Below, one piece after another: positions 1 to 64,000 of a stretch of 64,000 bases of DNA. The position numbers and the translations under genes were made by a program. Where the stretch lies: the NCBI RefSeq assembly GCF_024345575.1, contig NZ_JAGQBJ010000002.1, forward strand, positions 62,001-126,000, in the 5' to 3' direction. The stretch is from Cyanobium sp. Morenito 9A2. Lineage in GTDB: Bacteria; Cyanobacteriota; Cyanobacteriia; PCC-6307; Cyanobiaceae. Numbering within the stretch: position 1 is the stretch's first letter; each line of letters opens with the position of its first letter. The notes beneath the pieces are model-generated. The model was not told the DNA's origin. It ran no database searches and worked only from the letters and a program-made list of their open reading frames with translations.

Positions 1-560
1 AGGGCCTGCAAGGCCGCTTCGGGGGGATCGAAGGCGAAGGAGGTCCAGGGGTTGGGGCAGAGGGAGCGGTGATGGCCCCGGTGCATCCAGGGGTAGAGCG
101 CCGGCAGGTGCACCAGCCGGTGGGTCAGGTAGAACCAGGCGTCCTGCAGCACCAGCACCAGGGCGTAGCTCACCATCCCGTAGGTGATCCCGGCCAGGGG
201 CCCCGGCACGGCTGTGTACAGGCGCGTCAGGCCATGGCTGTGGGCCGCCAGCAGGGCCAGGGTCGCCAGGGCGAACACCCCGGCCGAGAGCACCGACAGG
301 CCGATGTCGCGGCGGATGGAGGTGGCCGAAGGTTGCTGGGCCCGGGGCCGGAGCTGGCGGCCGGGCTGGGCGGCTGGTGGGCAGGTGGCTGTTCGTTGCA
401 GCGCCGGGGACTCCGCTCCGCCGCGGTAGAGCAGCAGGTAGGAGCCGCCGGCCACCAGGAAATAGCGCCCCAGGATCAAGCCGAACACGATCAGACCGTC
501 GATCAGCAGGGCGTGCCCCTGAAATCCAGTCGAAAAAGCCAGCGCTGGAATCAGAGTCAA
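1..560 (-). CDS. sterol desaturase / fatty acid hydroxylase family protein (3' end outside window)
   Basis: Reading the minus strand from 560 gives an open frame that runs off the window edge after about 186 codons. Hydrophobic segments come first, then the di-iron histidine motifs HRLVH and, some 20 residues later, HRGHH. HxxxH followed by HxxHH is the signature of the membrane-bound sterol desaturase / fatty acid hydroxylase superfamily, so it probably hydroxylates or desaturates a lipid or carotenoid in the membrane. No in-frame ATG is available near the first hydrophobic segment; I chose a TTG at 560 preceded by a G-rich tract. A proline-rich linker separates the first membrane segment from the rest. 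The exact substrate cannot be told; beta-carotene hydroxylase-like enzymes belong to the same broad group. Confidence 0.72.
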   Translation of the reverse strand, partial: MTLIPALAFSTGFQGHALLIDGLIVFGLILGRYFLVAGGSYLLLYRGGAESPALQRTATCPPAAQPGRQLRPRAQQPSATSIRRDIGLSVLSAGVFALATLALLAAHSHGLTRLYTAVPGPLAGITYGMVSYALVLVLQDAWFYLTHRLVHLPALYPWMHRGHHRSLCPNPWTSFAFDPPEAALQA

Positions 561-733
561 CCTGCCCCCACGGCCAGCCCTGCTGGTCCGGCCTCTAGTG
601 TCCCTGTCGCCATCTCCTCTCCCCGCTCCGCTCGCAATCAAGCTAGGCACGGTTTCGCTTGGAGCCGCTTTCCGGCGACACCCGCGGAACGGGCCTTTCC
701 ACTGGCACCTGTCCTTCTTGTCCTGCACGCGCC

Positions 734-985
734 ATGGTGAACGATCCGATCACCCTCTTCGGTGTCGTGGCGGTGGCCGTGATGCTGATCGCCTACACCC
801 TTGAAGAACGGGCTCCGGTCTGGGTGCTGGTGTTTGCGGCCGGCTGTCTGGCTTCAGGGGTCTACGCGCTGCTGGCGGGGGCTTGGCCCTATGCGGTGGC
901 GGAGTTGATCTGGACAGTGGTGGCCCTGCGGCGCTGGCGCAGACGCGTCCGGCCCAGGCCCGTGGCCGAGGGAGGCCTGCGCTGA
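734..985 (+). CDS. small membrane protein, CBU_0592-like domain
   Basis: An 83-residue protein with two or three hydrophobic helices and a basic, arginine-rich tail. The final helix contains the pattern [13 protein letters not shown], which resembles the E-x-x-W-A-L-V-A-L ending of the small CBU_0592-like membrane domain. The ATG at 734 is preferred over an in-frame start 75 bases upstream because the extra residues are low-complexity and not membrane-like. Function is unknown. It stands alone between two minus-strand genes. Confidence 0.6.
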
Positions 986-1058
986 CGGTCACCACCGGCT
1001 CCCACCGCGCGGGAGATGGCCGCATCAGGCGCCAAAAAGCTGCTCCATGCGGCCTTGC

Positions 1059-2354
1059 TCAGGAGCCGAGCAGCGCCGTACATTCCAGCCGCTCCTGGGC
1101 GCTGGCACGGCGCTCGTGCCGCAACCGGATCGCCTCCGCCAAGTAGGTCGCGTCATCGGCCACACCGCAGAAGCGCGCGGATCCCCAGGTGTGCAGCCAG
1201 GGCAGGCCGAGCAGGTACAGGCCGGGGGCCTGGGTGAGGCCTCGCTGGTGGGCCGGCTGGCCGGTTCCATCAAAGATCGGCACCTCCACCCAGGAGAAAT
1301 CGGGGGAGTAGCCCGTGCACCAGATCACGGCGGCCAGGGTGAGTGGATCCAATTCCTGGGGCGTGGTGCCGACTGTGGGTTGCCAGCAGGGGGCGTAGGG
1401 CGGTTCAACGGGCGCCTCAAGGCCGTTGGCGGCGATGTGTTCGTCGATGCTTCGGCGGATGCGGCAGTAGACGGCATCGGCCCCATCGAGGCTGGCGGCC
1501 AGGTCGTCACGGAAGCTGATCCGCGCGCTCCCCAGACTCTCCACACGGCCATGCAACACCATGCCCTCCAGGGCCCTGCGGCGCAGGTCGATCTCTCGCC
1601 CGCCATCGCGACCGGTGAGGTAGTGGTTGGTCTTGGAGCGCACGGAACGGGGATCGTCGTGCTGCTCGATCGCCATGGCGTAGTAGCCCATGCGATCAAG
1701 CCAGTCGACCACGTCCTTGCCGCGGTAGCGCCGGGGCGAGCGCGGGGCGCTGCCCACACTCAGGTGCACCGGACGGCCGGCGAGGAACAGATCTTCAGCG
1801 ATCTGGCAGCCCGACTGGCCGCTGCCCACCACCAACACCGGACCCTCCGGCAGCTGGCCTGGGTTGCGGTAGTCACGCGCATCCAACTGCAGCAGCCCCT
1901 CCGGCAGGCGCAGGGCCTGCCCATGGCGCCTGGGACGGTGGTAGCCACCCGTGGCGATCACCACTTGATCAGCCTCCAGCTCCCCCTCGCTGGTGTGCAG
2001 CCGGTAGCCCGTGCCGGCGCTGGTGAGCCGTCTCACCTCCACGCCCTCCCGCACGGCCAGCCCCGCCTGGGCCGCGAAGCGCTTCACGTAGTCGACGATC
2101 TGGGTGCGGTTCATGAACCCCTCGGGGTCATCGCCGTCGTAGGGGAAGTCAGGCAGTCGGCATTGCCAGTTGGGGGTCACCAGGCAGAAGGAATCCCAGC
2201 GCTGCTGAGCCCAGGCGTAGCCGATGCAGTGCCGCTCCAGCACCAGGGGCTTGAGGCCGCGCTGCTGCAGGCCGTGGGCCACCGACAGCCCCGCCTGACC
2301 ACCCCCCACCACGACCACGGGGTGGCGCGGGATCTGGGGGGAGGACTTCTCCAT
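1059..2354 (-). CDS. flavin-dependent oxidoreductase of the Nit1 cluster (MSMEG_0569-like)
   Basis: A 431-residue flavin-containing monooxygenase-type enzyme. The FAD-binding [12 protein letters not shown] lies at about residues 13-24 and the NAD(P)H-binding GSGQSG at about 177-182, with [10 protein letters not shown] between them, as in FAD/NAD(P)H two-domain oxygenases. Full-length relatives with this context are the MSMEG_0569 family found in Nit1 clusters. The ATG at 2354 puts the first glycine loop at the expected distance from the N-terminus; a TTG 60 bases upstream only adds an unlikely leader. It is divergent from the rest of the cluster across 189 bp. It probably oxidises a nitrogen-containing intermediate of the pathway; the substrate is not known to me. 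Confidence 0.85.
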
Positions 2355-2543
2355 GGGCTGCAGGGGATTGAGGACGGCTGCGGTGAATGCTGGAGCGAAG
2401 CGCCCGGGGGGCAAGTACCGAAGGCGACCGTTCCGCGGGGTGAGTGCTCAGGAGCGTTGCGGCGCTTCGGTCACATCGGCGACACAAAACAAAACTTCAA
2501 CCGTGGCACCGTCAACCCGACAACTCTCAGCGATCGACGTCCG
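2355..2543. promoter_or_regulatory. divergent intergenic region of the Nit1 cluster
   Basis: This 189-bp region must hold the promoters of the flavin oxidoreductase (leftward) and of the six-gene + strand operon. The only NtcA-like match I find is GTA-N8-GAC at 2415-2428, one base away from the GTA-N8-TAC consensus and without a clear -10 box 22 bases further on. Sll0783-type genes are NtcA-controlled in Synechocystis, so nitrogen control is plausible but not shown here. Confidence 0.35.
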
Positions 2544-3026
2544 ATGCCCGAGGTCACCCATCCCGCCCATCAACCCGGGGATTTCCTGGTCGATTACGAG
2601 GAGAAGGTCTTTCCCGACGTCAAGGCCGAGCCAGGCGAGAAGGCTCTTGTGACGTTCCATACGGTGGCCTTCGAGGGCTCCATCGGACTGGTGAACCTGC
2701 TGCAGGCCAGCCGCCTGATCAACAAGGGCTTCGAAACCTCCATCCTGCTTTACGGCCCCGGCGTGACCCTTGGGGTGCAGCGCGGTTTCCCCAAGCTCGG
2801 GGATGCCGCCTTCGATGGCCACCTCAACTTCAACGCCCGCCTTCAGAAATTCATGGACCAGGGCGGCAAGGTCTACGCCTGCCGCTTCGCCCTGCAGGCC
2901 CTCTATGGCCATGGCGAAGGTGCTCTGATCCCCGGCATTACTCCGGTGAATCCGCTCGATGTGCTCGACATCATCTTGCTTCACCGCCAGCAGGGGGCCT
3001 TCATCCTCGACACCTGGACCCTGTGA
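2544..3026 (+). CDS. MSMEG_0572/Sll0783-family nitrogen-starvation response protein
   Basis: A 160-residue DsrE/F-like protein typical of the first gene of Nit1 clusters. Features seen are the conserved strand [18 protein letters not shown], then [19 protein letters not shown], then a C-terminal part with [11 protein letters not shown]. In Synechocystis the homologue Sll0783 is induced by nitrogen starvation and needed for normal polyhydroxybutyrate accumulation; that is knowledge of the family, not visible here. The open frame continues far upstream antisense to the oxidoreductase, but the ATG at 2544 is the only start that gives a normal family length. The nitrilase begins 36 bp downstream, so co-transcription is likely. 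Confidence 0.88.
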
Positions 3027-3062
3027 GCCCCACCGCCCGTCCCTTGCCCTGAGGTCGCCGAG

Positions 3063-4046
3063 ATGGCTGCCACGATCACCGTCGCCGCAGCCCAGATCCG
3101 GCCGGTTCTGTTCTCCCTGGAGGGGTCCGTTGAGCGGGTGCTGGCCGCCATGGCTGAAGCGGCCGCTTCCGGGGTTGAGCTGATCGTCTTCCCCGAGACG
3201 TTCTTGCCCTATTACCCCTACTTCTCCTTTGTGGAGCCGGCGGTGTCCATGGGCCAGTCCCACCTGAAGCTCTACGAGCAGGCGGTGGTGGTGCCCGGGC
3301 CCGAGATCGAGCGCATCGCTGCTGCCGCCCGCCGGCACAGGCTGCACGTGCTTCTTGGTGTCAATGAGCGCGATGGCGGCAGCCTCTACAACACCCAGCT
3401 GCTCATCGACGGCGACGGTGAGCTGGTGCTCAAGCGTCGCAAGATCACGCCGACGTACCACGAGCGCATGGTGTGGGGCCAGGGGGACGGCTCTGGTCTC
3501 AAGGTGGTACCCACCACCCTGGGGCGGATCGGCGCCCTGGCCTGCTGGGAGCACTACAACCCCCTGGCCCGCTTCAGCTTGATGGCCCAGGGGGAGGAGA
3601 TCCATTGCGCCCAATTCCCTGGGTCTCTGGTGGGCCAGATCTTCAGCGAGCAGACCGCCGTCACCCTGCGGCACCACGCCCTGGAAGCCGGTTGTTTCGT
3701 GATCTCCTCCACCGCCTGGCTCGATCCCGCCGACCACGCCACGATCACGGCCGATACCTCGCTGCACAAAGCTTTCCAGGGGGGCTGCCACACAGCGGTG
3801 ATCAGCCCAGAGGGGCGATACCTGGCTGGCCCCTTGCCGGAAGGGGAGGGCCTGGCCATCGCCGAACTCGACCGTTCCTTGATCACCAAACGCAAACGCA
3901 TGATGGACAGCGTGGGGCACTACAGCCGCCCGGATCTGCTCAGCTTGAAGATCAACCGCACCCCCCAGGTCCATCAGCAGGAGTGGGCGGGTCCCAGCGA
4001 GGCCCTCGGCGCCAGCGACGTTCTGGAGGAAACCAACCATGGCTGA
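3063..4046 (+). CDS. Nit1-type nitrilase
   Basis: A 327-residue carbon-nitrogen hydrolase of the aliphatic nitrilase branch. The catalytic triad is visible: Glu45 in [13 protein letters not shown], Lys128 in [11 protein letters not shown] and Cys162 in [12 protein letters not shown] is the nitrilase, not amidase, form of the elbow. Family members hydrolyse nitriles to acids and ammonia, and the Nit1C cluster has been linked to use of cyanide as a nitrogen source, so the protein probably releases ammonia from a nitrile formed by its neighbours. The ATG at 3063 lies close after the upstream stop, and the last 8 bases overlap the radical-SAM gene. Confidence 0.93.
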
Positions 4047-5157
4047 GGCCAGCGGGTCGGCCCTGGGCCGGCGGCTCACCGAACTGCAGGTGCGGGGGGT
4101 TGTGGATCCGGCCGTTCCCGGCAACCCCGGACGACGGGGCGGTGCCGGACCCTCCGACCATCGGGCGCTCACGATCGAGGGCACCACCGTGATGGTCCCC
4201 GTCTACAACGCCACCGCCCAGGACTCCCCCTATCGGCTGACGGCCGGAGACGATGGGGCTCTCCATGTCGAAGCGGAAGGTGTCATGCCCTGGGCTGTGG
4301 AGGCGCCACCCGAGCCCCGCTTCTATGGCCTTCAGACGGCCGATGGCATCTCCTATCGCTCGATCGCCCTGCTGCACGGCCGCGACGTGCTGGCCACCAC
4401 CTTGCTACAAACCTGTATCCGCTTCCGCGACCGAACGCAGTCCTGTCAGTTCTGCGCCATCGAGCAGTCGTTGGAGGAGGGGCGCACCCTGGTGCGCAAG
4501 ACCCCAGAGCAGGTGGCCGAGGTGGCCGAGGCGGCCATGCGCCTCGATGGGGTGAAACAGCTGGTGATGACCACCGGCACCCCTAACTCCGACGACCGTG
4601 GTGCCCGCCTGATGGCGGAGACCGCTGCCGCCGTCAAGGCGCGCGTGCCGCTGCCGATCCAGGCCCAGTGCGAGCCCCCGGAGGATCCGATCTGGTACCG
4701 CCGCATGAAGGAGGCAGGGGTGGACAGCCTCGGCATGCACCTGGAGGTGGTGGAGCCGGAGGTGCGGCGGCGGGTGCTGCCGGGCAAGGGCGAACTGACC
4801 CTGGAGCGCTACTACGAGGCCTTCGCCAAGGCGGTGGAGGTGTTCGGCCGCGGCCAGGTGTCCACCTACCTGCTGGCGGGGCTCGGTGATTCAGCTGAGT
4901 CGTTGATGGCCTGCTGCGAGCGGTTGATCGCCCTTGGGGTTTACCCGTTCGTGGTGCCGTTCGTGCCGATCGCCGGCACACCGCTTGAGGGCCACCCGCC
5001 CCCCAGTACCGAGTTCATGCTGCAGGTCTACGGCGCCGTAGGGGGGCTGTTGCGCGCTTCTGACCTGAGCTCGGAGGCGATGAGCGCCGGTTGCGCCAAG
5101 TGCGGTGCCTGCTCCGCCCTCTCCCTCTTCGAGGCCACCCCTGAACCCGCCTTCTGA
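4039..5157 (+). CDS. radical SAM protein of the Nit1 cluster (MSMEG_0568-like)
   Basis: A 372-residue radical-SAM protein. The iron-sulfur ligands appear as Cys126, Cys136 and Cys139 in [17 protein letters not shown], a spaced C-x9-C-x2-C cluster instead of the usual C-x3-C-x2-C. The SAM-binding barrel follows, with [13 protein letters not shown] and later [11 protein letters not shown] segments. A second small cysteine group, CAKCGAC, sits near the C-terminus and may bind another cluster. The gene overlaps the nitrilase by 8 bp and is followed 9 bp later by the GNAT gene, so translational coupling is likely. The reaction catalysed is not known to me. Confidence 0.88.
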
Positions 5158-5166
5158 GGGAGCGCC

Positions 5167-5799
5167 ATGTTCTTCATCGACCCCTCCAGCCACAGCATCG
5201 GCCGCAGTTCCAGCTCCGCCCCAGCTGCCTTCACGCCTTCGGTGCGGCGCGGCCTGGCCATCGACGCCGAAGACTTTCAGCTTTCACCCACCGCCAGCTC
5301 CGAGCGTTTCTCCTTCCACCTGCTGCGATCGAGATCACCCCTGGAGCGTGGCTACTGGGAGCTGAGAAGTGCCATCTTCTGCCAGGAGCAGCACTTGTTC
5401 GAAGACTCCGACCGCGACGGACGCGACGATCGCGCCTACCCGATTGCCGCTCTCGATCATGCCGCCGCCCGGGGCGACGGGGTGGTGGGCGTGGTGCGCA
5501 TCCTTGAGGAGCAGCCGCGGCTCTGGTACGGCGGCCGGTTAGGGGTCCACGGTGACTACCGGCGTCTGAATCAGATCGGCAAGGGGTTGATCTGGAAGGC
5601 GGTCACCACCGCCAACGGCTGGGGCTGCGATCGCTTTCTGGCCACAGTGCAGATCCAGAACGTGCGCTTCTTCCAGCGCCTGCATTGGAGCTCCATCGAC
5701 AGCCTGGAGATCCGTGGCATGGCCCATCACCTGATGGAGGCTGATCTGGCCTACTACCGGGCTGCCGCCGAACGCCGGCCGCTGCTGGCGGCGGCGTGA
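5167..5799 (+). CDS. GNAT N-acetyltransferase of the Nit1 cluster (MSMEG_0567 N-terminal type)
   Basis: A 210-residue GNAT-fold protein. The core strand GVVGVVRILEE is followed by RLNQIGKGLIWKAV, which fits the acetyl-CoA pyrophosphate loop, and by the FLATVQIQNVRFFQRLHW strand typical of the C-terminal half of the fold. In some bacteria this domain is fused to the AIR-synthase-like domain encoded by the next gene; here they are separate with a 4-bp overlap. It begins 9 bp after the radical-SAM gene. The acetyl acceptor is unknown. Confidence 0.83.
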   Translation: MFFIDPSSHSIGRSSSSAPAAFTPSVRRGLAIDAEDFQLSPTASSERFSFHLLRSRSPLERGYWELRSAIFCQEQHLFEDSDRDGRDDRAYPIAALDHAAARGDGVVGVVRILEEQPRLWYGGRLGVHGDYRRLNQIGKGLIWKAVTTANGWGCDRFLATVQIQNVRFFQRLHWSSIDSLEIRGMAHHLMEADLAYYRAAAERRPLLAAA

Positions 5800-6782
5800 G
5801 TCCCACGCCACTGGAGGAGCTGGCGGCGCGGCTGCAGCGGCTGCCGGGGCTCACTGGCAAGGACGACATCCAACACCCAGCGTCGGTGTTCCCCCACCAG
5901 CCCTTTCCCCAGCTGGGACCTGCGGCGGCCCTGGGCGATGACGCCGCTCTGTTGCCGCCACAGGGTGGCGCGCTGCTGCTGGCCTGTGAGGGTCTCCATC
6001 CGGGCTTGGTGGAACGGGATCCCTGGTTTGCCGGCTGGTGCGGGGTGCTGGTGAACCTGAGCGACATCGCCGCGATGGGAGGCACACCTCTGGCGGTGGT
6101 GAACAGCCTCTGGAGCCGTGGCGGCGAGCCCGCAGAGCAACTGCTGAGTGGGATGCGTGCCGCCTCGGAGACGTTTGCGGTGCCAGTGGTGGGGGGACAC
6201 ACCAACTTGCAAAGCCCCTATGAAGCTCTGTCCGTCGCGGTGCTGGGGGTGGCGCCGGGGCCCATCCTCTCGGCCCGATCCGCCCGCCCCGGGGACAGCT
6301 GCCATCTGCTGATCCAGATCGATGGGGGCGTCCTGCGCCGACCGGACCCCTTCTGGGATGCCGCCACTGGCGCCGATCCGGCCCAGCTGCGCGCCCAGCT
6401 AGCGCTGCTGCCCCTGATCGCCGCTGAAGGGCTGGCCCATGCCGCCAAGGACATCAGCATGGGCGGCCTGATCGGCACGGCGGCGATGCTGTGCGAGGCG
6501 GCGGGCTGCGGCTTAGTGCTCGATCTGGACGCCATCGAGCCGCCCGAGGGGGTGGAACTGGAGGAATGGATCACCTGCTTCCCCAGCTTCGGTTTTCTGC
6601 TGGCCAGTGCCCCGGATCAGGGCCAGGCCCTGCGGGCGGTGCTGGAGCCGCATCCCGAGCTCCGCTGCCAGCCGATCGGCCTGTTCCAGGAGGGCCAGGC
6701 CCTGGAGTTGAGGCGCGGCGACGAGCGGGTCATCGTGCGCACCGCCGCGACGGCGCTGACGGGCTTTGGGGCGCTGTCGTGA
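5796..6782 (+). CDS. AIR synthase-related (ThiL/PurM-like) protein of the Nit1 cluster
   Basis: A 328-residue member of the PurM/ThiL ATP-binding fold. Diagnostic segments are GDDAALLPP near residue 45, VNLSDIAAMGGTPLAVVNSLW near residues 84-104 (dimer and metal-binding region) and the glycine-rich AAKDISMGGLIGTAAML near 215. It starts with a GTG that overlaps the preceding stop by 4 bp (GTGA), so it is translationally coupled to the GNAT gene, matching species where the two are one polypeptide. It probably phosphorylates or cyclises a small intermediate of the pathway. Confidence 0.85.
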   Translation: MSPTPLEELAARLQRLPGLTGKDDIQHPASVFPHQPFPQLGPAAALGDDAALLPPQGGALLLACEGLHPGLVERDPWFAGWCGVLVNLSDIAAMGGTPLAVVNSLWSRGGEPAEQLLSGMRAASETFAVPVVGGHTNLQSPYEALSVAVLGVAPGPILSARSARPGDSCHLLIQIDGGVLRRPDPFWDAATGADPAQLRAQLALLPLIAAEGLAHAAKDISMGGLIGTAAMLCEAAGCGLVLDLDAIEPPEGVELEEWITCFPSFGFLLASAPDQGQALRAVLEPHPELRCQPIGLFQEGQALELRRGDERVIVRTAATALTGFGALS

Positions 6783-6843
6783 CCGGCACGGCCCGGGGGG
6801 CGCTGGCGGGTGAAACTCTCCGGGCGTTCACAGGCGGCAGGCC

Positions 6844-7143
6844 GTGCCCGAAGTCGAGTTGGATCTGGTGTGGCCCGATGGGCGCACCACCCGCCTGTAT
6901 TCCCCCTCCACGGTGATCCTGAATTACCTGAGCCCCGGCCAGATCGTGTCTGTGCGGGAGCTGCAGGAACGTGGCAGCGAGGCCCTTGAGCAGGCCTCCG
7001 AGCGCGTGCGGGACCGCTACGGCTTCGCCTGCACGCGCGCTGAGGAGGAAGGGCGCAAGCTGGAGTGCTGGGCGGCCGGCTACGACAGCCAGGAGCAGGT
7101 GTTGGTGACGGCGACGTCCGACACAAACGCTGACCAGCGTTGA
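6844..7143 (+). CDS. MSMEG_0570-family nitrogen-starvation response protein
   Basis: A 99-residue protein that matches the small last member of Nit1 clusters: an N-terminal VELDLVWPDGRTTRLYSPS strand pair, then LSPGQIVSVRELQERG, then a charged helix. It starts at a GTG 61 bp after the AIR-synthase-like gene and is the last gene of the operon before a convergent pdxH. Function is unknown beyond genetic association. No MSMEG_0565-type glycosyltransferase, which some Nit1 clusters also have, is present here. Confidence 0.78.
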   Translation: MPEVELDLVWPDGRTTRLYSPSTVILNYLSPGQIVSVRELQERGSEALEQASERVRDRYGFACTRAEEEGRKLECWAAGYDSQEQVLVTATSDTNADQR

Positions 7144-7384
7144 GCTTGGGGGCCTGGACGGGGCGCTGGCCAGGGGGGCGCTGGAATCCAGCGGGGGGCC
7201 TGGTGGCCTTCACCTGTGCCTCCAGCGAACAACGGTGGGTCTGCTCGACGCTCGCATCGAGCCCCTTCCAGGCGCCGCTCGTGCCGTGGCCCCGCCTGCT
7301 GGCGGTCGCGTCGGACCAGGCTCACCCGGTGCCCTTCCCCCCTGCTGGGCGGCCCAGGAGGAGCCGATGGAGGCCAGGCCAACC

Positions 7385-8065
7385 TCAGGGCGCTAACCGC
7401 TCGATCAACCAGGGCTCCCCGGTGGTGCTGCGGACGTAGCGCAAGCGGTCGTGGAGCCGGTTCTCCCGCCCCTGCCAGAACTCCACCTCGCGCGGCACCA
7501 CCCGGAAGCCTCCCCAGAAGTCAGGCAGGGGTACCTCGCCTCCGGCGAACTTGCGTCGCATCTCCTCCCACTTCAGCTCCAGGAGCGTGCGGGAGTTGAT
7601 CACGGCACTCTGCTGGGACACCCAGGCCCCGAGCCGGCTGCCCTGGGGCCGCGAGGCGAAAAAGGCCAGGGATTCGCCCACGCTGATGCGCTCGGCGCGG
7701 CCGATCACACCCACCTGACGCTCCAGGGCATACCAGGGAAACAGCAGGCTGACCTGGGGGCAGGCGGCGATGTCGCGGGCCTTGCGGCTGCCGTAGTTGG
7801 TGAAGAACACGAAGCCCCGCCCGTCGAAAGCCTTGAGCAGCACCGTGCGCGAACTGCAGCGCAAGCCATCGCTGCTGGAGAGCACCAGGGCGTTGGGCTC
7901 AGGCAACTCCGCCGCAGTGGCCTCGGAGAGCCAACGGCGGAACTGGGCCACGGGATCGGCCGCCAGATCGCTCCTGCGCAGCCCGGCCAGCCGGTACTCC
8001 CGGCGCAGGGAGGCCACCTCCCCGCTGGTGGCGTTGGCGGAGGCTGCGCTGGCGGCCTGATCCAT
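7385..8065 (-). CDS. pdxH: pyridoxamine 5'-phosphate oxidase
   Basis: A 226-residue FMN enzyme that oxidises pyridoxine/pyridoxamine phosphate to pyridoxal 5'-phosphate, the last step of de novo B6 synthesis and of salvage. The signature pieces are present in order: [20 protein letters not shown] (FMN and phosphate binding), [21 protein letters not shown] near residue 145, and the C-terminal [14 protein letters not shown] that closes the active site. The ATG at 8065 gives the expected length and an N-terminal helix with [10 protein letters not shown]. pdxJ, the ring-forming enzyme, is also in this window at 57,291. Confidence 0.95.
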
Positions 8066-8275
8066 CCAGGGCGTGGCGGTGGAATCGCTGGAGTCACCGT
8101 AGGCAGCTGCGGAAGGGGCGCCAGAGCCGCCGGCGGCAGTGGTGCAGCCCTGGCCTCAGGCCATCGCTCCTCCGGCCGGCGGAGACCGAGTCGGCAAACC
8201 GTGCGTCCTCGGTGGGGTTCCCCCCTTCCACTGGCCCCCGGTTGCCTGCAGATTGGCCCCACGTGCCCCACAGCC

Positions 8276-8911
8276 ATGGATTGGAAGCCCCGGGCCCTTG
8301 GCCACAGAGTCGGCACCCTGCTGATGCGCTGGGGCCTGGCCCTGCAGGCGCCGCCGGTGGCCCCGACGCCCACCCCGTCAGCGGTTCAGCCCCCCGTGCG
8401 GCCATTGACAGCACCTGCAGCCTCAACGGAAGCGGCCCTGTCACCCCAGGCGCCGGCGCCAATCCCCCAGCGGCCGGGCGTGCGCCTGCCGCTCTCCGTG
8501 GAGCGGGCGGTCCAGAGCCGCAACCTCTCAGTGCTCAAGCGCGAAGCCAGCGATGCCCTGGCGGCCCTCGGTTCGGCCCATGCCCTGGTGACGTCAGCTC
8601 GGCTGGCCCAACTCCAGGGCCTGCACCAGGGGCTGGAGCAAGGGAAGGTGTCCGAACAGGATCTCAACGCCGTCGCGATTGATTACCAGGCCTGGCAGCA
8701 CGACCAAGTGCGCCTGTTCGACGCCCTGCGCCTGGTGGCGGCCATGCAGGTGCCCAGCGGCCGAGCGCTTGATCAGATCGATCCCCGGCTGCACGAGGCG
8801 GCCAAACACCACCTGGAGGCGCTTTCGATCGAGTACCAGCGCAACCTGCTCTCCAATCAGTTTCGCAACAGCCTGCCCGCGGCCGGCAGTGATGGCCCTG
8901 ACAGCGACTGA
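8276..8911 (+). CDS. conserved hypothetical protein with proline-rich N-terminus
   Basis: A 211-residue protein that I do not recognise. Residues 1-75 are rich in proline, alanine and threonine and look disordered; residues 80-200 are mostly helical, with patterns such as LKREASDALAALG and HHLEALSIEYQRNLLSN. No signal peptide or clear membrane segment is visible. The ATG at 8276 is the first plausible start beyond the divergent pdxH start; the open frame upstream of it is antisense to pdxH. Alpha-helical bundles like this are common among uncharacterised cyanobacterial proteins. Confidence 0.6.
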   Translation: MDWKPRALGHRVGTLLMRWGLALQAPPVAPTPTPSAVQPPVRPLTAPAASTEAALSPQAPAPIPQRPGVRLPLSVERAVQSRNLSVLKREASDALAALGSAHALVTSARLAQLQGLHQGLEQGKVSEQDLNAVAIDYQAWQHDQVRLFDALRLVAAMQVPSGRALDQIDPRLHEAAKHHLEALSIEYQRNLLSNQFRNSLPAAGSDGPDSD

Positions 8912-8955
8912 GCCTCCCCAGGAGCCATGCTGCTGCTGGTTCAGCGCACAACACC

Positions 8956-9657
8956 ATGAGCCATGACGCCGGACGCTCTGAGCGCCACCGCTCCCACCGC
9001 GCCGGATGGCTGCGCGCCGTGGTGCTCGGGGCCAACGACGGCATCATTTCGGTGGCCAGCCTGGTGGTGGGCATCGCCGCCTCCGGGGCAGCCAAGGAGC
9101 AGGTGCTCGTGGCGGGTGTGGCGGCCACCGTCGCCGGGGCGCTGTCGATGGCGGCGGGGGAATACGTTTCGGTGCAATCCCAGGCCGACACCGAGCGGGC
9201 CGATCTGGCCAAGGAGCGCCAGGAACTGGCCCTCGATCCCGCCGGTGAACTCGCTGAGCTGACGGAGATCTACATCCGGCGGGGCCTCGATCACGGACTC
9301 GCCCGCCAGGTGGCCGAGCAACTCACGCTCCATGACCCCCTGGGCGCCCATGCCCGCGATGAGCTGGGCCTCAACGAGATCCTGCGGGCCCGGCCGATCC
9401 AGGCCGCGGTTGCTTCGGCCGCCAGTTTTGCCATCGGCGCCAGCCTGCCGCTGATCACGCTTGAGCTCACCCCCGCCGGGCGGATCACCGAGTTGGTGAC
9501 CATCCTTGCGATCGTCGCCCTGGCGCTGCTGGGGGGGCTGTCGGCCTCGATCGGCGGCGCATCGCTCTGGCGTGGTTCCATGCGGATGCTGTTCTGGGGC
9601 ACGTTCGCCCTGGCGCTCACGGCCGCCGTGGGGAGATTGTTCGGTGCCGCGGGCTGA
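8956..9657 (+). CDS. VIT1/CCC1-family transporter
   Basis: A 233-residue membrane protein of the vacuolar-iron-transporter / nodulin-21 group. It begins with the family hallmark GWLRAVVLGANDGIISVASLVVG (transmembrane helix 1), followed by AGALSMAAGEYVSVQSQAD, a charged cytoplasmic helical segment around residues 75-135, and three C-terminal hydrophobic helices. Relatives export Fe2+ or Mn2+ out of the cytosol. A GC-rich hairpin (stem 9661-9666 with 9676-9681) lies just after the stop and could act as a weak terminator. Confidence 0.9.
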   Translation: MSHDAGRSERHRSHRAGWLRAVVLGANDGIISVASLVVGIAASGAAKEQVLVAGVAATVAGALSMAAGEYVSVQSQADTERADLAKERQELALDPAGELAELTEIYIRRGLDHGLARQVAEQLTLHDPLGAHARDELGLNEILRARPIQAAVASAASFAIGASLPLITLELTPAGRITELVTILAIVALALLGGLSASIGGASLWRGSMRMLFWGTFALALTAAVGRLFGAAG

Positions 9658-9689
9658 TCCCTGGGCTCGGCCCCTGCCCAGTCCAAGGC

Positions 9690-10067
9690 TGAGGGTGCGC
9701 CGCCAGGGCCATGGTGGCGATCTGCAGGGATGGGGCCAGGGGCGGAGCAGCTGCAGCTTCAGGCTCCAGACCCTGCCGGTGATCAGTTCCTCCGCCCAGG
9801 CCAGCTCCAGGTCCTGGCCCTCCAGCCTCTGCGAAGCGTCAGGCGGCACGGTCAGCGGGGCGCGAAAGAGATGGGCCACGCGCTGGTCGTTTCTTGGCCC
9901 GAGCCGGTGGGTCAGCTCCCTGGCGTGCCAACAGATTGCCTTGAGCCACGCGCGCCGCAGGGCCTGCTCGGGCGCCCGGGGGCGACGATGCCAGGGGTGT
10001 GATCGCGGAGCCGCAGCCACCGGCGGCCCTGCCGCTCCAGCCTAGCGATCGCCACTACGAGGCCCAT
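9690..10067 (-). pseudogene. possible frameshifted conserved hypothetical gene
   Basis: The 426 bp between the VIT gene and the next small gene hold no intact long gene. On the minus strand an ATG at 10,067 starts a frame (MGLVVAIARLERQGRRWLRL) that ends at 9912. A second frame overlapping it continues with protein-like text such as RAWLKAICWHARELTHRLG from about 9985 to 9700, but has no proper start or stop of its own. The two together look like one gene broken by a one-base indel near 9970-9990. I do not recognise the family, and the call rests on amino-acid composition only. Confidence 0.3.
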
Positions 10068-10083
10068 CGCTTCGGAACCCCCC

Positions 10084-10305
10084 TCAACCCACCGCGCCTT
10101 TGGTTGCCCCTGGCAGGGGGGGCGGGGGCGAGGGCTGGAAGATCGGCATCAGACTGCTGATTCCAAGCATCACGAAGGAGAGCGCGCCCACCAGGGCCAG
10201 GAGCCGCAGACCCAGGGGCCTGCCCCGGTCAACGGCGCAATCATCGGGATCCACCTGGGGAGGCAGCGGCCCGCGCCCCTGGGGCGATTGGGGGTGGGGT
10301 GCCAT
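10084..10305 (-). CDS. small single-helix membrane protein
   Basis: A 73-residue protein with a charged, proline-rich N-terminus and one transmembrane segment (LRLLALVGALSFVMLGISSL, about residues 33-52) followed by a proline-rich tail. The size and helix pattern are like small hypothetical proteins common in Synechococcus and Cyanobium. ATG at 10,305. Function unknown. Confidence 0.5.
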   Translation of the reverse strand: MAPHPQSPQGRGPLPPQVDPDDCAVDRGRPLGLRLLALVGALSFVMLGISSLMPIFQPSPPPPLPGATKGAVG

Positions 10306-10523
10306 GGGCGTAGGGGGTCGGCTGTCTCAAGCTGCGGGCGGCCCCTAGCCTGACAGAGCCGATTGGGCAGGTCTGGCCCGCGCCCGGGGCCGTTGAACAG
10401 GTCAGTCTCGCGGCGCCGCCCGTCGAAAGCGGGACGTCCATGCCTGGCGGAAGAGGCACGTCCATGGACCCGACAAGCGCTTCCACCCCTCAACGGATGT
10501 CCGATCGGGCTTGAGCTTGGCCC

Positions 10524-12695
10524 ATGGGTAATCTCGACCGCAGCGTTGGCCCCGGGCGCGGTGGCCCCTGCCACCGCTCCAAGGACCGGCAGGGTCCGTC
10601 ACGTGCTTGGGGAGTCTTGAACGTCGTGAACGGCCAGTCCTGCACAACGGTCCCCGAGCCGGGGGGACACCCCACGCCGGCGCTTGCTGATGGGGGTTGG
10701 CGGGGCTTTTTACTGCTCCCCGGAGAAGGACTGATCCTCGTTTCCAGCGCTTCCCGGGTGATCCACCTCGATCGCTGGGCCAGGCACAGGCTTGGGCCGC
10801 TTGCCGATCAACTGCTGACGGCACCTCTACCCGAGGCCTGGCCTGAACTCGCCGCCGCGATCGCGACATTCGAGCCCCTCCTGGCGGCCGGCCCCCAGGA
10901 TCTGAGCCTGAAGACCGGCGCCGACCTGCTCCACCTTCGCCTGTTTCGCACCGATAACGGCGTGGGTGTTGGCCTGCTCAGGGCTCCCGCCCGTGGTCGC
11001 GGAGGTGAGCCTCGCCTGCGGATGGTCGAAGCCCTGCTCAACACCATCTTGGAGGCGTTGATCATCACCATGGCGGAGCCGTTGGAGCAGCCTGGCCCGG
11101 TGATTGTCTTCGCCAACGATGCGCTGCTCAGCCAGACCGGCTATGCCCGCCATGAACTCCTGGGCCGGAGTCCCCGTCTGCTGCAGGGACCAGGCACGGA
11201 CCTGGCGACGACGGTGAGCTTCGGCGCAGCGCTGCGCCGCTGGGAACCTGCCTCCATGGAGGTGCTCAATTTCGACCGTCAGGGTCATCCCTTCTGGATT
11301 GAGTTGAAGACAGCCCCGCTCGCCGATCCCGATGGTTCCTTCACCCATTGGGTCGCCGTTCAGCGCGATGTCACGCATCGCCGCGCCAGCGAGAGCGCCA
11401 TGGCCGATCTGGCCTACTGCGACACACTCACGGGGCTTCCGAACCGCCGGAGCCTGATCGGGCGGCTTCAACGCTCCCTGGTGGGTCTTGAAAGGCAGGG
11501 CGGACGCCTCGCCCTGGTCTTTTGTGATGTGGACCGATTCAAGGAGGTCAACGACCGCTTCGGGCATGCGGTGGGGGATGCCCTGCTGCTTGAACTCACC
11601 CGTCGTTTCCAGACCGTGCTGCGGGCCAGCGACACCCTCGCCCGATTGGGTGGCGATGAGTTCGTGGTGCTCATCGACAACATCGCCAGCGAGGAAGAGG
11701 CGCTGCTCCTCGCCCAGCGCATGCGCTTCACACTCCTGGAGCCCTGGTGTCATGAGGGCGATGAGATCTCCCTTTCGATGAGCATGGGCGTCGCCACCAC
11801 CAACGGTGGTGGCACCAGCGCCGATGAACTGTTGCGCCGCGCCGACCTCACGATGTACCAAGTCAAGGCATCCGGCCGTGATGGCATCGCCGTTTACGAC
11901 GCCGCCATCGACCTCGAAGTTCAGGAGTCCGTAACGCTGCGCCAACGGCTCGAGCAGGACATCCGCCATGAGCGCCTGTTGCTCCACTACCAACCGATCG
12001 TCCGGTTGGAGAACGGCACCATCGTGGGCACCGAGGCCCTCGTCAGGATGGTCGGAGCCAAGGGTGATTTGATCGCTCCCCACCAGTTCATCCCCATGGC
12101 GGAGCGCACGGGATTGATCATCCCCATGGAGCGCTGGGTGCTCACGCGGGCGATCGAAACCCTGCGTGCCTTCGAGCATCAGAAGCCCCACTGGCGGCTG
12201 GCGATCAATGTCAGCCCGAATCACCTCGAGCGGGGCAACCTGGCCCAGGAGTTGCTCGAGGAGCAACGGCGCTCCGGCGTCGATCTCACACGCCTGACGA
12301 TCGAGATCACCGAAACGGTGCTGCTGAGCCAGCACATCCAGGCCAAGCGGGACCTCACGGCCCTCAAGGAGGCGGGCGTCACCATCGCCCTGGACGACTT
12401 CGGCACTGGTTACTCCAGCCTCGCCTGGCTCACCGAGATGCCCATCGACATCGTCAAGCTCGACAAGACCTACGTCGATCGCCTGGCGAACGACGCACGC
12501 ACAACGACCCTGATCGGCGGCTTCATCAAGGTGTTCCATGACCTGGGGATCGAAGTGGCCGCCGAAGGCATCGAAACGGAGAACCAACGCCAGCAGCTGC
12601 TCGCCCTTGGCTGCCGCACCGGACAGGGTTACCTGTTCGGTGCCCCCACGGCTGAGCTCCCCAGCGATGGGTGGCCCACGGGCGCTGAATCCTGA
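10524..12695 (+). CDS. PAS-GGDEF-EAL cyclic-di-GMP signalling protein
   Basis: A protein of up to 723 residues with an N-terminal region of unknown fold, a PAS domain at about 168-285, a GGDEF domain at about 292-460 and an EAL domain at about 470-715. GGDEF is intact at 376-380, with an RxxD inhibitory site (RASD, 367-370) five residues upstream. The EAL motif is intact at 503-505, and DDFGTGYSSL is present. Both synthesis and hydrolysis of cyclic-di-GMP are therefore possible. The PAS domain resembles LOV domains around GRSPRLLQG (214-222) but has Pro where the photoactive Cys would be, so it probably does not form a flavin adduct. The true start may be downstream of 10,524, because the first 55 residues look non-globular. 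Confidence 0.9.
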   Translation: MGNLDRSVGPGRGGPCHRSKDRQGPSRAWGVLNVVNGQSCTTVPEPGGHPTPALADGGWRGFLLLPGEGLILVSSASRVIHLDRWARHRLGPLADQLLTAPLPEAWPELAAAIATFEPLLAAGPQDLSLKTGADLLHLRLFRTDNGVGVGLLRAPARGRGGEPRLRMVEALLNTILEALIITMAEPLEQPGPVIVFANDALLSQTGYARHELLGRSPRLLQGPGTDLATTVSFGAALRRWEPASMEVLNFDRQGHPFWIELKTAPLADPDGSFTHWVAVQRDVTHRRASESAMADLAYCDTLTGLPNRRSLIGRLQRSLVGLERQGGRLALVFCDVDRFKEVNDRFGHAVGDALLLELTRRFQTVLRASDTLARLGGDEFVVLIDNIASEEEALLLAQRMRFTLLEPWCHEGDEISLSMSMGVATTNGGGTSADELLRRADLTMYQVKASGRDGIAVYDAAIDLEVQESVTLRQRLEQDIRHERLLLHYQPIVRLENGTIVGTEALVRMVGAKGDLIAPHQFIPMAERTGLIIPMERWVLTRAIETLRAFEHQKPHWRLAINVSPNHLERGNLAQELLEEQRRSGVDLTRLTIEITETVLLSQHIQAKRDLTALKEAGVTIALDDFGTGYSSLAWLTEMPIDIVKLDKTYVDRLANDARTTTLIGGFIKVFHDLGIEVAAEGIETENQRQQLLALGCRTGQGYLFGAPTAELPSDGWPTGAES

Positions 12696-12973
12696 TCCGG
12701 AACGGAAGCAGCTGGGCGTGAGCCCTCTCAAGTTTGGGGGAGCGATGGTCGGCTCCGCCCCCCCGACAGAGCTGGCTGCCGATCCCCTGCCGCCGGGTCG
12801 CTTCGGCCACCATGGAGCCGGCATGGCCCCCGCTCCACCGGCTTCAACCTCGATGGGCGAGCGCCCTGCCATGGCGGGTGCCGGAGCGCTGGAGCGCAGG
12901 GGGAAAGCGATGGAGGATCGTCTGCCTCCGGCCCAGGCAACGTTGAATGGACAGGTGTCCGCGCCGTTCCGCC

Positions 12974-13654
12974 ATGGTTGCTCGTCTGGGTCCTCTGCTG
13001 GCCCTGCTCGCCTTCGGGGCGCCGCTGCCCGCGACCCTGCAGGATCCCTCACCCCTGGCTTCGGCGTCCGCTGAGACGGCGACGGAACACACGCATCATC
13101 ATCAGCAATCGGTGCTGCTGGCGCGGGCGGTCACGCCGCTCGCGGATGATCCCTCCTGCACCCCTGCCGATCGGGTGTTCATTGAGCGCAGTTATCAGCT
13201 GGCGCGCCAATCCGTCCAGGAAGGGGGGTTTCCGTTCGGAGCGGTTCTGGTGGTGGACGGAGCGATCGTGGCCGAGTACCGCAACAGCACGGCCTCCAGC
13301 CAGGACCCGACCCGCCATGCCGAGCTCGGCCTGATCTCCACCTTCGCGCCCAAGCTCGGTCGTGAGGCCTTCCGGCGCGGCACCCTCTATGCCAGCAGCG
13401 AGCCGTGCATCATGTGCGTGGGCGCCATTCTCAACGCCGGACTGCTGCGTGTGGTGTACGGAACCACCCAGACGCAGTTTCAGCGCGTCATTGGCGATCA
13501 CCCCCAGCCCTCCCCCCTCACCATCCGCGAAATCATCGGTCGCACCAATCCCGCCATCACGGTGAAAGGGCCGTTGCTGGAGAAGGAGGGGCTTGCCATC
13601 CACGAAAGCTTCTGGCCCTGGGCCCTGAGAACCTGGGGACGGGACCGCAGCTAG
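12974..13654 (+). CDS. exported cytidine/deoxycytidylate deaminase-family protein
   Basis: A 226-residue protein. Residues 1-23 look like a signal peptide (short basic start, hydrophobic LLALLAFGAP, then APLPA). The rest is a zinc-dependent nucleoside/guanine deaminase fold: His115-Ala-Glu117 and Pro144-Cys145-x2-Cys148 provide the zinc ligands and catalytic Glu. Guanine and tRNA-adenosine deaminases carry the same HAE ... PCxxC arrangement. An exported deaminase is unusual; possible roles are salvage of extracellular bases or modification of a secreted metabolite. ATG at 12,974 is chosen because it begins the signal peptide. Confidence 0.82.
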   Translation: MVARLGPLLALLAFGAPLPATLQDPSPLASASAETATEHTHHHQQSVLLARAVTPLADDPSCTPADRVFIERSYQLARQSVQEGGFPFGAVLVVDGAIVAEYRNSTASSQDPTRHAELGLISTFAPKLGREAFRRGTLYASSEPCIMCVGAILNAGLLRVVYGTTQTQFQRVIGDHPQPSPLTIREIIGRTNPAITVKGPLLEKEGLAIHESFWPWALRTWGRDRS

Positions 13655-13863
13655 GACGCTCGGAGCCGCTGCGAGCCAATCAACGGACGCTTCCTTTGAG
13701 CGCTCGGATCCGCCCCCGAGCGCAGGCCATCAGCAGCGCAATCAGCTCAGCAAGCGTGCGCTCCTGCAGCCCACGATGTTGATCCGACGCTGCCGCGAAG
13801 GTCGGTGGGGGCGCACGGGAGGGCACAAGACCCATAGGCTCTGGGCCGCTGCGATCACCACCG

Positions 13864-14079
13864 TTGGACAACAATTCGTTCCGCTACGAACCACTCGAGC
13901 GCTTTGGCGAGGGCCTAACAACCCGCCGGCCCTGGAACACCGCAGCGCTTGCGGGGGTGGAGAGGCTCAATGGACGCGTGGCCATGCTCGGTTTTGCGGC
14001 TGCCCTGGTGGGGGAGTGGATCACTGGCCTGGGGCCGGCCGGCCAACTCCTGGCATTGCTGCGCTGGTACCTGGGCTGA
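13864..14079 (+). CDS. high-light-inducible (HLIP) chlorophyll a/b-binding-like protein
   Basis: A 71-residue single-helix protein with the HLIP signature ERLNGRVAMLGF (E-x-x-N-x-R-x-A-M-x-G-F) at about residues 34-45, the chlorophyll-binding helix of the light-harvesting-like family. These proteins bind chlorophyll and carotenoid in the thylakoid membrane and protect photosystem II during stress. No ATG is available; the frame opens with TTG at 13,864. The remaining helix GEWITGLGPAGQLL matches the usual C-terminal half. Confidence 0.85.
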   Translation: MDNNSFRYEPLERFGEGLTTRRPWNTAALAGVERLNGRVAMLGFAAALVGEWITGLGPAGQLLALLRWYLG

Positions 14080-14684
14080 GGGGTGGCTGCGGCAGGGCCC
14101 CCGGCAACGCCCGGATGGGTCTGGCCCCGACCCACAGCAGCACAACGACCCAGGTTCGGGATGCGCCTGGGTCCCTGCAGCAACTCAGCCAGGATCGAAT
14201 CCTCGGTCGGCACGGGTGCGCTGTCCAGGGACCCATCCAGACCCCCCTCCTGTTGAGGGGTGCAGCGTTCCATCAAGACGGTCGCCCCGAGCGGGGGGGA
14301 GTGGCAACGGTCGCGGCTCCAACCACACCCCAGTGATCCGCCCAGGCCTTGTCCTGACCAGGCTCTGCCTGGCCTCGGTGCTCCAGCAACCGGGCCCACG
14401 CTCCCCTGGTCGTCGAGGGTTCCCCACGGTCAGGCCTGCGGGCAAAGGCGCTCGTCCCTCGCTCCATTGCGGCAGCGACGGCCCGCCGTGCCCGGCGGCC
14501 CGCTGGCTTGGCTGAGCCCGTTGGGGCCCCGTCCTGGCACCCATCTGAGGAAGGATGGATGCGGGACGGAAGACGGCCAGCCGCAGTCCATGGATCCGGG
14601 CTGGGGCCGGGTTACCGCGGCTGAGCCGGAAGCGAGGACCGTGAAAGGAAGGGGGGAACAGGGGTCGGGGCGCTGGACGCCTGC
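14080..14684. other. gene-free chromosomal stretch left of the island
   Basis: About 600 bp without a convincing gene on either strand. A hairpin with 8-bp arms (14,147-14,154 and 14,166-14,173, loop 11) may terminate the HLIP transcript, although no T-run follows. Nothing else is recognised. Confidence 0.5.
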
Positions 14685-14740
14685 CCTGCTTGAGATGGGT
14701 CGCCTGAGATTCGAACTCAGGACCAATCGGTTAAAAGCCG
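14685..14740. repeat. left attachment site: 3' fragment of tRNA-Lys
   Basis: This 56-bp sequence is identical to 46,325-46,380. Bases 14,696-14,740 equal the 3' part of tRNA-Lys(TTT) on the minus strand up to and including the anticodon loop (the UUUUAA region); the upstream half of the tRNA is missing and the sequence diverges at 14,741. It is the duplicated att core left by site-specific integration. Confidence 0.93.
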
Positions 14741-14829
14741 GGTGGTTTGGCTTCAGTGTGCTTGGCATGACTGGCTCTTGTTCATGAAGTGACAGATCTT
14801 TTGACAAACATGGTGGTCGCTGCTTCGAC

Positions 14830-15297
14830 TTGCCTGTGCGGAGATCGAGTTGCTTGGCCCGCTTCGAGCACCTCTACCTCGGGTACGGCCTGAGCTTTGT
14901 GCTCCCCCGCGAGCAGCAGGTAGAACTCCGCCATGCCCTCCTGCCGGAGCGCCCGATCTATGCCGTGCCCGGCCGGGATCGCCCAAGGGCCTCCTGGACG
15001 GCCGAGGTGACCGACTTCGACTACCGCCTGCCCGAGGTCGAGTGGAAGTGGTGGCTCTGGTTCGAACCCGAGAGCCTGGAGCCTCCAGCGACGATCGAGG
15101 ACATGGCCGAGGGGCACCGCTGGTACCGCTCTGGTGTCAGACTGGCATATTATGACGGATCACCGCTATCTATCCTCTCTACTCTTGAGAACGAAAACGG
15201 TAAAGAGAAGAGAGCACACACTCCAAGCCCCGAACAGCCGACAGCCGAAGACGACCATTGCTCCATCCCGATCAGGACTCCGCAAGCGTCCGTCTGA
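14830..15297 (+). CDS. hypothetical protein, possibly a chimeric fragment
   Basis: An open frame of 155 codons from a TTG. Only the middle (about 14,860-15,140) looks coding, with high G/C third positions and text such as EHLYLGYGLSFVLPREQQ and EVEWKWWLWFEPESLEPP. The start lies in AT-richer DNA next to the att site, and the last 50 residues are low-complexity. It may be an internal piece of a larger gene captured at the island edge. I do not recognise the family. Confidence 0.35.
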   Translation: MPVRRSSCLARFEHLYLGYGLSFVLPREQQVELRHALLPERPIYAVPGRDRPRASWTAEVTDFDYRLPEVEWKWWLWFEPESLEPPATIEDMAEGHRWYRSGVRLAYYDGSPLSILSTLENENGKEKRAHTPSPEQPTAEDDHCSIPIRTPQASV

Positions 15298-15481
15298 GAA
15301 ACGAAGGACACGAAGAAACCCCTCATCTCTGACCACCGAGAGGCTGTTCAGCTCCAGAAGCCCCGAGAAGGGGCCTCCACCGACCCCGACCGATAAGTTC
15401 CAGCTGCCCGACCCCTCACCCGCCTTCCTGGGGCGCCTAGGGCCCGATCGGGAAGCCTCAGGCCCCAGGGGCAACCCCCCG

Positions 15482-15640
15482 ATGCTGAGCGACTGCCAGA
15501 TCCGACTCCTGGAGATCGTCGACAAGGTCCGTTGGAGCGAGCCCACCAACGTCTGCGCGTTCCAGCTCCTACGTAGGGCCCTGGGCATGGGCGACCACGT
15601 CGTCAACTTGGGGCTTGAATGTGAGTTTGGAGCAGGTTGA
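15482..15640 (+). CDS. short hypothetical protein
   Basis: A 52-residue ORF from an ATG (MLSDCQIRLLEIVDKVRW...), predicted to be one or two helices. It overlaps the next frame by 26 bp, which would suit coupled translation or, equally, two parts of one decayed gene. Family not recognised. Confidence 0.3.
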   Translation: MLSDCQIRLLEIVDKVRWSEPTNVCAFQLLRRALGMGDHVVNLGLECEFGAG

Positions 15641-16010
15641 GCTCCTGACGGGGGGTGTTATCAGCCAGGGCCATATCGAGATCCCTGCAGGCCTCCGTAG
15701 CATGGGTGGTCGCACTTTCGTCATGACACCAAGTCGCCTTAGCCGTCCGGCCTCACGCCGGGCTTCCGTTCTTTCAACAGCCTTTGTCGAAGAGTTCCAT
15801 CGCCTGCTATTAGAGCGGCCCAACCTGCCGAAGACGGCGCTGGCAAAGTCGGCGCTGGCCATACACCCGGACGGCAAGCGGCTGCGCCTCCACTTCCTTG
15901 ACGAACGGTCGATGTGCCAGGCACTCCTGCAGCGGCATCGTGCGAAACATTTCGACTCCCACCCGCAGATTTGGAAGCTGCGCGGGACCCGTCAGGGCGT
16001 GAAGGCGTAG
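15615..16010 (+). CDS. hypothetical protein
   Basis: A 131-residue frame starting at TTG (GTG at 15,621 is an alternative). The N-terminus EQVELLTGGVISQGHIEIP suggests a beta-rich segment; the C-terminal half is basic and helical (LHFLDERSMCQALLQRHRAKHF). It follows the 52-residue ORF with a 26-bp overlap. No family recognised; base composition is like the rest of the island. Confidence 0.4.
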   Translation: MNVSLEQVELLTGGVISQGHIEIPAGLRSMGGRTFVMTPSRLSRPASRRASVLSTAFVEEFHRLLLERPNLPKTALAKSALAIHPDGKRLRLHFLDERSMCQALLQRHRAKHFDSHPQIWKLRGTRQGVKA

Positions 16011-16303
16011 ACAGCCTCGGTAGAAACCCCCAGCTTCACCGCTGGGGTTCATTTGATCAGGCCCGGGCGCTGACGCTGCAAGGCTGCGGCGTCTCCATGT
16101 GGAAGATTTCGCGTCTGCGGAACGGGCCTCTGGAACCGACTCCCTGCAACTTGAACCAGCTACATCTCGGCATTTGCGATGCCATGCACGGGTCAATGCT
16201 CAAGAGGCAGGGGCAAGGAAGGAGCGGCAGTTTTCCGGTTGGTGAAGTTCGTCACTGCTGGTGACACGGCTCCCCGTCGACATCGTCGAATTCTTCACTA
16301 GGT

Positions 16304-16531
16304 CACTACGTCCGAGAGGCGCTGGTCGCGGAGCTCGGGGCGGTTCTGCTGGGGGATCGGTTTGAGATCGGCAGCGAGATCGAGAGCCATGCCGCCTATC
16401 TCGGGCATTGGGTCGAGTTGCTCAAGGAATCAACCAAGGTGCTGTTTCAGGTGCTCGGCGAGGCAAGGCAGGCGGCGGATTTGATCTGTCCGGAGCCCAC
16501 CCAAGAACCAGCTGAGGTGACTGCTGGCTGA
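16304..16531 (+). pseudogene. 3' remnant of an ArdC-like zincin antirestriction gene
   Basis: A 75-codon open piece ending in a stop at 16,531 with text REALVAELGAVLLGDR, SHAAYLGHWVELLKE and VLFQVLGEARQAADLI. This matches the C-terminal part of the zincin-like metallopeptidase domain of ArdC-type antirestriction proteins, which have a conserved VAELG helix and HAAYL...W motif. The frame is broken immediately upstream, and the N-terminal DNA-binding half and the HExxH helix are absent. These proteins normally protect incoming plasmid DNA from restriction, so this is a scar of an earlier mobile element next to the DISARM locus. Confidence 0.7.
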
Positions 16532-16600
16532 GGTGGCAGGCCTTCCAACCGCCCTATCTCAGCTATAGGTTGAGGTCGTCATTCTGAACAGACACAACTT

Positions 16601-17413
16601 TCAAGTGACGGACTGCAAGAGGCCCTGCTGGATCAGGCGGTCGAAGTGGTCCCAGACATCATCGGCATGGGTGGCGCTACTGAGATGAAGGCCGAGCTCA
16701 AAGTTGGAAAGGTTGGCCGCATCGGTGAGGTTGGCGCTAGTCACGAGTAACTCTTGATCAGCCACCACCGCCTTAACGTGACAAACAGCTTTAACTCCAT
16801 CAAGAGATAAAGAGCGGGGATCGAAGTACACGGCTGGAGCAGGCAGCTCGGGCCAGAGGCACAACCAGGTCTGCTGTTGAAATTTGCGGAGGAGGGTCTC
16901 TGGACTGGAGGTATCACCGCGATCACGCTGGATGTTGCACACGATGCGCACCTGAAACTCCGGCAGCGTCACCATGTGCTCACGGATCAACTGAAATAGG
17001 CCCTTGATGAACGGGCCTTTGTAGAAGGCATAGGTGGTCAGAAGCAGACGGTGTTCGGCGCGCTCCACCAATTGACGGATCAACACCGACTGGTCGCGGG
17101 TGATCGACCCTGGGCCCGCATCAGGGCCTGACCACACCAGTTCAATCGAACGGGCGGCAACACTGCTGTGCCGTTGGGCCAAGAGGGCTTGAACGGTCAT
17201 GAGCAGGGCCTCCTGGCTCCCCCCGGCAGATCGCCAACCCTCCAGCCACAGCATCAGCGAGACAGGGTCTTCGGCAAGCCCAACTCTTGCCAGTAAAGCC
17301 GAGGGATCACCAAGGCCGGCATCCAGGGAGGCAGGTTCGCCAACGCGTGGATCCAGGGCCACCAGCAAGCGTTCAAGTTCAGCGGTACTCAGATTCGGGA
17401 ATGGCGCCGCCAT
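16601..17413 (-). CDS. drmC: DISARM protein DrmC (phospholipase D-like)
   Basis: A 270-residue protein of the phospholipase-D superfamily with one HKD motif, HVKAVVADQELLVTSANLTD (about residues 213-232), and an N-terminal helical region. DrmC is the dispensable PLD-type component of DISARM. It starts with an ATG that shares one base with the drmB stop (TGATG), so it is translated directly after DrmB. It is the last gene of the minus-strand locus; convergent ArdC remnant DNA follows 70 bp later. The gene is intact. Confidence 0.9.
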   Translation of the reverse strand: MAAPFPNLSTAELERLLVALDPRVGEPASLDAGLGDPSALLARVGLAEDPVSLMLWLEGWRSAGGSQEALLMTVQALLAQRHSSVAARSIELVWSGPDAGPGSITRDQSVLIRQLVERAEHRLLLTTYAFYKGPFIKGLFQLIREHMVTLPEFQVRIVCNIQRDRGDTSSPETLLRKFQQQTWLCLWPELPAPAVYFDPRSLSLDGVKAVCHVKAVVADQELLVTSANLTDAANLSNFELGLHLSSATHADDVWDHFDRLIQQGLLQSVT

Positions 17414-19335
17414 CAGGCACGATCCGGGAAGAAGGCCGCGTCTTGCTGGCTCAAGGTGGGCAAGACAAGGGCCCGATCGAGAAATTCGTTACGGCGCTCA
17501 CAGCTGGTTTCAGCAATCAGCAGACAACCATGACAAGCGGCGCCATGGGCGTAACGCTTCTCCAATTCATTATTAGGTTCGTGGCTGGCGCAGAAAGGAT
17601 CGTTAGAGCACAGTGAGGCTCGCTCAAGGGCCATCTCCAGCAGCTCATCAATGCGATCAGCCAACGCCACCAGGCCACCCAGTGAACCCTCGGAACCGCT
17701 GCCTCCGGTGAAGAGGAGGATGCCATAGCCGATATCATCGAAGGAATAGATCCGTTCTTTGATTGCTGAGGCGCCATAGCCGCAATCAAGAGCAGCTTCT
17801 GTGATCAGCAGATGGGCGAGGCTATGGAGCATGAGGTAGGGGCCACCTGGCCATTGGAACTTCTCCTCGGTGAGGCCGTGCTCTTTGTTCCAGGTCTGGA
17901 AGGCATCACGATGCTTGGAGAGGTGCTGAACCGCGCCATCGCTCTTGCACCACTCACGAATTGCGCCGCGATCGAAGCCGAGGAAGATCCCTTCGCCGAG
18001 ATTTTCCACAGCCGGTAGCCAGGTGGCTTCCTTTAGATCGATCTGTGCACGCTTGACGCCCAAGTCAAGGGGATCACCATCGATCTGGCTGACCACCGGC
18101 TCCAGGCGGGTGAAACCGAGCTGGGCCATCACCTCTCGCAGCTGGTGCACCTTCAACACCCGGTTGATGCGCTGATGGAACCAGGTTGGTTTGCCCGCCA
18201 GATCAAGGAGCTTCGCCTCAAAGCGGCTGCTGCCCTTGCCGCGCTGCAGCCCCTCAATGGGGCCGACCAACGCCCAAAGCTCCTGTCGTTTGAGGGCCTC
18301 GGTTTTCTCCGGTACTCCCGCACCACCACGGATGGACTCAAGGGCTTGGAAGATCAGATCGGGCGTTTCTCCCGCCAGTGGTTCCTTGATGTGATCGGGA
18401 GCGTAGTCCTCCAGCCAGTCCTTGAGCTTGGCGACGCTGGTGATCTTTTCAAAAATCTTCAGGTGCTTGCTGATCACCTCCCGCACCGCATCGATTGATT
18501 CGGGAATCGAAATGGCCGAGATCAACTCAGGGAAGTAGACATTGCTGGCGGAACGCACCAGCAGGCGATTGGCGTAGCTGCCTCCCTTGCCCTTGCCGTT
18601 GTCACAGGTTTCCCGGCCGAAGGGACCGAGCCAGGGCCGGTGGCCCTGACAAAACCGAAGCGCAGGCCGCTCGTCCTCATCGCCTTTGAGCTTCTGTTTG
18701 GCCTCTGAGAGCTGACGGCGCCCCCACTTCTCCAAGCAGTCAGGGTTGGAGCAGCGCACGAAGATCTCGGTGAAGTCGTTGCCGGCGCCAGCCTCATCCA
18801 GCCAAAGCGTGGCCCGGCAGGTGGTCTTGCCGCGATTCACAAACTCGCGCCAGTCGATGTCGCTAAGGTGTCCATTGGGGCAGCTCTGAACAAAGCGCAC
18901 CGGCACGACGCTATGGGCCTTGCGATCGGCATCGACGTACTTGCGTTTGTCGAGCCGGTCAGCCTCCACCAGGGGGCGACTGCGATAGGACTTGTCAGCA
19001 AAGATCTCTGTTTTGTCCAGCTGGGCCACGAACCAGTTGGGGAACTCGGGGCTGCGGATCCCACCCGGACGGCTCTGGCCTCCTGGGCCAACGTCGTGGA
19101 TGGGTGGCTTGCGCAACCGCAATGAACCAACATTCAGGCTTTGGCGGAGCTTGGCGATCAACCGGGGTTCATCGATCTCCTCTGGAGGTTGCTCAGGGCC
19201 GTAGAACCAGAAGTTGAGGCCGCCGATCACGATCGAGCAATCCGGCAGATCGACCATGGCGCCAGGGCCATAGGTGGTGATCAACTGGCTGTGGCGTACC
19301 TCTCCCTGGGGGCGCACGGACGGTTGACGGGCCAT
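17413..19335 (-). CDS. drmB: DISARM protein DrmB (DUF1998)
   Basis: A 640-residue protein with the DrmB start VRHSQLITTYGPGAMVDLPD, two cysteine pairs in the middle (CPNGH, CSNPDC) and the C-terminal DUF1998 region LMLHSLAHLLITEAALDCGY followed by a last zinc-binding set CSNDPFC...CHGC near residue 600. DrmB binds the DrmA helicase to form the core DISARM complex, which loads on unmethylated DNA ends. Start and stop both share one base with the neighbouring genes (TGATG at 19,335 and 17,413), so the trio drmA-drmB-drmC is coupled. The gene appears intact. Confidence 0.94.
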   Translation of the reverse strand: MARQPSVRPQGEVRHSQLITTYGPGAMVDLPDCSIVIGGLNFWFYGPEQPPEEIDEPRLIAKLRQSLNVGSLRLRKPPIHDVGPGGQSRPGGIRSPEFPNWFVAQLDKTEIFADKSYRSRPLVEADRLDKRKYVDADRKAHSVVPVRFVQSCPNGHLSDIDWREFVNRGKTTCRATLWLDEAGAGNDFTEIFVRCSNPDCLEKWGRRQLSEAKQKLKGDEDERPALRFCQGHRPWLGPFGRETCDNGKGKGGSYANRLLVRSASNVYFPELISAISIPESIDAVREVISKHLKIFEKITSVAKLKDWLEDYAPDHIKEPLAGETPDLIFQALESIRGGAGVPEKTEALKRQELWALVGPIEGLQRGKGSSRFEAKLLDLAGKPTWFHQRINRVLKVHQLREVMAQLGFTRLEPVVSQIDGDPLDLGVKRAQIDLKEATWLPAVENLGEGIFLGFDRGAIREWCKSDGAVQHLSKHRDAFQTWNKEHGLTEEKFQWPGGPYLMLHSLAHLLITEAALDCGYGASAIKERIYSFDDIGYGILLFTGGSGSEGSLGGLVALADRIDELLEMALERASLCSNDPFCASHEPNNELEKRYAHGAACHGCLLIAETSCERRNEFLDRALVLPTLSQQDAAFFPDRA

Positions 19336-22300
19336 CAGCTCACCTCACCATCGCCATCGGGGCGTTGGCGGATCAGAGCAGCGCTGGGTTCCACATCGCG
19401 CAGGCTCCAGTTGGCCAGGAATTCCTGCTGCATCGCCTTGAGTTCCTTGAGATCAGGATCGAGGGGGGTATGAAGCAGGGGTGCCAATTCCCCCTGCTCC
19501 CGGCCGTACTGGAGGAGGCCGTCGTTGTCACGGGCGATGCGGATCCACTTGTCGAGCAGGTTCATCACCTTCTTGCACACCTCAGCCTCGGTGTGTTCGC
19601 TGAGTGCCTTGCTTGGAGCTGAGCGGCGGGCGCGATCGGCGAGCCGCTGGGCTACTTCAGTCTGGATGGCACTGATGGCTTCATGGCTGCCGGCATCCTT
19701 GGCCCAGGTGAGCTGCGGGCTGAGATGCCGGGCCAACGCCACCGTGATGGCGGGCAGCCCCCGCTCCAGGGCTCTGGAGGACCAGGGCGTGACGCTGGTG
19801 GCCTCCACATCCCGATAGAACACCGAATGCCAGAAGCTGAAGCGCTCGTAGTGCGATCGATCGCGCGGGCGGTTCGGATTGAGCAACACCACCACCAGGC
19901 CAGGGCGTTGGTCGTCGCGACCGACGCGGCTGCTGGCCTGGATGTATTCGGCGGTGGTTTTGGGCTGACCCAGCATCACCATCAGCCCGAGGCGGGTGAT
20001 GTCAAGACCTACCGAGATCATGTTGGTGGCAAGCGCCGTGTCGACGCGTTGCTTCTCGTTATCGAAGCTGAGCTCGAGCCGGGCCTTGGTGGTGCTCACC
20101 TCCGAAGTGGGTACCCGTGAGGTGAGCTCCAGGGGCTCATTGGCAATCTTGCGGCGGGCATAGCGCGGGCTGGTTTCGTTGAGGCGGCGGCGCTGGTCGT
20201 AGGTGGTGAGCTGGGAGGTGACCTCCTCTTCCAGCAGGCGGCGGGTGATGCCGAGCTCCTTGATGGTGTTGAAGTACCCCAGAAACGTCATGTAAGGGTC
20301 GACGGGGTTGGGACCCCTGGGTTCACCGCGCTTGTCGCGGGCCCTTCGCTCTTTTTCGGCCTTGGCATAGAGCTTCTGGGCCGTGCTCATCAGAGCCAGG
20401 CCCACCCGCAGCAGCAGGGCTTTGATGTTGCGGCCCTGGGCGGACACTCCGAGGTAGAGACGACCCTCTGCTTCTGATGTGGGGGCTGTGTAGGAGAAGA
20501 AGGAATCACGCCGGTCGGGGCCGGGGGCCGGGAAGACGGCCGGTGTGCTGCTGCGGCCGAACAAGGCCTGCATCTGCTGGGTGGCGCGGCGCACGGTGGC
20601 GGTGGAGGCGACGATCTTGGGCTGCACGACTTGAGGACCGTTGGGAGTCTCCACCTGGCGGGCGCAGAGCTCATCAATCACAGCTTCATAGAGGCCGCCC
20701 ATCGAGCCGAGCGGGCCGGAGATGAGGTGAAGTTCGTCCTAAATGATCAGATCGGGGGGCTCCAGGCCGCCGGCCAGCGGTTGACCGCCCATGTTGGCGC
20801 CATCGCTGGGGCCGAAGAAGCCCTTGCCCGGCTGTGCATGGGAGACGCGGCCAAACAACTTGCCGGTGGCCCCCACCCAGGGCAGCGCGGCGAACTTGTC
20901 GACCGTGGCGATCACGAAGGCCGGCAGCCGCTGATAAAGCATTTCATCGACCGCCACCAGGGGCAGGGTGCTGTCTCCGGAGAAGCGGCACTGGCGGTTG
21001 CGGCAGCAGACCCGCAGCTCGCTCGGGTGATCGGCATCAGGGAGCAGACGGAACACGCCGCGCACCACAGCGGGGCGCTCATCAGCCAGGGACGCCTTGC
21101 CGAGCTCGGTGCCGCACCAGGGGCAGTTGTCGATCGGGATCGGTTTGTTGTCGCCACCGCTCCAGGCCAGCACGCGGGAGCTGGCACTGTTGTCGTCGCC
21201 ATCTCCTTTGTGGCCGAGCTTGTTGGGGGTGCCGCTCTGCCCCACCCACAAGCCGATCTCGAAGGGCCACTTTCCGAGCAATTGGGGATCCTTACGGCGC
21301 TCCAGCTCCAGCGCGCAGATCAAGGTGGAGGCCCGGCCGAGCTGATCAAGGGTGAGCAGGCGCAGGGTATAGCGCATCAACACGCTCATGCCGGCCGATT
21401 CGATCGAGCCCTCGTGGCGCAACCGCCGCAGCACCAGGGTGTAAGCCGCCAGCCCCAGGTAAGCCTCAGTCTTGCCACCGCCGGTGGGAAAGAACAGCAG
21501 ATCGATGGTGTCGCGATCCGCATCGGTGAGCTCGGCCATGCCCACGAGGTTCATCAACAGGAAGGCGAGCTGGAACGGACGCCACTGGGGCTGCTCAGCC
21601 TTGGGGTCGCGGCCCCGCATCACCCCGAACCGCTGGCGTGCAGCGGCATCCATCACCCGATTGGCGATGGCAAAGGCCAGTCGCACCCTCTCGTTCTCCA
21701 GAGCTTCAATGCCGCGCTCAATGCGCCGTGCCTGCTTGCTCGCCTCCTGCAGCAGCTCCGTGGCCGTGGCCTGCTGCTGCTTGCTGAGTGAGGCCGTCTG
21801 GCGCTGCTGGTGGATCCAGTCCGTGTAAGCCCGCAGCAGGGGGCGCCGCAGAGCCGCCTGCACAGGCTCAGCCCCTTCACTGGCCAGGCGATCCAGCTTC
21901 GCCATCGAGAGCACCAGGCCGGCCTCCTCCAGTTCTGCCACCCTGGGCAGCACCTTCTCCACGGTGGCCTGGGGCAACCAGGTGGTGCTGATCAGCTGGC
22001 AGCGGCCAGCGGCATCAATCTGGGGCGCCACGGAGATGTTGTGGCCCACGGCGAATTCGTGGTCGTCGCGGTAGTGGAGATTGTTGACGCGGTGGTCCCA
22101 GTCATTGGCGTTGGCGAGCCGATCAGCGGCGCGGGGATCACGGCGCGCCAGGAAGCCAGAGGTGCAAGCCAGATCCAGCTGCACCTGGAAGGCACTGGCG
22201 CGGTCGCGGTCTTCTGCGCTGCGTCCTTCGAAGCGTCGTTCGTTGGTGAGTAACAGGCTCACGGCGACGGCGCCGGGGGGATAGCCCTGATCGAGAGGAG

Positions 22301-22889
22301 CAGCCCGCAGGTGCCAACGGAGCATGAGCCCTTCGCTGCCGGGCACTTCCCTCGATTCAGCAGAGCGGCCGCTGAGGGTGAATAGCTCGGCAGGGAGGCT
22401 GAGTGGCTGCTGGTGGGGCTCACGTAACCAGGCCTCTTCCGCCTTGCTGTCTTCCGGCGGGGCGGTGGGCCGATAGCTGGCCCAGTGCACCATGACCTCC
22501 AGACCTGCACCTGCCGGCAACAGCAGGCTCAAGCCAACGGAACAAGGAAAGAACACCCGCCGCGCGGGACCAGCTTCGCTGGCTCCGGTGTCATCGGCGC
22601 TTGCGTTGCTTTTGCGCTTGGAGCTGAGGTTCTGGCCATCGAGGCCAGCGAATTCGTCGTCGGCCGCATCATCGGCGCGGGCGTCGAGGCTGGTTTCGCT
22701 GGGGATGAGAAAACCGCTCTGGTACCAGCGGTTGGGAGGGCGATCGAGCAGCTCCTCGCGGAGCTCAGCTGCCTCGTCGGTCTGGCCTTCGGCTTCCAGC
22801 TGCTCAAGGACTGCCGAGGTAGGGCCCAAGAGATCGAGGGTGAGGGCCTGAATCAGCTGGCTGCGGGTGGTGGATGAGATAGTCAACAC
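19335..22889 (-). pseudogene. drmA: DISARM helicase DrmA interrupted by an in-frame amber codon
   Basis: The frame from GTG 22,889 to 19,335 is 1,185 codons and continuous except for TAG at 20,739-20,741 (codon 717). The first part holds a degenerate N-terminal domain and Walker A FFPTGGGKTEAYLGL (about residue 468). The amber sits in DLII-stop-DELHLISGPLG, directly before the Walker B/DELH box, where relatives have Gln, so a single CAG-to-TAG change explains it. The second part holds the motif III region (VASTATVRRATQQM), ATNMISVGLDITRLG and QASSRVGRDDQ, the C-terminal helicase half. Without readthrough no functional helicase is made. An internal ATG at 20,702 has no visible ribosome site. 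The gene follows vapC with a single base between. Confidence 0.92.
20739..20741 (-). other. premature amber codon in drmA
   Basis: TAG replaces the Gln codon that precedes the DELH motif. Frame and protein similarity are unbroken on both sides, so it is a point change, not an indel. Confidence 0.9.
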
Positions 22890-22890
22890 G

Positions 22891-23283
22891 TCACCAGAGC
22901 AGACGGCAGGGGAACGTGGCCAGGGCGGAATCGATGCTCACCAGGTGCATGCCTTCCAGCTCAGCCTGGGCCGCCAGCAACCGATCGAACGGATCACGAT
23001 GGGGCTGCGGGTAGCCACCGGCTCGGAGGCCGTGCTGTAACTGCACAGCGAGCAACTGAAACCCCTGCTGCTGGAGTACGGCAGGCAGGTCGAGAAGCAG
23101 AGATTCGACACCAGGAAGCTTGCCCAGTCGGACTTTTGTGGCCAACTCCCAACCCGATGCGGCGCTCACGAAGATGGCCGCCGCTGGATCGTTGATCGCC
23201 GTGTGGGCGAGAGGGGAGAGCTTCTCGGGTTCCACCAGCCACCAAAGGAGGGTATGGGTGTCAAGCAGAAGTGAAGGTGCCAT
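22891..23283 (-). CDS. vapC: VapC-type PIN-domain toxin
   Basis: A 130-residue PIN-domain ribonuclease. Acidic active-site positions are visible: Asp8 in LLLDTHTLLWW, Glu around residue 45 in SGWELATKVRLGKL, Asp in PHRDPFDRLLAAQAE, and a late Asp in VSIDSALATFP. It belongs to the PIN group paired with Phd/YefM-type antitoxins. The ATG at 23,283 overlaps the antitoxin stop (TGATG), and its own stop is one base before the drmA start, so the toxin-antitoxin pair heads the vapBC-drmABC transcription unit. Confidence 0.88.
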   Translation of the reverse strand: MAPSLLLDTHTLLWWLVEPEKLSPLAHTAINDPAAAIFVSAASGWELATKVRLGKLPGVESLLLDLPAVLQQQGFQLLAVQLQHGLRAGGYPQPHRDPFDRLLAAQAELEGMHLVSIDSALATFPCRLLW

Positions 23284-23534
23284 CAATGGGGCAATGGGGC
23301 CTCGAGGGCGTCGAGCTCCTCGGGGGGAAGTGGGGCGAGCAGAACATCGGTGGCAGGAAGCTGCACCTTCCCCCGCAGCACACCCGGCTGGCGGCGGGGC
23401 TGATCGGTCTCCAGCGGCACCAGCCGCGCCCAGGGCTTGCCGTCTTTCGCCACCAGGATCGTTTCGCCGGCATGGGCGGCATCGATGAGCCTGGAGAACT
23501 GGGTTTTGGCGTCGTGAACGTTGAAGGAACGCAT
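23283..23534 (-). CDS. vapB: Phd/YefM-type antitoxin partner of VapC
   Basis: An 83-residue antitoxin. The DNA-binding N-terminal half has the family pattern NVHDAKTQFSRLIDAAHAG, followed by a strand ILVAKDGKPWARLVPL; the tail LPPEELDALEAPLPH would wrap the toxin. ATG at 23,534 is the family start, and a purine-rich GGAG lies within the palindrome just upstream. It closely resembles the antitoxin at 41,268. Autorepression together with VapC is expected from the family. Confidence 0.85.
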   Translation of the reverse strand: MRSFNVHDAKTQFSRLIDAAHAGETILVAKDGKPWARLVPLETDQPRRQPGVLRGKVQLPATDVLLAPLPPEELDALEAPLPH

Positions 23535-23576
23535 GGAGATCTCCAGGCATGGAGGGAGGTTAGTCCAGATATGGAC
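23535..23576. promoter_or_regulatory. candidate antitoxin operator upstream of vapB
   Basis: Two palindromes lie directly before the vapB start: GGAGATCTCC at 23,535-23,544, abutting the ATG, and GTCCA-GATA-TGGAC at 23,563-23,576. Phd-type antitoxins bind such short dyads to repress their own operon. Because drmABC follow vapBC without a gap, this site may control them too. Confidence 0.45.
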
Positions 23577-23674
23577 CCATCGCTGACCTCTTCCCATGCT
23601 TGCTTCGCCCCCCCCCAGCCGCCACCGAAGCAGAAAGAACCATTCACAGGGGCACAGAATAACTAAAAGAGTGA

Positions 23675-24429
23675 CTAGATCTCGCTAAACATGAATGAAA
23701 CCCACTCCCCGACTGCTTTAACACGAATACGTTGAAGAGCAACCCAGTCTTCGTTGCACGAACGCTTGAATTGCAGCTTATGCTTATCTGCCCAAATTGT
23801 TCGCCCGGCCCAGCTCATGTCAATTTTCTCAATACAGATTGAAGTTGGTGGTATCATGTTTAGAACAAGCGAATGCTTCCTTTTCTTGGTCGAACAAAGA
23901 ATCTGGAGCCCTGAATTTTCACATCCCATGTGGACGCATGGACGACTAAGTGATTATCCTCGATCTCCAGGGTTAACCTTCCTTGCTCGTCAGCAACCTT
24001 TGCAGAGAGCATCCATGGCATGCCTATGGCCGACGGTGCTTGCACGGCGAGAATTGGCTCATTGTCAACCGTAAGCACATTTCCCCATGTAGAAGTACAG
24101 GATCCTATGGCTATAGATACAGGATGTGTCCCATAGTCGAGCCACTCTCTAGAAAAACCCTGTTGCAAGCATTTTGGTGCTGCATTGTATAGCGCAACAG
24201 TATCCCTCGAAAGCAAACCTCTCTTCCTCTTTTGATTGCACTGCATGCAAAGAAGATTCATTCCTTCAGGGCGATGAGCAACGGCATCCTTGAAATCTGG
24301 GTCGAAATGCTCGTAATCATAGAAACATGTACCACATATCACACAGCCAAAGCCGCACCTTTGGCGAATTTGCTCCTGAATACTTCTTGGCACTGGGCGG
24401 CTTAGACCGTGGCTATTCACCTGTGCCAT
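23675..24429 (-). pseudogene. HNH endonuclease-family gene with a frameshift
   Basis: The first frame (24,429-23,860, 189 codons) carries an HNH nuclease module: CGFGCVICG, then YEHFDPDFKDAVAHRPEG, then LLCMQCNQKRKRG, so two CxxC pairs frame the His-Asn core. It ends in RPRKGSIRLF-stop. The overlapping frame continues with HSLVLNMIPPTSICIEKIDM to 23,675, which reads as the missing C-terminal sandwich domain; restoring one base near 23,863-23,872 joins them as SIRLVLNMIPP. The whole gene is clearly AT-richer than its neighbours, indicating a different origin. It starts 8 bp after the DUF262 gene. Confidence 0.72.
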
Positions 24430-24437
24430 AGCGGTTC

Positions 24438-26156
24438 CTAATGTGTCTGAAGAAACTCGTTCAGCCGCTCAGCGATCAACCGCCTCCGCTCCGCCAGGAA
24501 AGCCTTGTACCGCTCAACGGTCAGGACATCGGGTTTGGTGGGGATGCACTGGCTCTCAAAGGGCTGTTCCCCATTGGCCACCCGCACCTCAGGGAAGTAG
24601 AGAGCCGGTTCCTTGGTACTGATCTTGCGGTTGGCCTTGCCGCTGATGAAGGCGAGGTTGGCGATGTCGTCGGTTTCGCGGCTGGTGACGCTGCTCTTGA
24701 GAACAGCCTTGGGGAAGATGTGGTGGAACTGCAGCTGGTGGGCGTTGCCCACATGGCCAAGAGCGATGACCAGGTTGGAGCGCCAATCGCGGGCACCGGC
24801 GGCCTTGAAGGCCAGGAACATCGTCTTGAACAGGGCACTGCGCTGATTGCGGCCTTCCTGCTCATCCGGGGTGACATCCAGCCGACCCACCTGCGTGCGC
24901 AGCCGATCGAGCAGCTCCTGGAAGCCTCCGCCATCGCGCAGGATCTTGAGGTCCTGGTCGAGCAGGGTTTCGCTGGATCCACGGCTGTAGCGGCCCTTGG
25001 CATTGGCGAGCAACACCCAGCGGCGCAGGCCCTGCGCTTCATCGGCGCTGAGCTTGTAGCTTCGCTGGGCCCCGTAATAGCCCAGGCTGATCAGCAGGAA
25101 CGGCGAGGCCAGTAAGGCTGGGCTGGTGATGCTGGCATTGCTGCGCAGGAAGTTGATGGCGAACTCCATGCCGCGGCAGCCGTCATCCCAGCCGGCCTTC
25201 AACGCATCTGGCGTGAGACTGGCCACGGTGAGAAAGCGGGACTGACCGGTGACGTGGGCAACCAGATTCTTGAGGTGCAGGCCGAGGTCGAGTTCGAAAC
25301 CGTCTTTCGTGCAATCGGACTGGAAGGCCTGGAAAACCTTCAGGGAGCCACGCCACTTGGCGGTGATCTGGGCGAGAGCAAGATCGGAACTACGAAGCTT
25401 GGCACCCAGGGAGTTGACTCGCACGAAGATCTCAGTGAATTCGTCGTAGGAGAGGGTGCGCTCCAGCACATCCATCCGGTAGATGTATTTACGGATGTCC
25501 TTTAGGCGATTGAGACGTTGGGTGTAGATCTCGGCGCGTGGATCATCGAGGCTCGTGATTCCAGCTCGTCTGAGGAAGTAGTTGTTGTCATTCTTGCCAG
25601 TAAATACCTCGCTGACCTTCACCCACTGGGGCAGCTGCTCGAGTTTGCGGGTGCCCACCACGAAGGTCATCTTGTCGAAGCGCTTCTGCAGTTCATCTTC
25701 TGAGGCATCGGCTTCCTCGTCGGTGGGCTCTTCCTCGTCTTCTGTCATCTCGAGAGCGTCGATGTTGTTGTCGTCAACCTCGGTGATGAAGGAGAGCGTA
25801 TCCGGGTGCTCGAGGTTGAAGAGAAGCTCGATCGGACGGACGCGACCGTTCACCTGAACGGGTTCGCCGCGGATGACGGCCGAGAGGGAGGTGAGACGCT
25901 GCTGACCATCGAGCAGGAGCTGGGTTTTGGCGTAGGGATTGGCCTACTGACCAACGGAAAAATCCTGCTGCGGAACAATCTCATCGGTTTCCCAGATCAG
26001 GATGGCGCCCGAGGGATAGCCGCGATAGAGGGAATCCAGCAGATCGCGCACGCGGGTGGAGCGCCAGGCATAGCGGCGCTGCATCTCCGGGAGGCGCAGC
26101 TCACCGCGCTCGATCTTGCTGACGAGTTCCTCGACGGTGGCTTCGGCTTTGGCCAT
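24438..26156 (-). pseudogene. DUF262-HNH (GmrSD-like) restriction gene with an in-frame amber codon
   Basis: A 573-codon frame from ATG 26,156, broken only by TAG at 25,944-25,946 (codon 71). Before the amber: VEELVSKIERGELRLPEMQR and YPSGAILIWET of DUF262. After it: LLLDGQQRLTSLSAVIRGE, the ParB-like DGQQR motif of DUF262, and near the C-terminus LQFHHIFPKAVL with NLAFISGKANRKIS, an HNH domain. DUF262 plus HNH is the architecture of GmrSD-type enzymes that cut modified phage DNA. The amber lies between FSVGQ and ANPYA, so restart would lose the first 70 residues. It starts 4 bp after hepT. Confidence 0.85.
25944..25946 (-). other. premature amber codon in the DUF262-HNH gene
   Basis: The protein pattern continues in the same frame across TAG (FSVGQ-stop-ANPYAKTQLLLDGQQR), so a point mutation or recoding, not an indel. 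Confidence 0.85.
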
Positions 26157-26160
26157 GGGA

Positions 26161-26517
26161 TCAGCTGGATTCCTGATTCAGTTGTTGCAGTGCTTGGGCG
26201 CAGTGCTGAACGAGCAGAGGAAGATCTGTCTGGATGGCACCCCAGACAATGCGATCGCTCACGCTGAGGTATTCGTGGGTTAACAGGTTGCGGAAGTCGA
26301 TGATCTGGCGGCCCTCCGGGATTCGCTCGAACAGCTCGGGAGCTCTCTGGGAGATCACCCTGAGTGCTTCGCCGATGATGATGAACTCGCGCTCCACCGC
26401 CGAGCGGATCAGCCGGTTGCTTCCGTAGGTCTCACCATCGACTCCCACGGTCGCTGCCTCGATGGCGGATGCGGCTTCGAGAATGTCGTTGAGGTAGGCG
26501 CGGGGATCACGCTGCAT
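26161..26517 (-). CDS. hepT: HepT-like HEPN-domain toxin (DUF86)
   Basis: A 118-residue helical protein with the HEPN ribonuclease motif R-x4-H in [12 protein letters not shown] (about residues 79-90) and the typical start [18 protein letters not shown]. HepT toxins cleave RNA and are silenced by AMPylation from a MntA partner. The ATG at 26,517 lies inside the end of the nucleotidyltransferase gene (11-bp overlap), and the stop is 4 bp before the DUF262 gene. Confidence 0.88.
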
Positions 26518-26818
26518 AGATTTCCTGCTTGCTGGCCTCGATCGACGCTTTGACGTAGGGATTGCGCACGGCATCAGCCATCACCAGATCAACGCGCGAG
26601 GCCAGACCAAGGCGCAGATCGTTGAGGAGTGCGAAGTAGGCCTTGTAGAGACTGGAGGGATCGAGTTGCTGGAACTCCACCAGCAGGTCGATGTCGCTTT
26701 CACCAGGCCGATAATCTGGCCGCAGCACCGAGCCGAACACATGCATGCGCTCCACATGATGCCGCCGGCAGGCGTCAGCGATGGCTTCCAGCTGGGTCTG
26801 GGCAAGGGAGAGGGTCAC
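26507..26818 (-). CDS. mntA: MntA-like nucleotidyltransferase antitoxin
   Basis: A 103-residue minimal nucleotidyltransferase with the catalytic pattern [20 protein letters not shown], in which GS is followed by the D-x-D pair that binds metal and ATP. The family AMPylates the Tyr near the HEPN motif of HepT. It starts at GTG 26,818, overlapping the end of the drmMI frame by 4 bp (GTGA), and overlaps hepT by 11 bp, so the pair is translationally wired into the DISARM operon. Confidence 0.87.
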
Positions 26819-29800
26819 AACGCCAGACCGATCTGCTCGGTTTGCATGGGTTCAGTCTCGCCCAACTGGCCGGCCTTGCCAGGTCGGCCTCGGCGTTTGG
26901 CGGCGCCCCCAGCACTGGCTGCCTTCTTGGCCCCCTTGCCCTGCAACCCCAGCGCCACCTCTTGGGCGTACCGCTCGGCGTTGAGGGCGAGCAGCCGAGC
27001 CAGCACGTCGTCACGCACAGCCTCAGGCCAGCGGTAGCGCCAGGGCAGCTTGCGGCGGCCGGTGATGGCGCCGTAGGCCTCCAGCTGGCCCTGGAAATCG
27101 AGGGCGTCGCCTGCGTCCCAGAAGAACAGCTCGCCGCTGTCGATGCGCTCCTGCAGCTCCTCAGGGAGCTGGATGTCTTCGTCGGTGTCGAGGTAATCGA
27201 GGCCGAAGCCGCAGGCGGTGGGAACATCGCTCCATCCATAGGCGTTGAGCGCTGCCTGATCCATCTCGCCGTGGAGGCGGCGCAGCTCCAGCAGGCCGGG
27301 GCTCGTTTCGGTGGGATCGTGGAAGCGATTGTAGGTATAGGTTAGGCCTTCATCGCTGGCTACCATCAACTCAGCACGGAACTGGTAGTAGTGCTCACCG
27401 ATGACCTTGAGGGCCTGACATTGGCCCTGAAAAGGATGAGAAAACGCTGCGATATCGAGCAAGTTGTCGGGGAATGGGAAGGTTTCGAAGCAGTCTTCTT
27501 GCCCGTAAACATGGCGCTCATCTTGTGTCTTACCAAAACGGATAGACAATATTTCATGTATCATTGACTGAAGTAGGGCAAAGTCACTATAAAGCGAAAT
27601 TAGCGAAATAATTATAAACCTATTCGTAAACACCATATCAGAAGGAAGAATCGCAAAACTTATGTGACTTGTAACCTGCGAGATCGCTAAAACCCGTTCT
27701 TTCCTGCTAATTGCTTCGTAAAGGGCTGGCGTATACGTTCCATATTGCCACCAGCAGGTTTTTCGCCGTATTGCGATTGAGTACTCCCCCTGAATGGACT
27801 CCCTCATTGGCTTGACGCGATCGCGAACGATTTGCAAAAGTGCTGGCCAACTTTCAGCCTCTTGGAGGTTCATATCTTGAAAGCAGATTGCATATCGCTA
27901 AGACTTTAGGGTTGGACTACTGTTTAATTCTTTTCCTCCAATGAGTGGTCTGAGAACATGAGAAGTACTGCTATCACTTCGCAGCAATGTTCTTGCTCCT
28001 TCTAGGGGCCAGCATTCTCATCGGTCGGATCATCTTTGAATACAAAGCCGTCACCATACAGAACGCACCCTCTAAAGGATCTTCCTGCGTTCACACTTGA
28101 TCTACAGGATTCTTGCTCGATTGGCGTGGGGAGAAGGTATGAGTTATAGACGTCTAATTCTTCTGCGCTGGACTGCTTTATGATATGAACCACGCTGACA
28201 CTAACTGCGGCAGAGCCAGGCCAAGGAATCTTTTTGGTAGCGTTATATATAGTGCCTCCTTGCATGACAATCTGCTTTAGGCCTGCCAGCCTGCTATCTC
28301 CTTCTGCAACGGTGCTAGTCGCAATCAATCCTAGGCATCCACCAGTATTCAGCGCCACAAAAGATTGTCTGAAAAAATAACAACACAGGTCGACCCCTTT
28401 CCCGCCTCCTTCTTTGAAGTGACTACGCAGCCATTCTGGGTATAGATCACCCAGAATGGGGTGAATCTTATTGCCACCCAAGAAGGGTGGATTGCCAACG
28501 AACACATCAAAGCCAACCTGCCGGCGACTGAATACATCGGGAAACTCCAGTTGCCAGTGCAGCGGTGTGATGCCCTTCTCGCCGTCGCGCAGCCGCTTCA
28601 GCGGTTTCTCCATCACCGCTTCCAGCTCAGCAGCATCTGCGGCCGACACTGTTTCGGCCAGGTAGATCTTCTGCAGCTCCTCGCGATCTATGGGCTTGCT
28701 GCCGTTGAAGAAGGCCGCCACCAGTAGATCGCCGGTGGTGCGCAGAAAGGCGGTGCTTGCCTGCAGCTGGCGCAGCGCCTGGCGTTTGTGGTCGGCGTCG
28801 GCGTCGCTGCGGCTGTCGGCATGGAAGAGCTCGAAGCCTTCATGCTCCTGCTGGCGCAGATCGCGTAGCTGGCCTTCCCACAGTTCGCGTTGCTTGGCGG
28901 CGCCCTTGAGTGCCGCTTCGATCTCGGCGCGGCTCACCCCCACCAGGGAATCGCCGCACTTGAGGGCGTGATCCACAAACGTGAAGGGCAGCTCCTTGCT
29001 GAGCGTCACCAGCCAGAGCGAGAGCTTGGCCAGGTTCACCGCAAAGGGGTTCTTGTCCACCCCATACAGGCAGCGCTGGGCGATCAAGTGGCGGGCGTAG
29101 AGGTCTTTGTCCCACTCCTTCCTGAACTCCGTCGAGAAGCCCGGCCCACCCGGTGCCTCCCAGGCCGTCACCAGCCAGCCGGCCAGAAAACGGCAGACGG
29201 CCACCAGGAACGCCCCCGAGCCCATCGCCGGATCGCACACCTTCAGAGCCAGCACCTGTTCGGCGGAGGGCTTGCCGTTGCAACGCTCCAGCCAGGGCCG
29301 GAAGGCCTCGGCCACGATCGGTTCGGTGAGGGCGCGCGGCGTGTAGTGGCTGCCGCTGCGGCGGCGCTCCTCGGTGGGCTGCAGCACCAGGCTGCCCGCC
29401 GGCAGCACCCGTGGCGTGTGGTGCGACAGGCGTTTACCCAGCGCTGCCGCCAGATTCTCCTGGCTGGTTGCCTCTTTGAGGGCTCGAGCAATGGGAGCGG
29501 CCAGTTTTAACTTCACGCCCGCTTGCTCATCCAGCCAGTTCGCCCGCTTGGCAGCCGCTTGGGCGAGCAGATCATCGGCGTTCACCACCACCGTGATCGT
29601 GATCTTCTGGCGTGGCGGCCGGTGGGTGATCCCCAGGCTGGGCCCGCTCGCACACTCCACCTTGAAGCCCATGATCCCCTCGTAGACCGAGCCGATCTGC
29701 TCCACATCCAGCGCCCGATAGTTGAGGATCTGGCCGCCCAGCACCAGCAACTTGGTGAGCACCTGCTCCACCACGTCATCGCTGATTGCCGGCACCGCCT

Positions 29801-30995
29801 CGATTGGGTCGTCGGCGTAGTGGCTGCCGGCGGCGCGGCCCTCCAGGAACGGGTAGGCATTGGGATCGAACAGCTCGCCGTGGCGGGCCGGCAGGTAGGC
29901 CCGGGTGGGTCCGCCGCCGTCGTACACCAGCCGGAACAGGCTCAGCAATCCGGCCCAGGCCCCACGGCGCCCCTCCATCTGTCCCTGATGTTCGTCCTTG
30001 TCCTGGCGCAGACGCAGCGCCAATCCGCTGACGCTGTAGTGCTGGCCGTAGAGGGAATCACCCGGCATCAGTTCTTCGTCTTCGGCGTAGAGCAGGAACA
30101 CCAGCCGCAGCAGCACGGTGATCAGGCCGCCGTAGATGTGATCCGGTTGATCCCTGGGAAGATCGCCCAGCACAGTGCGGTTGTTGTCTTTGGCCTGCCG
30201 CTCCGCGGCATCGAAGCCCTCCACCAGAATCCACAGCGCCTCCAGCACCTGCTCGGCCAGGCGCGTGCTCACCTCGTTCTGCTCCTTACGGCTCGCCGCC
30301 ATCAGCGGCTTCAGGCGGGTGGCGCTGGAGCCGCCTTCAAACAAGCGATCCGGGCCCAGCAGCATCTGCAGGGCGGCGAGCATCGGCCGGCCGTCCACCG
30401 TGGTCATCGGCTCCAGCGGGAAGCTGAGGTGGCCGCTCGATTCCCCCCGCGGCGCGACCACCAGCCGCAGGGCCACACCATTCCAGAGCAGCCCGATCGG
30501 GTGCTCGCTTTCCTTCAGCAGCCGCTCAAAGCGTTGCTGCGGGGAAGCCATCCACTGGCGGCGGCCATCGCCCCCCTTCGCGATGGCGTCGAAGTCGGTG
30601 CCGATCGGCAGTTCCTGCACCAGCAACTGGGCAGTCCCTTCGGGATCCTTCACCACCCAGGTGGGGATCAGGGTCTCGTCGTAGTCGTCGAGAGGCACCG
30701 CAATCGGCTGCTCCAGGGCCGAGGCAGCCAGCAGATCGTCGGGTTGCCAATCGAGCAGCTCCGTCGCGAACGCCTCGAAGCTGGGGGCCACGCTGGCCCA
30801 CTCCCCCGTCTCGGGCAGCTGCTGGTCTTGCAGCAGCTCCTCCAGCCGCCGCTGCCAATCGGCCAGCACCGCTGTAGCGCTCTCGGGGAAGATTCCCAGG
30901 CGGTTGAGCACCACCGGCTCCACCACCAGGCCCACGGGGTTGGCCATGCCCTTCCACTCCTCGTGGGTGTGGATCCCCGGGGGACGCGGACGCAT
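26815..30995 (-). pseudogene. drmMI: DISARM adenine methyltransferase DrmMI with a frameshift and an amber codon
   Basis: The first frame (ATG 30,995 to stop at 28,002, 997 residues) contains an N-terminal helical part, SAM motif I DPAMGSGAFLVAVCRF at about 588 and catalytic NPPF at about 835, the signature of N6-adenine methyltransferases. Its last text is GDGFVFKDDPTDENAGP. The next base shift opens a frame reading LLRSDSSTSHVLRPLIGGKE, the expected continuation, until TAG at 27,898-27,900. Past this amber the same frame continues with RYAICFQDMNLQEAESWPAL to 26,815, including KTCWWQY and DCFETFPFPDNLL of the target-recognition region. Two independent lesions therefore separate the catalytic domain from the recognition domain. 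DNA from about 27,480 to 28,460 is markedly AT-richer than the remainder. Confidence 0.9.
27898..28008 (-). other. two lesions in drmMI: frameshift (28,002-28,008) and amber (27,898-27,900)
   Basis: At a CCCC run the original frame hits TAG at 28,002-28,004; reading one base back restores similarity. About 34 codons later an in-frame TAG interrupts PTLKS-stop-RYAICF. Both lie inside the AT-rich patch. A sequencing error in the C-run could explain the first but not the second. Confidence 0.82.
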
Positions 30996-31028
30996 CAGGG
31001 CGCTTCCTCCGTCGCAGCAGCACCCCAG

Positions 31029-31062
31029 CTGCAACCGTTCTGGTTGCAGAATGGGTGCACCC
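31029..31062. promoter_or_regulatory. operator-like dyads between drmMI and the divergent vapBC
   Basis: The 84 bp between the divergent starts of drmMI (30,995) and the vapB-type gene (31,080) contain CTGCAACC-gttct-GGTTGCAG (31,029-31,049, perfect 8-bp arms) and the palindrome GGGTGCACCC (31,053-31,062). Ribbon-helix-helix antitoxins bind such sites. The same site could influence drmMI. Confidence 0.5.
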
Positions 31063-31079
31063 GTCGCGGCGTGTCTGCC

Positions 31080-31328
31080 ATGGCCAGGAGCCTCACCCTC
31101 AAGAATCTCCCGGACGCGTTGTACGAACGCCTGCAGGCGTCGGCCCAGCAGCACCGCCGCAGCCTCAACAGCGAGGCGATCGTTTGCCTGGAGAGCGTGC
31201 TGCAACCACCCACGCTCACTGCCGCCGTGCGGCTGGAGCAGCTGCGCCAGCTGCGGGCCACCCTGCCGCCTGATGCGGTGTTCGAGCCCGGTGAGATCGA
31301 CGCCTTCAAGCGCGAGGGCCGCCCGTGA
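31080..31328 (+). CDS. FitA/VapB-type ribbon-helix-helix antitoxin
   Basis: An 82-residue protein. Residues 4-40 (SLTLKNLPDALYERLQASA, HRRSLNSEAIVCLE) match the Arc/MetJ-like ribbon-helix-helix of FitA antitoxins; the tail AVFEPGEIDAFKREGRP is the toxin-binding arm. ATG at 31,080; its last 4 bases overlap the toxin start (GTGA). It is on the + strand, opposite to the DISARM genes on both sides. Confidence 0.87.
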   Translation: MARSLTLKNLPDALYERLQASAQQHRRSLNSEAIVCLESVLQPPTLTAAVRLEQLRQLRATLPPDAVFEPGEIDAFKREGRP

Positions 31329-31738
31329 TCGTGGTGGACACCAACGTGGTGGCCTACCTGCTGCTGCGCGGGCCACACACAGCCAACGCCGAAGCGCTTC
31401 TCGCCCGCGATCCCGAGTGGGCGGCCCCAGCCCTGTGGCGCAGTGAGCTGCGCAACGTGCTCGCCGGCTATCTGCGGCGCGGCACCCTGAGCCTCAGCCA
31501 GGTGCTCGCTCTGCAGAGTTACGCGGAAGATCTGTTGGCGGATCAGGAGGTGCCGGTGAGCTCCTCCGAGGTGTTCCGTCTTGTGGCAGCCAGCGATTGC
31601 AGCGCCTACGACTGCGAATTCATTGCCGCTGCCGAGACCCTCGGTATCCCTCTGGTGACCAGCGACCGCCAGCTGCTGCGGGCCTTTCCTGAAATCACGA
31701 TCCCGCTGCATCAGGGCAGCTCCAGCGGCCAGAGGTAG
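31325..31738 (+). CDS. vapC: VapC/FitB-type PIN-domain toxin between drmMI and drmD
   Basis: A 137-residue PIN nuclease beginning IVVDTNVVAYLLLRG (catalytic Asp5), with WRSELRNVLAGYL (Glu near 41), SAYDCEFIAAAETLG (Asp near 95) and VTSDRQLLRAFPE (Asp near 115), so all four acidic positions are present. It starts at a GTG overlapping the antitoxin. Its 3' end overlaps the convergent 3' end of drmD by 28 bp, suggesting the pair was inserted tightly into the locus and that the two transcripts can interfere. Confidence 0.87.
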   Translation: MIVVDTNVVAYLLLRGPHTANAEALLARDPEWAAPALWRSELRNVLAGYLRRGTLSLSQVLALQSYAEDLLADQEVPVSSSEVFRLVAASDCSAYDCEFIAAAETLGIPLVTSDRQLLRAFPEITIPLHQGSSSGQR

Positions 31739-34700
31739 ATCGCCCCCGCCGGCTCGATCCTCGCTGCGGTGCTCACTTCGAACGTGCGGCGGATGGCGTG
31801 GGGCTCCACCTCCAGATCCCGATCGATGCGGGCCAGCCGTTTCTCCCAGTGGTTGCGGTTTTCACGCAGCTGCCGCAGTTGCGCTTGCTCATCGGCTGCA
31901 AAGCCAAAAGCCAGTTGCTCACTGTCTGAATCGTGCTTCGTTTTGGTCTTGAGAATCCGCTCGCGCTGCTCCTGCAGCACTTTCACGAAAGCTGCTGCTT
32001 CTGCGTCGGCCCTTTGACCCAGCCGGTCCTTGAGTTGGGCCACATCGGCCGGCAGCCCCAGGCGCAGCTGTTGCTGCACCGCAGGGCTCGCAGCAGGAAG
32101 TCGTTGCTGCAGGCTCACCTCCAGGTCGGCAAGGGCCCTATCGGTCTTGGTGGCGTTGAGCGCCCGCAGCCGGCGCGCGGGATCGGCAGGATCCCATTCG
32201 GCCACCAGCTCAATCACCTCATCGTGGAGACGCGCCGCGCCATGGCCGTAGAGCGACAGACGGGCGAGAAGAATAAGTTTGGCGGTGTCGTCGCCCGTGG
32301 TGATCACCGCCGCCCGGCTCAACTCATCGGTCTGGAAGCCGCGCACCAGAAAACGGTTGAGCAACCGCTGCACCAACGGGTGCTCCAGGTGCAGGTGCAC
32401 CCGATCGGCATTCACTTCCTTCGGGTCCTTGAACACAACCGGTTGCGGTGTGGTCTCACGCCGCCAGTCCCATAGCTTCTGGCCGGGTTGTCGTGGCGGG
32501 CGGAGAGCATCAAGGACATCGCCCCAGCTGTGTTCGCCGCCGGGAAGCTCCTTGGCGCTGGGGAAGATCCATTCCGCCCGGTCGGGATCCTCCCTGGCCT
32601 TGGCTGCATCTTTCGGCCGCAACTGCGGAATGGCGTCGGCGTCTTTGGCACTCACCCGCAGGCTGGTGTTCAGCGCATCGCGGAACAGCTCGCTGCTGAA
32701 GTGCAACCAGTCTTCCGACTTCTGCAACGCCTTCTCCAGCCGGCTGATCTGGGATTTCAATTCTTCGGTTCGCACGCGGCTGTCTTCCAGCTCCACGCTC
32801 ATCAACGCCTGGGTGCGTTTGAAGCCTTCATCCTGATCCACGCCCCCGATCTCCGCGATCATCGCTGCAATGGTTGTGGGGTTGATCCCCTTGGCCAGCA
32901 GCTCGTTGAGCTTGCCCACCACCACCGGCGGCAGCGATCCCAGCGCAGAGCGGATCTCCTCGGTCTTCCTCACGAGCACATCCAGCACCCGATCTTCCGG
33001 TCGTTGGGGCAGAACGAAGTAGTGGCAGTACACCTCCGGTGAGCGCTGCAGGGTGCGGTCGATGCGGCCATTGCGCTGCTCCATCCGCCCCGGGTTCCAG
33101 GGCACATCGAAATGGAAGAGGTAGCGGCAGTGGTTCTGCAGATTCACCCCCTCCCGTGCCGCATCGGTGGCGATCAGGATCCGCAGGGGGTCGAGATCCG
33201 GTGGGCTGTTGAAGCTGCGTTTGAGCGCTTCGCGCTTCTCATCGCCGATGCCGCCATGGAAGGTGGCGATCCGCTTGGCCTCGAGGTCGCTGCCGGCGAT
33301 CAGGCCTCGGAGTTGCTCCTCCAGCCAGCGCTTGGTGTCGGCGTACTCAGTGAAGATCAACAGCCGCTCGCCATTCCAGCGGGCGCCCTCCTGGCCCAGA
33401 TCGGGGCAGAGGTGGCGGCGGATCCATTCGCGCAGGTAACCGATGCGTGAATCGGCCTCGAAGCGGGCTCGTTTGCTGATCGCGTCCATGGCCTTGAGCA
33501 GCTCCCACTCCTGCTCCCCAGCAGCCAGGCCTGCCGTGGCCACAGCCAGGCGATGCTCCTGATCGGCCTCCTCCAGCACGCTGTCTTCATCGGCATCGGC
33601 CCGTTCGTCGTCTCCGTCGATCCCCTGTTGCAACAGGTCCAGCCGTTTCAGCTGCTCCGTGTGGTTGACGCTGCGCAGCGGCTGGGCCTGCTCACGGCGC
33701 CTGAGGGTGTCGCTGTGCACGCCCAGGGTGCGGTGGAACGCCTCCACTGAACTGAGCAGGCGCTTCTGCAGGTTCGTCACCACCAGCAGCTCCGCGGCCC
33801 GTTGCCTGGTGCCGGCCCCCTTGAGGCGCTCTTCCCGGCTCGTTCGGTAGTGCTGCAACAGCTCCGCGAGCTTCAGCTCGGGGGTTTCGGCGGCCAGGCC
33901 ATCAAGCACCACCGGCACCACGTTGCGTTTGGGCAGATCCACGCCGATCTGGCGCAGATCCTCCTTGAGACGCCGCACCAGCACCGGCTCGAGATCCGCT
34001 TTGCGCACGCTCACACCACGGCAGAACCTGGTGGGATCGAGGATCTCCAGCAGGGCCGAGAAGCTGTTGCTGTGCCCGTTGTGGGGCGTGGCCGAAAGAA
34101 ACAGCTTGTGCTCGAACCGCCAGGCCAGATCCCGCACCGCCCGGGTGAGCTTGGAATCAATCGCGTACTTCGAGGCGCTGGCCGGAGCCGCATTGTGCGC
34201 CTCATCGAGGATCAGCAGCGAGCGCGCGCCATCACCCAGCCAGTCACGCAGGGGGCCGGCGTAGTCCTCGTTGCGCACCAGCGCCTGGCTGAGGATGAAG
34301 CGGGTATGGGTCGCCCAGGGGTTGATGCCCCAGCCTCGTTCGCGCCGCATGCGGCTCACGTAGGCCCGGTCCATCACCGCAAAGCCCATCCCGAAGCGGC
34401 TTTGCATTTCCCCCTGCCACTGCAGCACCACCGATGGCGGCGCCACCACCACCACCCGCTGCACCTTCTGGCGCAGCAGCAGCTCCCGCATGATCAGCCC
34501 GGCCTCGATCGTCTTGCCCAGGCCCACGTCATCGGCGATGAACAGGCTCACCCGCGGCATCCGCAACGCCTTTCGCAACGGTTCCAGCTGGTAGGGCTTC
34601 ACGTCGATGCCGGCCCGCAACGGCGCCTGGAACAGGCCCGGATCGGTGCTGGTGACGCAGTTCCACTGCAGGGTGTGCAGGTAGCTGGAGAACACCCGGG

Positions 34701-34953
34701 CGTCATCGAAGCCCCGCTGCCCCACCGTGTCCCAGGTGCTCTCGCCCAACACGCGGGCATCCACTTCCCGCTCCCACAGCACCTCCAGCACCCGGCCATT
34801 CACACCGTCATCCAGACACGCCATGCGCACGACGGTGTCAGCGCCGTCCTCTTCCGACGGCCGCACATCCTCCACGAGGTGATTGTGGGTGCGGCAGTAG
34901 ACCACGGCACCAGGCTTCGGTTTCAGGTGATCGCTAGCTGAAGTGGCCGTCAT
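31711..34953 (-). CDS. drmD: DISARM SNF2-family helicase DrmD
   Basis: A 1,080-residue SNF2-type ATPase. Walker A ADDVGLGKTIEAGLIM is at about residues 140-155, the DEAH box in LLILDEAHNAAPAS at about 255, then SATPHNGHSNSF, and the C-terminal helicase part with LIATDAAREGVNLQ and MEQRNGRIDR (motifs V and VI). The long charged C-terminal region is as in DrmD. DrmD defines class 1 DISARM together with DrmMI. The frame stays open far upstream, but ATG 34,953 is the family start; it overlaps the DUF4268 stop by 4 bp (ATGA). The gene is intact. Confidence 0.94.
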   Translation of the reverse strand: MTATSASDHLKPKPGAVVYCRTHNHLVEDVRPSEEDGADTVVRMACLDDGVNGRVLEVLWEREVDARVLGESTWDTVGQRGFDDARVFSSYLHTLQWNCVTSTDPGLFQAPLRAGIDVKPYQLEPLRKALRMPRVSLFIADDVGLGKTIEAGLIMRELLLRQKVQRVVVVAPPSVVLQWQGEMQSRFGMGFAVMDRAYVSRMRRERGWGINPWATHTRFILSQALVRNEDYAGPLRDWLGDGARSLLILDEAHNAAPASASKYAIDSKLTRAVRDLAWRFEHKLFLSATPHNGHSNSFSALLEILDPTRFCRGVSVRKADLEPVLVRRLKEDLRQIGVDLPKRNVVPVVLDGLAAETPELKLAELLQHYRTSREERLKGAGTRQRAAELLVVTNLQKRLLSSVEAFHRTLGVHSDTLRRREQAQPLRSVNHTEQLKRLDLLQQGIDGDDERADADEDSVLEEADQEHRLAVATAGLAAGEQEWELLKAMDAISKRARFEADSRIGYLREWIRRHLCPDLGQEGARWNGERLLIFTEYADTKRWLEEQLRGLIAGSDLEAKRIATFHGGIGDEKREALKRSFNSPPDLDPLRILIATDAAREGVNLQNHCRYLFHFDVPWNPGRMEQRNGRIDRTLQRSPEVYCHYFVLPQRPEDRVLDVLVRKTEEIRSALGSLPPVVVGKLNELLAKGINPTTIAAMIAEIGGVDQDEGFKRTQALMSVELEDSRVRTEELKSQISRLEKALQKSEDWLHFSSELFRDALNTSLRVSAKDADAIPQLRPKDAAKAREDPDRAEWIFPSAKELPGGEHSWGDVLDALRPPRQPGQKLWDWRRETTPQPVVFKDPKEVNADRVHLHLEHPLVQRLLNRFLVRGFQTDELSRAAVITTGDDTAKLILLARLSLYGHGAARLHDEVIELVAEWDPADPARRLRALNATKTDRALADLEVSLQQRLPAASPAVQQQLRLGLPADVAQLKDRLGQRADAEAAAFVKVLQEQRERILKTKTKHDSDSEQLAFGFAADEQAQLRQLRENRNHWEKRLARIDRDLEVEPHAIRRTFEVSTAARIEPAGAIYLWPLELP

Positions 34954-35873
34954 GGTTCTCCCTGGATCGTGGCTTCCAGAGCCTCCACATAGGCCTGCAG
35001 CCGGCTGACAAGCCAGGCCGCCAGCTCGGGCCAGGTGGTGGAATCGCGGGCATCGGCCTCCAGCGATTGAGAAAGCCCGTAGCCGTCGCCGTCGCTGATC
35101 GGCGCGCCCAACCGCTGCTCGAGCTCTTGCTGATGCTCCAACAGCACGTCCCTTGACTCCTCCAGGGATTGCCCGCGCCTGCCGCGCACGAAGATGCCGC
35201 AGCGGTACACGGAGATGTAGGCCACCACCACCAGGCTGCTGTTTTTCAGGGGATGCCAGCGGGAGCTGGCCGCGTCCGCGGGGCCCCACTGGGCCTGGTC
35301 GGGGTAGAGCTCCAGCAGCTTGCTCCAGAAGGCCAGCCGGAACTGGCCCAGGGCGGAGAGCTCACCTGTTTGCGAGGCCACCTGCTGCTGCAGCTTCCGG
35401 TCCCAGCCGTTGGGTTTGGCCACCACCTCGAACAGAGGGGCGATCGGTGAATCACCGATCCGTACCGCCTTCACCTGCACCGCGACGAACGCGAAGGGAT
35501 CAACGGTGTGATCGTTCAGCCAGTGGACCGCCGAGAGGTGGGGGTCGCGGAAGTCGCTGGCGATCCAGACAATCACCTGGGCCTCCAGGCCCGCCAGGTA
35601 GGTGAGGATCTGACCCAGGTGGTTGTGGTCGGTCTGCTCAAGCTGGTTCTCGATCAACACCAGCGAGCCGTCCTGGGGGTTGCGCGCCAGCAGATCGGCG
35701 TAGAAGGAGCCCACACTCACCTCCTGGCCCTCCAGCTCCAGGGGGATGCCCAGGGCGGTTGAGAGGCGATTCAGGTTTTCCGCCAGCCAGGGGGTGAAGC
35801 TCAGGGCCTCATGGGCCCAGGCCTGTCGCAGGTCCACGGTCTCCAGCTGGCCCAGGCAGGGGATCTCCGTCAT
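34950..35873 (-). CDS. DUF4268 / PD-(D/E)XK-nuclease-like protein heading the DISARM locus
   Basis: A 307-residue protein. The N-terminal part shows a restriction-fold pattern, SFYADLLARNPQDG followed by LVLIENQLEQTDHNHLGQ (Asp, then Glu-x-Gln), at about residues 57-90; this is the PD-(D/E)XK-like domain usually joined to DUF4268. The C-terminal part (about 185-290) is the DUF4268 domain. It is the first gene of the minus-strand unit and overlaps drmD by 4 bp, so it is co-translated with the DISARM helicase. It is not one of the canonical DISARM components. ATG 35,873 gives the normal family length. Confidence 0.85.
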   Translation of the reverse strand: MTEIPCLGQLETVDLRQAWAHEALSFTPWLAENLNRLSTALGIPLELEGQEVSVGSFYADLLARNPQDGSLVLIENQLEQTDHNHLGQILTYLAGLEAQVIVWIASDFRDPHLSAVHWLNDHTVDPFAFVAVQVKAVRIGDSPIAPLFEVVAKPNGWDRKLQQQVASQTGELSALGQFRLAFWSKLLELYPDQAQWGPADAASSRWHPLKNSSLVVVAYISVYRCGIFVRGRRGQSLEESRDVLLEHQQELEQRLGAPISDGDGYGLSQSLEADARDSTTWPELAAWLVSRLQAYVEALEATIQGEP

Positions 35874-35942
35874 GCCGATCCAACTGCCCCGTGCACAAAA
35901 GGAAGCTAGTGGGTGCAGCGGTTTTTTTTGCCGTTTCTCCCT

Positions 35943-36015
35943 AGACCAGGTCTGGCCGGGAAGGCTGTCTCAGTTAGAGAAATCTGAATCGATTCATGAC
36001 CAGCCCATGGCTGGT
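35943..36015. promoter_or_regulatory. divergent promoter region with three dyads
   Basis: Between the DUF4268-drmD operon and the + strand unknown operon lie AGACC-A-GGTCT (35,943-35,953), GAATCGATTC (35,986-35,995) and ACCAGCC-CAT-GGCTGGT (35,999-36,015). Three perfect dyads within 75 bp suggest binding by one or more dimeric regulators acting on both directions. No clear -35/-10 pair was identified. Confidence 0.4.
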
Positions 36016-36068
36016 GCTGGCCATTCACTCTTCTTGGGTGCTCAGCTGGAGTTCACCTCTTTGATCCG

Positions 36069-36578
36069 ATGGCCGACAGCAAGCAAGGGGAGTTGACCCT
36101 CCTGGTGCCAGACCCTGAATCGATGCCAGTGCGGCCTGGTGCCGCCCAGGCCGCACTGGAGTGCAAAGGCATCCGCTCCACCAAGGATTTCCCTGCCGAT
36201 CTAACGGCCCTGAGCCGTGAGCAGCTCGAGCACCATTACCAGGCGATGCGCAACAGCCACGCCTCGCTCACGCGCTCGAGGGCCCAGCTGCAACGCCGCT
36301 CCAGGGAGCTGACGGTGGCGCGCGAGCGGTTCCTGGAAACTCTGCGCGGTTACGAGGGTCGCATGATGGAGCTCGGCGCGGAGAAGGCGGAGGCCTTCCG
36401 CATCGCCCAGGAGATGCACCGGGAGCTGGAGGCCTTCGAGAAGAAGCAACAGGCTCTTGATGGAATCCTCGAGGAACTTGATGCCGCCAAGGAGGAAGCC
36501 GGTTACTGGAGCATCTTCAGCATCACCCGGCTGATTGAGCGCATGCGTCGCCTGCTGCGCGGTGGGGACGAGAGCTGA
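36069..36578 (+). CDS. coiled-coil protein of unknown function
   Basis: A 169-residue protein. Residues 1-50 are mixed; residues 52-140 form a long charged helix with heptad-like spacing (REQLEHHYQAMRNSHASL, RERFLETLRGYEGRMMELG, MHRELEAFEKKQQALDG), so a coiled coil is likely. The basic end TRLIERMRRLLRGG could bind membrane or nucleic acid. It is divergent from the DISARM operon and overlaps the next gene by one base (TGATG). No family recognised. Confidence 0.65.
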   Translation: MADSKQGELTLLVPDPESMPVRPGAAQAALECKGIRSTKDFPADLTALSREQLEHHYQAMRNSHASLTRSRAQLQRRSRELTVARERFLETLRGYEGRMMELGAEKAEAFRIAQEMHRELEAFEKKQQALDGILEELDAAKEEAGYWSIFSITRLIERMRRLLRGGDES

Positions 36579-37072
36579 TGGGGGAGCTGAGCGATCGCTT
36601 CGGGGAACTGATGGCGCGCATGGCCAACGGCGATGCCGAGCTGTTTCGCACCGTGGGCGACCAGAACGCCGCGATCCGTCAGTTGGTGGAGGAGGTGGCG
36701 CCAGCGGAGGCAACCGGGGCCCTGGAGGCCTCGGCACTCAATGGGGCAGCCCAATCCCTGCTGCCGCGGGACCAGTGCCAGCCAGCAGCCCTCAAGGCCC
36801 GCTTCCGCACGGCCGCGGCCGCCCATGCTCACCTGGAGGCCGCCCTGGGCCCAGCTCCCACCAAGAAGAAAACCTGGGACCACCTGAGCAGCGTGTTTGA
36901 AAGCGGTGCCTGGCCCGCACCGGCCCGTGCGCTGGCGCAATCGGGAGCAGGGCGCAGCGGCGTCAGCGAGGAGGCCCTGGCCCTGGTGGAGACACGCTTG
37001 ATCAGGCGCATCGACCAGCTGGAACATCGCGTGATGGCGGCTTTAGACAAGGTGCTGCTGGGCAAGACCTGA
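36578..37072 (+). CDS. helical protein of unknown function
   Basis: A 164-residue protein, mostly helical and alanine-rich (FGELMARMANGDAELFRTVG; VETRLIRRIDQLEHRVMAAL). The last 35 residues look like a second short coiled coil. The start is coupled to the previous coiled-coil gene, so the two products may form a complex. No enzymatic motif seen. Confidence 0.62.
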   Translation: MGELSDRFGELMARMANGDAELFRTVGDQNAAIRQLVEEVAPAEATGALEASALNGAAQSLLPRDQCQPAALKARFRTAAAAHAHLEAALGPAPTKKKTWDHLSSVFESGAWPAPARALAQSGAGRSGVSEEALALVETRLIRRIDQLEHRVMAALDKVLLGKT

Positions 37073-37081
37073 TCTGCACGA

Positions 37082-37255
37082 ATGGCGACCCATTTGCGCT
37101 TCAACCCCGAAGGGCATTCCCGTGTCTCTGAAATCATCCTGGCTGGGCGCACGGGGTATGGGCCCTGTGATCCGCAGCGGGTGCTCGAACAGGGAGTCGT
37201 CAAGCTCTACGAAACGCACCCTGGAGGGCCCCCTTCGAGCTCAATGACACCGTGA
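37082..37255 (+). CDS. short hypothetical protein, first half of a probable split gene
   Basis: A 57-residue frame (MATHLRFNPEGHSRVSEIIL...) starting 9 bp after the helical-protein gene. It ends within a GTGA overlap with the next short frame. Just before its end a GGGCCCCC run allows the downstream frame to be extended upstream as WRAPFELNDTVNG, so a one-base slip would join both into one protein of about 118 residues. Confidence 0.4.
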   Translation: MATHLRFNPEGHSRVSEIILAGRTGYGPCDPQRVLEQGVVKLYETHPGGPPSSSMTP

Positions 37256-37440
37256 ATGGACCCTGGATCGCCACATTCACCGTGACCAGGTCTTACCGGG
37301 TTCAATGGCTCGACAAGGTGCGCACCGTCATCGAGTTTGACCCCAGCACCCTGACGACGGAGTACGTCGTCACCACACCCAAGTTCAATGTCGATGGGGT
37401 CTACTACGACAGCCCTCCGGTGACCGAGAACCCCCATTGA
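37252..37440 (+). CDS. short hypothetical protein, second half of a probable split gene
   Basis: A 62-residue beta-rich sequence (IATFTVTRSYRVQWLDKVRT, TTEYVVTTPKFNVDGVYYD). GTG start overlapping the previous stop by 4 bp. It is either coupled to, or the frameshifted second half of, the preceding ORF. Family not recognised. Confidence 0.4.
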   Translation: MNGPWIATFTVTRSYRVQWLDKVRTVIEFDPSTLTTEYVVTTPKFNVDGVYYDSPPVTENPH

Positions 37441-37506
37441 TTGGGTGATTCCTGGCGCACGATCCCTCTCTTGCCCTTCCGGCGAAACGAAGCAGAAAGC
37501 CAGGCC

Positions 37507-38181
37507 TCAGCCGCTGAGCAGCTCCCGTAGGAACTGATCGCTCAAGGCCACCGCCGTGGCCCAGTGTTCCGCTTCGCTGAGCCCGGAGCTGCGGGTGGGC
37601 TTGAAGCTGTGGTCACCGCTGGGGATCCAGCGCAGTTGCACCTGCGGCGAGAGGACGTAGGTCTCCACCTCCTCGCGGCGACCGAACGTATCCCGCTCCC
37701 CCTGCAGGATCAGGGTGGACGTCTGCAAGGCGCTCAGGTGCTCGGTGCGCAGCTGCAGCGGTTTGCCGGGCGGGTGGAAGGGATAGCCCAGACAGAGGCA
37801 GCCGCGCACCCGATCGCTGGCGGCCAGCTCATCGGCCAGCAGGCTTGCCACTCGGCCGCCCATCGACTTGCCGCCGATGAACAGCGGCCGGTCCGGCTCC
37901 TCCATCTGCTCCAGCCGCACCTGCTGGCGGAACGCCTCCTGCAGCACCGGCATCCGGTCGGGTCCCTGACGCCTGCCCAGGATTCGCTGCCGGGCCATGT
38001 AAGGAAACTCGAAGCGCACCACGCGCCAGCCCCGCTGCGCCAGGCCGCTGGCGATGGCCGCCATGAACGGGCTGTCCATCGGTGCACCGGCCCCATGGGC
38101 CAGCAGCTCGGTGGCCTGCGCGGTGTCGGGGCCATCGATCAAGGGAAACGCCTCGGCTTCCACAATTAGGTACGAAAGCAA
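37507..38181 (-). CDS. alpha/beta hydrolase (KANL3/Tex30-like)
   Basis: A protein of up to 224 residues with the alpha/beta-hydrolase fold. Nucleophile elbow GGKSMGGR (Ser near residue 105), acid in LILQGERDTFG (Asp near 164) and His in PSGDHSFKP (near 188) form the triad; LLAHGAGAPMDSPFM is the oxyanion-hole region characteristic of the KANL3/Tex30 group. The start is uncertain: TTG at 38,181 or GTG at 38,163. Substrate unknown; it is accessory cargo of the island. Confidence 0.82.
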   Translation of the reverse strand: MLSYLIVEAEAFPLIDGPDTAQATELLAHGAGAPMDSPFMAAIASGLAQRGWRVVRFEFPYMARQRILGRRQGPDRMPVLQEAFRQQVRLEQMEEPDRPLFIGGKSMGGRVASLLADELAASDRVRGCLCLGYPFHPPGKPLQLRTEHLSALQTSTLILQGERDTFGRREEVETYVLSPQVQLRWIPSGDHSFKPTRSSGLSEAEHWATAVALSDQFLRELLSG

Positions 38182-38235
38182 CGGTTGCAGCCGTAACAGC
38201 TAGAGCCTGCTCCAGCAACCTTCCCCTTATCGCCC

Positions 38236-39129
38236 ATGTCCGGTTATTCGATCCGGCCCATGCGGCCTGCAGATCTGCCCCAGGTGACCGAGTGGGCGCG
38301 GCGGGAAGGCTTCTGCCCTGGCCCATGCGATGTCGACGACTATCGCGACACCGATTCTGACGGCCTATGGGTGGGCTGCCTTAACGGCGAGCCTGTGGGG
38401 TGTATCGCCGGCGTCCGCTACGACGACCAATACGGCTTTATCGGCTTGTTCCTGGTCCGCCCTGAGCACCGCGGCCATGGTTACGGCGTGGCCCTCTGGG
38501 AGCGGGCCCTGGCCCACCTTGAAGGGGTGGCCTGCGTGGGACTGGAGGCGGCCGATGCGCGAATGGTGGACTACACCGGCTGGGGGTTCACCGCCGCAGG
38601 CGCAACCCTGCGCTGGCGGCGGGACACAGGTGGCCGGGGGGATCGCGACGCCGCTGCGCCCGAACCACAGGGGATCACCCTGCTGCCGGCAGCCGCCGTG
38701 CCCAAGGATGTGGTGCAGGACTATGACGCCCGCCATGAGGCCACTCCCCGGCCGCTCTTCTTGGGCCTCTGGCTGGGGGAGCCGAATCCCGGCACTGTGG
38801 TGGTAGCTCTCGACGCCCAGGGCTGCTGTCGCGGCTACGGCCGCATCCGGCCCTGCCTGCTGGATGGCCCAGAGCGGGCAGGGGGCTGGCGGCTAGGGCC
38901 GTTGATCGCTGACAGCAGCCCCATTGCGCAGGCCCTGATCGATCAGCTGGCCGCCCAGCGCAATGGCCCGGTGTTGATCGACGCTCCGGATGCCAACCTT
39001 CGCTCCGAACCGCTGCTGCGTACGTCGGGCTTCTCGGTAGTGAGCCATACGGTGCGCATGTACCGCGGTGGGCCTCCCCAGCTACCGCTGCAAGACCTCT
39101 ACGGCTTGGCCTGCCTTGAGCTGGGCTGA
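38236..39129 (+). CDS. two-domain GNAT acetyltransferase
   Basis: A 297-residue protein. Residues 1-130 are a GNAT domain with YGFIGLFLVRPEHRGHGYGV (acetyl-CoA loop R-x-x-G-x-G) and MVDYTGWGF. The C-terminal half (about 150-297) resembles the second, degenerate GNAT-like domain found in this subfamily, with GPLIADSSPIAQALIDQLAA and a last strand FSVVSHTVRMY. Divergent from the hydrolase, with about 55 bp between. Substrate unknown. Confidence 0.85.
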   Translation: MSGYSIRPMRPADLPQVTEWARREGFCPGPCDVDDYRDTDSDGLWVGCLNGEPVGCIAGVRYDDQYGFIGLFLVRPEHRGHGYGVALWERALAHLEGVACVGLEAADARMVDYTGWGFTAAGATLRWRRDTGGRGDRDAAAPEPQGITLLPAAAVPKDVVQDYDARHEATPRPLFLGLWLGEPNPGTVVVALDAQGCCRGYGRIRPCLLDGPERAGGWRLGPLIADSSPIAQALIDQLAAQRNGPVLIDAPDANLRSEPLLRTSGFSVVSHTVRMYRGGPPQLPLQDLYGLACLELG

Positions 39130-39164
39130 AATGGTTGGGAACAGGAAGGATCTGGTGTCAGCCG

Positions 39165-39338
39165 AGTGGCCGGCGGGCAGCCATCCCTGCTGGCCCCGCA
39201 GAAGGCCTGCCCAACAGTCGCCGCCTGCGCGCCGGCCAGCTGGACTCGTACAAGCAGAGCTGCCGAACGTGCTCCACCAGCAGCTGTTCCAGGCCGGCGG
39301 CATGGGAGCGCAGCTCTGGAGTCTGAACCTGACCTCAC
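39165..39338 (+). pseudogene. decayed partial copy of the DUF4236 gene
   Basis: About 170 bp closely resemble 42,389-42,552 inside the DUF4236 gene: shared text RAAIPAGPAE(G/D)LPNSRRLR, then, one base out of frame, QQLFQ-x-GGMGAQLW. The copy has neither start nor stop and holds a one-base deletion near 39,268, so it is a dead duplicate 3.2 kb upstream of the intact gene. Confidence 0.75.
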
Positions 39339-39339
39339 C

Positions 39340-39743
39340 AGGGCATCACCTAGCCGTTGTCATGCCAGACGTTTCCAGAGTTCTCCTGGATCTGCCTATC
39401 GCAGCTGGGTCCCATCCGCCTCACGATCTCAACAACCTGCGCCAAGCTCCAAATACCAGCAGGAGTGGCATGGGCCAACAGCGCCCCCGTTACGAGCAGC
39501 AGGCCCAGGCAGGTACTCGATTGCCGTTGGAGCGGTTCGGGCCCGAGCGCCCTGGGCCAGGCCTGGAGATGAGCGAGCGGGGCCGCCTACCGGAAGAGCC
39601 ACTCGGTCCGTTGTTCGAGCAGGCAGCGGCGGGCAAGCAGGGCTGACAGGCGCTGGCGCAACGCTGCAGATCCGACCATCGGCCCTCACCGCATCGCGGC
39701 CTGGCGACGATGGCAGACGACGCAGTTGGCATGCAGCCAAGAG
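39340..39743. other. non-coding stretch between the DUF4236 remnant and the glycosyltransferase
   Basis: Several short frames exist on both strands but none has a convincing start, codon pattern or recognisable motif. Probably decayed DNA belonging to the same rearranged zone as the remnant upstream. Confidence 0.4.
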
Positions 39744-41012
39744 CTACATCACCGGTCTTCCGGTAGTGATTGCCTGCTCCACGATGTCGGCTGCGCGGGC
39801 CACACCGCCGGCGCGGCCTATGTCCTGCTGCAGCCTGTGGGCGTTCTCTCGGTACGAGAGGTCGAGCCACACCTGATCAATAGCGGCCCGCAGTCGAGCC
39901 ATCGAAATCCGCTTCAGGGGAACCACCGCGCCGCTGCCGGTCCAGGCCACGCGGGCGGCCACGCCTGGCTGGTCGTTGGCTATGGGGATTGCCACCATCG
40001 GCACCCCGTTGCTGAGCGATTCCAGCACCGTGTTGAGGCCGGCATGGGTGATGGTGAGGGCGGCGCGGGACAGCAACTCCAGCTGCGGCGCAAAGCCCAC
40101 CACCAGGGGCGCACCGGGCAAGGGCGGCAGGGCCTCTGGCGTGCTGCCGCCGCCGAGGGCGATCACCAGCTGGGCGTCGAGGTGGCGGCAGGCCTCGGCG
40201 ATGGTGGCGAACAGCCCCAGTTGTTGGTTCTGGATCGTGCCCAGGGAGGCATAGATCAGCGGCTGGCCGGTGAGCAGGTGCCAGGGGAAAGGCACCGACT
40301 CGCGGCTGGCCGTATCGCTGAGCGGGCCGACGAAGTGAAACCAGGCCGGCAGCTGGCGCCGGGGGTACTCGAAGGTGGCCGGCTGCTGGCAGATCTGGGC
40401 CAGCGGCGACCAGGCCTGGGAGCCGTCCGTCAGCATCGGCAGTCTGTTCTGGCGCCGGAAGTCCGCCACGATGTCGGTGATCGGACGGGCCAGACGGGAC
40501 AGCACCCTCTGGCCAAGCCGGTTGCGCAGCTGCGCCCAGGCGGACGGGTGGTACCGCCAGCCGGTATTCACCGGCGGCACCGCCGGCTCCGGATTGAGCA
40601 AAAGGGCGCAGCTCACGCTCACAAACGGCAGATCAAGGGCGTTGGCCACGGTGGCTCCGCCAAAGGAGGTCTGATCGATCACCAGGGCCTCCACCCCCAG
40701 CCGCCGGAACGCCAACGGTGCCTCGCGCAGCACCAATGCCGTGGAGCGCCCGAAATACTCCACCGTGGTGCGGAAGGCCGCCGGGCCGCTGAGCTCGCCC
40801 ATGTGGGCAAAGATCTCCCGGGTGGCGCCGGCCGGAAACTCAGCCTGGCCGATCGGCTCGAACCCCAGCCCGGCGGCCCGCACCCTGGCCTCGGCATCGG
40901 CGATGCCAACGAGGGTGACCCGATGGCCGCGCTTCATCAGCGCATGGCCCAGGGTGGTCATGGGGTGGAGATGGCCGCTGGCGGGGGGGCAGAGCAGGCC
41001 GAAATGGGTCAT
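39744..41012 (-). CDS. UDP-glycosyltransferase, zeaxanthin glucosyltransferase (CrtX)-like
   Basis: A 422-residue GT-B glycosyltransferase. The N-terminus THFGLLCPPASGHLHPMTTLG is the acceptor-side hallmark of the MGT/CrtX group; LIYASLGTIQNQQ is at about residue 255, and the C-terminal donor-binding signature ITHAGLNTVLESL...GVPMVAIPIANDQ is at about 325-360. CrtX enzymes attach glucose to zeaxanthin, and the host has carotenoid genes nearby (48,963), so a carotenoid substrate is plausible; other small-molecule acceptors are possible. Intact, and an accessory metabolic gene of the island. Confidence 0.88.
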   Translation of the reverse strand: MTHFGLLCPPASGHLHPMTTLGHALMKRGHRVTLVGIADAEARVRAAGLGFEPIGQAEFPAGATREIFAHMGELSGPAAFRTTVEYFGRSTALVLREAPLAFRRLGVEALVIDQTSFGGATVANALDLPFVSVSCALLLNPEPAVPPVNTGWRYHPSAWAQLRNRLGQRVLSRLARPITDIVADFRRQNRLPMLTDGSQAWSPLAQICQQPATFEYPRRQLPAWFHFVGPLSDTASRESVPFPWHLLTGQPLIYASLGTIQNQQLGLFATIAEACRHLDAQLVIALGGGSTPEALPPLPGAPLVVGFAPQLELLSRAALTITHAGLNTVLESLSNGVPMVAIPIANDQPGVAARVAWTGSGAVVPLKRISMARLRAAIDQVWLDLSYRENAHRLQQDIGRAGGVARAADIVEQAITTGRPVM

Positions 41013-41267
41013 CGGCGCTGCCGAGTGGCAATCGATCGCAGCCTAAGAGTTCGCTGAAAAACCAGTTGCCCTCTCCGAAATGGGCACTTGCCTAGTCGTT
41101 GATGCGAGGTCACAAGGAGCGCTCCGGCTCCCTGTGTTTCTACGTCTCAATCGAGGAGTGGATTCCGACCAGCCTCCGCGAATGCGGATCCGCAAGCCGG
41201 TGATCGTGATGGGTTCTGATGGCCTTAGTCGAGGCCTAAGCCAAGAACATCCTCAGAAGCCTTCGCC

Positions 41268-41570
41268 ATGGAGCCAGCTCTCCCGCTGCCGCACCCAGGG
41301 CCTCGTCTGGTCAATGTTCATCAGGCCAAAACCCAGTTGTCGCGCCTGATCGATGCGGCCCATGCCGGTGAGACGATCGTTCTGGCCAAGGCCGGTAAGC
41401 CCTGGGCCAGGCTGATGCCGCTGGCACCGCCACCCCCGCAGCGTGTTCCGGGTCGCCTGCGCAGCCAGGGCCCCTTGGGCGATCCCGTCGTCTTGCTGGA
41501 GCCGATGGAGGCTGATGAGCTCGCCAGCTGGGACGAGAGCTCCCTGATCTCGGCAGTCCCTCACCCGTGA
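41268..41570 (+). CDS. vapB: Phd/YefM-type antitoxin
   Basis: A 100-residue antitoxin very similar to the one at 23,283: NVHQAKTQLSRLIDAAHAG, then IVLAKAGKPWARLMPL. The N-terminus is about 15 residues longer, from ATG 41,268; a shorter start is possible but no better one is seen. Its stop overlaps the toxin GTG start (4 bp). The upstream 255 bp (41,013-41,267) hold no gene. Confidence 0.85.
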   Translation: MEPALPLPHPGPRLVNVHQAKTQLSRLIDAAHAGETIVLAKAGKPWARLMPLAPPPPQRVPGRLRSQGPLGDPVVLLEPMEADELASWDESSLISAVPHP

Positions 41571-41989
41571 GTGCTGCTGCCGGCTATCTGATCGACAGCC
41601 ATGTGCTGCTCTGGTGGTGGTTCGATCCGGATCGGCTCTCCTCAGCCGTTCAGGAACGCCTCATCGACCCGGCTAATCCGATCCTGGTGAGCGCAGCATC
41701 GATGTGGGAACTCAGCCTCAAGTACCACCGCGGCAAGCTGCCTGAACTCGCTGATTCCATCGCAGATCTGCAGGGGCTGCTGCAGGCCGATCGCTTCATT
41801 GGTCTGCCGATCACAGCAGCCCATGGGCTGAGGGCCGGGGCCTACCCCCAACCTCACCGGGATCCCCACCGCTCCGCGGAAGACTGCGTCTTCGATCGCA
41901 TCCTCGCCGCCCAGGCCGAATTGGAACGGCTGGTGCTGCTCACGGCCGATTCACAGCTCTCCGCCTTTCCCTGCCAAACCCTCTGGTGA
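41567..41989 (+). CDS. vapC: VapC-type PIN-domain toxin with an internal insertion
   Basis: A 140-residue PIN protein: YLIDSHVLLWWWF (Asp), SMWELSLKYHRGKL (Glu), PQPHRDP and FDRILAAQAELE (Asp), LTADSQLSAFPCQ (late Asp). Compared with the paralogue at 22,891, where PHRDP runs straight into FDRLL, this copy has eight extra residues (HRSAEDCV) between the two, next to the catalytic Asp. Activity may therefore be altered. GTG start coupled to the antitoxin. Confidence 0.83.
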   Translation: MSAAAGYLIDSHVLLWWWFDPDRLSSAVQERLIDPANPILVSAASMWELSLKYHRGKLPELADSIADLQGLLQADRFIGLPITAAHGLRAGAYPQPHRDPHRSAEDCVFDRILAAQAELERLVLLTADSQLSAFPCQTLW

Positions 41990-42184
41990 CCTCGCTGGGA
42001 AATTGAGTCCAGCGGCTGGAGCAGACGGTTCACGGCCGGCAGGAGTGCTTGGGCAGGCAACGCCGGGCCGAGGGGCCATCAGGGGCGAAGCGACGGTTCG
42101 AGTTATCCCGGAGAAGAAAAACCGCAGCCCAAGCAGAAGGCGGCAAGATCGGCCTACACCTTGGCCAAGAGCCGGTGCGCTCCC

Positions 42185-42757
42185 ATGCCCTTCCGCTTCC
42201 GCCGCAGCGCCCGCTTGGGCCCCCTGCGCTTCAACTTTGCCAAATCCGGCCTCAGCTCGATCTCGCTCGGTGGCCCTGGGGCCTCCTTCAACATCCCCGT
42301 GGCGCGCTCCGGCGGCGCCCGCACCACGGTGGGGTTGCCCGGCACCGGTCTGAGCTGGAGCGTCGAGCAGGGAGGGGAGCCCAGCGGCCGGCGAGCAGCC
42401 ATCCCTGCTGGCCCCGCAGAAGACCTGCCCAACAGCCGCCGCCTCCGGCCCAGCCAGCTCGATGCGCTCAAGGCGAGCTGTCTGAATGTGCTGCGCGAGC
42501 AGCTGTTCCAGCCCGGTGGCATGGGAGCGCAACTCTGGGAGCTGAACCTGGTGGGCCGCTTGTTGAACGATCCCGACATCAGTAATCGCGGCTACGGGCA
42601 GCTGGCAGTGATCGAAACCCCAGAAGCAATGGAGGCCTACCTGCTGCGGGCCCAGGGCCAGGACGATCTCAAGCGCAGGGCCAAGCGCTGCGTCGAGGCG
42701 GTTCAGGAAGCGGTCAAGCTCGTGAGCGCCAGGAGTTGGCTGCTCCAGCGGCCTTGA
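42185..42757 (+). CDS. DUF4236 domain-containing protein
   Basis: A 190-residue protein. Its start is a textbook DUF4236 domain: FRFRRSARLGPLRFNFAKSG, LSSISLGGPGASFNIP, GLPGTGLSWS (residues 2-58). The rest is helical and unassigned (LREQLFQPGGMGAQLWEL, KRRAKRCVEAVQEAVKL). DUF4236 is a small beta-rich domain of unknown role often found in phage and mobile regions. ATG 42,185. A decayed part of a second copy is at 39,165. Confidence 0.82.
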   Translation: MPFRFRRSARLGPLRFNFAKSGLSSISLGGPGASFNIPVARSGGARTTVGLPGTGLSWSVEQGGEPSGRRAAIPAGPAEDLPNSRRLRPSQLDALKASCLNVLREQLFQPGGMGAQLWELNLVGRLLNDPDISNRGYGQLAVIETPEAMEAYLLRAQGQDDLKRRAKRCVEAVQEAVKLVSARSWLLQRP

Positions 42758-42854
42758 AGCTCGGCTGGTATTCCCCCTTGCCACCAACCTCAACAGTCCC
42801 GCAGGCCAGGTTGAAGACCAACAGAAGGCCCTTCTGCGTGGGATTATCGGATGA

Positions 42855-43499
42855 ATGAATGACCTGCGCGAGGGCGATCTGATCGACGAAGACGAGCTGC
42901 TGGTCTACGTCAACTTGCTCAAGAACAAGCTGCTCAAATCCAGGCTCCTCCAGCAGCAAGCCGCCAGCCAGAGGAAAGAGGAGTTCAGTGAGTCTCCCGA
43001 TCTTCAGAGGGAGTTGAGCATCGCGATCACGGGCGCCCTCGACACCCACACCGCCATGAGCACCGAGGCGCTGAATGAACCGGACTTTTGTTCGGAACTC
43101 AAGGTCATCCTGCTGAACATTGAAGGGCTGTGGGAGGGGTTGAAGAAGAAGGCTGAAGCCCGGGCAAAGCGAGCTGCTCGTGCTCGGAGTAAGTCGCTTG
43201 AGGACATGCGGCTGAACAACGTTCAGCTCTTGCTTGACCGAATTCCGGACCCCGATGGAGATCTGCATGACTGGTCGGAGTTCGCCCACACGATCGACGG
43301 CTACGAGGTTGCTGGGTCTTTCGAGGCGTGTGCTGCTCTCCTCAACGACAACACCGCCACAACCTTGACGGAATTGCGCTGCGCCTTGTTCTTCTTATCG
43401 CGGCAGGATCGCCATGGGGGATATTTCGACTGCACGCCCCAGGCGCGTGAGCTGCTGCGGAGAATCCAGGAGAAGGTCAAGGCCGGCGACTTGGAGTGA
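42855..43499 (+). CDS. hypothetical protein
   Basis: A 214-residue protein, largely helical and highly charged: LVYVNLLKNKLLKSRLLQQQAASQ at about residues 16-40, then LKKKAEARAKRAARARSKSL, then a more globular end with FSEFAHTIDG-like and RCALFFLSRQDRHGGYFDCT text. AT-richer than the flanks. No family recognised; origin from a mobile element is likely from its position and composition. Confidence 0.55.
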   Translation: MNDLREGDLIDEDELLVYVNLLKNKLLKSRLLQQQAASQRKEEFSESPDLQRELSIAITGALDTHTAMSTEALNEPDFCSELKVILLNIEGLWEGLKKKAEARAKRAARARSKSLEDMRLNNVQLLLDRIPDPDGDLHDWSEFAHTIDGYEVAGSFEACAALLNDNTATTLTELRCALFFLSRQDRHGGYFDCTPQARELLRRIQEKVKAGDLE

Positions 43500-43909
43500 G
43501 CTCAAGAGGGCGACCCATGGCTTGAGCCCCTTACTCCCACTACCAGTGATGATCCTGATCAGGTATCCCCCTTGCACAGCACGTCTCTGACGGTCGCGAC
43601 CAGTCGGGGAGGGCGGCGGTCAAGGGCGTCTGATCACTGAGATCAGGATCACGCTTCGGCAGAGGTTCTTGCCGAGGGTTTCATCATGATTACCCCCCCC
43701 CGCAGCAGGCGGCAGGCCTGAGATCCGGATCCCGCTGGGCCTCCTGTTGCCCGTCTCGATCGGCGACTGAACCAATACCAAACCTATCCACGATGGTCCA
43801 AGTGCTGCCAAGACTGGTTGATCCTTACCCCAGTCCGTCCTCAATCTGTCAAGGAGGTTATTAGAGCGCCATGTCAGATCGCCTTCGCAGTTGGGTTCTC
43901 AGGTTCTAA
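43500..43909. other. non-coding stretch near the right island end
   Basis: Holds only short frames. A ribosome-site-like AAGGAGG (43,851-43,857) precedes an ATG at 43,871, whose frame stops after 12 codons and then continues into the GIY-YIG remnant. TGATC-containing partial inverted repeats occur near 43,547-43,561 and 43,630-43,652; no function assigned. Confidence 0.4.
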
Positions 43910-44383
43910 GTCCATGGCAAGAACCTTCCAGCCGATCCACTCGGCCGCCGCCTGGAGCAGCACCAGGCCAGGGAGTTCTGGACCACGGCCTACGCCTTCA
44001 CCTCCAGCAGCGGCTACCTCAACAAGGCCCACGCCCAGCACCTGGAGGGCCAGCTGTTGCGCCTCGCCCAAGAGGCCAAGCGTTGCTGCCTGGAGAACGC
44101 CGTGGGTGGCCGCAGCATCTCCCTGGCCGAGATGGACCGAGCCGAGGCCGATGGCTTTCTCGAAGAGCTGCTGCTTTGCGGCCCGGTGCTGGGGCTGCGG
44201 ATCTTCGAGCAGCCCTTGCGCCCGATCAACCAGAAGCGCAGCGATCTGCTCCTGCTCAAGGATCCCCAAGCCAGCGGGCAGGGTTTCGAGTCTCCAGGCG
44301 GCTTCGTTCAATTCCCCTTCCATGGCTGCAGCCCTGCTGCTCGCCCGCTCTGCCAACGGATCGGCGGCGGTGGCGGACCAACC
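43910..44383 (+). pseudogene. C-terminal remnant of a GIY-YIG nuclease-family gene
   Basis: Text such as FTSSSGYLNKAHAQHLEGQL, LRLAQEAKRCCLENAV and MDRAEADGFLEELLL matches the region after the nuclease core in a common GIY-YIG protein family (F-T-S-K-D-x-N-L-T-K-A-H-V-x-Y-L-E). The catalytic GIY-YIG half is missing; the frame is preceded by a TAA at 43,907. The frame runs on into the next remnant without a stop, so the two dead genes are fused. Confidence 0.68.
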
Positions 44384-44770
44384 GTGACGACGGAGTCGGG
44401 CCGTAGCACTGCACAGAAGCAGGTCCCCGGTGAAGACGTGCTCGTCTATGAGGCCTCCGATGGCCAGATGGCCGTGGAGGTGCGCCTGGAGCAGGACACC
44501 GTCTGGCTGAGCCAGGCGCAGATGGCGGCGCTGTTCGGCTGGGAGCGCTCGGTGGTCACTCGCCACGTGGGCGACGTCTTCAAGGAGAGGGAACTGCCCG
44601 AAGAAAGCAATGTTCATTTTTTGCACGTTGCAGGCTCAGGCAAGCCCGTGGGCTCCTACTGCCTCGACGGTGAAGGTCCATCTGGAGTGCTTGGGCCTGA
44701 CCGCGTCCTGATCAGTTCACGTTCTTTAGGGCAGCCATCGCCCTGGCTCTGGCCAGGATCTCGGGCGTGA
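44384..44770 (+). pseudogene. N-terminal remnant of a RhuM/virulence-family gene
   Basis: A GTG at 44,384 opens DVLVYEASDGQMAVEVRLEQ, DTVWLSQAQMAALFGW and FKERELPEESNVHFL, the start of RhuM-type proteins (L-Y-x-T-x-D-G-x-x-x-x-E-V-R-L; T-V-W-L-T-Q-x-Q-M-A-x-L-F). After SYCLDG near 44,671 the similarity stops and the frame ends inside the 3' end of the convergent integrase gene. A truncated insertion-site scar. Confidence 0.72.
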
Positions 44771-46160
44771 TCCCCTCCAGGTTCAGGCTTTCACGGCTTT
44801 GTCGTTGGGCTCCCTCATCGAGTGCCTTCTGGCGTGCCATGCCCCGCTCCTTCTGCTCGGCGGTCAGTTCGGCGAGGTAACGCTTGGCGTGGATCGCCTC
44901 GCTGTGTCCCATGGCGGAGGCCTTGAGAGAGGTCGACCAGGTCGTCATCTCCCTCGCCCGGATCGCCCAGGCGTGTCGGAGGTCGTAGGCCTTGCAGCGC
45001 CCCCGCCTGGCCTTGGGCTTGGTCTTGCCCGGAACAGATCTTGGTTGGTGGCTGCCGTACAGCTTCACCGGGATCTCCCGGTCCTCCCGACCGCTGTTCT
45101 TGAGCCAGTGGGCGACGATGCGCCCCAGGTCGCTGTTGTTCCAGAACTGCAGGGTCCCATCGGCGGCTTCGGCTGCCTTGACGGGGTAGCGCTTGCGCAG
45201 TTCCTTGAGCATCTTCTGGCCGTGCAGAAGGTCATCGAGGCGGTAGCGCTTCAGCCAAGCCTCGGGCTGGGCGATGGCGAATCGGTGCCCCGTCTTGGTG
45301 GCTGAATCGCCGCCGGCTTCAAAGGCGCTGATCTGCAGGAAGGTCGGATCGGAGCACTGGCCCGGAAGCTGCTCGATGTGCCAGATCTCGGGGGGCCGCA
45401 GACCGAAGGTGGCGATCATTGCCATCACCCACCCCCGTAGGGGATCGATCTGTTGCAACTGGTCCAGCCAGGCCTGGAGTTCCTCGCTCCGGGGGATGAA
45501 TCGAGGACTGGGTGCCTTCGGGCGGCCGGCGATGGCTTTCAAGTCCTCCAGCTTCCGGCGAAGTTCTGGCGTGGCGATCGAGATTCCCTTCTTGGCCAGG
45601 TAGTTGACCATCTGGATCGTGCCGTAGAAGACGCTGGTGTTGAAGGCTCGCGGGACCAGGGGCTGGCTGGAATCGGTGCGGTGCGCCAGCAGCGACGCGG
45701 GGGTGTACAGGCAGAACTGCTCCAGCTGCTCAGCCCTTGCTTCTTGGTCGTCACTGAAGGCGACACCGAAGTAGCCCTTGTCACAGAAGCAACTGAAAGG
45801 GTTCCGGTCTCGGGCTTTCGGTCCCCCAGGTGCGATGTCTTCCTTGATCACACGGCGGATCTCACCCCAGCTCAGGCCACGGCTGGAGACGCCGCCCTTG
45901 GTTGAGCCATCGAGTTGACTCCAGTCGAGACCTGGGCCACCTCGCTTGAGGTCCTTGCTGGCCGCCAGCAGGATCCCTGCCAGAGCTTCCACGGCTTCGT
46001 CGTCGTCTGCCTGGTAGGCCTTGGCAGAGAGCGTCCGTCCGTCTCTCTTCGTCTCGTAGACGGTCAGATACGGGCTGCCCTGGCGTTCACGCAGCCGGTA
46101 GCGGCAGCCCGCCAGGCGGAGACGCTGAATCGCCTGCTCGACCGCCCTCCGCCCGTACAC
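44712..46160 (-). CDS. tyrosine recombinase (island integrase)
   Basis: A 482-residue site-specific integrase. Residues 1-110 form an N-terminal arm-binding and core-binding part (YLTVYETKRDGRTLSAKAY). Catalytic residues are seen as Arg in ATFGLRPPEIWHIE (about 253), the R-box YDLRHAWAIRA (about 393-403, Tyr replacing the usual first His), MGHSEAIHAKRYL with His and the nucleophilic Tyr (about 420-433). GTG start at 46,160, about 165 bp from the att repeat; it lies directly downstream of tRNA-Lys on the same strand, the standard place for an integrase that targets that tRNA. Confidence 0.92.
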   Translation of the reverse strand: MYGRRAVEQAIQRLRLAGCRYRLRERQGSPYLTVYETKRDGRTLSAKAYQADDDEAVEALAGILLAASKDLKRGGPGLDWSQLDGSTKGGVSSRGLSWGEIRRVIKEDIAPGGPKARDRNPFSCFCDKGYFGVAFSDDQEARAEQLEQFCLYTPASLLAHRTDSSQPLVPRAFNTSVFYGTIQMVNYLAKKGISIATPELRRKLEDLKAIAGRPKAPSPRFIPRSEELQAWLDQLQQIDPLRGWVMAMIATFGLRPPEIWHIEQLPGQCSDPTFLQISAFEAGGDSATKTGHRFAIAQPEAWLKRYRLDDLLHGQKMLKELRKRYPVKAAEAADGTLQFWNNSDLGRIVAHWLKNSGREDREIPVKLYGSHQPRSVPGKTKPKARRGRCKAYDLRHAWAIRAREMTTWSTSLKASAMGHSEAIHAKRYLAELTAEQKERGMARQKALDEGAQRQSRESLNLEGITPEILARARAMAALKNVN

Positions 46161-46324
46161 CGACCGCCCGTCGCACCTGCCCCAGTCTGCCAGGAATGTT
46201 TGTCACTCAGTGACAGAAAAGTGCGTCAACTGGTCACAACCTGCACCAACTCGCACAAGTTGAGCCGGCTGGTGGATGACTGAGAAAGCCTGTTGGAGAA
46301 TGGAGTTTGCCCCACATCTCTTGG

Positions 46325-46380
46325 CCTGCTTGAGATGGGTCGCCTGAGATTCGAACTCAGGACCAATCGGTTAAAAGCCG
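46325..46380. repeat. right attachment site (inside tRNA-Lys)
   Basis: Identical over 56 bp to 14,685-14,740. It spans the tRNA 3' end to the anticodon loop plus 11 bp of flank. Confidence 0.93.
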
Positions 46381-46407
46381 AGTGCTCTACCGCTGAGCTA
46401 GCGACCC
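46336..46407 (-). tRNA. tRNA-Lys (anticodon TTT)
   Basis: A complete 72-nt cloverleaf on the minus strand: acceptor GGGTCGC pairing with GCGACCC, D-arm GCTCAGCGGTAGAGC, anticodon loop CTTTTAA giving TTT, variable TTGGT, T-arm with GTTCGAATC, discriminator A; CCA is not encoded. It is the integration target of the adjacent island and stays functional because the island brought an identical 3' end. Confidence 0.97.
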
Positions 46408-46793
46408 GCCCGGATGGGCACGAAGGGAACGTATCACAGGGCGGTGGCGCCATCGGGTGAGCGCTTTTGGGCCAACCATGGCCCTGTCCCAGGAGACCTG
46501 CGGAGATCCGTAACCGGGTCCGCCGTTTGAGGAATGGCCAGCGATGCTCCCGTGATGCTGCAGCATCGAAACCGTTCATGGCCAGAACCTCCTCTCCAAG
46601 ATGGTGGAGGCCTCCCCCAGGGCAACCACCGCTTCAGTCGGCCATCAGCCCCAGGGCGGCCTTCGTGAACCGCCCGGCAGCTGAGGCCAAGCGCATGAAG
46701 AAAGCCGCCGCCTCGACCGCTGAACAGGTGACCCGTGCAGGCGTTCTTATCGGCAAGGCACCAAGGGGAGAATGGGGCCTCTGCCCCCGACCC
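46408..46793. other. gene-free stretch right of tRNA-Lys
   Basis: 386 bp with no convincing gene. It should contain the tRNA-Lys promoter (leftward) and that of the gamma-carbonic-anhydrase-like gene (rightward). A minus-strand frame of 62 codons (46,634-46,822) exists but lacks a good start and overlaps the next gene; not called. Confidence 0.4.
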
Positions 46794-47318
46794 ATGGCCA
46801 CCCCGCCCTGGCCCCAACCCACCCTTCACCCCGACGCCTGGGTGGCCCCCAGCGCTGTTGTGGTGGGCGATGTGACCTTGGAGGCGGGGGCGAGCCTCTG
46901 GCCGCTGGCCGTGGCCCGTGGCGACGTCTGCTCGATCCATGTGGGCGCCTTCAGCAACATCCAGGACGGAGCCGTGCTCCATGGCGATCCCGGTCAACCT
47001 GTGCGCATCGGCGCCGAGGTGACCGTGGGCCACCGGGCCGTGGTGCACGGAGCCACGTTGGGGGATGGCTGCCTGGTGGGGATCGGCGCCGTGGTGCTGG
47101 GCGGGGTGACGGTGGGTGAGGGGGCCCTGGTGGCCGCAGGCGCCGTGGTCACACGCGATGTGCCGCCCCGCACCCTGGTGGCGGGGGTGCCGGCCCTGCC
47201 CCGGCGGGAGATCAGCCCCGCCGCTGCCGCCGAGCAGCGGGCCCACGCCCGCCGCTACGCCGTGCTCGCCCAGGCCCATGCCGGCCGCAGCGCCTTCACG
47301 GGTTTCGAGAACGGCTGA
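46794..47318 (+). CDS. gamma-class carbonic anhydrase-like hexapeptide protein
   Basis: A 174-residue left-handed beta-helix protein: repeated hexapeptide text [55 protein letters not shown]. The His residues in [14 protein letters not shown] supply the Zn/metal site of the YrdA/gamma-CA family. Members range from active carbonic anhydrases to inactive assembly factors. ATG 46,794. Confidence 0.88.
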
Positions 47319-47429
47319 AGAATCCTTTTCGGTCCACTGCCGATTGCTGCGTTTTCGATCAACGCTGCCCCCGGACCCTGGCCGGGTCCGGATGTTCCCT
47401 AGGATCAGCCGACGCTGAACTTGAACGCC

Positions 47430-47552
47430 ATGGATGCTCGGCTGCTGCTGGTTGCTGCCCCGATCCTGCTCGCCGTGGGTTGGGCTGCCTTCAACATCGG
47501 CCGTGCTGCCTTGGGCCAGGTGCAACTGCTGCTCAAGCGCTCCCGGGCCTGA
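47430..47552 (+). CDS. psbY: photosystem II protein Y
   Basis: A 40-residue single-helix protein. The sequence has the PsbY pattern MDARLLLV, then [13 protein letters not shown], then LLLKRS with a basic end. PsbY is a peripheral low-molecular-weight subunit next to cytochrome b559 in photosystem II. Too short for most gene finders. It lies 9 bp upstream of trmFO. Confidence 0.88.
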
Positions 47553-47560
47553 GGGCTTGC

Positions 47561-48931
47561 GTGACCGAAACGGTCTGGGTGGTCGGCGCTGGCTTGGCCG
47601 GCACAGAAGCGGCCTGGCAGATCGCTGAGGCTGGGGTTCCCGTTCGGCTCATCGAGATGCGGCCCCTCCGCCGCTCCCCTGCCCACCACAGCCCCCATTT
47701 TGCTGAGCTGGTCTGCAGCAACAGCTTCGGGGCCCTTTCCAGTGATCGGGCCGCGGGCTTGCTGCAGGAGGAACTGCGTCGCCTGGGATCGGTGGTGATC
47801 GCCACGGCCGACCGCCATGCGGTGCCCGCCGGCGGGGCCCTGGCGGTGGATAGGGGTCGTTTCAGCGAGGCGCTCACGGAGGCCTGTGAGCGCCATCCCT
47901 TGATCAGCGTGGAGCGGCGCGAGCTCACCGAGCTGCCTCCGCCTGGCGATTTGGCGGTGCTGGCCACCGGACCGCTCACCAGTGATCCCCTGGCCGAGCA
48001 GCTGCGGGCCTTCACCGGCCGCGCCGACTGCCACTTCTTCGATGCCGCCAGCCCGATCATCGACGGCGAGAGCATCGATCTGGAGAAGGCCTTTCGCGCC
48101 AGCCGTTACGACAAGGGCGACGCCGATTACATCAACTGCCCACTGGACCGCGAGCAGTACGCGGCCTTTCGCGAGGCGCTGCTGGAGGCCGAGCAGGCCG
48201 AACTCAAGGACTTCGAGCGCGACAGCGCCACGTTCTTCGAGGGCTGCCTGCCGATCGAGGAGCTGGCCCGCCGCGGCGAGGACACCATGCGCTACGGGCC
48301 GCTCAAGCCGATCGGCCTCTGGGATCCCCGCTGGGGTGATCTGCACGATCGGGACGTGCGCCGTGCCAAGCGCGCCCATGCCGTGGTGCAGCTGCGCCAG
48401 GAGGACAAGGGCGGCCAGCTCTGGAACCTGGTGGGCTTCCAGACCAATCTCAAGTGGGGCGAGCAGAAGCGGGTGCTGCGCCTGATTCCGGGGCTGGAGC
48501 ACGCCGAATTCGTGCGCTTCGGGGTGATGCACCGCAACACCTTTCTGGAATCTCCCCAGCTGCTGGAGCCCAGCCTGCAGTTCCGCCGCCGCCCCACCCT
48601 GCTGGCGGCCGGGCAGCTCACGGGCACTGAGGGCTACGCCGCCGCCGTGGCCGGGGGCTGGCTGGCGGGCACCAATGCGGCCCGGCTGGTGCGGGGCCAG
48701 GAGCCCCTGGTATTGCCTCCCACCACCATGGCCGGCGCCCTGTTCGGCTTCATCAGTTCGGCCCCCTCCGGTCGCTTCCAGCCCATGCCCCCCAACTTCG
48801 GCCTGATGCCCGAGCTGAGCGAGCGCGTCCGCGAGAAGCGCGCCCGCTACGGGGCCTACCGCGACCGCTCCCTGGCGGATCTGGCGCCGTTCACCGCCGC
48901 GGCCGCCGAGCCCAACCTGCTGGTTGCCTAG
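47561..48931 (+). CDS. trmFO: methylenetetrahydrofolate--tRNA-(uracil-5-)-methyltransferase
   Basis: A 456-residue flavoprotein that makes m5U54 in the T-loop of tRNA with methylene-tetrahydrofolate and FADH2. The FAD loop [13 protein letters not shown] is at the N-terminus, followed by [20 protein letters not shown] with the catalytic-region Cys, [15 protein letters not shown] at about 235-250 and the C-terminal [17 protein letters not shown], all typical of TrmFO. GTG start at 47,561, 9 bp after psbY. Confidence 0.95.
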
Positions 48932-48962
48932 CGTCGGCCGATCGCTTGCCGCGCCCTCTCCG

Positions 48963-50528
48963 GTGACCCTCGCCCCCAGCTCAATCGCCACCGGCCTCAA
49001 CCCTGAGGCCTCTACGGAACCCTGGGATGTGGTCGTGATCGGCTCAGGCTTCGGTGGCCTGGTGACCGCCACCCAGCTGGCCGCCAAGGGGGCGAAGGTG
49101 CTGGTGCTGGAGCGATACCTGATCCCCGGAGGCAGCGGCGGCAGTTTCGAGCGCGAGGGCTACACCTTCGATGTGGGCGCCTCGATGATCTTCGGCTTCG
49201 GCGAAACGGGTCACACCAACCTGCTCACCCGGGCCCTGGCCGCCGTGGGCGAACACCAGCCCACCATCCCCGACCCCAGCCAGCTCGAATACCACCTGCC
49301 CGGTGGGCTCACCGTTGCCGTCGATCGCGACTACGCGACCTTCATCGAAACGCTCACGGCCCGCTTTTCCCACGAGGCCCGGGGCATCCGCGCCTTCTAC
49401 GACACCTGCTGGAGGGTGTTCCGCTGCCTCGATGCGATGCCGCTGCTGTCGCTGGAGGATCCGGCCTACCTGGCCAAGGTTTTTTTCAAGGCGCCGTTGG
49501 CCTGCCTGGGGCTGGCCCGCTGGCTGCCGGTGAACGTGGGCGCCGTGGCCCGGCGCCACATCCGCGACCCCGAACTGCTGCGCTTCATCGACATCGAGTG
49601 CTACTGCTGGTCGGTGGTGCCCGCCGATCGCACGCCGATGATCAATGCCGGCATGGTGTTCAGCGATCGCCATGCCGGCGGCATCAACTACCCCAGGGGA
49701 GGCGTTGGTTCGATCGCCCGGCGGCTGGTGCACGGCCTGGAGCGCCATGGTGGCGCGATTCGCTACAAGGCCCGGGTGACACGGGTGCTGCTGGAGGAGG
49801 GGCGCGCCGTTGGCGTCGAGCTGGCAGGTGGAGAGTGCCTCCGCGCTCGGCGGGTGGTCTCCAATGCCACCCGCTGGGACACCTTCGGATCGCTGGTGGA
49901 TGAGGCGCACACCCCGCGCTCTGAGCGCACCTGGCGCCAGCGCTACGAGGAATCGCCGTCGTTCCTGAGCCTGCACCTGGGGGTGAACGCAGGGGTGATC
50001 CCCGCCGGCAGCCACTGCCACCACCTGCTGCTGGAGCGCTGGGAGGACATGGAGGCGGAGCAGGGCACGGCTTTTGTCTCGATCCCCACCTTGCTGGATC
50101 CGGAGCTGGCCCCCGCCGGCCAGCACATCGTGCACAGCTTCACCCCCAGTTCGATGGCCACCTGGGAGGGACTGCCCCCTCCCGATTACCGCCGGGCCAA
50201 GGAGGCGGCCGCCCAGCGACTGATCGCTCGCCTGGAGACTGTGTTTCCGGGGCTGGGGGCCGCCATCACCCTCCAGGAGATCGGCACCCCACGCAGCCAC
50301 CGCCGTTTCCTCGGCCGCCACCGGGGCAGCTACGGCCCCGTCCCCCGCGGTCAACTGCCGGGCCTGCTGCCGATGCCCTTCAACCGCACCGCCATTCCTG
50401 GCCTCTACTGCGTGGGCGATTCCTGCTTCCCCGGCCAGGGCCTCAATGCTGTGGCCTTCAGTGGCTTCGCCTGCGCCCATCGTCTCGGCGCCGACCTGGG
50501 CCTCAACCCCTGGGCGCTGCCCGACTGA
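48963..50528 (+). CDS. crtH: carotenoid isomerase
   Basis: A 521-residue FAD-dependent CrtI-like flavoprotein. VVVIGSGFGGLVTATQLAAKG at about 24-44 is the dinucleotide fold, then ERYLIPGGSGGSFEREGYTF and SMIFGFGETG; the C-terminus has the YCVGDSCFPGQGLNAVAFSG motif of prolycopene isomerases (CrtISO/CrtH). It converts poly-cis lycopene to the all-trans form needed for all carotenoids here. GTG 48,963 is preferred; a TTG at 48,924 would overlap trmFO. Confidence 0.87.
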   Translation: MTLAPSSIATGLNPEASTEPWDVVVIGSGFGGLVTATQLAAKGAKVLVLERYLIPGGSGGSFEREGYTFDVGASMIFGFGETGHTNLLTRALAAVGEHQPTIPDPSQLEYHLPGGLTVAVDRDYATFIETLTARFSHEARGIRAFYDTCWRVFRCLDAMPLLSLEDPAYLAKVFFKAPLACLGLARWLPVNVGAVARRHIRDPELLRFIDIECYCWSVVPADRTPMINAGMVFSDRHAGGINYPRGGVGSIARRLVHGLERHGGAIRYKARVTRVLLEEGRAVGVELAGGECLRARRVVSNATRWDTFGSLVDEAHTPRSERTWRQRYEESPSFLSLHLGVNAGVIPAGSHCHHLLLERWEDMEAEQGTAFVSIPTLLDPELAPAGQHIVHSFTPSSMATWEGLPPPDYRRAKEAAAQRLIARLETVFPGLGAAITLQEIGTPRSHRRFLGRHRGSYGPVPRGQLPGLLPMPFNRTAIPGLYCVGDSCFPGQGLNAVAFSGFACAHRLGADLGLNPWALPD

Positions 50529-50564
50529 GCAGAGGCCGGATTGAGCACGGACCGGATGAGGCGC

Positions 50565-51962
50565 TCAGTGGTGGAAGCCCTGGGTCACCTCCGGGAGCTT
50601 GGGCATAGGGGAGGGGAGGCTCTCGAACCACTCCACCGCCCGCTCGATGTCTTCAAGCAGCTGGTCGGCCATGTCGCGGCTGAAACCCGCCCGCACCACG
50701 AAGCGCAGCACGGTGATGTGCTGGCAGTCGGCGGGCAGGGTGTAGGCCGGCACGAGCCAGCCCCGCTCGCGCAGCTTGTCTGAGAGCTGAAACAGATCCC
50801 AGTGGCTCGCGCTGGGATCCAGCTCCACGGCGAACACCGGCAGCTGGCCGAGCGGATGGCTCGCCAGCCGCAGCGCCGGCAGGGCCGCCAGGCCATCGGC
50901 CAGGTGACAGGCGATCGCCTCCAGGGTGGCCATGCGTCTGGCATAGCCCTCGTGCCCCAGCTGCAGGAAGTTGAAGTACTGGCCCACCACCTGGGCCCCC
51001 GGGCGCGAGAAGTTCATGCCGATCGTCGGCATCTCGCCCCCGAGATAGTTGACATTGAAACGCAGCTCCTCGGGCAGGGCCGCGCCATCACGCCAGAGCA
51101 CCCAGCCCACCCCCGGCAGAACGCCGCCGTACTTGTGGCCGCTGGCATTGATCGAGAGCACGCGCGGCAGGCGGAAATCCCAGGCCAGACCGGGCGAGTT
51201 GAAGGGGGCAACGAAGCCCCCTGAGGCGGCGTCGATGTGCATCGGAATGTCGAGGCCGCTGCGCGCCTGCAGGTCATCGAGGGCCTGGTGGATCGCCTCG
51301 ATCGGTTCATAGCTGCCATCGAAGGTGCTGCCGAGAATGCCGACCACGCCGATGGTGTTCTCGTCACAGGCGGCCACCGCCTGCTCAGCCCCCAGCTGCA
51401 GGCGCTCAGGCGTGATCGGCACCTCCCGCGCCTCCACATCGAAGTAGGTGCAGAACTTGTGCCAGCACACCTGGGTGTTGCTGCCCATGACCAGGTTGGG
51501 GCGTTCGCTACCCAGGCCGGCGGCCCTGCGCCTGTCGCGCCAGCGCCGCTTCAGCACCAGTCCACCCAGCATGCAGCCTTCGCTGGAGCCGGTGGTGGAG
51601 GTCCCCAGGGCGTCCTCCGGATTCGGGGCGTTCCAGAGGTCGGCGAGGATGCGCAGGCAGCGCTCCTCGAGCTCGGCGGTTTCGGGATATTCGTCCTTGT
51701 CGATGATGTTCTTGTCGGCGCATTCCTCCATCAACCGCCGCGCCTGGGGCTCCATCCAGGTGCCCACAAAGGTGGCCAAGTTGAGCCGGGCATTGCCATC
51801 GAGCATCAGGTGGTCGTGGATCAACGCGTAGGCCATCTCGGCCCCCAGGCCCTGGCTCGCCAGCCGGTCGCGGGGGATCTCGTCGGGCAGGTTGGCGGCT
51901 GAGAGGCGGGCACTGAGACCGGCGTTCATGCCCAGGGCGGCGGAGCGGTGGCGGGGGGGCAT
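50565..51962 (-). CDS. gadB: glutamate decarboxylase
   Basis: A 465-residue PLP enzyme that turns glutamate into GABA and CO2. The PLP-binding Lys277 is in INASGHKYGG; STTGSSEGCMLGG at about 122-134 binds the phosphate, and HIDAASGGFVAPF is at about 242-254. The N-terminus contains the GadA/B motif IPRDRLASQGLG. The C-terminal VTQGFHH carries the His that closes the active site at neutral pH in GadB. Convergent with the isomerase gene. ATG 51,962. Confidence 0.95.
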   Translation of the reverse strand: MPPRHRSAALGMNAGLSARLSAANLPDEIPRDRLASQGLGAEMAYALIHDHLMLDGNARLNLATFVGTWMEPQARRLMEECADKNIIDKDEYPETAELEERCLRILADLWNAPNPEDALGTSTTGSSEGCMLGGLVLKRRWRDRRRAAGLGSERPNLVMGSNTQVCWHKFCTYFDVEAREVPITPERLQLGAEQAVAACDENTIGVVGILGSTFDGSYEPIEAIHQALDDLQARSGLDIPMHIDAASGGFVAPFNSPGLAWDFRLPRVLSINASGHKYGGVLPGVGWVLWRDGAALPEELRFNVNYLGGEMPTIGMNFSRPGAQVVGQYFNFLQLGHEGYARRMATLEAIACHLADGLAALPALRLASHPLGQLPVFAVELDPSASHWDLFQLSDKLRERGWLVPAYTLPADCQHITVLRFVVRAGFSRDMADQLLEDIERAVEWFESLPSPMPKLPEVTQGFHH

Positions 51963-52106
51963 GGGCGCAAGGCAGACGAACCATTCAAGGCCAGTTCTTC
52001 GACCCCGTCGGTGTTGGCACCCAAGCGGGTCTGAGACGACACTGGAGCGGCATGGCCCACGGGGGTTCGTGTTTCGATCCCGCCCAAGCGTTCACGTGCT
52101 CCACCT

Positions 52107-53066
52107 GTGACGAACTCCTCCGATCGGCGCCCCCTGGCGCCTTACCGCCTGCACAGTTTTGTGCATCCCCAGCCCCCCGCCCCGGGCACAGGTCTGCGCC
52201 TGGGCCTCTGGCAGGGCGAGGGCACGGCGGGGACCGCCGAGGCGGTGGAGGACAACCTGCTGCGGCTCGAGCAGGTGGCCGCCATCGCCGCGGGCCAGGG
52301 CGTCCAGCTGCTGGCCTTCCCGGAGCTCTACCTCAGTGGCTACATCGTCACCCCGGCGATCGCCCGGACCCTGGCCGAACCCAGCGATGGTCCCAGCCTC
52401 CAGCGCGTCGCCGCCATCGCCCGGCGCCATGGCCTGGCCCTGGCCGTGCCCTACCCGGAGCGGGCCCGGGTGGCGGGCGAGGAGCGCTTCTACGACGCCA
52501 TCGCCCTGGTCGATGGGGAGGGCACCTTGCTGCGCAGCTACCGCAAGACCCATCTCTGGGGACCCGATGAGAAGCGTTGCTGGAGCCCCGGCTACGTCCA
52601 TGCCGAGGAGGGTCCCGCCTTCACGGTCCAGAGCGTCAACGGCTTCCCCCTGGGGTTGCTCAATTGCTATGAGGCGGAGTTTCCCGAGCTCAGCCGTCGC
52701 CTGGCGCTCGAAGGGGCCAAATTGGTGCTCATTCCCACCGCCGCCGACAGCTTTGCGCTACTCAGCCATGGCGAGCGCACCGACCGTCCGTACCCGGACG
52801 TGTCCAGGACTCTGATCCCGGCCCACGCCCTCCACAACAACTGCTTCGTGGCCTATGCCAACCGCTGCGGCCAGGAAACCGTGAACGGCAAGGTGATGGC
52901 GGGCTACCTGGGCAACAGCGTGATCGTGGGCCCCCATGGCGATCTGCTGGCGGCGGCGCGGAGCGAACCCACCCTCTTGATCGCTGATTGCCTGCCCAGC
53001 GACTACGGGCCCACCCACCCGACGGGCACCAGCTACCTGGCCGACCGGCGCCCTGAGCTCTATTGA
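52107..53066 (+). CDS. carbon-nitrogen hydrolase family protein
   Basis: A 319-residue nitrilase-superfamily amidase. Catalytic Glu73 in FPELYLSGY, Lys147 in YRKTHLWGPDE and Cys187 in LNCYEAEFPE are all present; CYEAEFPE is the amidase, not nitrilase, type. It starts at GTG 52,107, about 145 bp from the divergent gadB start. Candidates are an omega-amidase or a small aliphatic amidase; the pairing with glutamate decarboxylase may be fortuitous. Confidence 0.87.
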   Translation: MTNSSDRRPLAPYRLHSFVHPQPPAPGTGLRLGLWQGEGTAGTAEAVEDNLLRLEQVAAIAAGQGVQLLAFPELYLSGYIVTPAIARTLAEPSDGPSLQRVAAIARRHGLALAVPYPERARVAGEERFYDAIALVDGEGTLLRSYRKTHLWGPDEKRCWSPGYVHAEEGPAFTVQSVNGFPLGLLNCYEAEFPELSRRLALEGAKLVLIPTAADSFALLSHGERTDRPYPDVSRTLIPAHALHNNCFVAYANRCGQETVNGKVMAGYLGNSVIVGPHGDLLAAARSEPTLLIADCLPSDYGPTHPTGTSYLADRRPELY

Positions 53067-53172
53067 CCGCCGCTGGGGCCTGCTTGCTCTGGTTCGGGTT
53101 TCCGGGCCCGGGCCTGCCACGCCCTGACGGCGTGCTCCATAGGGTTGAGCTCCAACGTTCACGGTTCAGGTG

Positions 53173-53457
53173 ATGGGCGCTTCCCCGCTTCCGAGTTCCG
53201 CAGATCTGGCTCTCTACCTGGAGCAGCGGGGCGAGCTGGGTAAGCCCTGGATGTGGCACCTGCTGCGCCAGGCCAAGTTGCGGGAAGCCAAAGCCACGAT
53301 GGATCCGGAGCAGATGATGGAGTCGATCCAAGATGCCCACGCCGACCTGATGCGCCTGGGGGAGTTCTGGAAGGGGCGCGAGGCGGAGGTGTTCGGTGGG
53401 CGCTACGCCCCGAGCACCGTGATTGAACCCCTGCCCGGCTCCCCCGATGACCGATGA
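53173..53457 (+). CDS. small conserved protein of unknown function
   Basis: A 94-residue acidic protein, predicted helical, with LYLEQRGELGKPWMWHLLR and MMESIQDAHADLMRLGEFWKG. No signal, membrane segment or metal motif is seen. Overlaps the following membrane-protein gene by 5 bp (ATGAG), so the two are likely co-translated. GTG at 53,170 is an alternative start. Confidence 0.65.
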   Translation: MGASPLPSSADLALYLEQRGELGKPWMWHLLRQAKLREAKATMDPEQMMESIQDAHADLMRLGEFWKGREAEVFGGRYAPSTVIEPLPGSPDDR

Positions 53458-54011
53458 GCTCTGAGGCCTCCACCCATCCGATGGCCCCCTTGATCCGCTT
53501 CACCCTGCTCGCTCTCTATGGAGCGTTGGTGCTGCCCCTGCCTCTGCTGGCGCCGGATGAACTCCGTGCCTTGATGCTCGTGGCCGTGCCCCTCGGTTGT
53601 CTGGCGGTGGTGGCGATCACGAGCGAACGGGTGCGGCTCGAATCCACTGGGATCTCCGTGGGCCACCCTCCCTGGTGCGCCTGGCTCCTGCGCCGGGGCT
53701 GGCAGTTGGAGTGGGATCAGATCGTGGCCCTGGTGCCGGTGGCCACGAGTCAGGGGGGCCGAGTTTTTTACCTCCGCAGCCGGGACGGTTCCGCGTACCT
53801 CCTTCCCCAGCGCCTTGCTCGCTTCGAGGACTTTCTGGCGCGGCTGCAGGCCGAAACGGGCCTTGATCTGTCGACTGTGGGACGGCTGACACCCCCCTGG
53901 ACCTACCAGCTCCTGGGGGTGCTCAGTGGTTTGGTGCTGCTCGGCGAATGGGTGGCGTTGATGGTCGTGGGTCAGGGCGGCTGGCCAGCTCGGCTGTTGC
54001 CGCTCGGCTGA
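53454..54011 (+). CDS. membrane protein of unknown function with PH-like segment
   Basis: A 185-residue protein. Two hydrophobic helices occupy about residues 15-60, followed by a beta-rich stretch (RVRLESTGISVGHPPW, LEWDQIVALVPV, GRVFYLRSRDGSAYLLPQ) that resembles bacterial PH-like domains, and a last helix near the C-terminus. It is coupled to the 94-residue gene and converges with the response regulator, overlapping it by 40 bp. Confidence 0.65.
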   Translation: MSSEASTHPMAPLIRFTLLALYGALVLPLPLLAPDELRALMLVAVPLGCLAVVAITSERVRLESTGISVGHPPWCAWLLRRGWQLEWDQIVALVPVATSQGGRVFYLRSRDGSAYLLPQRLARFEDFLARLQAETGLDLSTVGRLTPPWTYQLLGVLSGLVLLGEWVALMVVGQGGWPARLLPLG

Positions 54012-54808
54012 GCAAGGGGTATGGGCACGAGGGGCGCGTCTGCCTCCGGCAGGGTTTCCAGGCTGAAGCGGTAGCCCTGTTGGCGCACGGTTTCAATGCC
54101 GCCCCCCTCCCCCAATCCCGCCTGCTCCAGTTTGCGCCGCAGGGTGAGCACCTGGGTGTCGACCGACCGTGGCCCACCGCTGAAGGGGGGCCAGGCCATG
54201 CGCAGCAGTTCCTGGCGGCTGCGCACCACCCCGGGGGGCATCAACAGGGCACAGAGCAGGGCGAATTCCCGCGGGCTGAGTTCCACCGGCTCCTGCCGCA
54301 GGGTGACCTGGCGCAACAACACGTGCACCTCCAGGGGGCCCACGCAAACCCGTTCCTGCAGGCCGCTGCCATTGCGGCGCAAGAGATTGCGGCAGCGGGC
54401 CGCCAGTTCCTCTAGGCCGAAGGGCTTGCGCAACACATCGTCGGCGCCGGCATCAAGCAAGGCGACGATCGGCTCGGCGCCGGAGCGGGCCGTAAGCACC
54501 ATCACAGGGCAGCGCAGCTGGGCGGCCAGGCGCATGGCCGAGCTCTCCTCCAGCAACTCGGCGCTCACCAGCAGATCGGGGGTGAGCTCCTCACAGAGCT
54601 GCAGGGCCTCGATGGAGCTGGCCACGGCGGCGGTGAGGTGGCCGTCCTGGCGGAGCCGCTGGGCCAGCACTGTGCGCAAGGTGGGGTGGGGGTCGACCAC
54701 GAGCACCCGCTTGAGATTGGGATCAGCGAAGGCAGCCTCCTTCAGCCCGGCACCATCGCCGCCCGGCGAGGGAACCTGGTTTGAATTCGGTGGGAGTTCC
54801 ACACGCAC
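53972..54808 (-). CDS. OmpR-type response regulator with an atypical receiver
   Basis: A 278-residue protein. Receiver domain at about 33-145: RVLVVDPHPTLR, then DLLVSAELLEESS, VMVLTARSG and VLRKPFGLEELAAR. Where family members have the phosphoacceptor Asp (D-L-x-x-L-D), this one has Ala/Ser, so normal phosphorylation is impossible; the late Lys is kept. The winged-helix output domain (about 170-255) is intact: LSPREFALLCALL, SVDTQVLTLRRKLEQ, ETVRQQGYRF. It probably acts as a phosphorylation-independent regulator. GTG 54,808. Confidence 0.87.
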   Translation of the reverse strand: MRVELPPNSNQVPSPGGDGAGLKEAAFADPNLKRVLVVDPHPTLRTVLAQRLRQDGHLTAAVASSIEALQLCEELTPDLLVSAELLEESSAMRLAAQLRCPVMVLTARSGAEPIVALLDAGADDVLRKPFGLEELAARCRNLLRRNGSGLQERVCVGPLEVHVLLRQVTLRQEPVELSPREFALLCALLMPPGVVRSRQELLRMAWPPFSGGPRSVDTQVLTLRRKLEQAGLGEGGGIETVRQQGYRFSLETLPEADAPLVPIPLAQPSGNSRAGQPP

Positions 54809-54942
54809 GATCCAGCCTTTTACCTACGCTATCGACAAAGCGGGGGAGAGCACCGGTTGCGGGCGATGCCTTTCGATCTGTCCCCCCTTCCCTTCCCGAG
54901 CCGCCAGCATCACCTTGGCTGCAGAGGCTCCCAGACCCGGTC

Positions 54943-55209
54943 ATGACCGCCCTCCAGAACCCCGACGCCGTCCGCCACTTTCAGTCCCTCTGCGACGCCT
55001 GTCAGGACCTGGCCAGCCGCTACCACGGCCCCTCGGAACTGAGGCTTTATGCTGACGGCTACCTCCATGCCCTGAGGCGGACGGCGGTGCTCGATCCGAT
55101 TTCCCAGCTGCGGTTGGAGGAGCTGATCGACCGCTGGATCCTTGATCCCTCCAGCTTCATTGGCCCCGACGGCAGCCTGAGAGCGCTGTACGAAAGCGGC
55201 CGTTACTGA
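54943..55209 (+). CDS. small conserved cyanobacterial protein
   Basis: An 88-residue helical protein (FQSLCDACQDLASRYHGPSE, YLHALRRTAVLDPISQL, LIDRWILDPSSFIGPDG). The length and the ending with LDPSSFIGP look like a small conserved family restricted to cyanobacteria; I cannot give its name with certainty. ATG 54,943. Confidence 0.7.
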   Translation: MTALQNPDAVRHFQSLCDACQDLASRYHGPSELRLYADGYLHALRRTAVLDPISQLRLEELIDRWILDPSSFIGPDGSLRALYESGRY

Positions 55210-55257
55210 GGTCCAAGGCCCAGGCCCCAGCGGGCAGGCCCCCAGGAAGCCCGATGT

Positions 55258-55581
55258 TCAGGACGCCAGGGCCACGGCCAGCTTTTCGCGCAGTTCTCCC
55301 GAGTTGTAGAGCTCGATCAGGATGTCGGAGCCGCCGATGAACTCCCCGTTCACATAAACCTGGGGGATGGTGGGCCAGTCGGAGAGCTCCTTGATCCCCT
55401 GGCGGATCTCCCCATCGGAGAGCACGTCGAAAGTTTCGAAGGGCACCGCCAGGGAATTGAGAATCTGAACAACGTTGTTGGAGAAGCCGCACTGGGGCAT
55501 CAGCTTGGAGCCCTTCATGAACACCAGCACGGGACTGCTGCTGATCAGGGTTTCGAGGCGCTGTTGAACGGCAGGATCCAT
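55258..55581 (-). CDS. grxD: monothiol glutaredoxin, Grx4/GrxD type
   Basis: A 107-residue protein with the CGFS active site in GSKLMPQCGFSNNVVQILN (Cys near residue 31), then WPTIPQVYVNGEFIGGSDI with the cis-Pro glutathione-binding motif. CGFS glutaredoxins bind [2Fe-2S] with glutathione and work with BolA proteins, whose gene is 9 bp upstream on the same strand. Confidence 0.95.
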   Translation of the reverse strand: MDPAVQQRLETLISSSPVLVFMKGSKLMPQCGFSNNVVQILNSLAVPFETFDVLSDGEIRQGIKELSDWPTIPQVYVNGEFIGGSDILIELYNSGELREKLAVALAS

Positions 55582-55590
55582 GGGTTGATA

Positions 55591-55824
55591 TCAGGCGGGA
55601 AGGGAGGTTTGCAGGGCGAGGGCGTGGATGGCCTCAGTGGCGAGTTCGCGGCGCAGGGCGCCGTAGACCAGCTGGTGCTGGCGCACCCTTGAGAGTCCGT
55701 CGAAGGCACTGGAGATCACCTTGACCTGCAGGTGGTCGCCGCCGCCGGTGAGATCTTCGACCTCAATCTGGGCATCGGGCAGAGATTCAAGAATCGCTGC
55801 TTTCACCTGTTCCGGTTGAACCAT
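55591..55824 (-). CDS. bolA: BolA family protein
   Basis: A 77-residue protein with the BolA fold: [18 protein letters not shown], then the loop [17 protein letters not shown], then [13 protein letters not shown] with the conserved His. BolA proteins form [2Fe-2S]-bridged pairs with CGFS glutaredoxins; the grxD gene follows by 9 bp. ATG 55,824 (MVQPEQVK) is preferred over an upstream start at 55,839. Confidence 0.92.
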
Positions 55825-55872
55825 CGGGCACGGGGCCACTCACATGGCGGGAAATCTAGGGGCCATGGGGCC

Positions 55873-56403
55873 TTAGCTGCCTGGACCGCTCACCGCCGTG
55901 TAGGGGATCGTGGCGAAGCCGATCTCCACCAGGCTCTGGTAGGCCTTGCGGCCTTCCTCCCGGGAGGGGGTCATGCTCTTGACCACTTCCACCAGCAGGG
56001 GAACGGCGACTTCGGGCTGGTTCTGACGACGGAACACCGCCGCCAGTCGGAGGTTCGCCTGGGCAAGGACTTCGAGCGATTCCAGGGCATTCTGATCCAT
56101 CTCCCTGGGAATGCGGGCATCAAGGCCGCGGAAGGCCCCACTGAGGTCGCGGTAGAAGGTGAGCAGGCGTCGGGAGCTGTCCCGGGCCAGGTCATAGGAC
56201 TTGCGCGCCTCGGCGAGGTTGCCGCTGGCGGCGGCGGCATCCCCCTTGGCCAACTGGGCACGCACGGCGGAAAGGTTCAGACCGCCGCTGACGCCCTCCG
56301 ATGCTTTCGGTGGCTCAGCCTGGGCCCGCACCGCGACGGAAGGGGCCAGCGGGACCAAGGACGCCATCAGGACAAAGCTGAGGGCCACAACAGGCCTGCG
56401 CAC
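55873..56403 (-). CDS. exported helical protein of unknown function
   Basis: A 176-residue protein. Residues 1-28 form a signal peptide (RRPVVALSFVLMASLVPLAP, cut near VRAQA). The mature part is TPR-like helical: AKGDAAAASGNLAEARKSYD, DLARDSSRRLLTFYRDL, LAQANLRLAAVFRRQNQPE. Probably periplasmic or thylakoid lumenal. GTG start at 56,403. No family named. Confidence 0.7.
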   Translation of the reverse strand: MRRPVVALSFVLMASLVPLAPSVAVRAQAEPPKASEGVSGGLNLSAVRAQLAKGDAAAASGNLAEARKSYDLARDSSRRLLTFYRDLSGAFRGLDARIPREMDQNALESLEVLAQANLRLAAVFRRQNQPEVAVPLLVEVVKSMTPSREEGRKAYQSLVEIGFATIPYTAVSGPGS

Positions 56404-56429
56404 GGCTGATTGTCGAAGGTGGCGGAAGT

Positions 56430-57170
56430 TTAGATGGTGCCGATGGGGCGACCCACGGCCGCTCTGGCCGCTTCCTCAGCTGATTGCATCGCCAGGCTGA
56501 GGCGCTCGTTCAGATCGCGCACGGCCGTTCGCCCCTCCCCCCGCACCCGCAGCGCCGTACCGAAGCAGATGGCACCCTGCCCCCGCCAGCACGGCGGACT
56601 GGTGCTGTAGCCCAGGCCCACGGGCACCACCGGCACATCGAGACCCTGGCTGCGGGCCAGCACCGCCAGCCGCGCCAGGCCCTGGTGCAGGCGGATCGGC
56701 TCGTCTGTGCGGCGGATGTGTCCTTCCGGGAACATCACCACCTGTTGGCCCTGGGCCAGCAGGTCGACGGCGTACCGCAAGGGGGCGGTGCCGGGGCGGC
56801 CCTGGTCAACGGGAAAGCAGCCCAGCCGGGTCAGAAACCAGCCCTGGAGACCCTGCATCTCGGTGAGGGTGACCATGAAACGGCAATGCCGGCCGCTGAC
56901 CCTCTGGCCGGCGAAGCTGGAGAGCAGCAGGGCATCCCAGCGGGCCCGGTGGGTGGGAGCCAGCAGCACCGGTCCGTTGTGGGGCAGGTGCTCGGGGCCG
57001 AGCACCGTGAGAGCGCTGAAGAAGGACGCCAGGGGCCCGTCCTGGGCGAGCAGCACGGCGATCGGCGCCAGCCAGGGATTAACGCCGTTGCAGAGCCGGC
57101 GTTCCCGTTGGATCAGTGCCGTCTGCGCCGTCACCGGAGGGCTTCGATCGACTTTCAAGTTAGGGGCCAT
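56430..57170 (-). CDS. PlsC-type 1-acylglycerol-3-phosphate acyltransferase
   Basis: A 246-residue acyltransferase. The HX4D box is THRARWDALLLSS (His near residue 75), then FMVTLTEM, LGCFPVDQG and the FPEGHIRRTDE box near 150 for glycerol-3-phosphate binding. It transfers an acyl chain in membrane glycerolipid synthesis. ATG 57,170 is taken; the frame is open upstream antisense to pdxJ. Other lysophospholipid acyltransferases cannot be excluded. Confidence 0.88.
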   Translation of the reverse strand: MAPNLKVDRSPPVTAQTALIQRERRLCNGVNPWLAPIAVLLAQDGPLASFFSALTVLGPEHLPHNGPVLLAPTHRARWDALLLSSFAGQRVSGRHCRFMVTLTEMQGLQGWFLTRLGCFPVDQGRPGTAPLRYAVDLLAQGQQVVMFPEGHIRRTDEPIRLHQGLARLAVLARSQGLDVPVVPVGLGYSTSPPCWRGQGAICFGTALRVRGEGRTAVRDLNERLSLAMQSAEEAARAAVGRPIGTI

Positions 57171-57290
57171 GGGCTGCAGCTTTGGTCCGGGTGCGGGCAG
57201 TTGCGGCGGCGGCCATGTTGCCTGGGGCGTGCACCCGCCGGCACCTGCCTGGACGCTCCATAGGATCGATGGCCTTGTGGGGCAGCGGCC

Positions 57291-58040
57291 ATGGCCAGCC
57301 TGGGGGTGAACATCGACCACATCGCCGGCGTGCGCCAGGCCCGCCGCGCCGCCGAGCCCGACCCTGTCAACCTGGCGTTCCTGGCCGAGCTCGGGGGCGC
57401 CGACGGCATCACGGTGCACCTGCGCGAAGACCGGCGCCACATTCAGTTGCGCGACGTGGAACTGCTGCGCGCCACCCTGCGCAGCCGCCTCAACCTCGAG
57501 ATGGCCGCCACCGCTGAGATGGAGGCGATTGCCCTGCGGCTGCGCCCTGCCATGGTCACCCTCGTGCCGGAGAAGCGCCAGGAGATCACCACCGAAGGCG
57601 GTCTGGACATCGCCGGACAGGAGCAGCAGCTCACCGCCCTGGTGGGGCGCTTGAACGCGGCCGGCATCCCCGTGAGCCTGTTCGTGGACCCCGAGGCCGA
57701 TCAACTGCGCGCCAGCCAGCGCAGCGGTGCCCGCTGGGTGGAGCTGCACACGGGCGCCTACGCCGAAGCCGACTGGGCGGGCCAGCCCAAGGAACTGGCC
57801 CGCCTGATCGAGGCCAGCGCCAGGGCCCGTCAGCTCGGGCTGCGCGTCAACGCCGGCCATGGGCTCACCTATCAGAACGTGGAACCCGTGGCGGCGATCG
57901 AGGGGATGGAGGAGCTGAACATCGGTCACACGATCGTGGCCCGGGCCCTGGCGGTGGGGCTGGAGGCGGCGGTGCGGCAGATGCGGGCCCTGGTTCAGAA
58001 TCCCCGCCGGGAACCCCTGTTCAACGCCGCCTTTCCATGA
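57291..58040 (+). CDS. pdxJ: pyridoxine 5'-phosphate synthase
   Basis: A 249-residue TIM barrel that closes the pyridine ring from 3-amino-1-hydroxyacetone phosphate and deoxyxylulose phosphate. Landmarks: [16 protein letters not shown] at the N-terminus, [33 protein letters not shown] with the catalytic Glu/Lys region, and [11 protein letters not shown] and [11 protein letters not shown] at the phosphate site. ATG 57,291. Its last 4 bases overlap the ycf54 start (ATGA). Confidence 0.97.
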
Positions 58041-58366
58041 GTGAGTCCTCCGCCCCCCTCTTCCACTTCGTGGCGGCCAGCGAAACCTTCCTGACCGTGG
58101 AGGAACCCCTGGCGGAGGTGCTCAAGGAACGCGAGCGCTATTACGGCGAGAAGGGCAAGGCGATCGATTTCTGGCTGGTGAAACGCCCCGCATTCCTGGA
58201 GCGTCCAGCCGTCGCAGCGATCGCCGCGGCTGTGCCCCGGCCCGCCGCCGCCGTGGTCTCCACCGACGCCAAGTTCATCGAATTCCTCAAACTGCGCCTT
58301 GAATTCGTGCTCAAAGGCAGCTACTCGGCCGCTTCTCAAGCGGAGGCCCTGGCCAGCCTGGGCTGA
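58037..58366 (+). CDS. ycf54: Ycf54, Mg-protoporphyrin monomethyl ester cyclase subunit
   Basis: A 109-residue protein with the Ycf54 (DUF2488) signature [44 protein letters not shown] and [18 protein letters not shown]. Ycf54 is needed for assembly and activity of the aerobic oxidative cyclase that forms the isocyclic ring of chlorophyll. Coupled to pdxJ by a 4-bp overlap. Confidence 0.9.
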
Positions 58367-58436
58367 GGGCCAGAGACAGAGAGCTCCCTGGAGCGACGGC
58401 TGGTCGGATCACAGGCGGCGGAGCGGCGAAAAGGGC

Positions 58437-58799
58437 TCAGAAGAGTCCGAGGAAGCGTTTACGCGGCGGATCTGTGCCAACTGAATCGGGCGACTCATCC
58501 TGCTGGCGCTGACGTTCCCGTTGCTGGCGGCCATCCTGCTGGTAGCGGGGCTGTTCGTCGCCGATGGTCAACAGGGCCTCTTTGTTCTTCCACCAGATCC
58601 AATCGCGGATCGGTGGGGTCTTCAGCAGGTCTTCGCGGCTGAGGCCCAGCCCCAGCTTGTTGGAGGCGTCCACCAGCACCATCACCATCCCGTCGCCATC
58701 ACTGCAACGGGCCAGAGCCTCGTTGGTGCGCTCGGCCCCGTTCAAGGCCTTGACCAGAAGTTGCACCCGGCGGGAAACGGGCAGCGACCGAGGGTCCAT
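58437..58799 (-). CDS. conserved hypothetical protein with charged C-terminal tail
   Basis: A 120-residue protein. The N-terminal helical domain (SRRVQLLVKALNGAERTNEAL, ASNKLGLGLSREDLLKTPPI, DWIWWKNKEALLTIG) is followed by a Gln/Arg-rich tail (QQDGRQQRERQRQQDE) and a short hydrophobic end RKRFLGLF. The domain has a loose resemblance to Nif11-like leader sequences, but I do not claim it. ATG 58,799 is preferred over an upstream TTG at 58,847. Confidence 0.6.
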   Translation of the reverse strand: MDPRSLPVSRRVQLLVKALNGAERTNEALARCSDGDGMVMVLVDASNKLGLGLSREDLLKTPPIRDWIWWKNKEALLTIGDEQPRYQQDGRQQRERQRQQDESPDSVGTDPPRKRFLGLF

Positions 58800-58925
58800 G
58801 GGCCGGACGAGATCTGCAGTCCGAAAGGTAACCGGGGACACCTCCAACCGGTGTTGACGTTCATGGATAGGGGGGCTGACAAATTCACCCCTGCCAGGTC
58901 AAACTTCGGCAAGCATGTGCCCTGC

Positions 58926-59594
58926 ATGACACTACGGTCTCAACCCCATCGCCACTGGGTGATCGGTGACGTCCACGGTTGCGCGGAATCGCTCTGGGAT
59001 CTCCTCCGGCTTCTGCCCACCACCGATCGGCTGGTCCTGTGCGGCGACGTGATCAACCGCGGCCCCGAGATCGAGCGGTCGATGGAACTCGCCTGGTCGC
59101 TGGTGACCTCCGGCCGGGGGGTGTGGCTGATGGGAAACCATGAGTTCAAGCTGGTTCGGGCCCTGCGCGAGGGCACCTGGGCGGCCCAGCTGGATCTGGC
59201 TGGCTGTGACACCTACCGGCACCTGGGGGACTGGCTCTGCCGTCAGTGGCTGGAGCGGCTGGAGCAGTTGCCCCTGGCCTACTGGGGCCGCGGCTGGGTC
59301 GCCACCCACGCCGGCTTTGATCCCCACACCTGGGAGCCGGATCTGTCCGTGCGGGAACCCTTCTGGGACCACTACGACGGACGCTTCGGGGAGGTGATCG
59401 TGGGCCACACCCCCGGTCCGCTGGTGCGCCGTCGCCCCAACAACATCGTGACCATCGACACCGGCGCCTGCTACGGCGGCACGCTCACGGCCTACTGCCC
59501 TGAAACCCGCGCCCAGCGCCAGGTCTATGGCCGGCGCGGGGACTGCGCCCCCTGGCTGGAGCCCAGCAGGGCGCTGTTGGGCAGCCCTTGCTGA
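58926..59594 (+). CDS. metallophosphoesterase (calcineurin-like serine/threonine phosphatase)
   Basis: A 222-residue PPP-type metallophosphatase. The metal-binding motifs are in order: IGDVHGCAESL (GDxHG, near residue 14), LCGDVINRGPE (GDxxxRG, near 40) and LMGNHEFKLV (GNHE, near 72), followed by VATHAGFDP and VGHTPGPL. ATG 58,926; the last 7 bases overlap recC. Substrate unknown; bis(nucleosyl)tetraphosphatase-like activity is possible. Confidence 0.87.
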   Translation: MTLRSQPHRHWVIGDVHGCAESLWDLLRLLPTTDRLVLCGDVINRGPEIERSMELAWSLVTSGRGVWLMGNHEFKLVRALREGTWAAQLDLAGCDTYRHLGDWLCRQWLERLEQLPLAYWGRGWVATHAGFDPHTWEPDLSVREPFWDHYDGRFGEVIVGHTPGPLVRRRPNNIVTIDTGACYGGTLTAYCPETRAQRQVYGRRGDCAPWLEPSRALLGSPC

Positions 59595-62500
59595 TCGTCT
59601 ATCGCAGCAACCGGGCTGAGCTTCTCGCCCAGTTGCTGGCCGCCCAGTTCCAGCTGAGCCCTCCGGGGCCCTTCGAGCAGGCCCTGGTGGTCGTCAACAC
59701 GTGGCCCACCAGCCGCTGGCTGGCTGAGCAGCTGGCCCTGCATCTGGGCACGGCACCCCAGCAGGGGGACGGCGACGAGGTTTACGCCGATGGCATTGCC
59801 GCCCATCTGCGCTTTCCATTTCCAGGCAGTCGCCTGCGCCAGCTGGTGGATGAGCTGCTGGGGGAGAACGCTGCCCCCACGGCCAGCCCGTCGGCCAACG
59901 ACCCCTGGCGGGCCACCGAGCTGGTCTGGCCCGTGCTGGAGCTACTTGAAGAACTGGTGCGGGAACCGGAAGCCGCTCTGCTGCGCCGTTGGCTGGAGCG
60001 GCGGCAAGGGGAGCGCGCCGAGGGAGGCCGCAGCCTGGGCTTGCCCCTCTGGCGGCTGGGACGGGCGATCGCCGATGCCTTTGATGACTACGCCCTGTAC
60101 CGCCCGGAGCTGCTGGAGCATTGGTGGCGGGAGGGTCTGGGCGACGGGCGGGGCGGGGAACTGCCGGAGCAGCAGCGCTGGCAGCCGTTGCTGCTGCGGC
60201 GCCTGCGCGACCGCCTTGGCGTCGAGCCCTTCGGCCTCCGGGTGAGGCGGGCGATCGAGCACCTGCGCCGGGGCACCCATGCGCCCCTGGCCAGCGACCA
60301 ACCGTTGCGGTTGTTCGGCCTCAGCAGCCTGGCGCCCGTGCAGGTGGAGTTGCTGCAGGCCCTCTCCGGCACGGTGGATGTGGAGCTCTACCTGCTGACC
60401 CCCTGCCGCGACCTCTGGCGCCGCTGTTTCAGTCGACGGCAGCAGCTTCTGGAGGGGGACGGCTGGCGCACGCCCTTCGCCGGCGACTGGGTGCTGGAGG
60501 CACCGCGGCTGGAGGGACTGTTCGGGCGCTTGGGGGCCGAGTTCCAGCAGTTGTTGGAGGGTACGGGTGAGGCCCAGCTGGGGCAGTGGGAGGGCCGCGA
60601 TCTGTTTTTCCTGCCAGCCGGTGTCAGGGCGGGGCTAGGGCACGAGCCCACCGTGCTGGAGCAGTTGCAGCAGGAGCTCGTGGGGCCGACCGAGGATCCG
60701 GAGGGCTCCGGGATGGGGCCGCCCACGGATGGGGGCCAGGGGTCCTTGACCCTGGCCGTGGGTGACAGCTCCCTGGAGTTCCACCCCTGCCCGGGCCGTC
60801 TACGCCAGGTCCAGATCCTGCGTGACCGCCTGCTGCAGCTCATGGCGGCCGATCCCACGCTCGAACCCCGCGACATTTTGGTGATGACCCCCCAGGTGGA
60901 GACCTTCGCCCCCCTGGTGGCCTCAGTGTTTGGCGACGACGCCGCCACCGGTGTGACCTTGCCCTGGCGCCTGACCGACCGCAGCCAGCAGAGCCAGGCG
61001 GGCCTGGCCAGTGCCCTGCTGGGCCTGCTGCGCCTGGGGGGCGAACGGCTTACGGCCACGGCCTTGGAGGTGGTGCTCGGCAACGGGGCTCTGCTGGAGC
61101 GCTTCGGGCTCAATGTCGGTGAGGGGGCGCGGCTCACGGCCCAGCTTCAGGAGGCGGGCTTCCGCTGGGGTCTTGATGGGGACGATCGCGGCGGCGAGCG
61201 CCAGCACAGCCTCAGCTGGGCCATCGATCGCCTGCTGCTGGGTCTGGTGCTGCCCGATCAGCCGGGCCTGGCCCTGGGGGATGCGGCCCCACTGGTCGTG
61301 GCCGGCAGCCTGGAGGCCCAGGGCCGCAGCCTGCAGCTGTTGCTGGATCTGCGCCGCTGGCTGTTGCGGCTGCGCCAGGCGCACACCCCGAAGCGCTGGG
61401 GGCCGCTGTTGTTGGAGCTGCTCAACGATCTCTTCGGTGAGGACGGTTCCCAGGCCTGGGAGCGCCAGTCGATCCTGGCCGCCAGCGACGACTGGCTCCG
61501 CAGCGCCGGCGACACCGAGCTGGCCCTGGCGGCGCCGGTGGTGGCGGCGGTGTTGGAGGAGCGGCTTTCGATCGACAGCGGCCGTTTCGGCCACCGCAGC
61601 GGCGCCCTCACCATCAGCGCCCTGGAACCGATGCGGGCCATCCCCCACAAGGTGATCGTGCTGCTGGGCCTCGATGCCGGCGTTTTCCCCCGCCGGAAGG
61701 AGCGGCCGGGGTTCCATCTTTTGGAGCGCCAGCGACGCCTGGGCGACCCCAGCTCCTCCGATCAAGACCGCTACGTGCTGATCGAGGCCCTGCTCTCGGC
61801 GCGCCGCCACCTCTTGATCAGCTGGAGCAACCGCGAGGAGCGCAGCGGCGCGGAGCTGATGCCGGCGACGCCGGTGCGTCAGCTGCTGGAGACGCTGAAC
61901 CAGCGGCTGGCCGGCGGGGCCTCAGCCCTGACCATCCCCCACCCGGCCAACCCGCTCGATCGCGCCAACTTCCTGGCCCAGCCCCTCCGGCCCGCCCCCA
62001 GCTGTGACCGCCGCCTGCTGCAGGCGCGGCGCTTGCTGGAGCGGGGGGAGGCCCACCGGCCCCTGCCCCTGGCCCTGCGGCAGCCCCCCTCCGCGCTGGC
62101 CCTTGATCCCACCACCGCCGCCCTGTTGGCCCGGGATCCCACCGGCGACCTGCGCGACTGGCTGATGGCCCCCCAGAAGCACTGGTTGCGGCAGCTGGGG
62201 CTCCATCCCGGCGAGTGGCACACGCCAGTGGAGGACCTGGAGGATCTGACCCTCGACGAACGACAGAGGGCCGCGCTGCTGCGCGGTCAACTGGAGGAGC
62301 GAACGAGCGCAGCTCCGCAGGATGGCGATGGGCCGGATTGGTTGGGGCTGGACCGAGGCCGGGGCCGCTTCCCTGCTGGATCGGCAGGGGAGCTGGAGGG
62401 GATGGTGATGGGCGGTCGCTGGCGCACGCTTGGGGCCGTGCTGGAAGGGCTCGGGAAGCCCCACACCGGCGTCAGCTGTTGGCAGGGGCTCAGCCTCGAG

Positions 62501-63037
62501 CTCGATTGGCGTGGACAACTGGTCGTGCTCAGCCACACCGCCAAGGAAGGGGTGGCCCAGCGCCTGGACCTCTGGCTGCGGGTGCTGCTGGCCGCCGCCG
62601 CCGGGGAGGCCCCTGCCGGCGGGGTGCTGGTGGCCCGCAGCAGCAAGGACCAATTCGCGGTGGAGCTGCGGCTGGAGCCCCCGGAGGCCGACCAGGCCGT
62701 TTTGGAGCTGGAGGCGCTCCTTGCCCTGCGCGAGCAGCTGGGCGGGGCCTGCTGGCCCGTGCCGCCCAGGACAGGCTGGGCGTTCGTGGAGGCCGAGCGC
62801 AAGGCGGCGGGCAGCGGCCCAGCCAAGGCGGCCGCAGCCTGGGAAGGGGGCATCCTGTTTCCAGGGGAACGGGAGAGTCCCGTGCTGGCGACCTGTTTCG
62901 GCGCCGACACCCCGATCGACGCACTGCTGGGCGGGAGCTTTTCGGCAGCGGCTGAGGCCCTCTATGGGCCCGTCCTCGAGCGGGTGAGCAAGGAAAGGAC
63001 GCGCAAGCAGAAGCCTGGCAAGGAGAAGGGGCGATGA
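59588..63037 (+). CDS. recC: exodeoxyribonuclease V subunit gamma (RecC)
   Basis: A 1,149-residue protein with the RecC start LIVYRSNRAELLAQLLAAQF and VVNTWPTSRWLAEQLALHLG, the degenerate helicase parts (LRLFGLSSLAPVQVELLQAL near 240) and the C-terminal inactive nuclease-like region. RecC holds RecB and RecD together and recognises Chi during repair of double-strand breaks. The usual RecC ISALEPMRAIPHKVIVLLGL segment is present near 690. TTG start at 59,588; the stop overlaps the recB start by 4 bp (ATGA). Confidence 0.93.
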   Translation: MLIVYRSNRAELLAQLLAAQFQLSPPGPFEQALVVVNTWPTSRWLAEQLALHLGTAPQQGDGDEVYADGIAAHLRFPFPGSRLRQLVDELLGENAAPTASPSANDPWRATELVWPVLELLEELVREPEAALLRRWLERRQGERAEGGRSLGLPLWRLGRAIADAFDDYALYRPELLEHWWREGLGDGRGGELPEQQRWQPLLLRRLRDRLGVEPFGLRVRRAIEHLRRGTHAPLASDQPLRLFGLSSLAPVQVELLQALSGTVDVELYLLTPCRDLWRRCFSRRQQLLEGDGWRTPFAGDWVLEAPRLEGLFGRLGAEFQQLLEGTGEAQLGQWEGRDLFFLPAGVRAGLGHEPTVLEQLQQELVGPTEDPEGSGMGPPTDGGQGSLTLAVGDSSLEFHPCPGRLRQVQILRDRLLQLMAADPTLEPRDILVMTPQVETFAPLVASVFGDDAATGVTLPWRLTDRSQQSQAGLASALLGLLRLGGERLTATALEVVLGNGALLERFGLNVGEGARLTAQLQEAGFRWGLDGDDRGGERQHSLSWAIDRLLLGLVLPDQPGLALGDAAPLVVAGSLEAQGRSLQLLLDLRRWLLRLRQAHTPKRWGPLLLELLNDLFGEDGSQAWERQSILAASDDWLRSAGDTELALAAPVVAAVLEERLSIDSGRFGHRSGALTISALEPMRAIPHKVIVLLGLDAGVFPRRKERPGFHLLERQRRLGDPSSSDQDRYVLIEALLSARRHLLISWSNREERSGAELMPATPVRQLLETLNQRLAGGASALTIPHPANPLDRANFLAQPLRPAPSCDRRLLQARRLLERGEAHRPLPLALRQPPSALALDPTTAALLARDPTGDLRDWLMAPQKHWLRQLGLHPGEWHTPVEDLEDLTLDERQRAALLRGQLEERTSAAPQDGDGPDWLGLDRGRGRFPAGSAGELEGMVMGGRWRTLGAVLEGLGKPHTGVSCWQGLSLELDWRGQLVVLSHTAKEGVAQRLDLWLRVLLAAAAGEAPAGGVLVARSSKDQFAVELRLEPPEADQAVLELEALLALREQLGGACWPVPPRTGWAFVEAERKAAGSGPAKAAAAWEGGILFPGERESPVLATCFGADTPIDALLGGSFSAAAEALYGPVLERVSKERTRKQKPGKEKGR

Positions 63038-64000
63038 GCCACCCGATGGGCAGGTTCGATGCTGACACGTTCAGCCTTGGGCCCGGGGTGCGGCTGCTGG
63101 AGGCCAGCGCCGGCACCGGCAAGACCTTCACCCTGGCGCACCTGGTGCTGCGGCTGGTGCTGGAACGCGGTTTGCCGTTGGGGGAGCTGCTGGTGGTCAC
63201 CTTCACCAACGCCGCCGCCGCCGAACTGCGCGACCGCATCGGCCGGAGGCTGCAACAGGCGCTCACGGTGTTGGAGCAGGCCGATCAGGCGCTGCGGACC
63301 TTCCCCGATCCGGTGTTGGAGCGCTGGTTCGCGCGTCAACCGATGGATCACGCCGGCCGGCGCCAGCTGATGGGCCGGCTGCTGCTGGCCCTTGATGAAC
63401 TCGATCGCGCCGATATCACCACCCTGCACGGTTTCAGCCAGCGCAGCCTGCGCCGCCAGGCCCTCGAGGCCGCCCTGGCTCCCGAAGTGGAACTCGACCC
63501 CGAAGCCCGCATCCTCGTGCGCCAGGTGGCCCATGACTACTGGCAGGCCCAGGTGGTGGCCCTGCCCGTGGAGCTGCTGGCGGGAGCCCAGTCCCTCGGG
63601 GTGACGCCCAAGGCGCTGGAGGATCTCCTCGCCCAGCTGGAGAGCGACACGGCCCTTGAGCTGGATCCAGTGCCCCTGGGCCTCGATCCGAGCGAGCCCC
63701 TGGCCCCCCAGCTGGTGGCCCTGTGGCAGCAGCGCTGGAGCCGATTTCAGGAGCTCTGGACGAAGCGGGGGGAGGGCCTCTACGAGGCCTTGAAATCCTC
63801 TGCGGCCCGATGGAGGGCGGAAGGTTTCGATCCAAAGCCCTATGCCGCCAAGCCCAGCAACGACTGGATGGGTGGAATCAACGCTTGGCTCGCGACCCAG
63901 CCGGAGCAGGGTTCCTACGCCTCCTTGCTCGAGCAGAACGCGCTGCGGAACTACTTCCACCCGGGCCCCTTCAGCGCCGCGGCCCGCAGGGCTGGTGAAA
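63034..64000 (+). CDS. recB: exodeoxyribonuclease V subunit beta (RecB), 5' part
   Basis: The first 322 residues of a UvrD-type helicase/nuclease, cut by the window end. Walker A ASAGTGKTFTLAHLVLRLVL is at about residues 24-43 (Lys30), VTFTNAAAAELRDRI is at about 64-78 (motif Ia), and ITTLHGFSQRSLRRQA is at about 129-144; all are typical of RecB. Coupled to recC by ATGA. RecB supplies the 3'-5' helicase and nuclease of RecBCD. Confidence 0.94.
   Translation, partial: MSHPMGRFDADTFSLGPGVRLLEASAGTGKTFTLAHLVLRLVLERGLPLGELLVVTFTNAAAAELRDRIGRRLQQALTVLEQADQALRTFPDPVLERWFARQPMDHAGRRQLMGRLLLALDELDRADITTLHGFSQRSLRRQALEAALAPEVELDPEARILVRQVAHDYWQAQVVALPVELLAGAQSLGVTPKALEDLLAQLESDTALELDPVPLGLDPSEPLAPQLVALWQQRWSRFQELWTKRGEGLYEALKSSAARWRAEGFDPKPYAAKPSNDWMGGINAWLATQPEQGSYASLLEQNALRNYFHPGPFSAAARRAGE

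Follow-up and report, generated by a model that had tools for sequence, protein, structure and literature searches.

A class 1 DISARM locus lies on the minus strand of the window, by which we mean the whole 64-kb stretch of DNA analyzed here, and it raises the question of how its methyltransferase gene, drmMI, came to be interrupted within an AT-rich patch, and what became of the locus as a whole. We consider it highly probable that a specificity cassette was exchanged by recombination and that the DISARM locus around it has turned into a pseudo-locus.

The host genome (3.1 Mb, 26 contigs, 99.8% complete) has named close relatives in Cyanobium and Synechococcus. The genes run drmD-drmMI-(accessory)-drmA-drmB-PLD (Table 1), with PADLOC matches for all four core genes (drmD, drmMI, drmA and drmB), and this order is identical in about 20 relatives, among which the accessory genes lying between drmMI and drmA vary. 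In the window these are an MNT/HepT pair, a DUF262 gene, an HNH-endonuclease-like gene (a likeness by eye, without a Pfam match) and a PIN gene. The pair, an MNT nucleotidyltransferase and a HepT-like gene (26,161-26,818, minus strand), adjoins drmMI downstream and is apparently open. Two small family genomes of 1.5 Mb and about 35% GC (L013/L065 and L014/L066) carry a complete DISARM with no accessory genes at all between drmMI and drmA.

Table 1. Features of the DISARM locus, in coordinates of the window; residue numbers refer to DrmMI.
Feature	Position	Strand	Evidence or remark
PLD-domain gene at the drmC place	16601..17413	-	PLDc_2 8e-8
drmB	17413..19335	-	open; PADLOC DrmB 1e-75
drmA	19335..22889	-	TAG-interrupted; PADLOC match
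Accessory DUF262 (GmrSD-like) gene	24438..26156	-	TAG-interrupted; 92% to L086 N-terminus, stop inside the match
drmMI pseudogene, DISARM adenine methyltransferase	26815..30995	-	PADLOC DrmMI 8.8e-267 / 1.1e-68 (two halves); relatives
Conserved DrmMI C-terminal part, common to both backbone clades	26815..27354	-	69-82% to most relatives of both clades
AT-rich block	27316..28510	-	46.5% GC; change-point fit, likelihood ratio 121
MmeI-type target recognition domain (Pfam PF20466), residues 986-1162	27466..27996	-	profile match to read-through
Recognition-domain hypervariable core, residues 1060-1150	27502..27774	-	19 types in 24 alleles
In-frame TAG of drmMI within the recognition domain	27898..27900	-	frame reading and relatives
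Frame loss of drmMI, GGC CCC TAG	28002..28010	-	family text resumes in -1 frame
NPPF catalytic motif	28482..28493	-	upstream edge of the cassette exchanged in relatives
Clade-B-type part, residues 660-805, normal GC	28536..28973	-	78% to L019, 45% to L031
Clade-A/clade-B crossover interval, residues 649-674	28931..29006	-	last clade-A and first clade-B diagnostic residues
Clade-A backbone, residues 1-640	29031..30950	-	87% to L031; window plus clade A, support 100/100
drmD	31711..34956	-	open; PADLOC DrmD 1.6e-295; 88% to L031

Lesions in drmMI and its neighbors

The drmMI gene, whose start codon was inferred through the THEEWKGM region conserved among relatives, has the features of an MmeI-like gamma N6-adenine methyltransferase: the SAM motif DPAMGSG, the NPPF motif and an MmeI_TRD domain. 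The last was matched (E=4.9e-9, 36.3 bits against a cut-off of 27) by searching the read-through translation with X at the lesions. From what is known of the family, DrmMI of a class 1 DISARM would methylate the host's own DNA, at a site set by this recognition domain.

The catalytic open reading frame (28,002-31,376, minus strand) terminates in DENAGP* at 28,002-28,004, after a CCCC near 28,005, and from 28,005 the -1 frame reads LEGARTLLRSDSSTSHVLRPLIGGKELNSSPTLKS*RYAICFQD, which is continued family text up to the amber codon, just as the first-pass annotation had described it. The frameshift falls just ahead of MmeI_TRD and the TAG within it. This region is a single open reading frame in 24 of the 25 near-full-length relatives, the other one (L003) stopping elsewhere, at residue 741. 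Two neighboring genes are also interrupted: drmA by a TAG at 20,739-20,741 (minus strand) in DLII*DELHL, where four matched clade-A relatives have Gln, and the DUF262 gene by a TAG at 25,944-25,946 (minus strand) in FSVGQ*ANPYA, where Gln likewise stands in four relatives. All three nonsense codons of the locus are amber, and the lesions come to four in three genes, three of them being substitutions and not homopolymer indels. A class 1 DISARM has all its core genes intact; here drmMI carries a frameshift and a TAG, and drmA a TAG. With drmA and the DUF262 gene broken as well, we read the lesions as ordinary decay that affects the whole DISARM locus, beyond the patch. The open drmB and drmD count against this reading of locus loss. 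A working DISARM is most likely absent from the cell at this locus.

It is unlikely that assembly or sequencing errors created these lesions, in which case the frame loss at the C run and the TAG codons would be artefacts and the locus intact. The frame loss does sit at a short homopolymer, any single lesion could be an error, and some metagenome-assembled relatives have broken DISARM genes too (L003/L034, L090 and L091). However, a single locus has accumulated four lesions spread over three genes, and three of the four are substitutions. This argues against such errors, as does the state of the assembly (99.8% complete in 26 contigs). Moreover, several genes outside the locus that are common to the genus mate G169 are full-length, which argues against a generally poor assembly.

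Other family members also carry broken DISARM genes. L090 has a frame loss and stops in drmD, L091 frame changes in drmMI and drmD, L092 a deletion inside drmA, and L034 a stop in drmMI. In L094 (2,857-4,032), drmMI ends after about residue 400 and is followed by unrelated genes, while the upstream drmD is full-length.

The uniform use of TAG, with family text resuming behind each of the three codons, brings to mind programmed recoding, in which amber suppression and ribosomal frameshifting would let full-length proteins be made. This is extremely improbable. Three TAG codons out of three are not unusual, the chance from codon use alone being 0.20-0.27, and among the 40 tRNA genes found none has the CUA anticodon of an amber suppressor, so amber suppression was discarded. 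A programmed frameshift was also rejected, as the frame loss lies outside any canonical slippery heptamer and is absent from every relative.

Mosaic structure of drmMI and its AT-rich block

When drmMI was compared with its counterparts in 25 Cyanobiaceae relatives, residues 1-640 separated into two deeply split backbone clades with about 50% identity between them, the window falling in clade A. The next part, residues 660-805, is of clade-B type, and grouping the window with the clade-A gene L031 was rejected there (AU p=1e-46); for this part we took the L031 test in place of that of 'window plus clade A' (AU p=0.28), which is not informative because the tree is unrooted and the window may join it on the branch between the clades. 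The crossover interval falls where the sequence is highly conserved. In the cassette, which extends from NPPF through the recognition domain, the window pairs with the clade-B gene L017 (58%, support 100/100), and monophyly of clade A was rejected (AU p=8e-28). Thus, as expected of an exchangeable domain, backbone and recognition-domain phylogenies conflict (AU p=8e-28 and 1e-46), while drmD and drmA of the window are, by identity, still of clade-A type. These trees and identities show the window's drmMI to be a mosaic, with its front from clade A, its middle of clade-B type and its cassette an AT-rich minority allele. The first-pass annotation had proposed domain replacement by recombination and a comparison of the halves split at NPPF; no homogeneous tree emerged, and the different phylogenies of the parts, in trees and AU tests, strongly support the proposal.

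The AT-rich block (46.5% GC against 65.3% in its flanks by the change-point fit) is the lowest-GC stretch at its length within the window, and GC at third codon positions drops from 79-86% upstream of it to 43-46% inside. It also appears in the 200-bp GC profile suggested at first pass, and both drmMI lesions lie in it, as had been claimed. The same annotation had the block covering the start of the recognition region; cover that region it does, but it spans the post-NPPF methyltransferase domain and the entire Pfam MmeI_TRD.

Could the block be the ordinary composition or codon use of a recognition domain, with no exchange involved? The recognition domain proper (residues 1001-1190) has 45-60% GC in all high-GC relatives, and a GC dip at this domain occurs in other cyanobacteria as well. 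Low GC in all relatives, the finding that was to speak against replacement, therefore holds for the recognition domain proper; it does not hold for the stretch just after NPPF, which is AT-rich in minority alleles only. For residues 830-1000 of high-GC genes, the common cassette family (n=15) has 56-65% GC versus 46-51% in the minority alleles (n=8, window included), with L027 intermediate at 52% (common versus minority, Mann-Whitney p=6e-5, the alleles being not fully independent). In addition, the trees of the parts conflict strongly, and composition alone does not yield 78% clade-B identity at residues 660-805. We regard the no-exchange reading as very improbable, refuted as it is by the AU tests, with composition still a partial cause of the low GC. 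AT-rich cassettes are present in 7 of the 22 intact high-GC relatives. Because these minority-allele genes are intact, low GC marks the minority allele and partly the domain, and not decay. The idea of a decaying foreign patch has accordingly been dropped, the lesions being locus-wide.

Under the preferred reading, that of a recombined cassette in a pseudo-locus, the order of events can be narrowed. Both drmMI lesions are inside the imported cassette and must therefore have arrived with it or later, which makes it plausible that the switch preceded the loss. The locus probably lost function with or after the cassette exchange. To this extent the initial suggestion of a specificity switch followed by loss stands; it had placed the loss in the patch, but the breakage extends to drmA and the DUF262 gene. 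In a relative-rate count with one outgroup pair, in which L017 may itself be recombinant, residues 825-980 have 16 window-specific versus 3 L017-specific changes (binomial p=0.004), an excess that fits relaxed constraint; residues 1060-1165 show no excess (8 versus 6).

As to the origin of the cassette, a close donor was sought and discarded: its nearest relative among 399 genomes of the order is L017 (genome G038) alone, at 58-60%, and in 386 genomes of the phylum the best identity is about 40%. One IMG/VR scan revealed no viral carriers, and the near-matches in plasmid DNA consist of one 280-bp stretch, 72% identical and annotated as drmA. The corresponding region of the genus mate G169 has undergone rearrangement, and a clean empty site was not found there.

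Cassette exchange among intact relatives

The exchange reaches beyond the window. The genes L003 and L028 are 50-52% identical in the backbone versus 81% in the cassette, and L015 and L026 are 50-52% versus 77% identical. In the former pair, DNA identity rises abruptly past NPPF, from about 60% to 94%, which gives the exchange a sharply defined boundary within conserved sequence; the window's own copy has a less distinct one. Conversely, L021 and L024, both with an intact drmMI, have a common backbone but different cassettes. Within the recognition domain, the hypervariable core, whose types were counted at a 55% cut, varies even inside the common cassette family, and five of the six pairs that share a core cross the two backbones. 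In alignment with MmeI, the bulk of this core corresponds to the C-terminal recognition subdomain, where the majority of the recognized bases are contacted (PMC4833311). Judged from these alignments, drmMI of the Cyanobiaceae is shown to combine a slow-changing backbone with a recognition cassette that recombination has moved between backbones; the cassette starts just past NPPF and ends with the recognition domain. A broader proposal, for which we see the balance as even, is that recognition cassettes, many of them AT-rich minority ones, move freely among DISARM backbones that diverged deeply, with drmD and drmA remaining in place. DrmAB would then tolerate nearly any self-methylation sequence, and diversifying selection would act on that sequence.

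Exchange could also take place within a genome, with silent cassettes recombining into drmMI as a reversible specificity switch whose off phase we would now be seeing. There are precedents among type I S genes, and one relative, L086, has 5' and 3' remnants of another drmMI around an intact one. Nevertheless, we give this virtually no chance: a search of the window's own genome for a second cassette gave one match only, so an alternative cassette was not found, no extra piece of drmMI occurs in the window or in most of the 20-kb loci of relatives, and the lesions in drmA and the DUF262 gene would stay unreversed.

The arrangement in L086 (Cyanobium sp. FGCU6) deserves a description of its own. 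Pieces of the other copy lie at 10,015-10,335 and 686-2,566, those upstream of the intact gene covering residues 47-154 and those downstream consisting of several 3'-end pieces behind a DUF262 gene, as though a drmMI copy had landed within or next to an older one. In other relatives (L002/L033, L032, L005/L035, L008 and L010/L090), the contig ends within drmMI, at residues of about 690-980, near the cassette; strain variation in the cassette could have disrupted assembly there.

Comparison with known systems

The gene content and order of the locus and its strong PADLOC matches are those of class 1 DISARM; with drmMI and drmA interrupted, the window holds a remnant. The structure of DrmAB has been reported, and DrmAB was proposed to recognize methylation status independently of any particular sequence (PMC9142583). 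Our trees and the intact relatives show modular exchange of the part of the DISARM methyltransferase that carries specificity, and this bears on how the proposed sequence independence relates to sequence-specific self-marking methylation. If many cassettes work with one type of DrmAB, self-recognition would be set by methylation state and not by sequence. The matched pairs of intact genes L003/L028 (the stop in L003 aside), L015/L026 and L022/L025 allow a direct test of this. The copy in the window, being a fossil, carries less weight individually.

Restriction-modification enzymes are well known to swap domains. We found no description of recognition-cassette exchange in DISARM in the open papers searched. 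DrmMI resembles MmeI and type IIL enzymes in that a gamma-class N6-adenine methyltransferase domain carrying NPPF precedes a recognition domain of MmeI type (profile match to 5hr4, 7.8e-23 over MmeI 463-823); wide diversification of recognition domains is known for the MmeI family (PMC4833311). Unlike MmeI, DrmMI belongs to a multi-gene system, and the clear match is limited to the methyltransferase and recognition domains, the model of the MmeI N-terminal (nuclease) domain scoring under its Pfam cut-off. In type I and III enzymes, recognition-domain exchange is established (PMC3983042, PMC10273834). Those of Helicobacter pylori, like DrmMI, have recognition domains that recombine between backbones at conserved flanks, and many of their recognition genes are truncated; however, the exchange there includes intragenic site-to-site movement and is tied to methylomes, whereas here it occurs between genomes and is read from sequence (PMC3983042). 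BREX BrxX/PglX is a related methyltransferase whose recognition domain is its most variable part, although it serves a different system and only its methyltransferase domain aligns by sequence (PMC11842806). Finally, Cutibacterium acnes DSM 16379 also has a DISARM remnant with a broken drmMI, disrupted by a 32.5-kb insertion (PMC7365801), whereas the locus described here carries point lesions in several genes.
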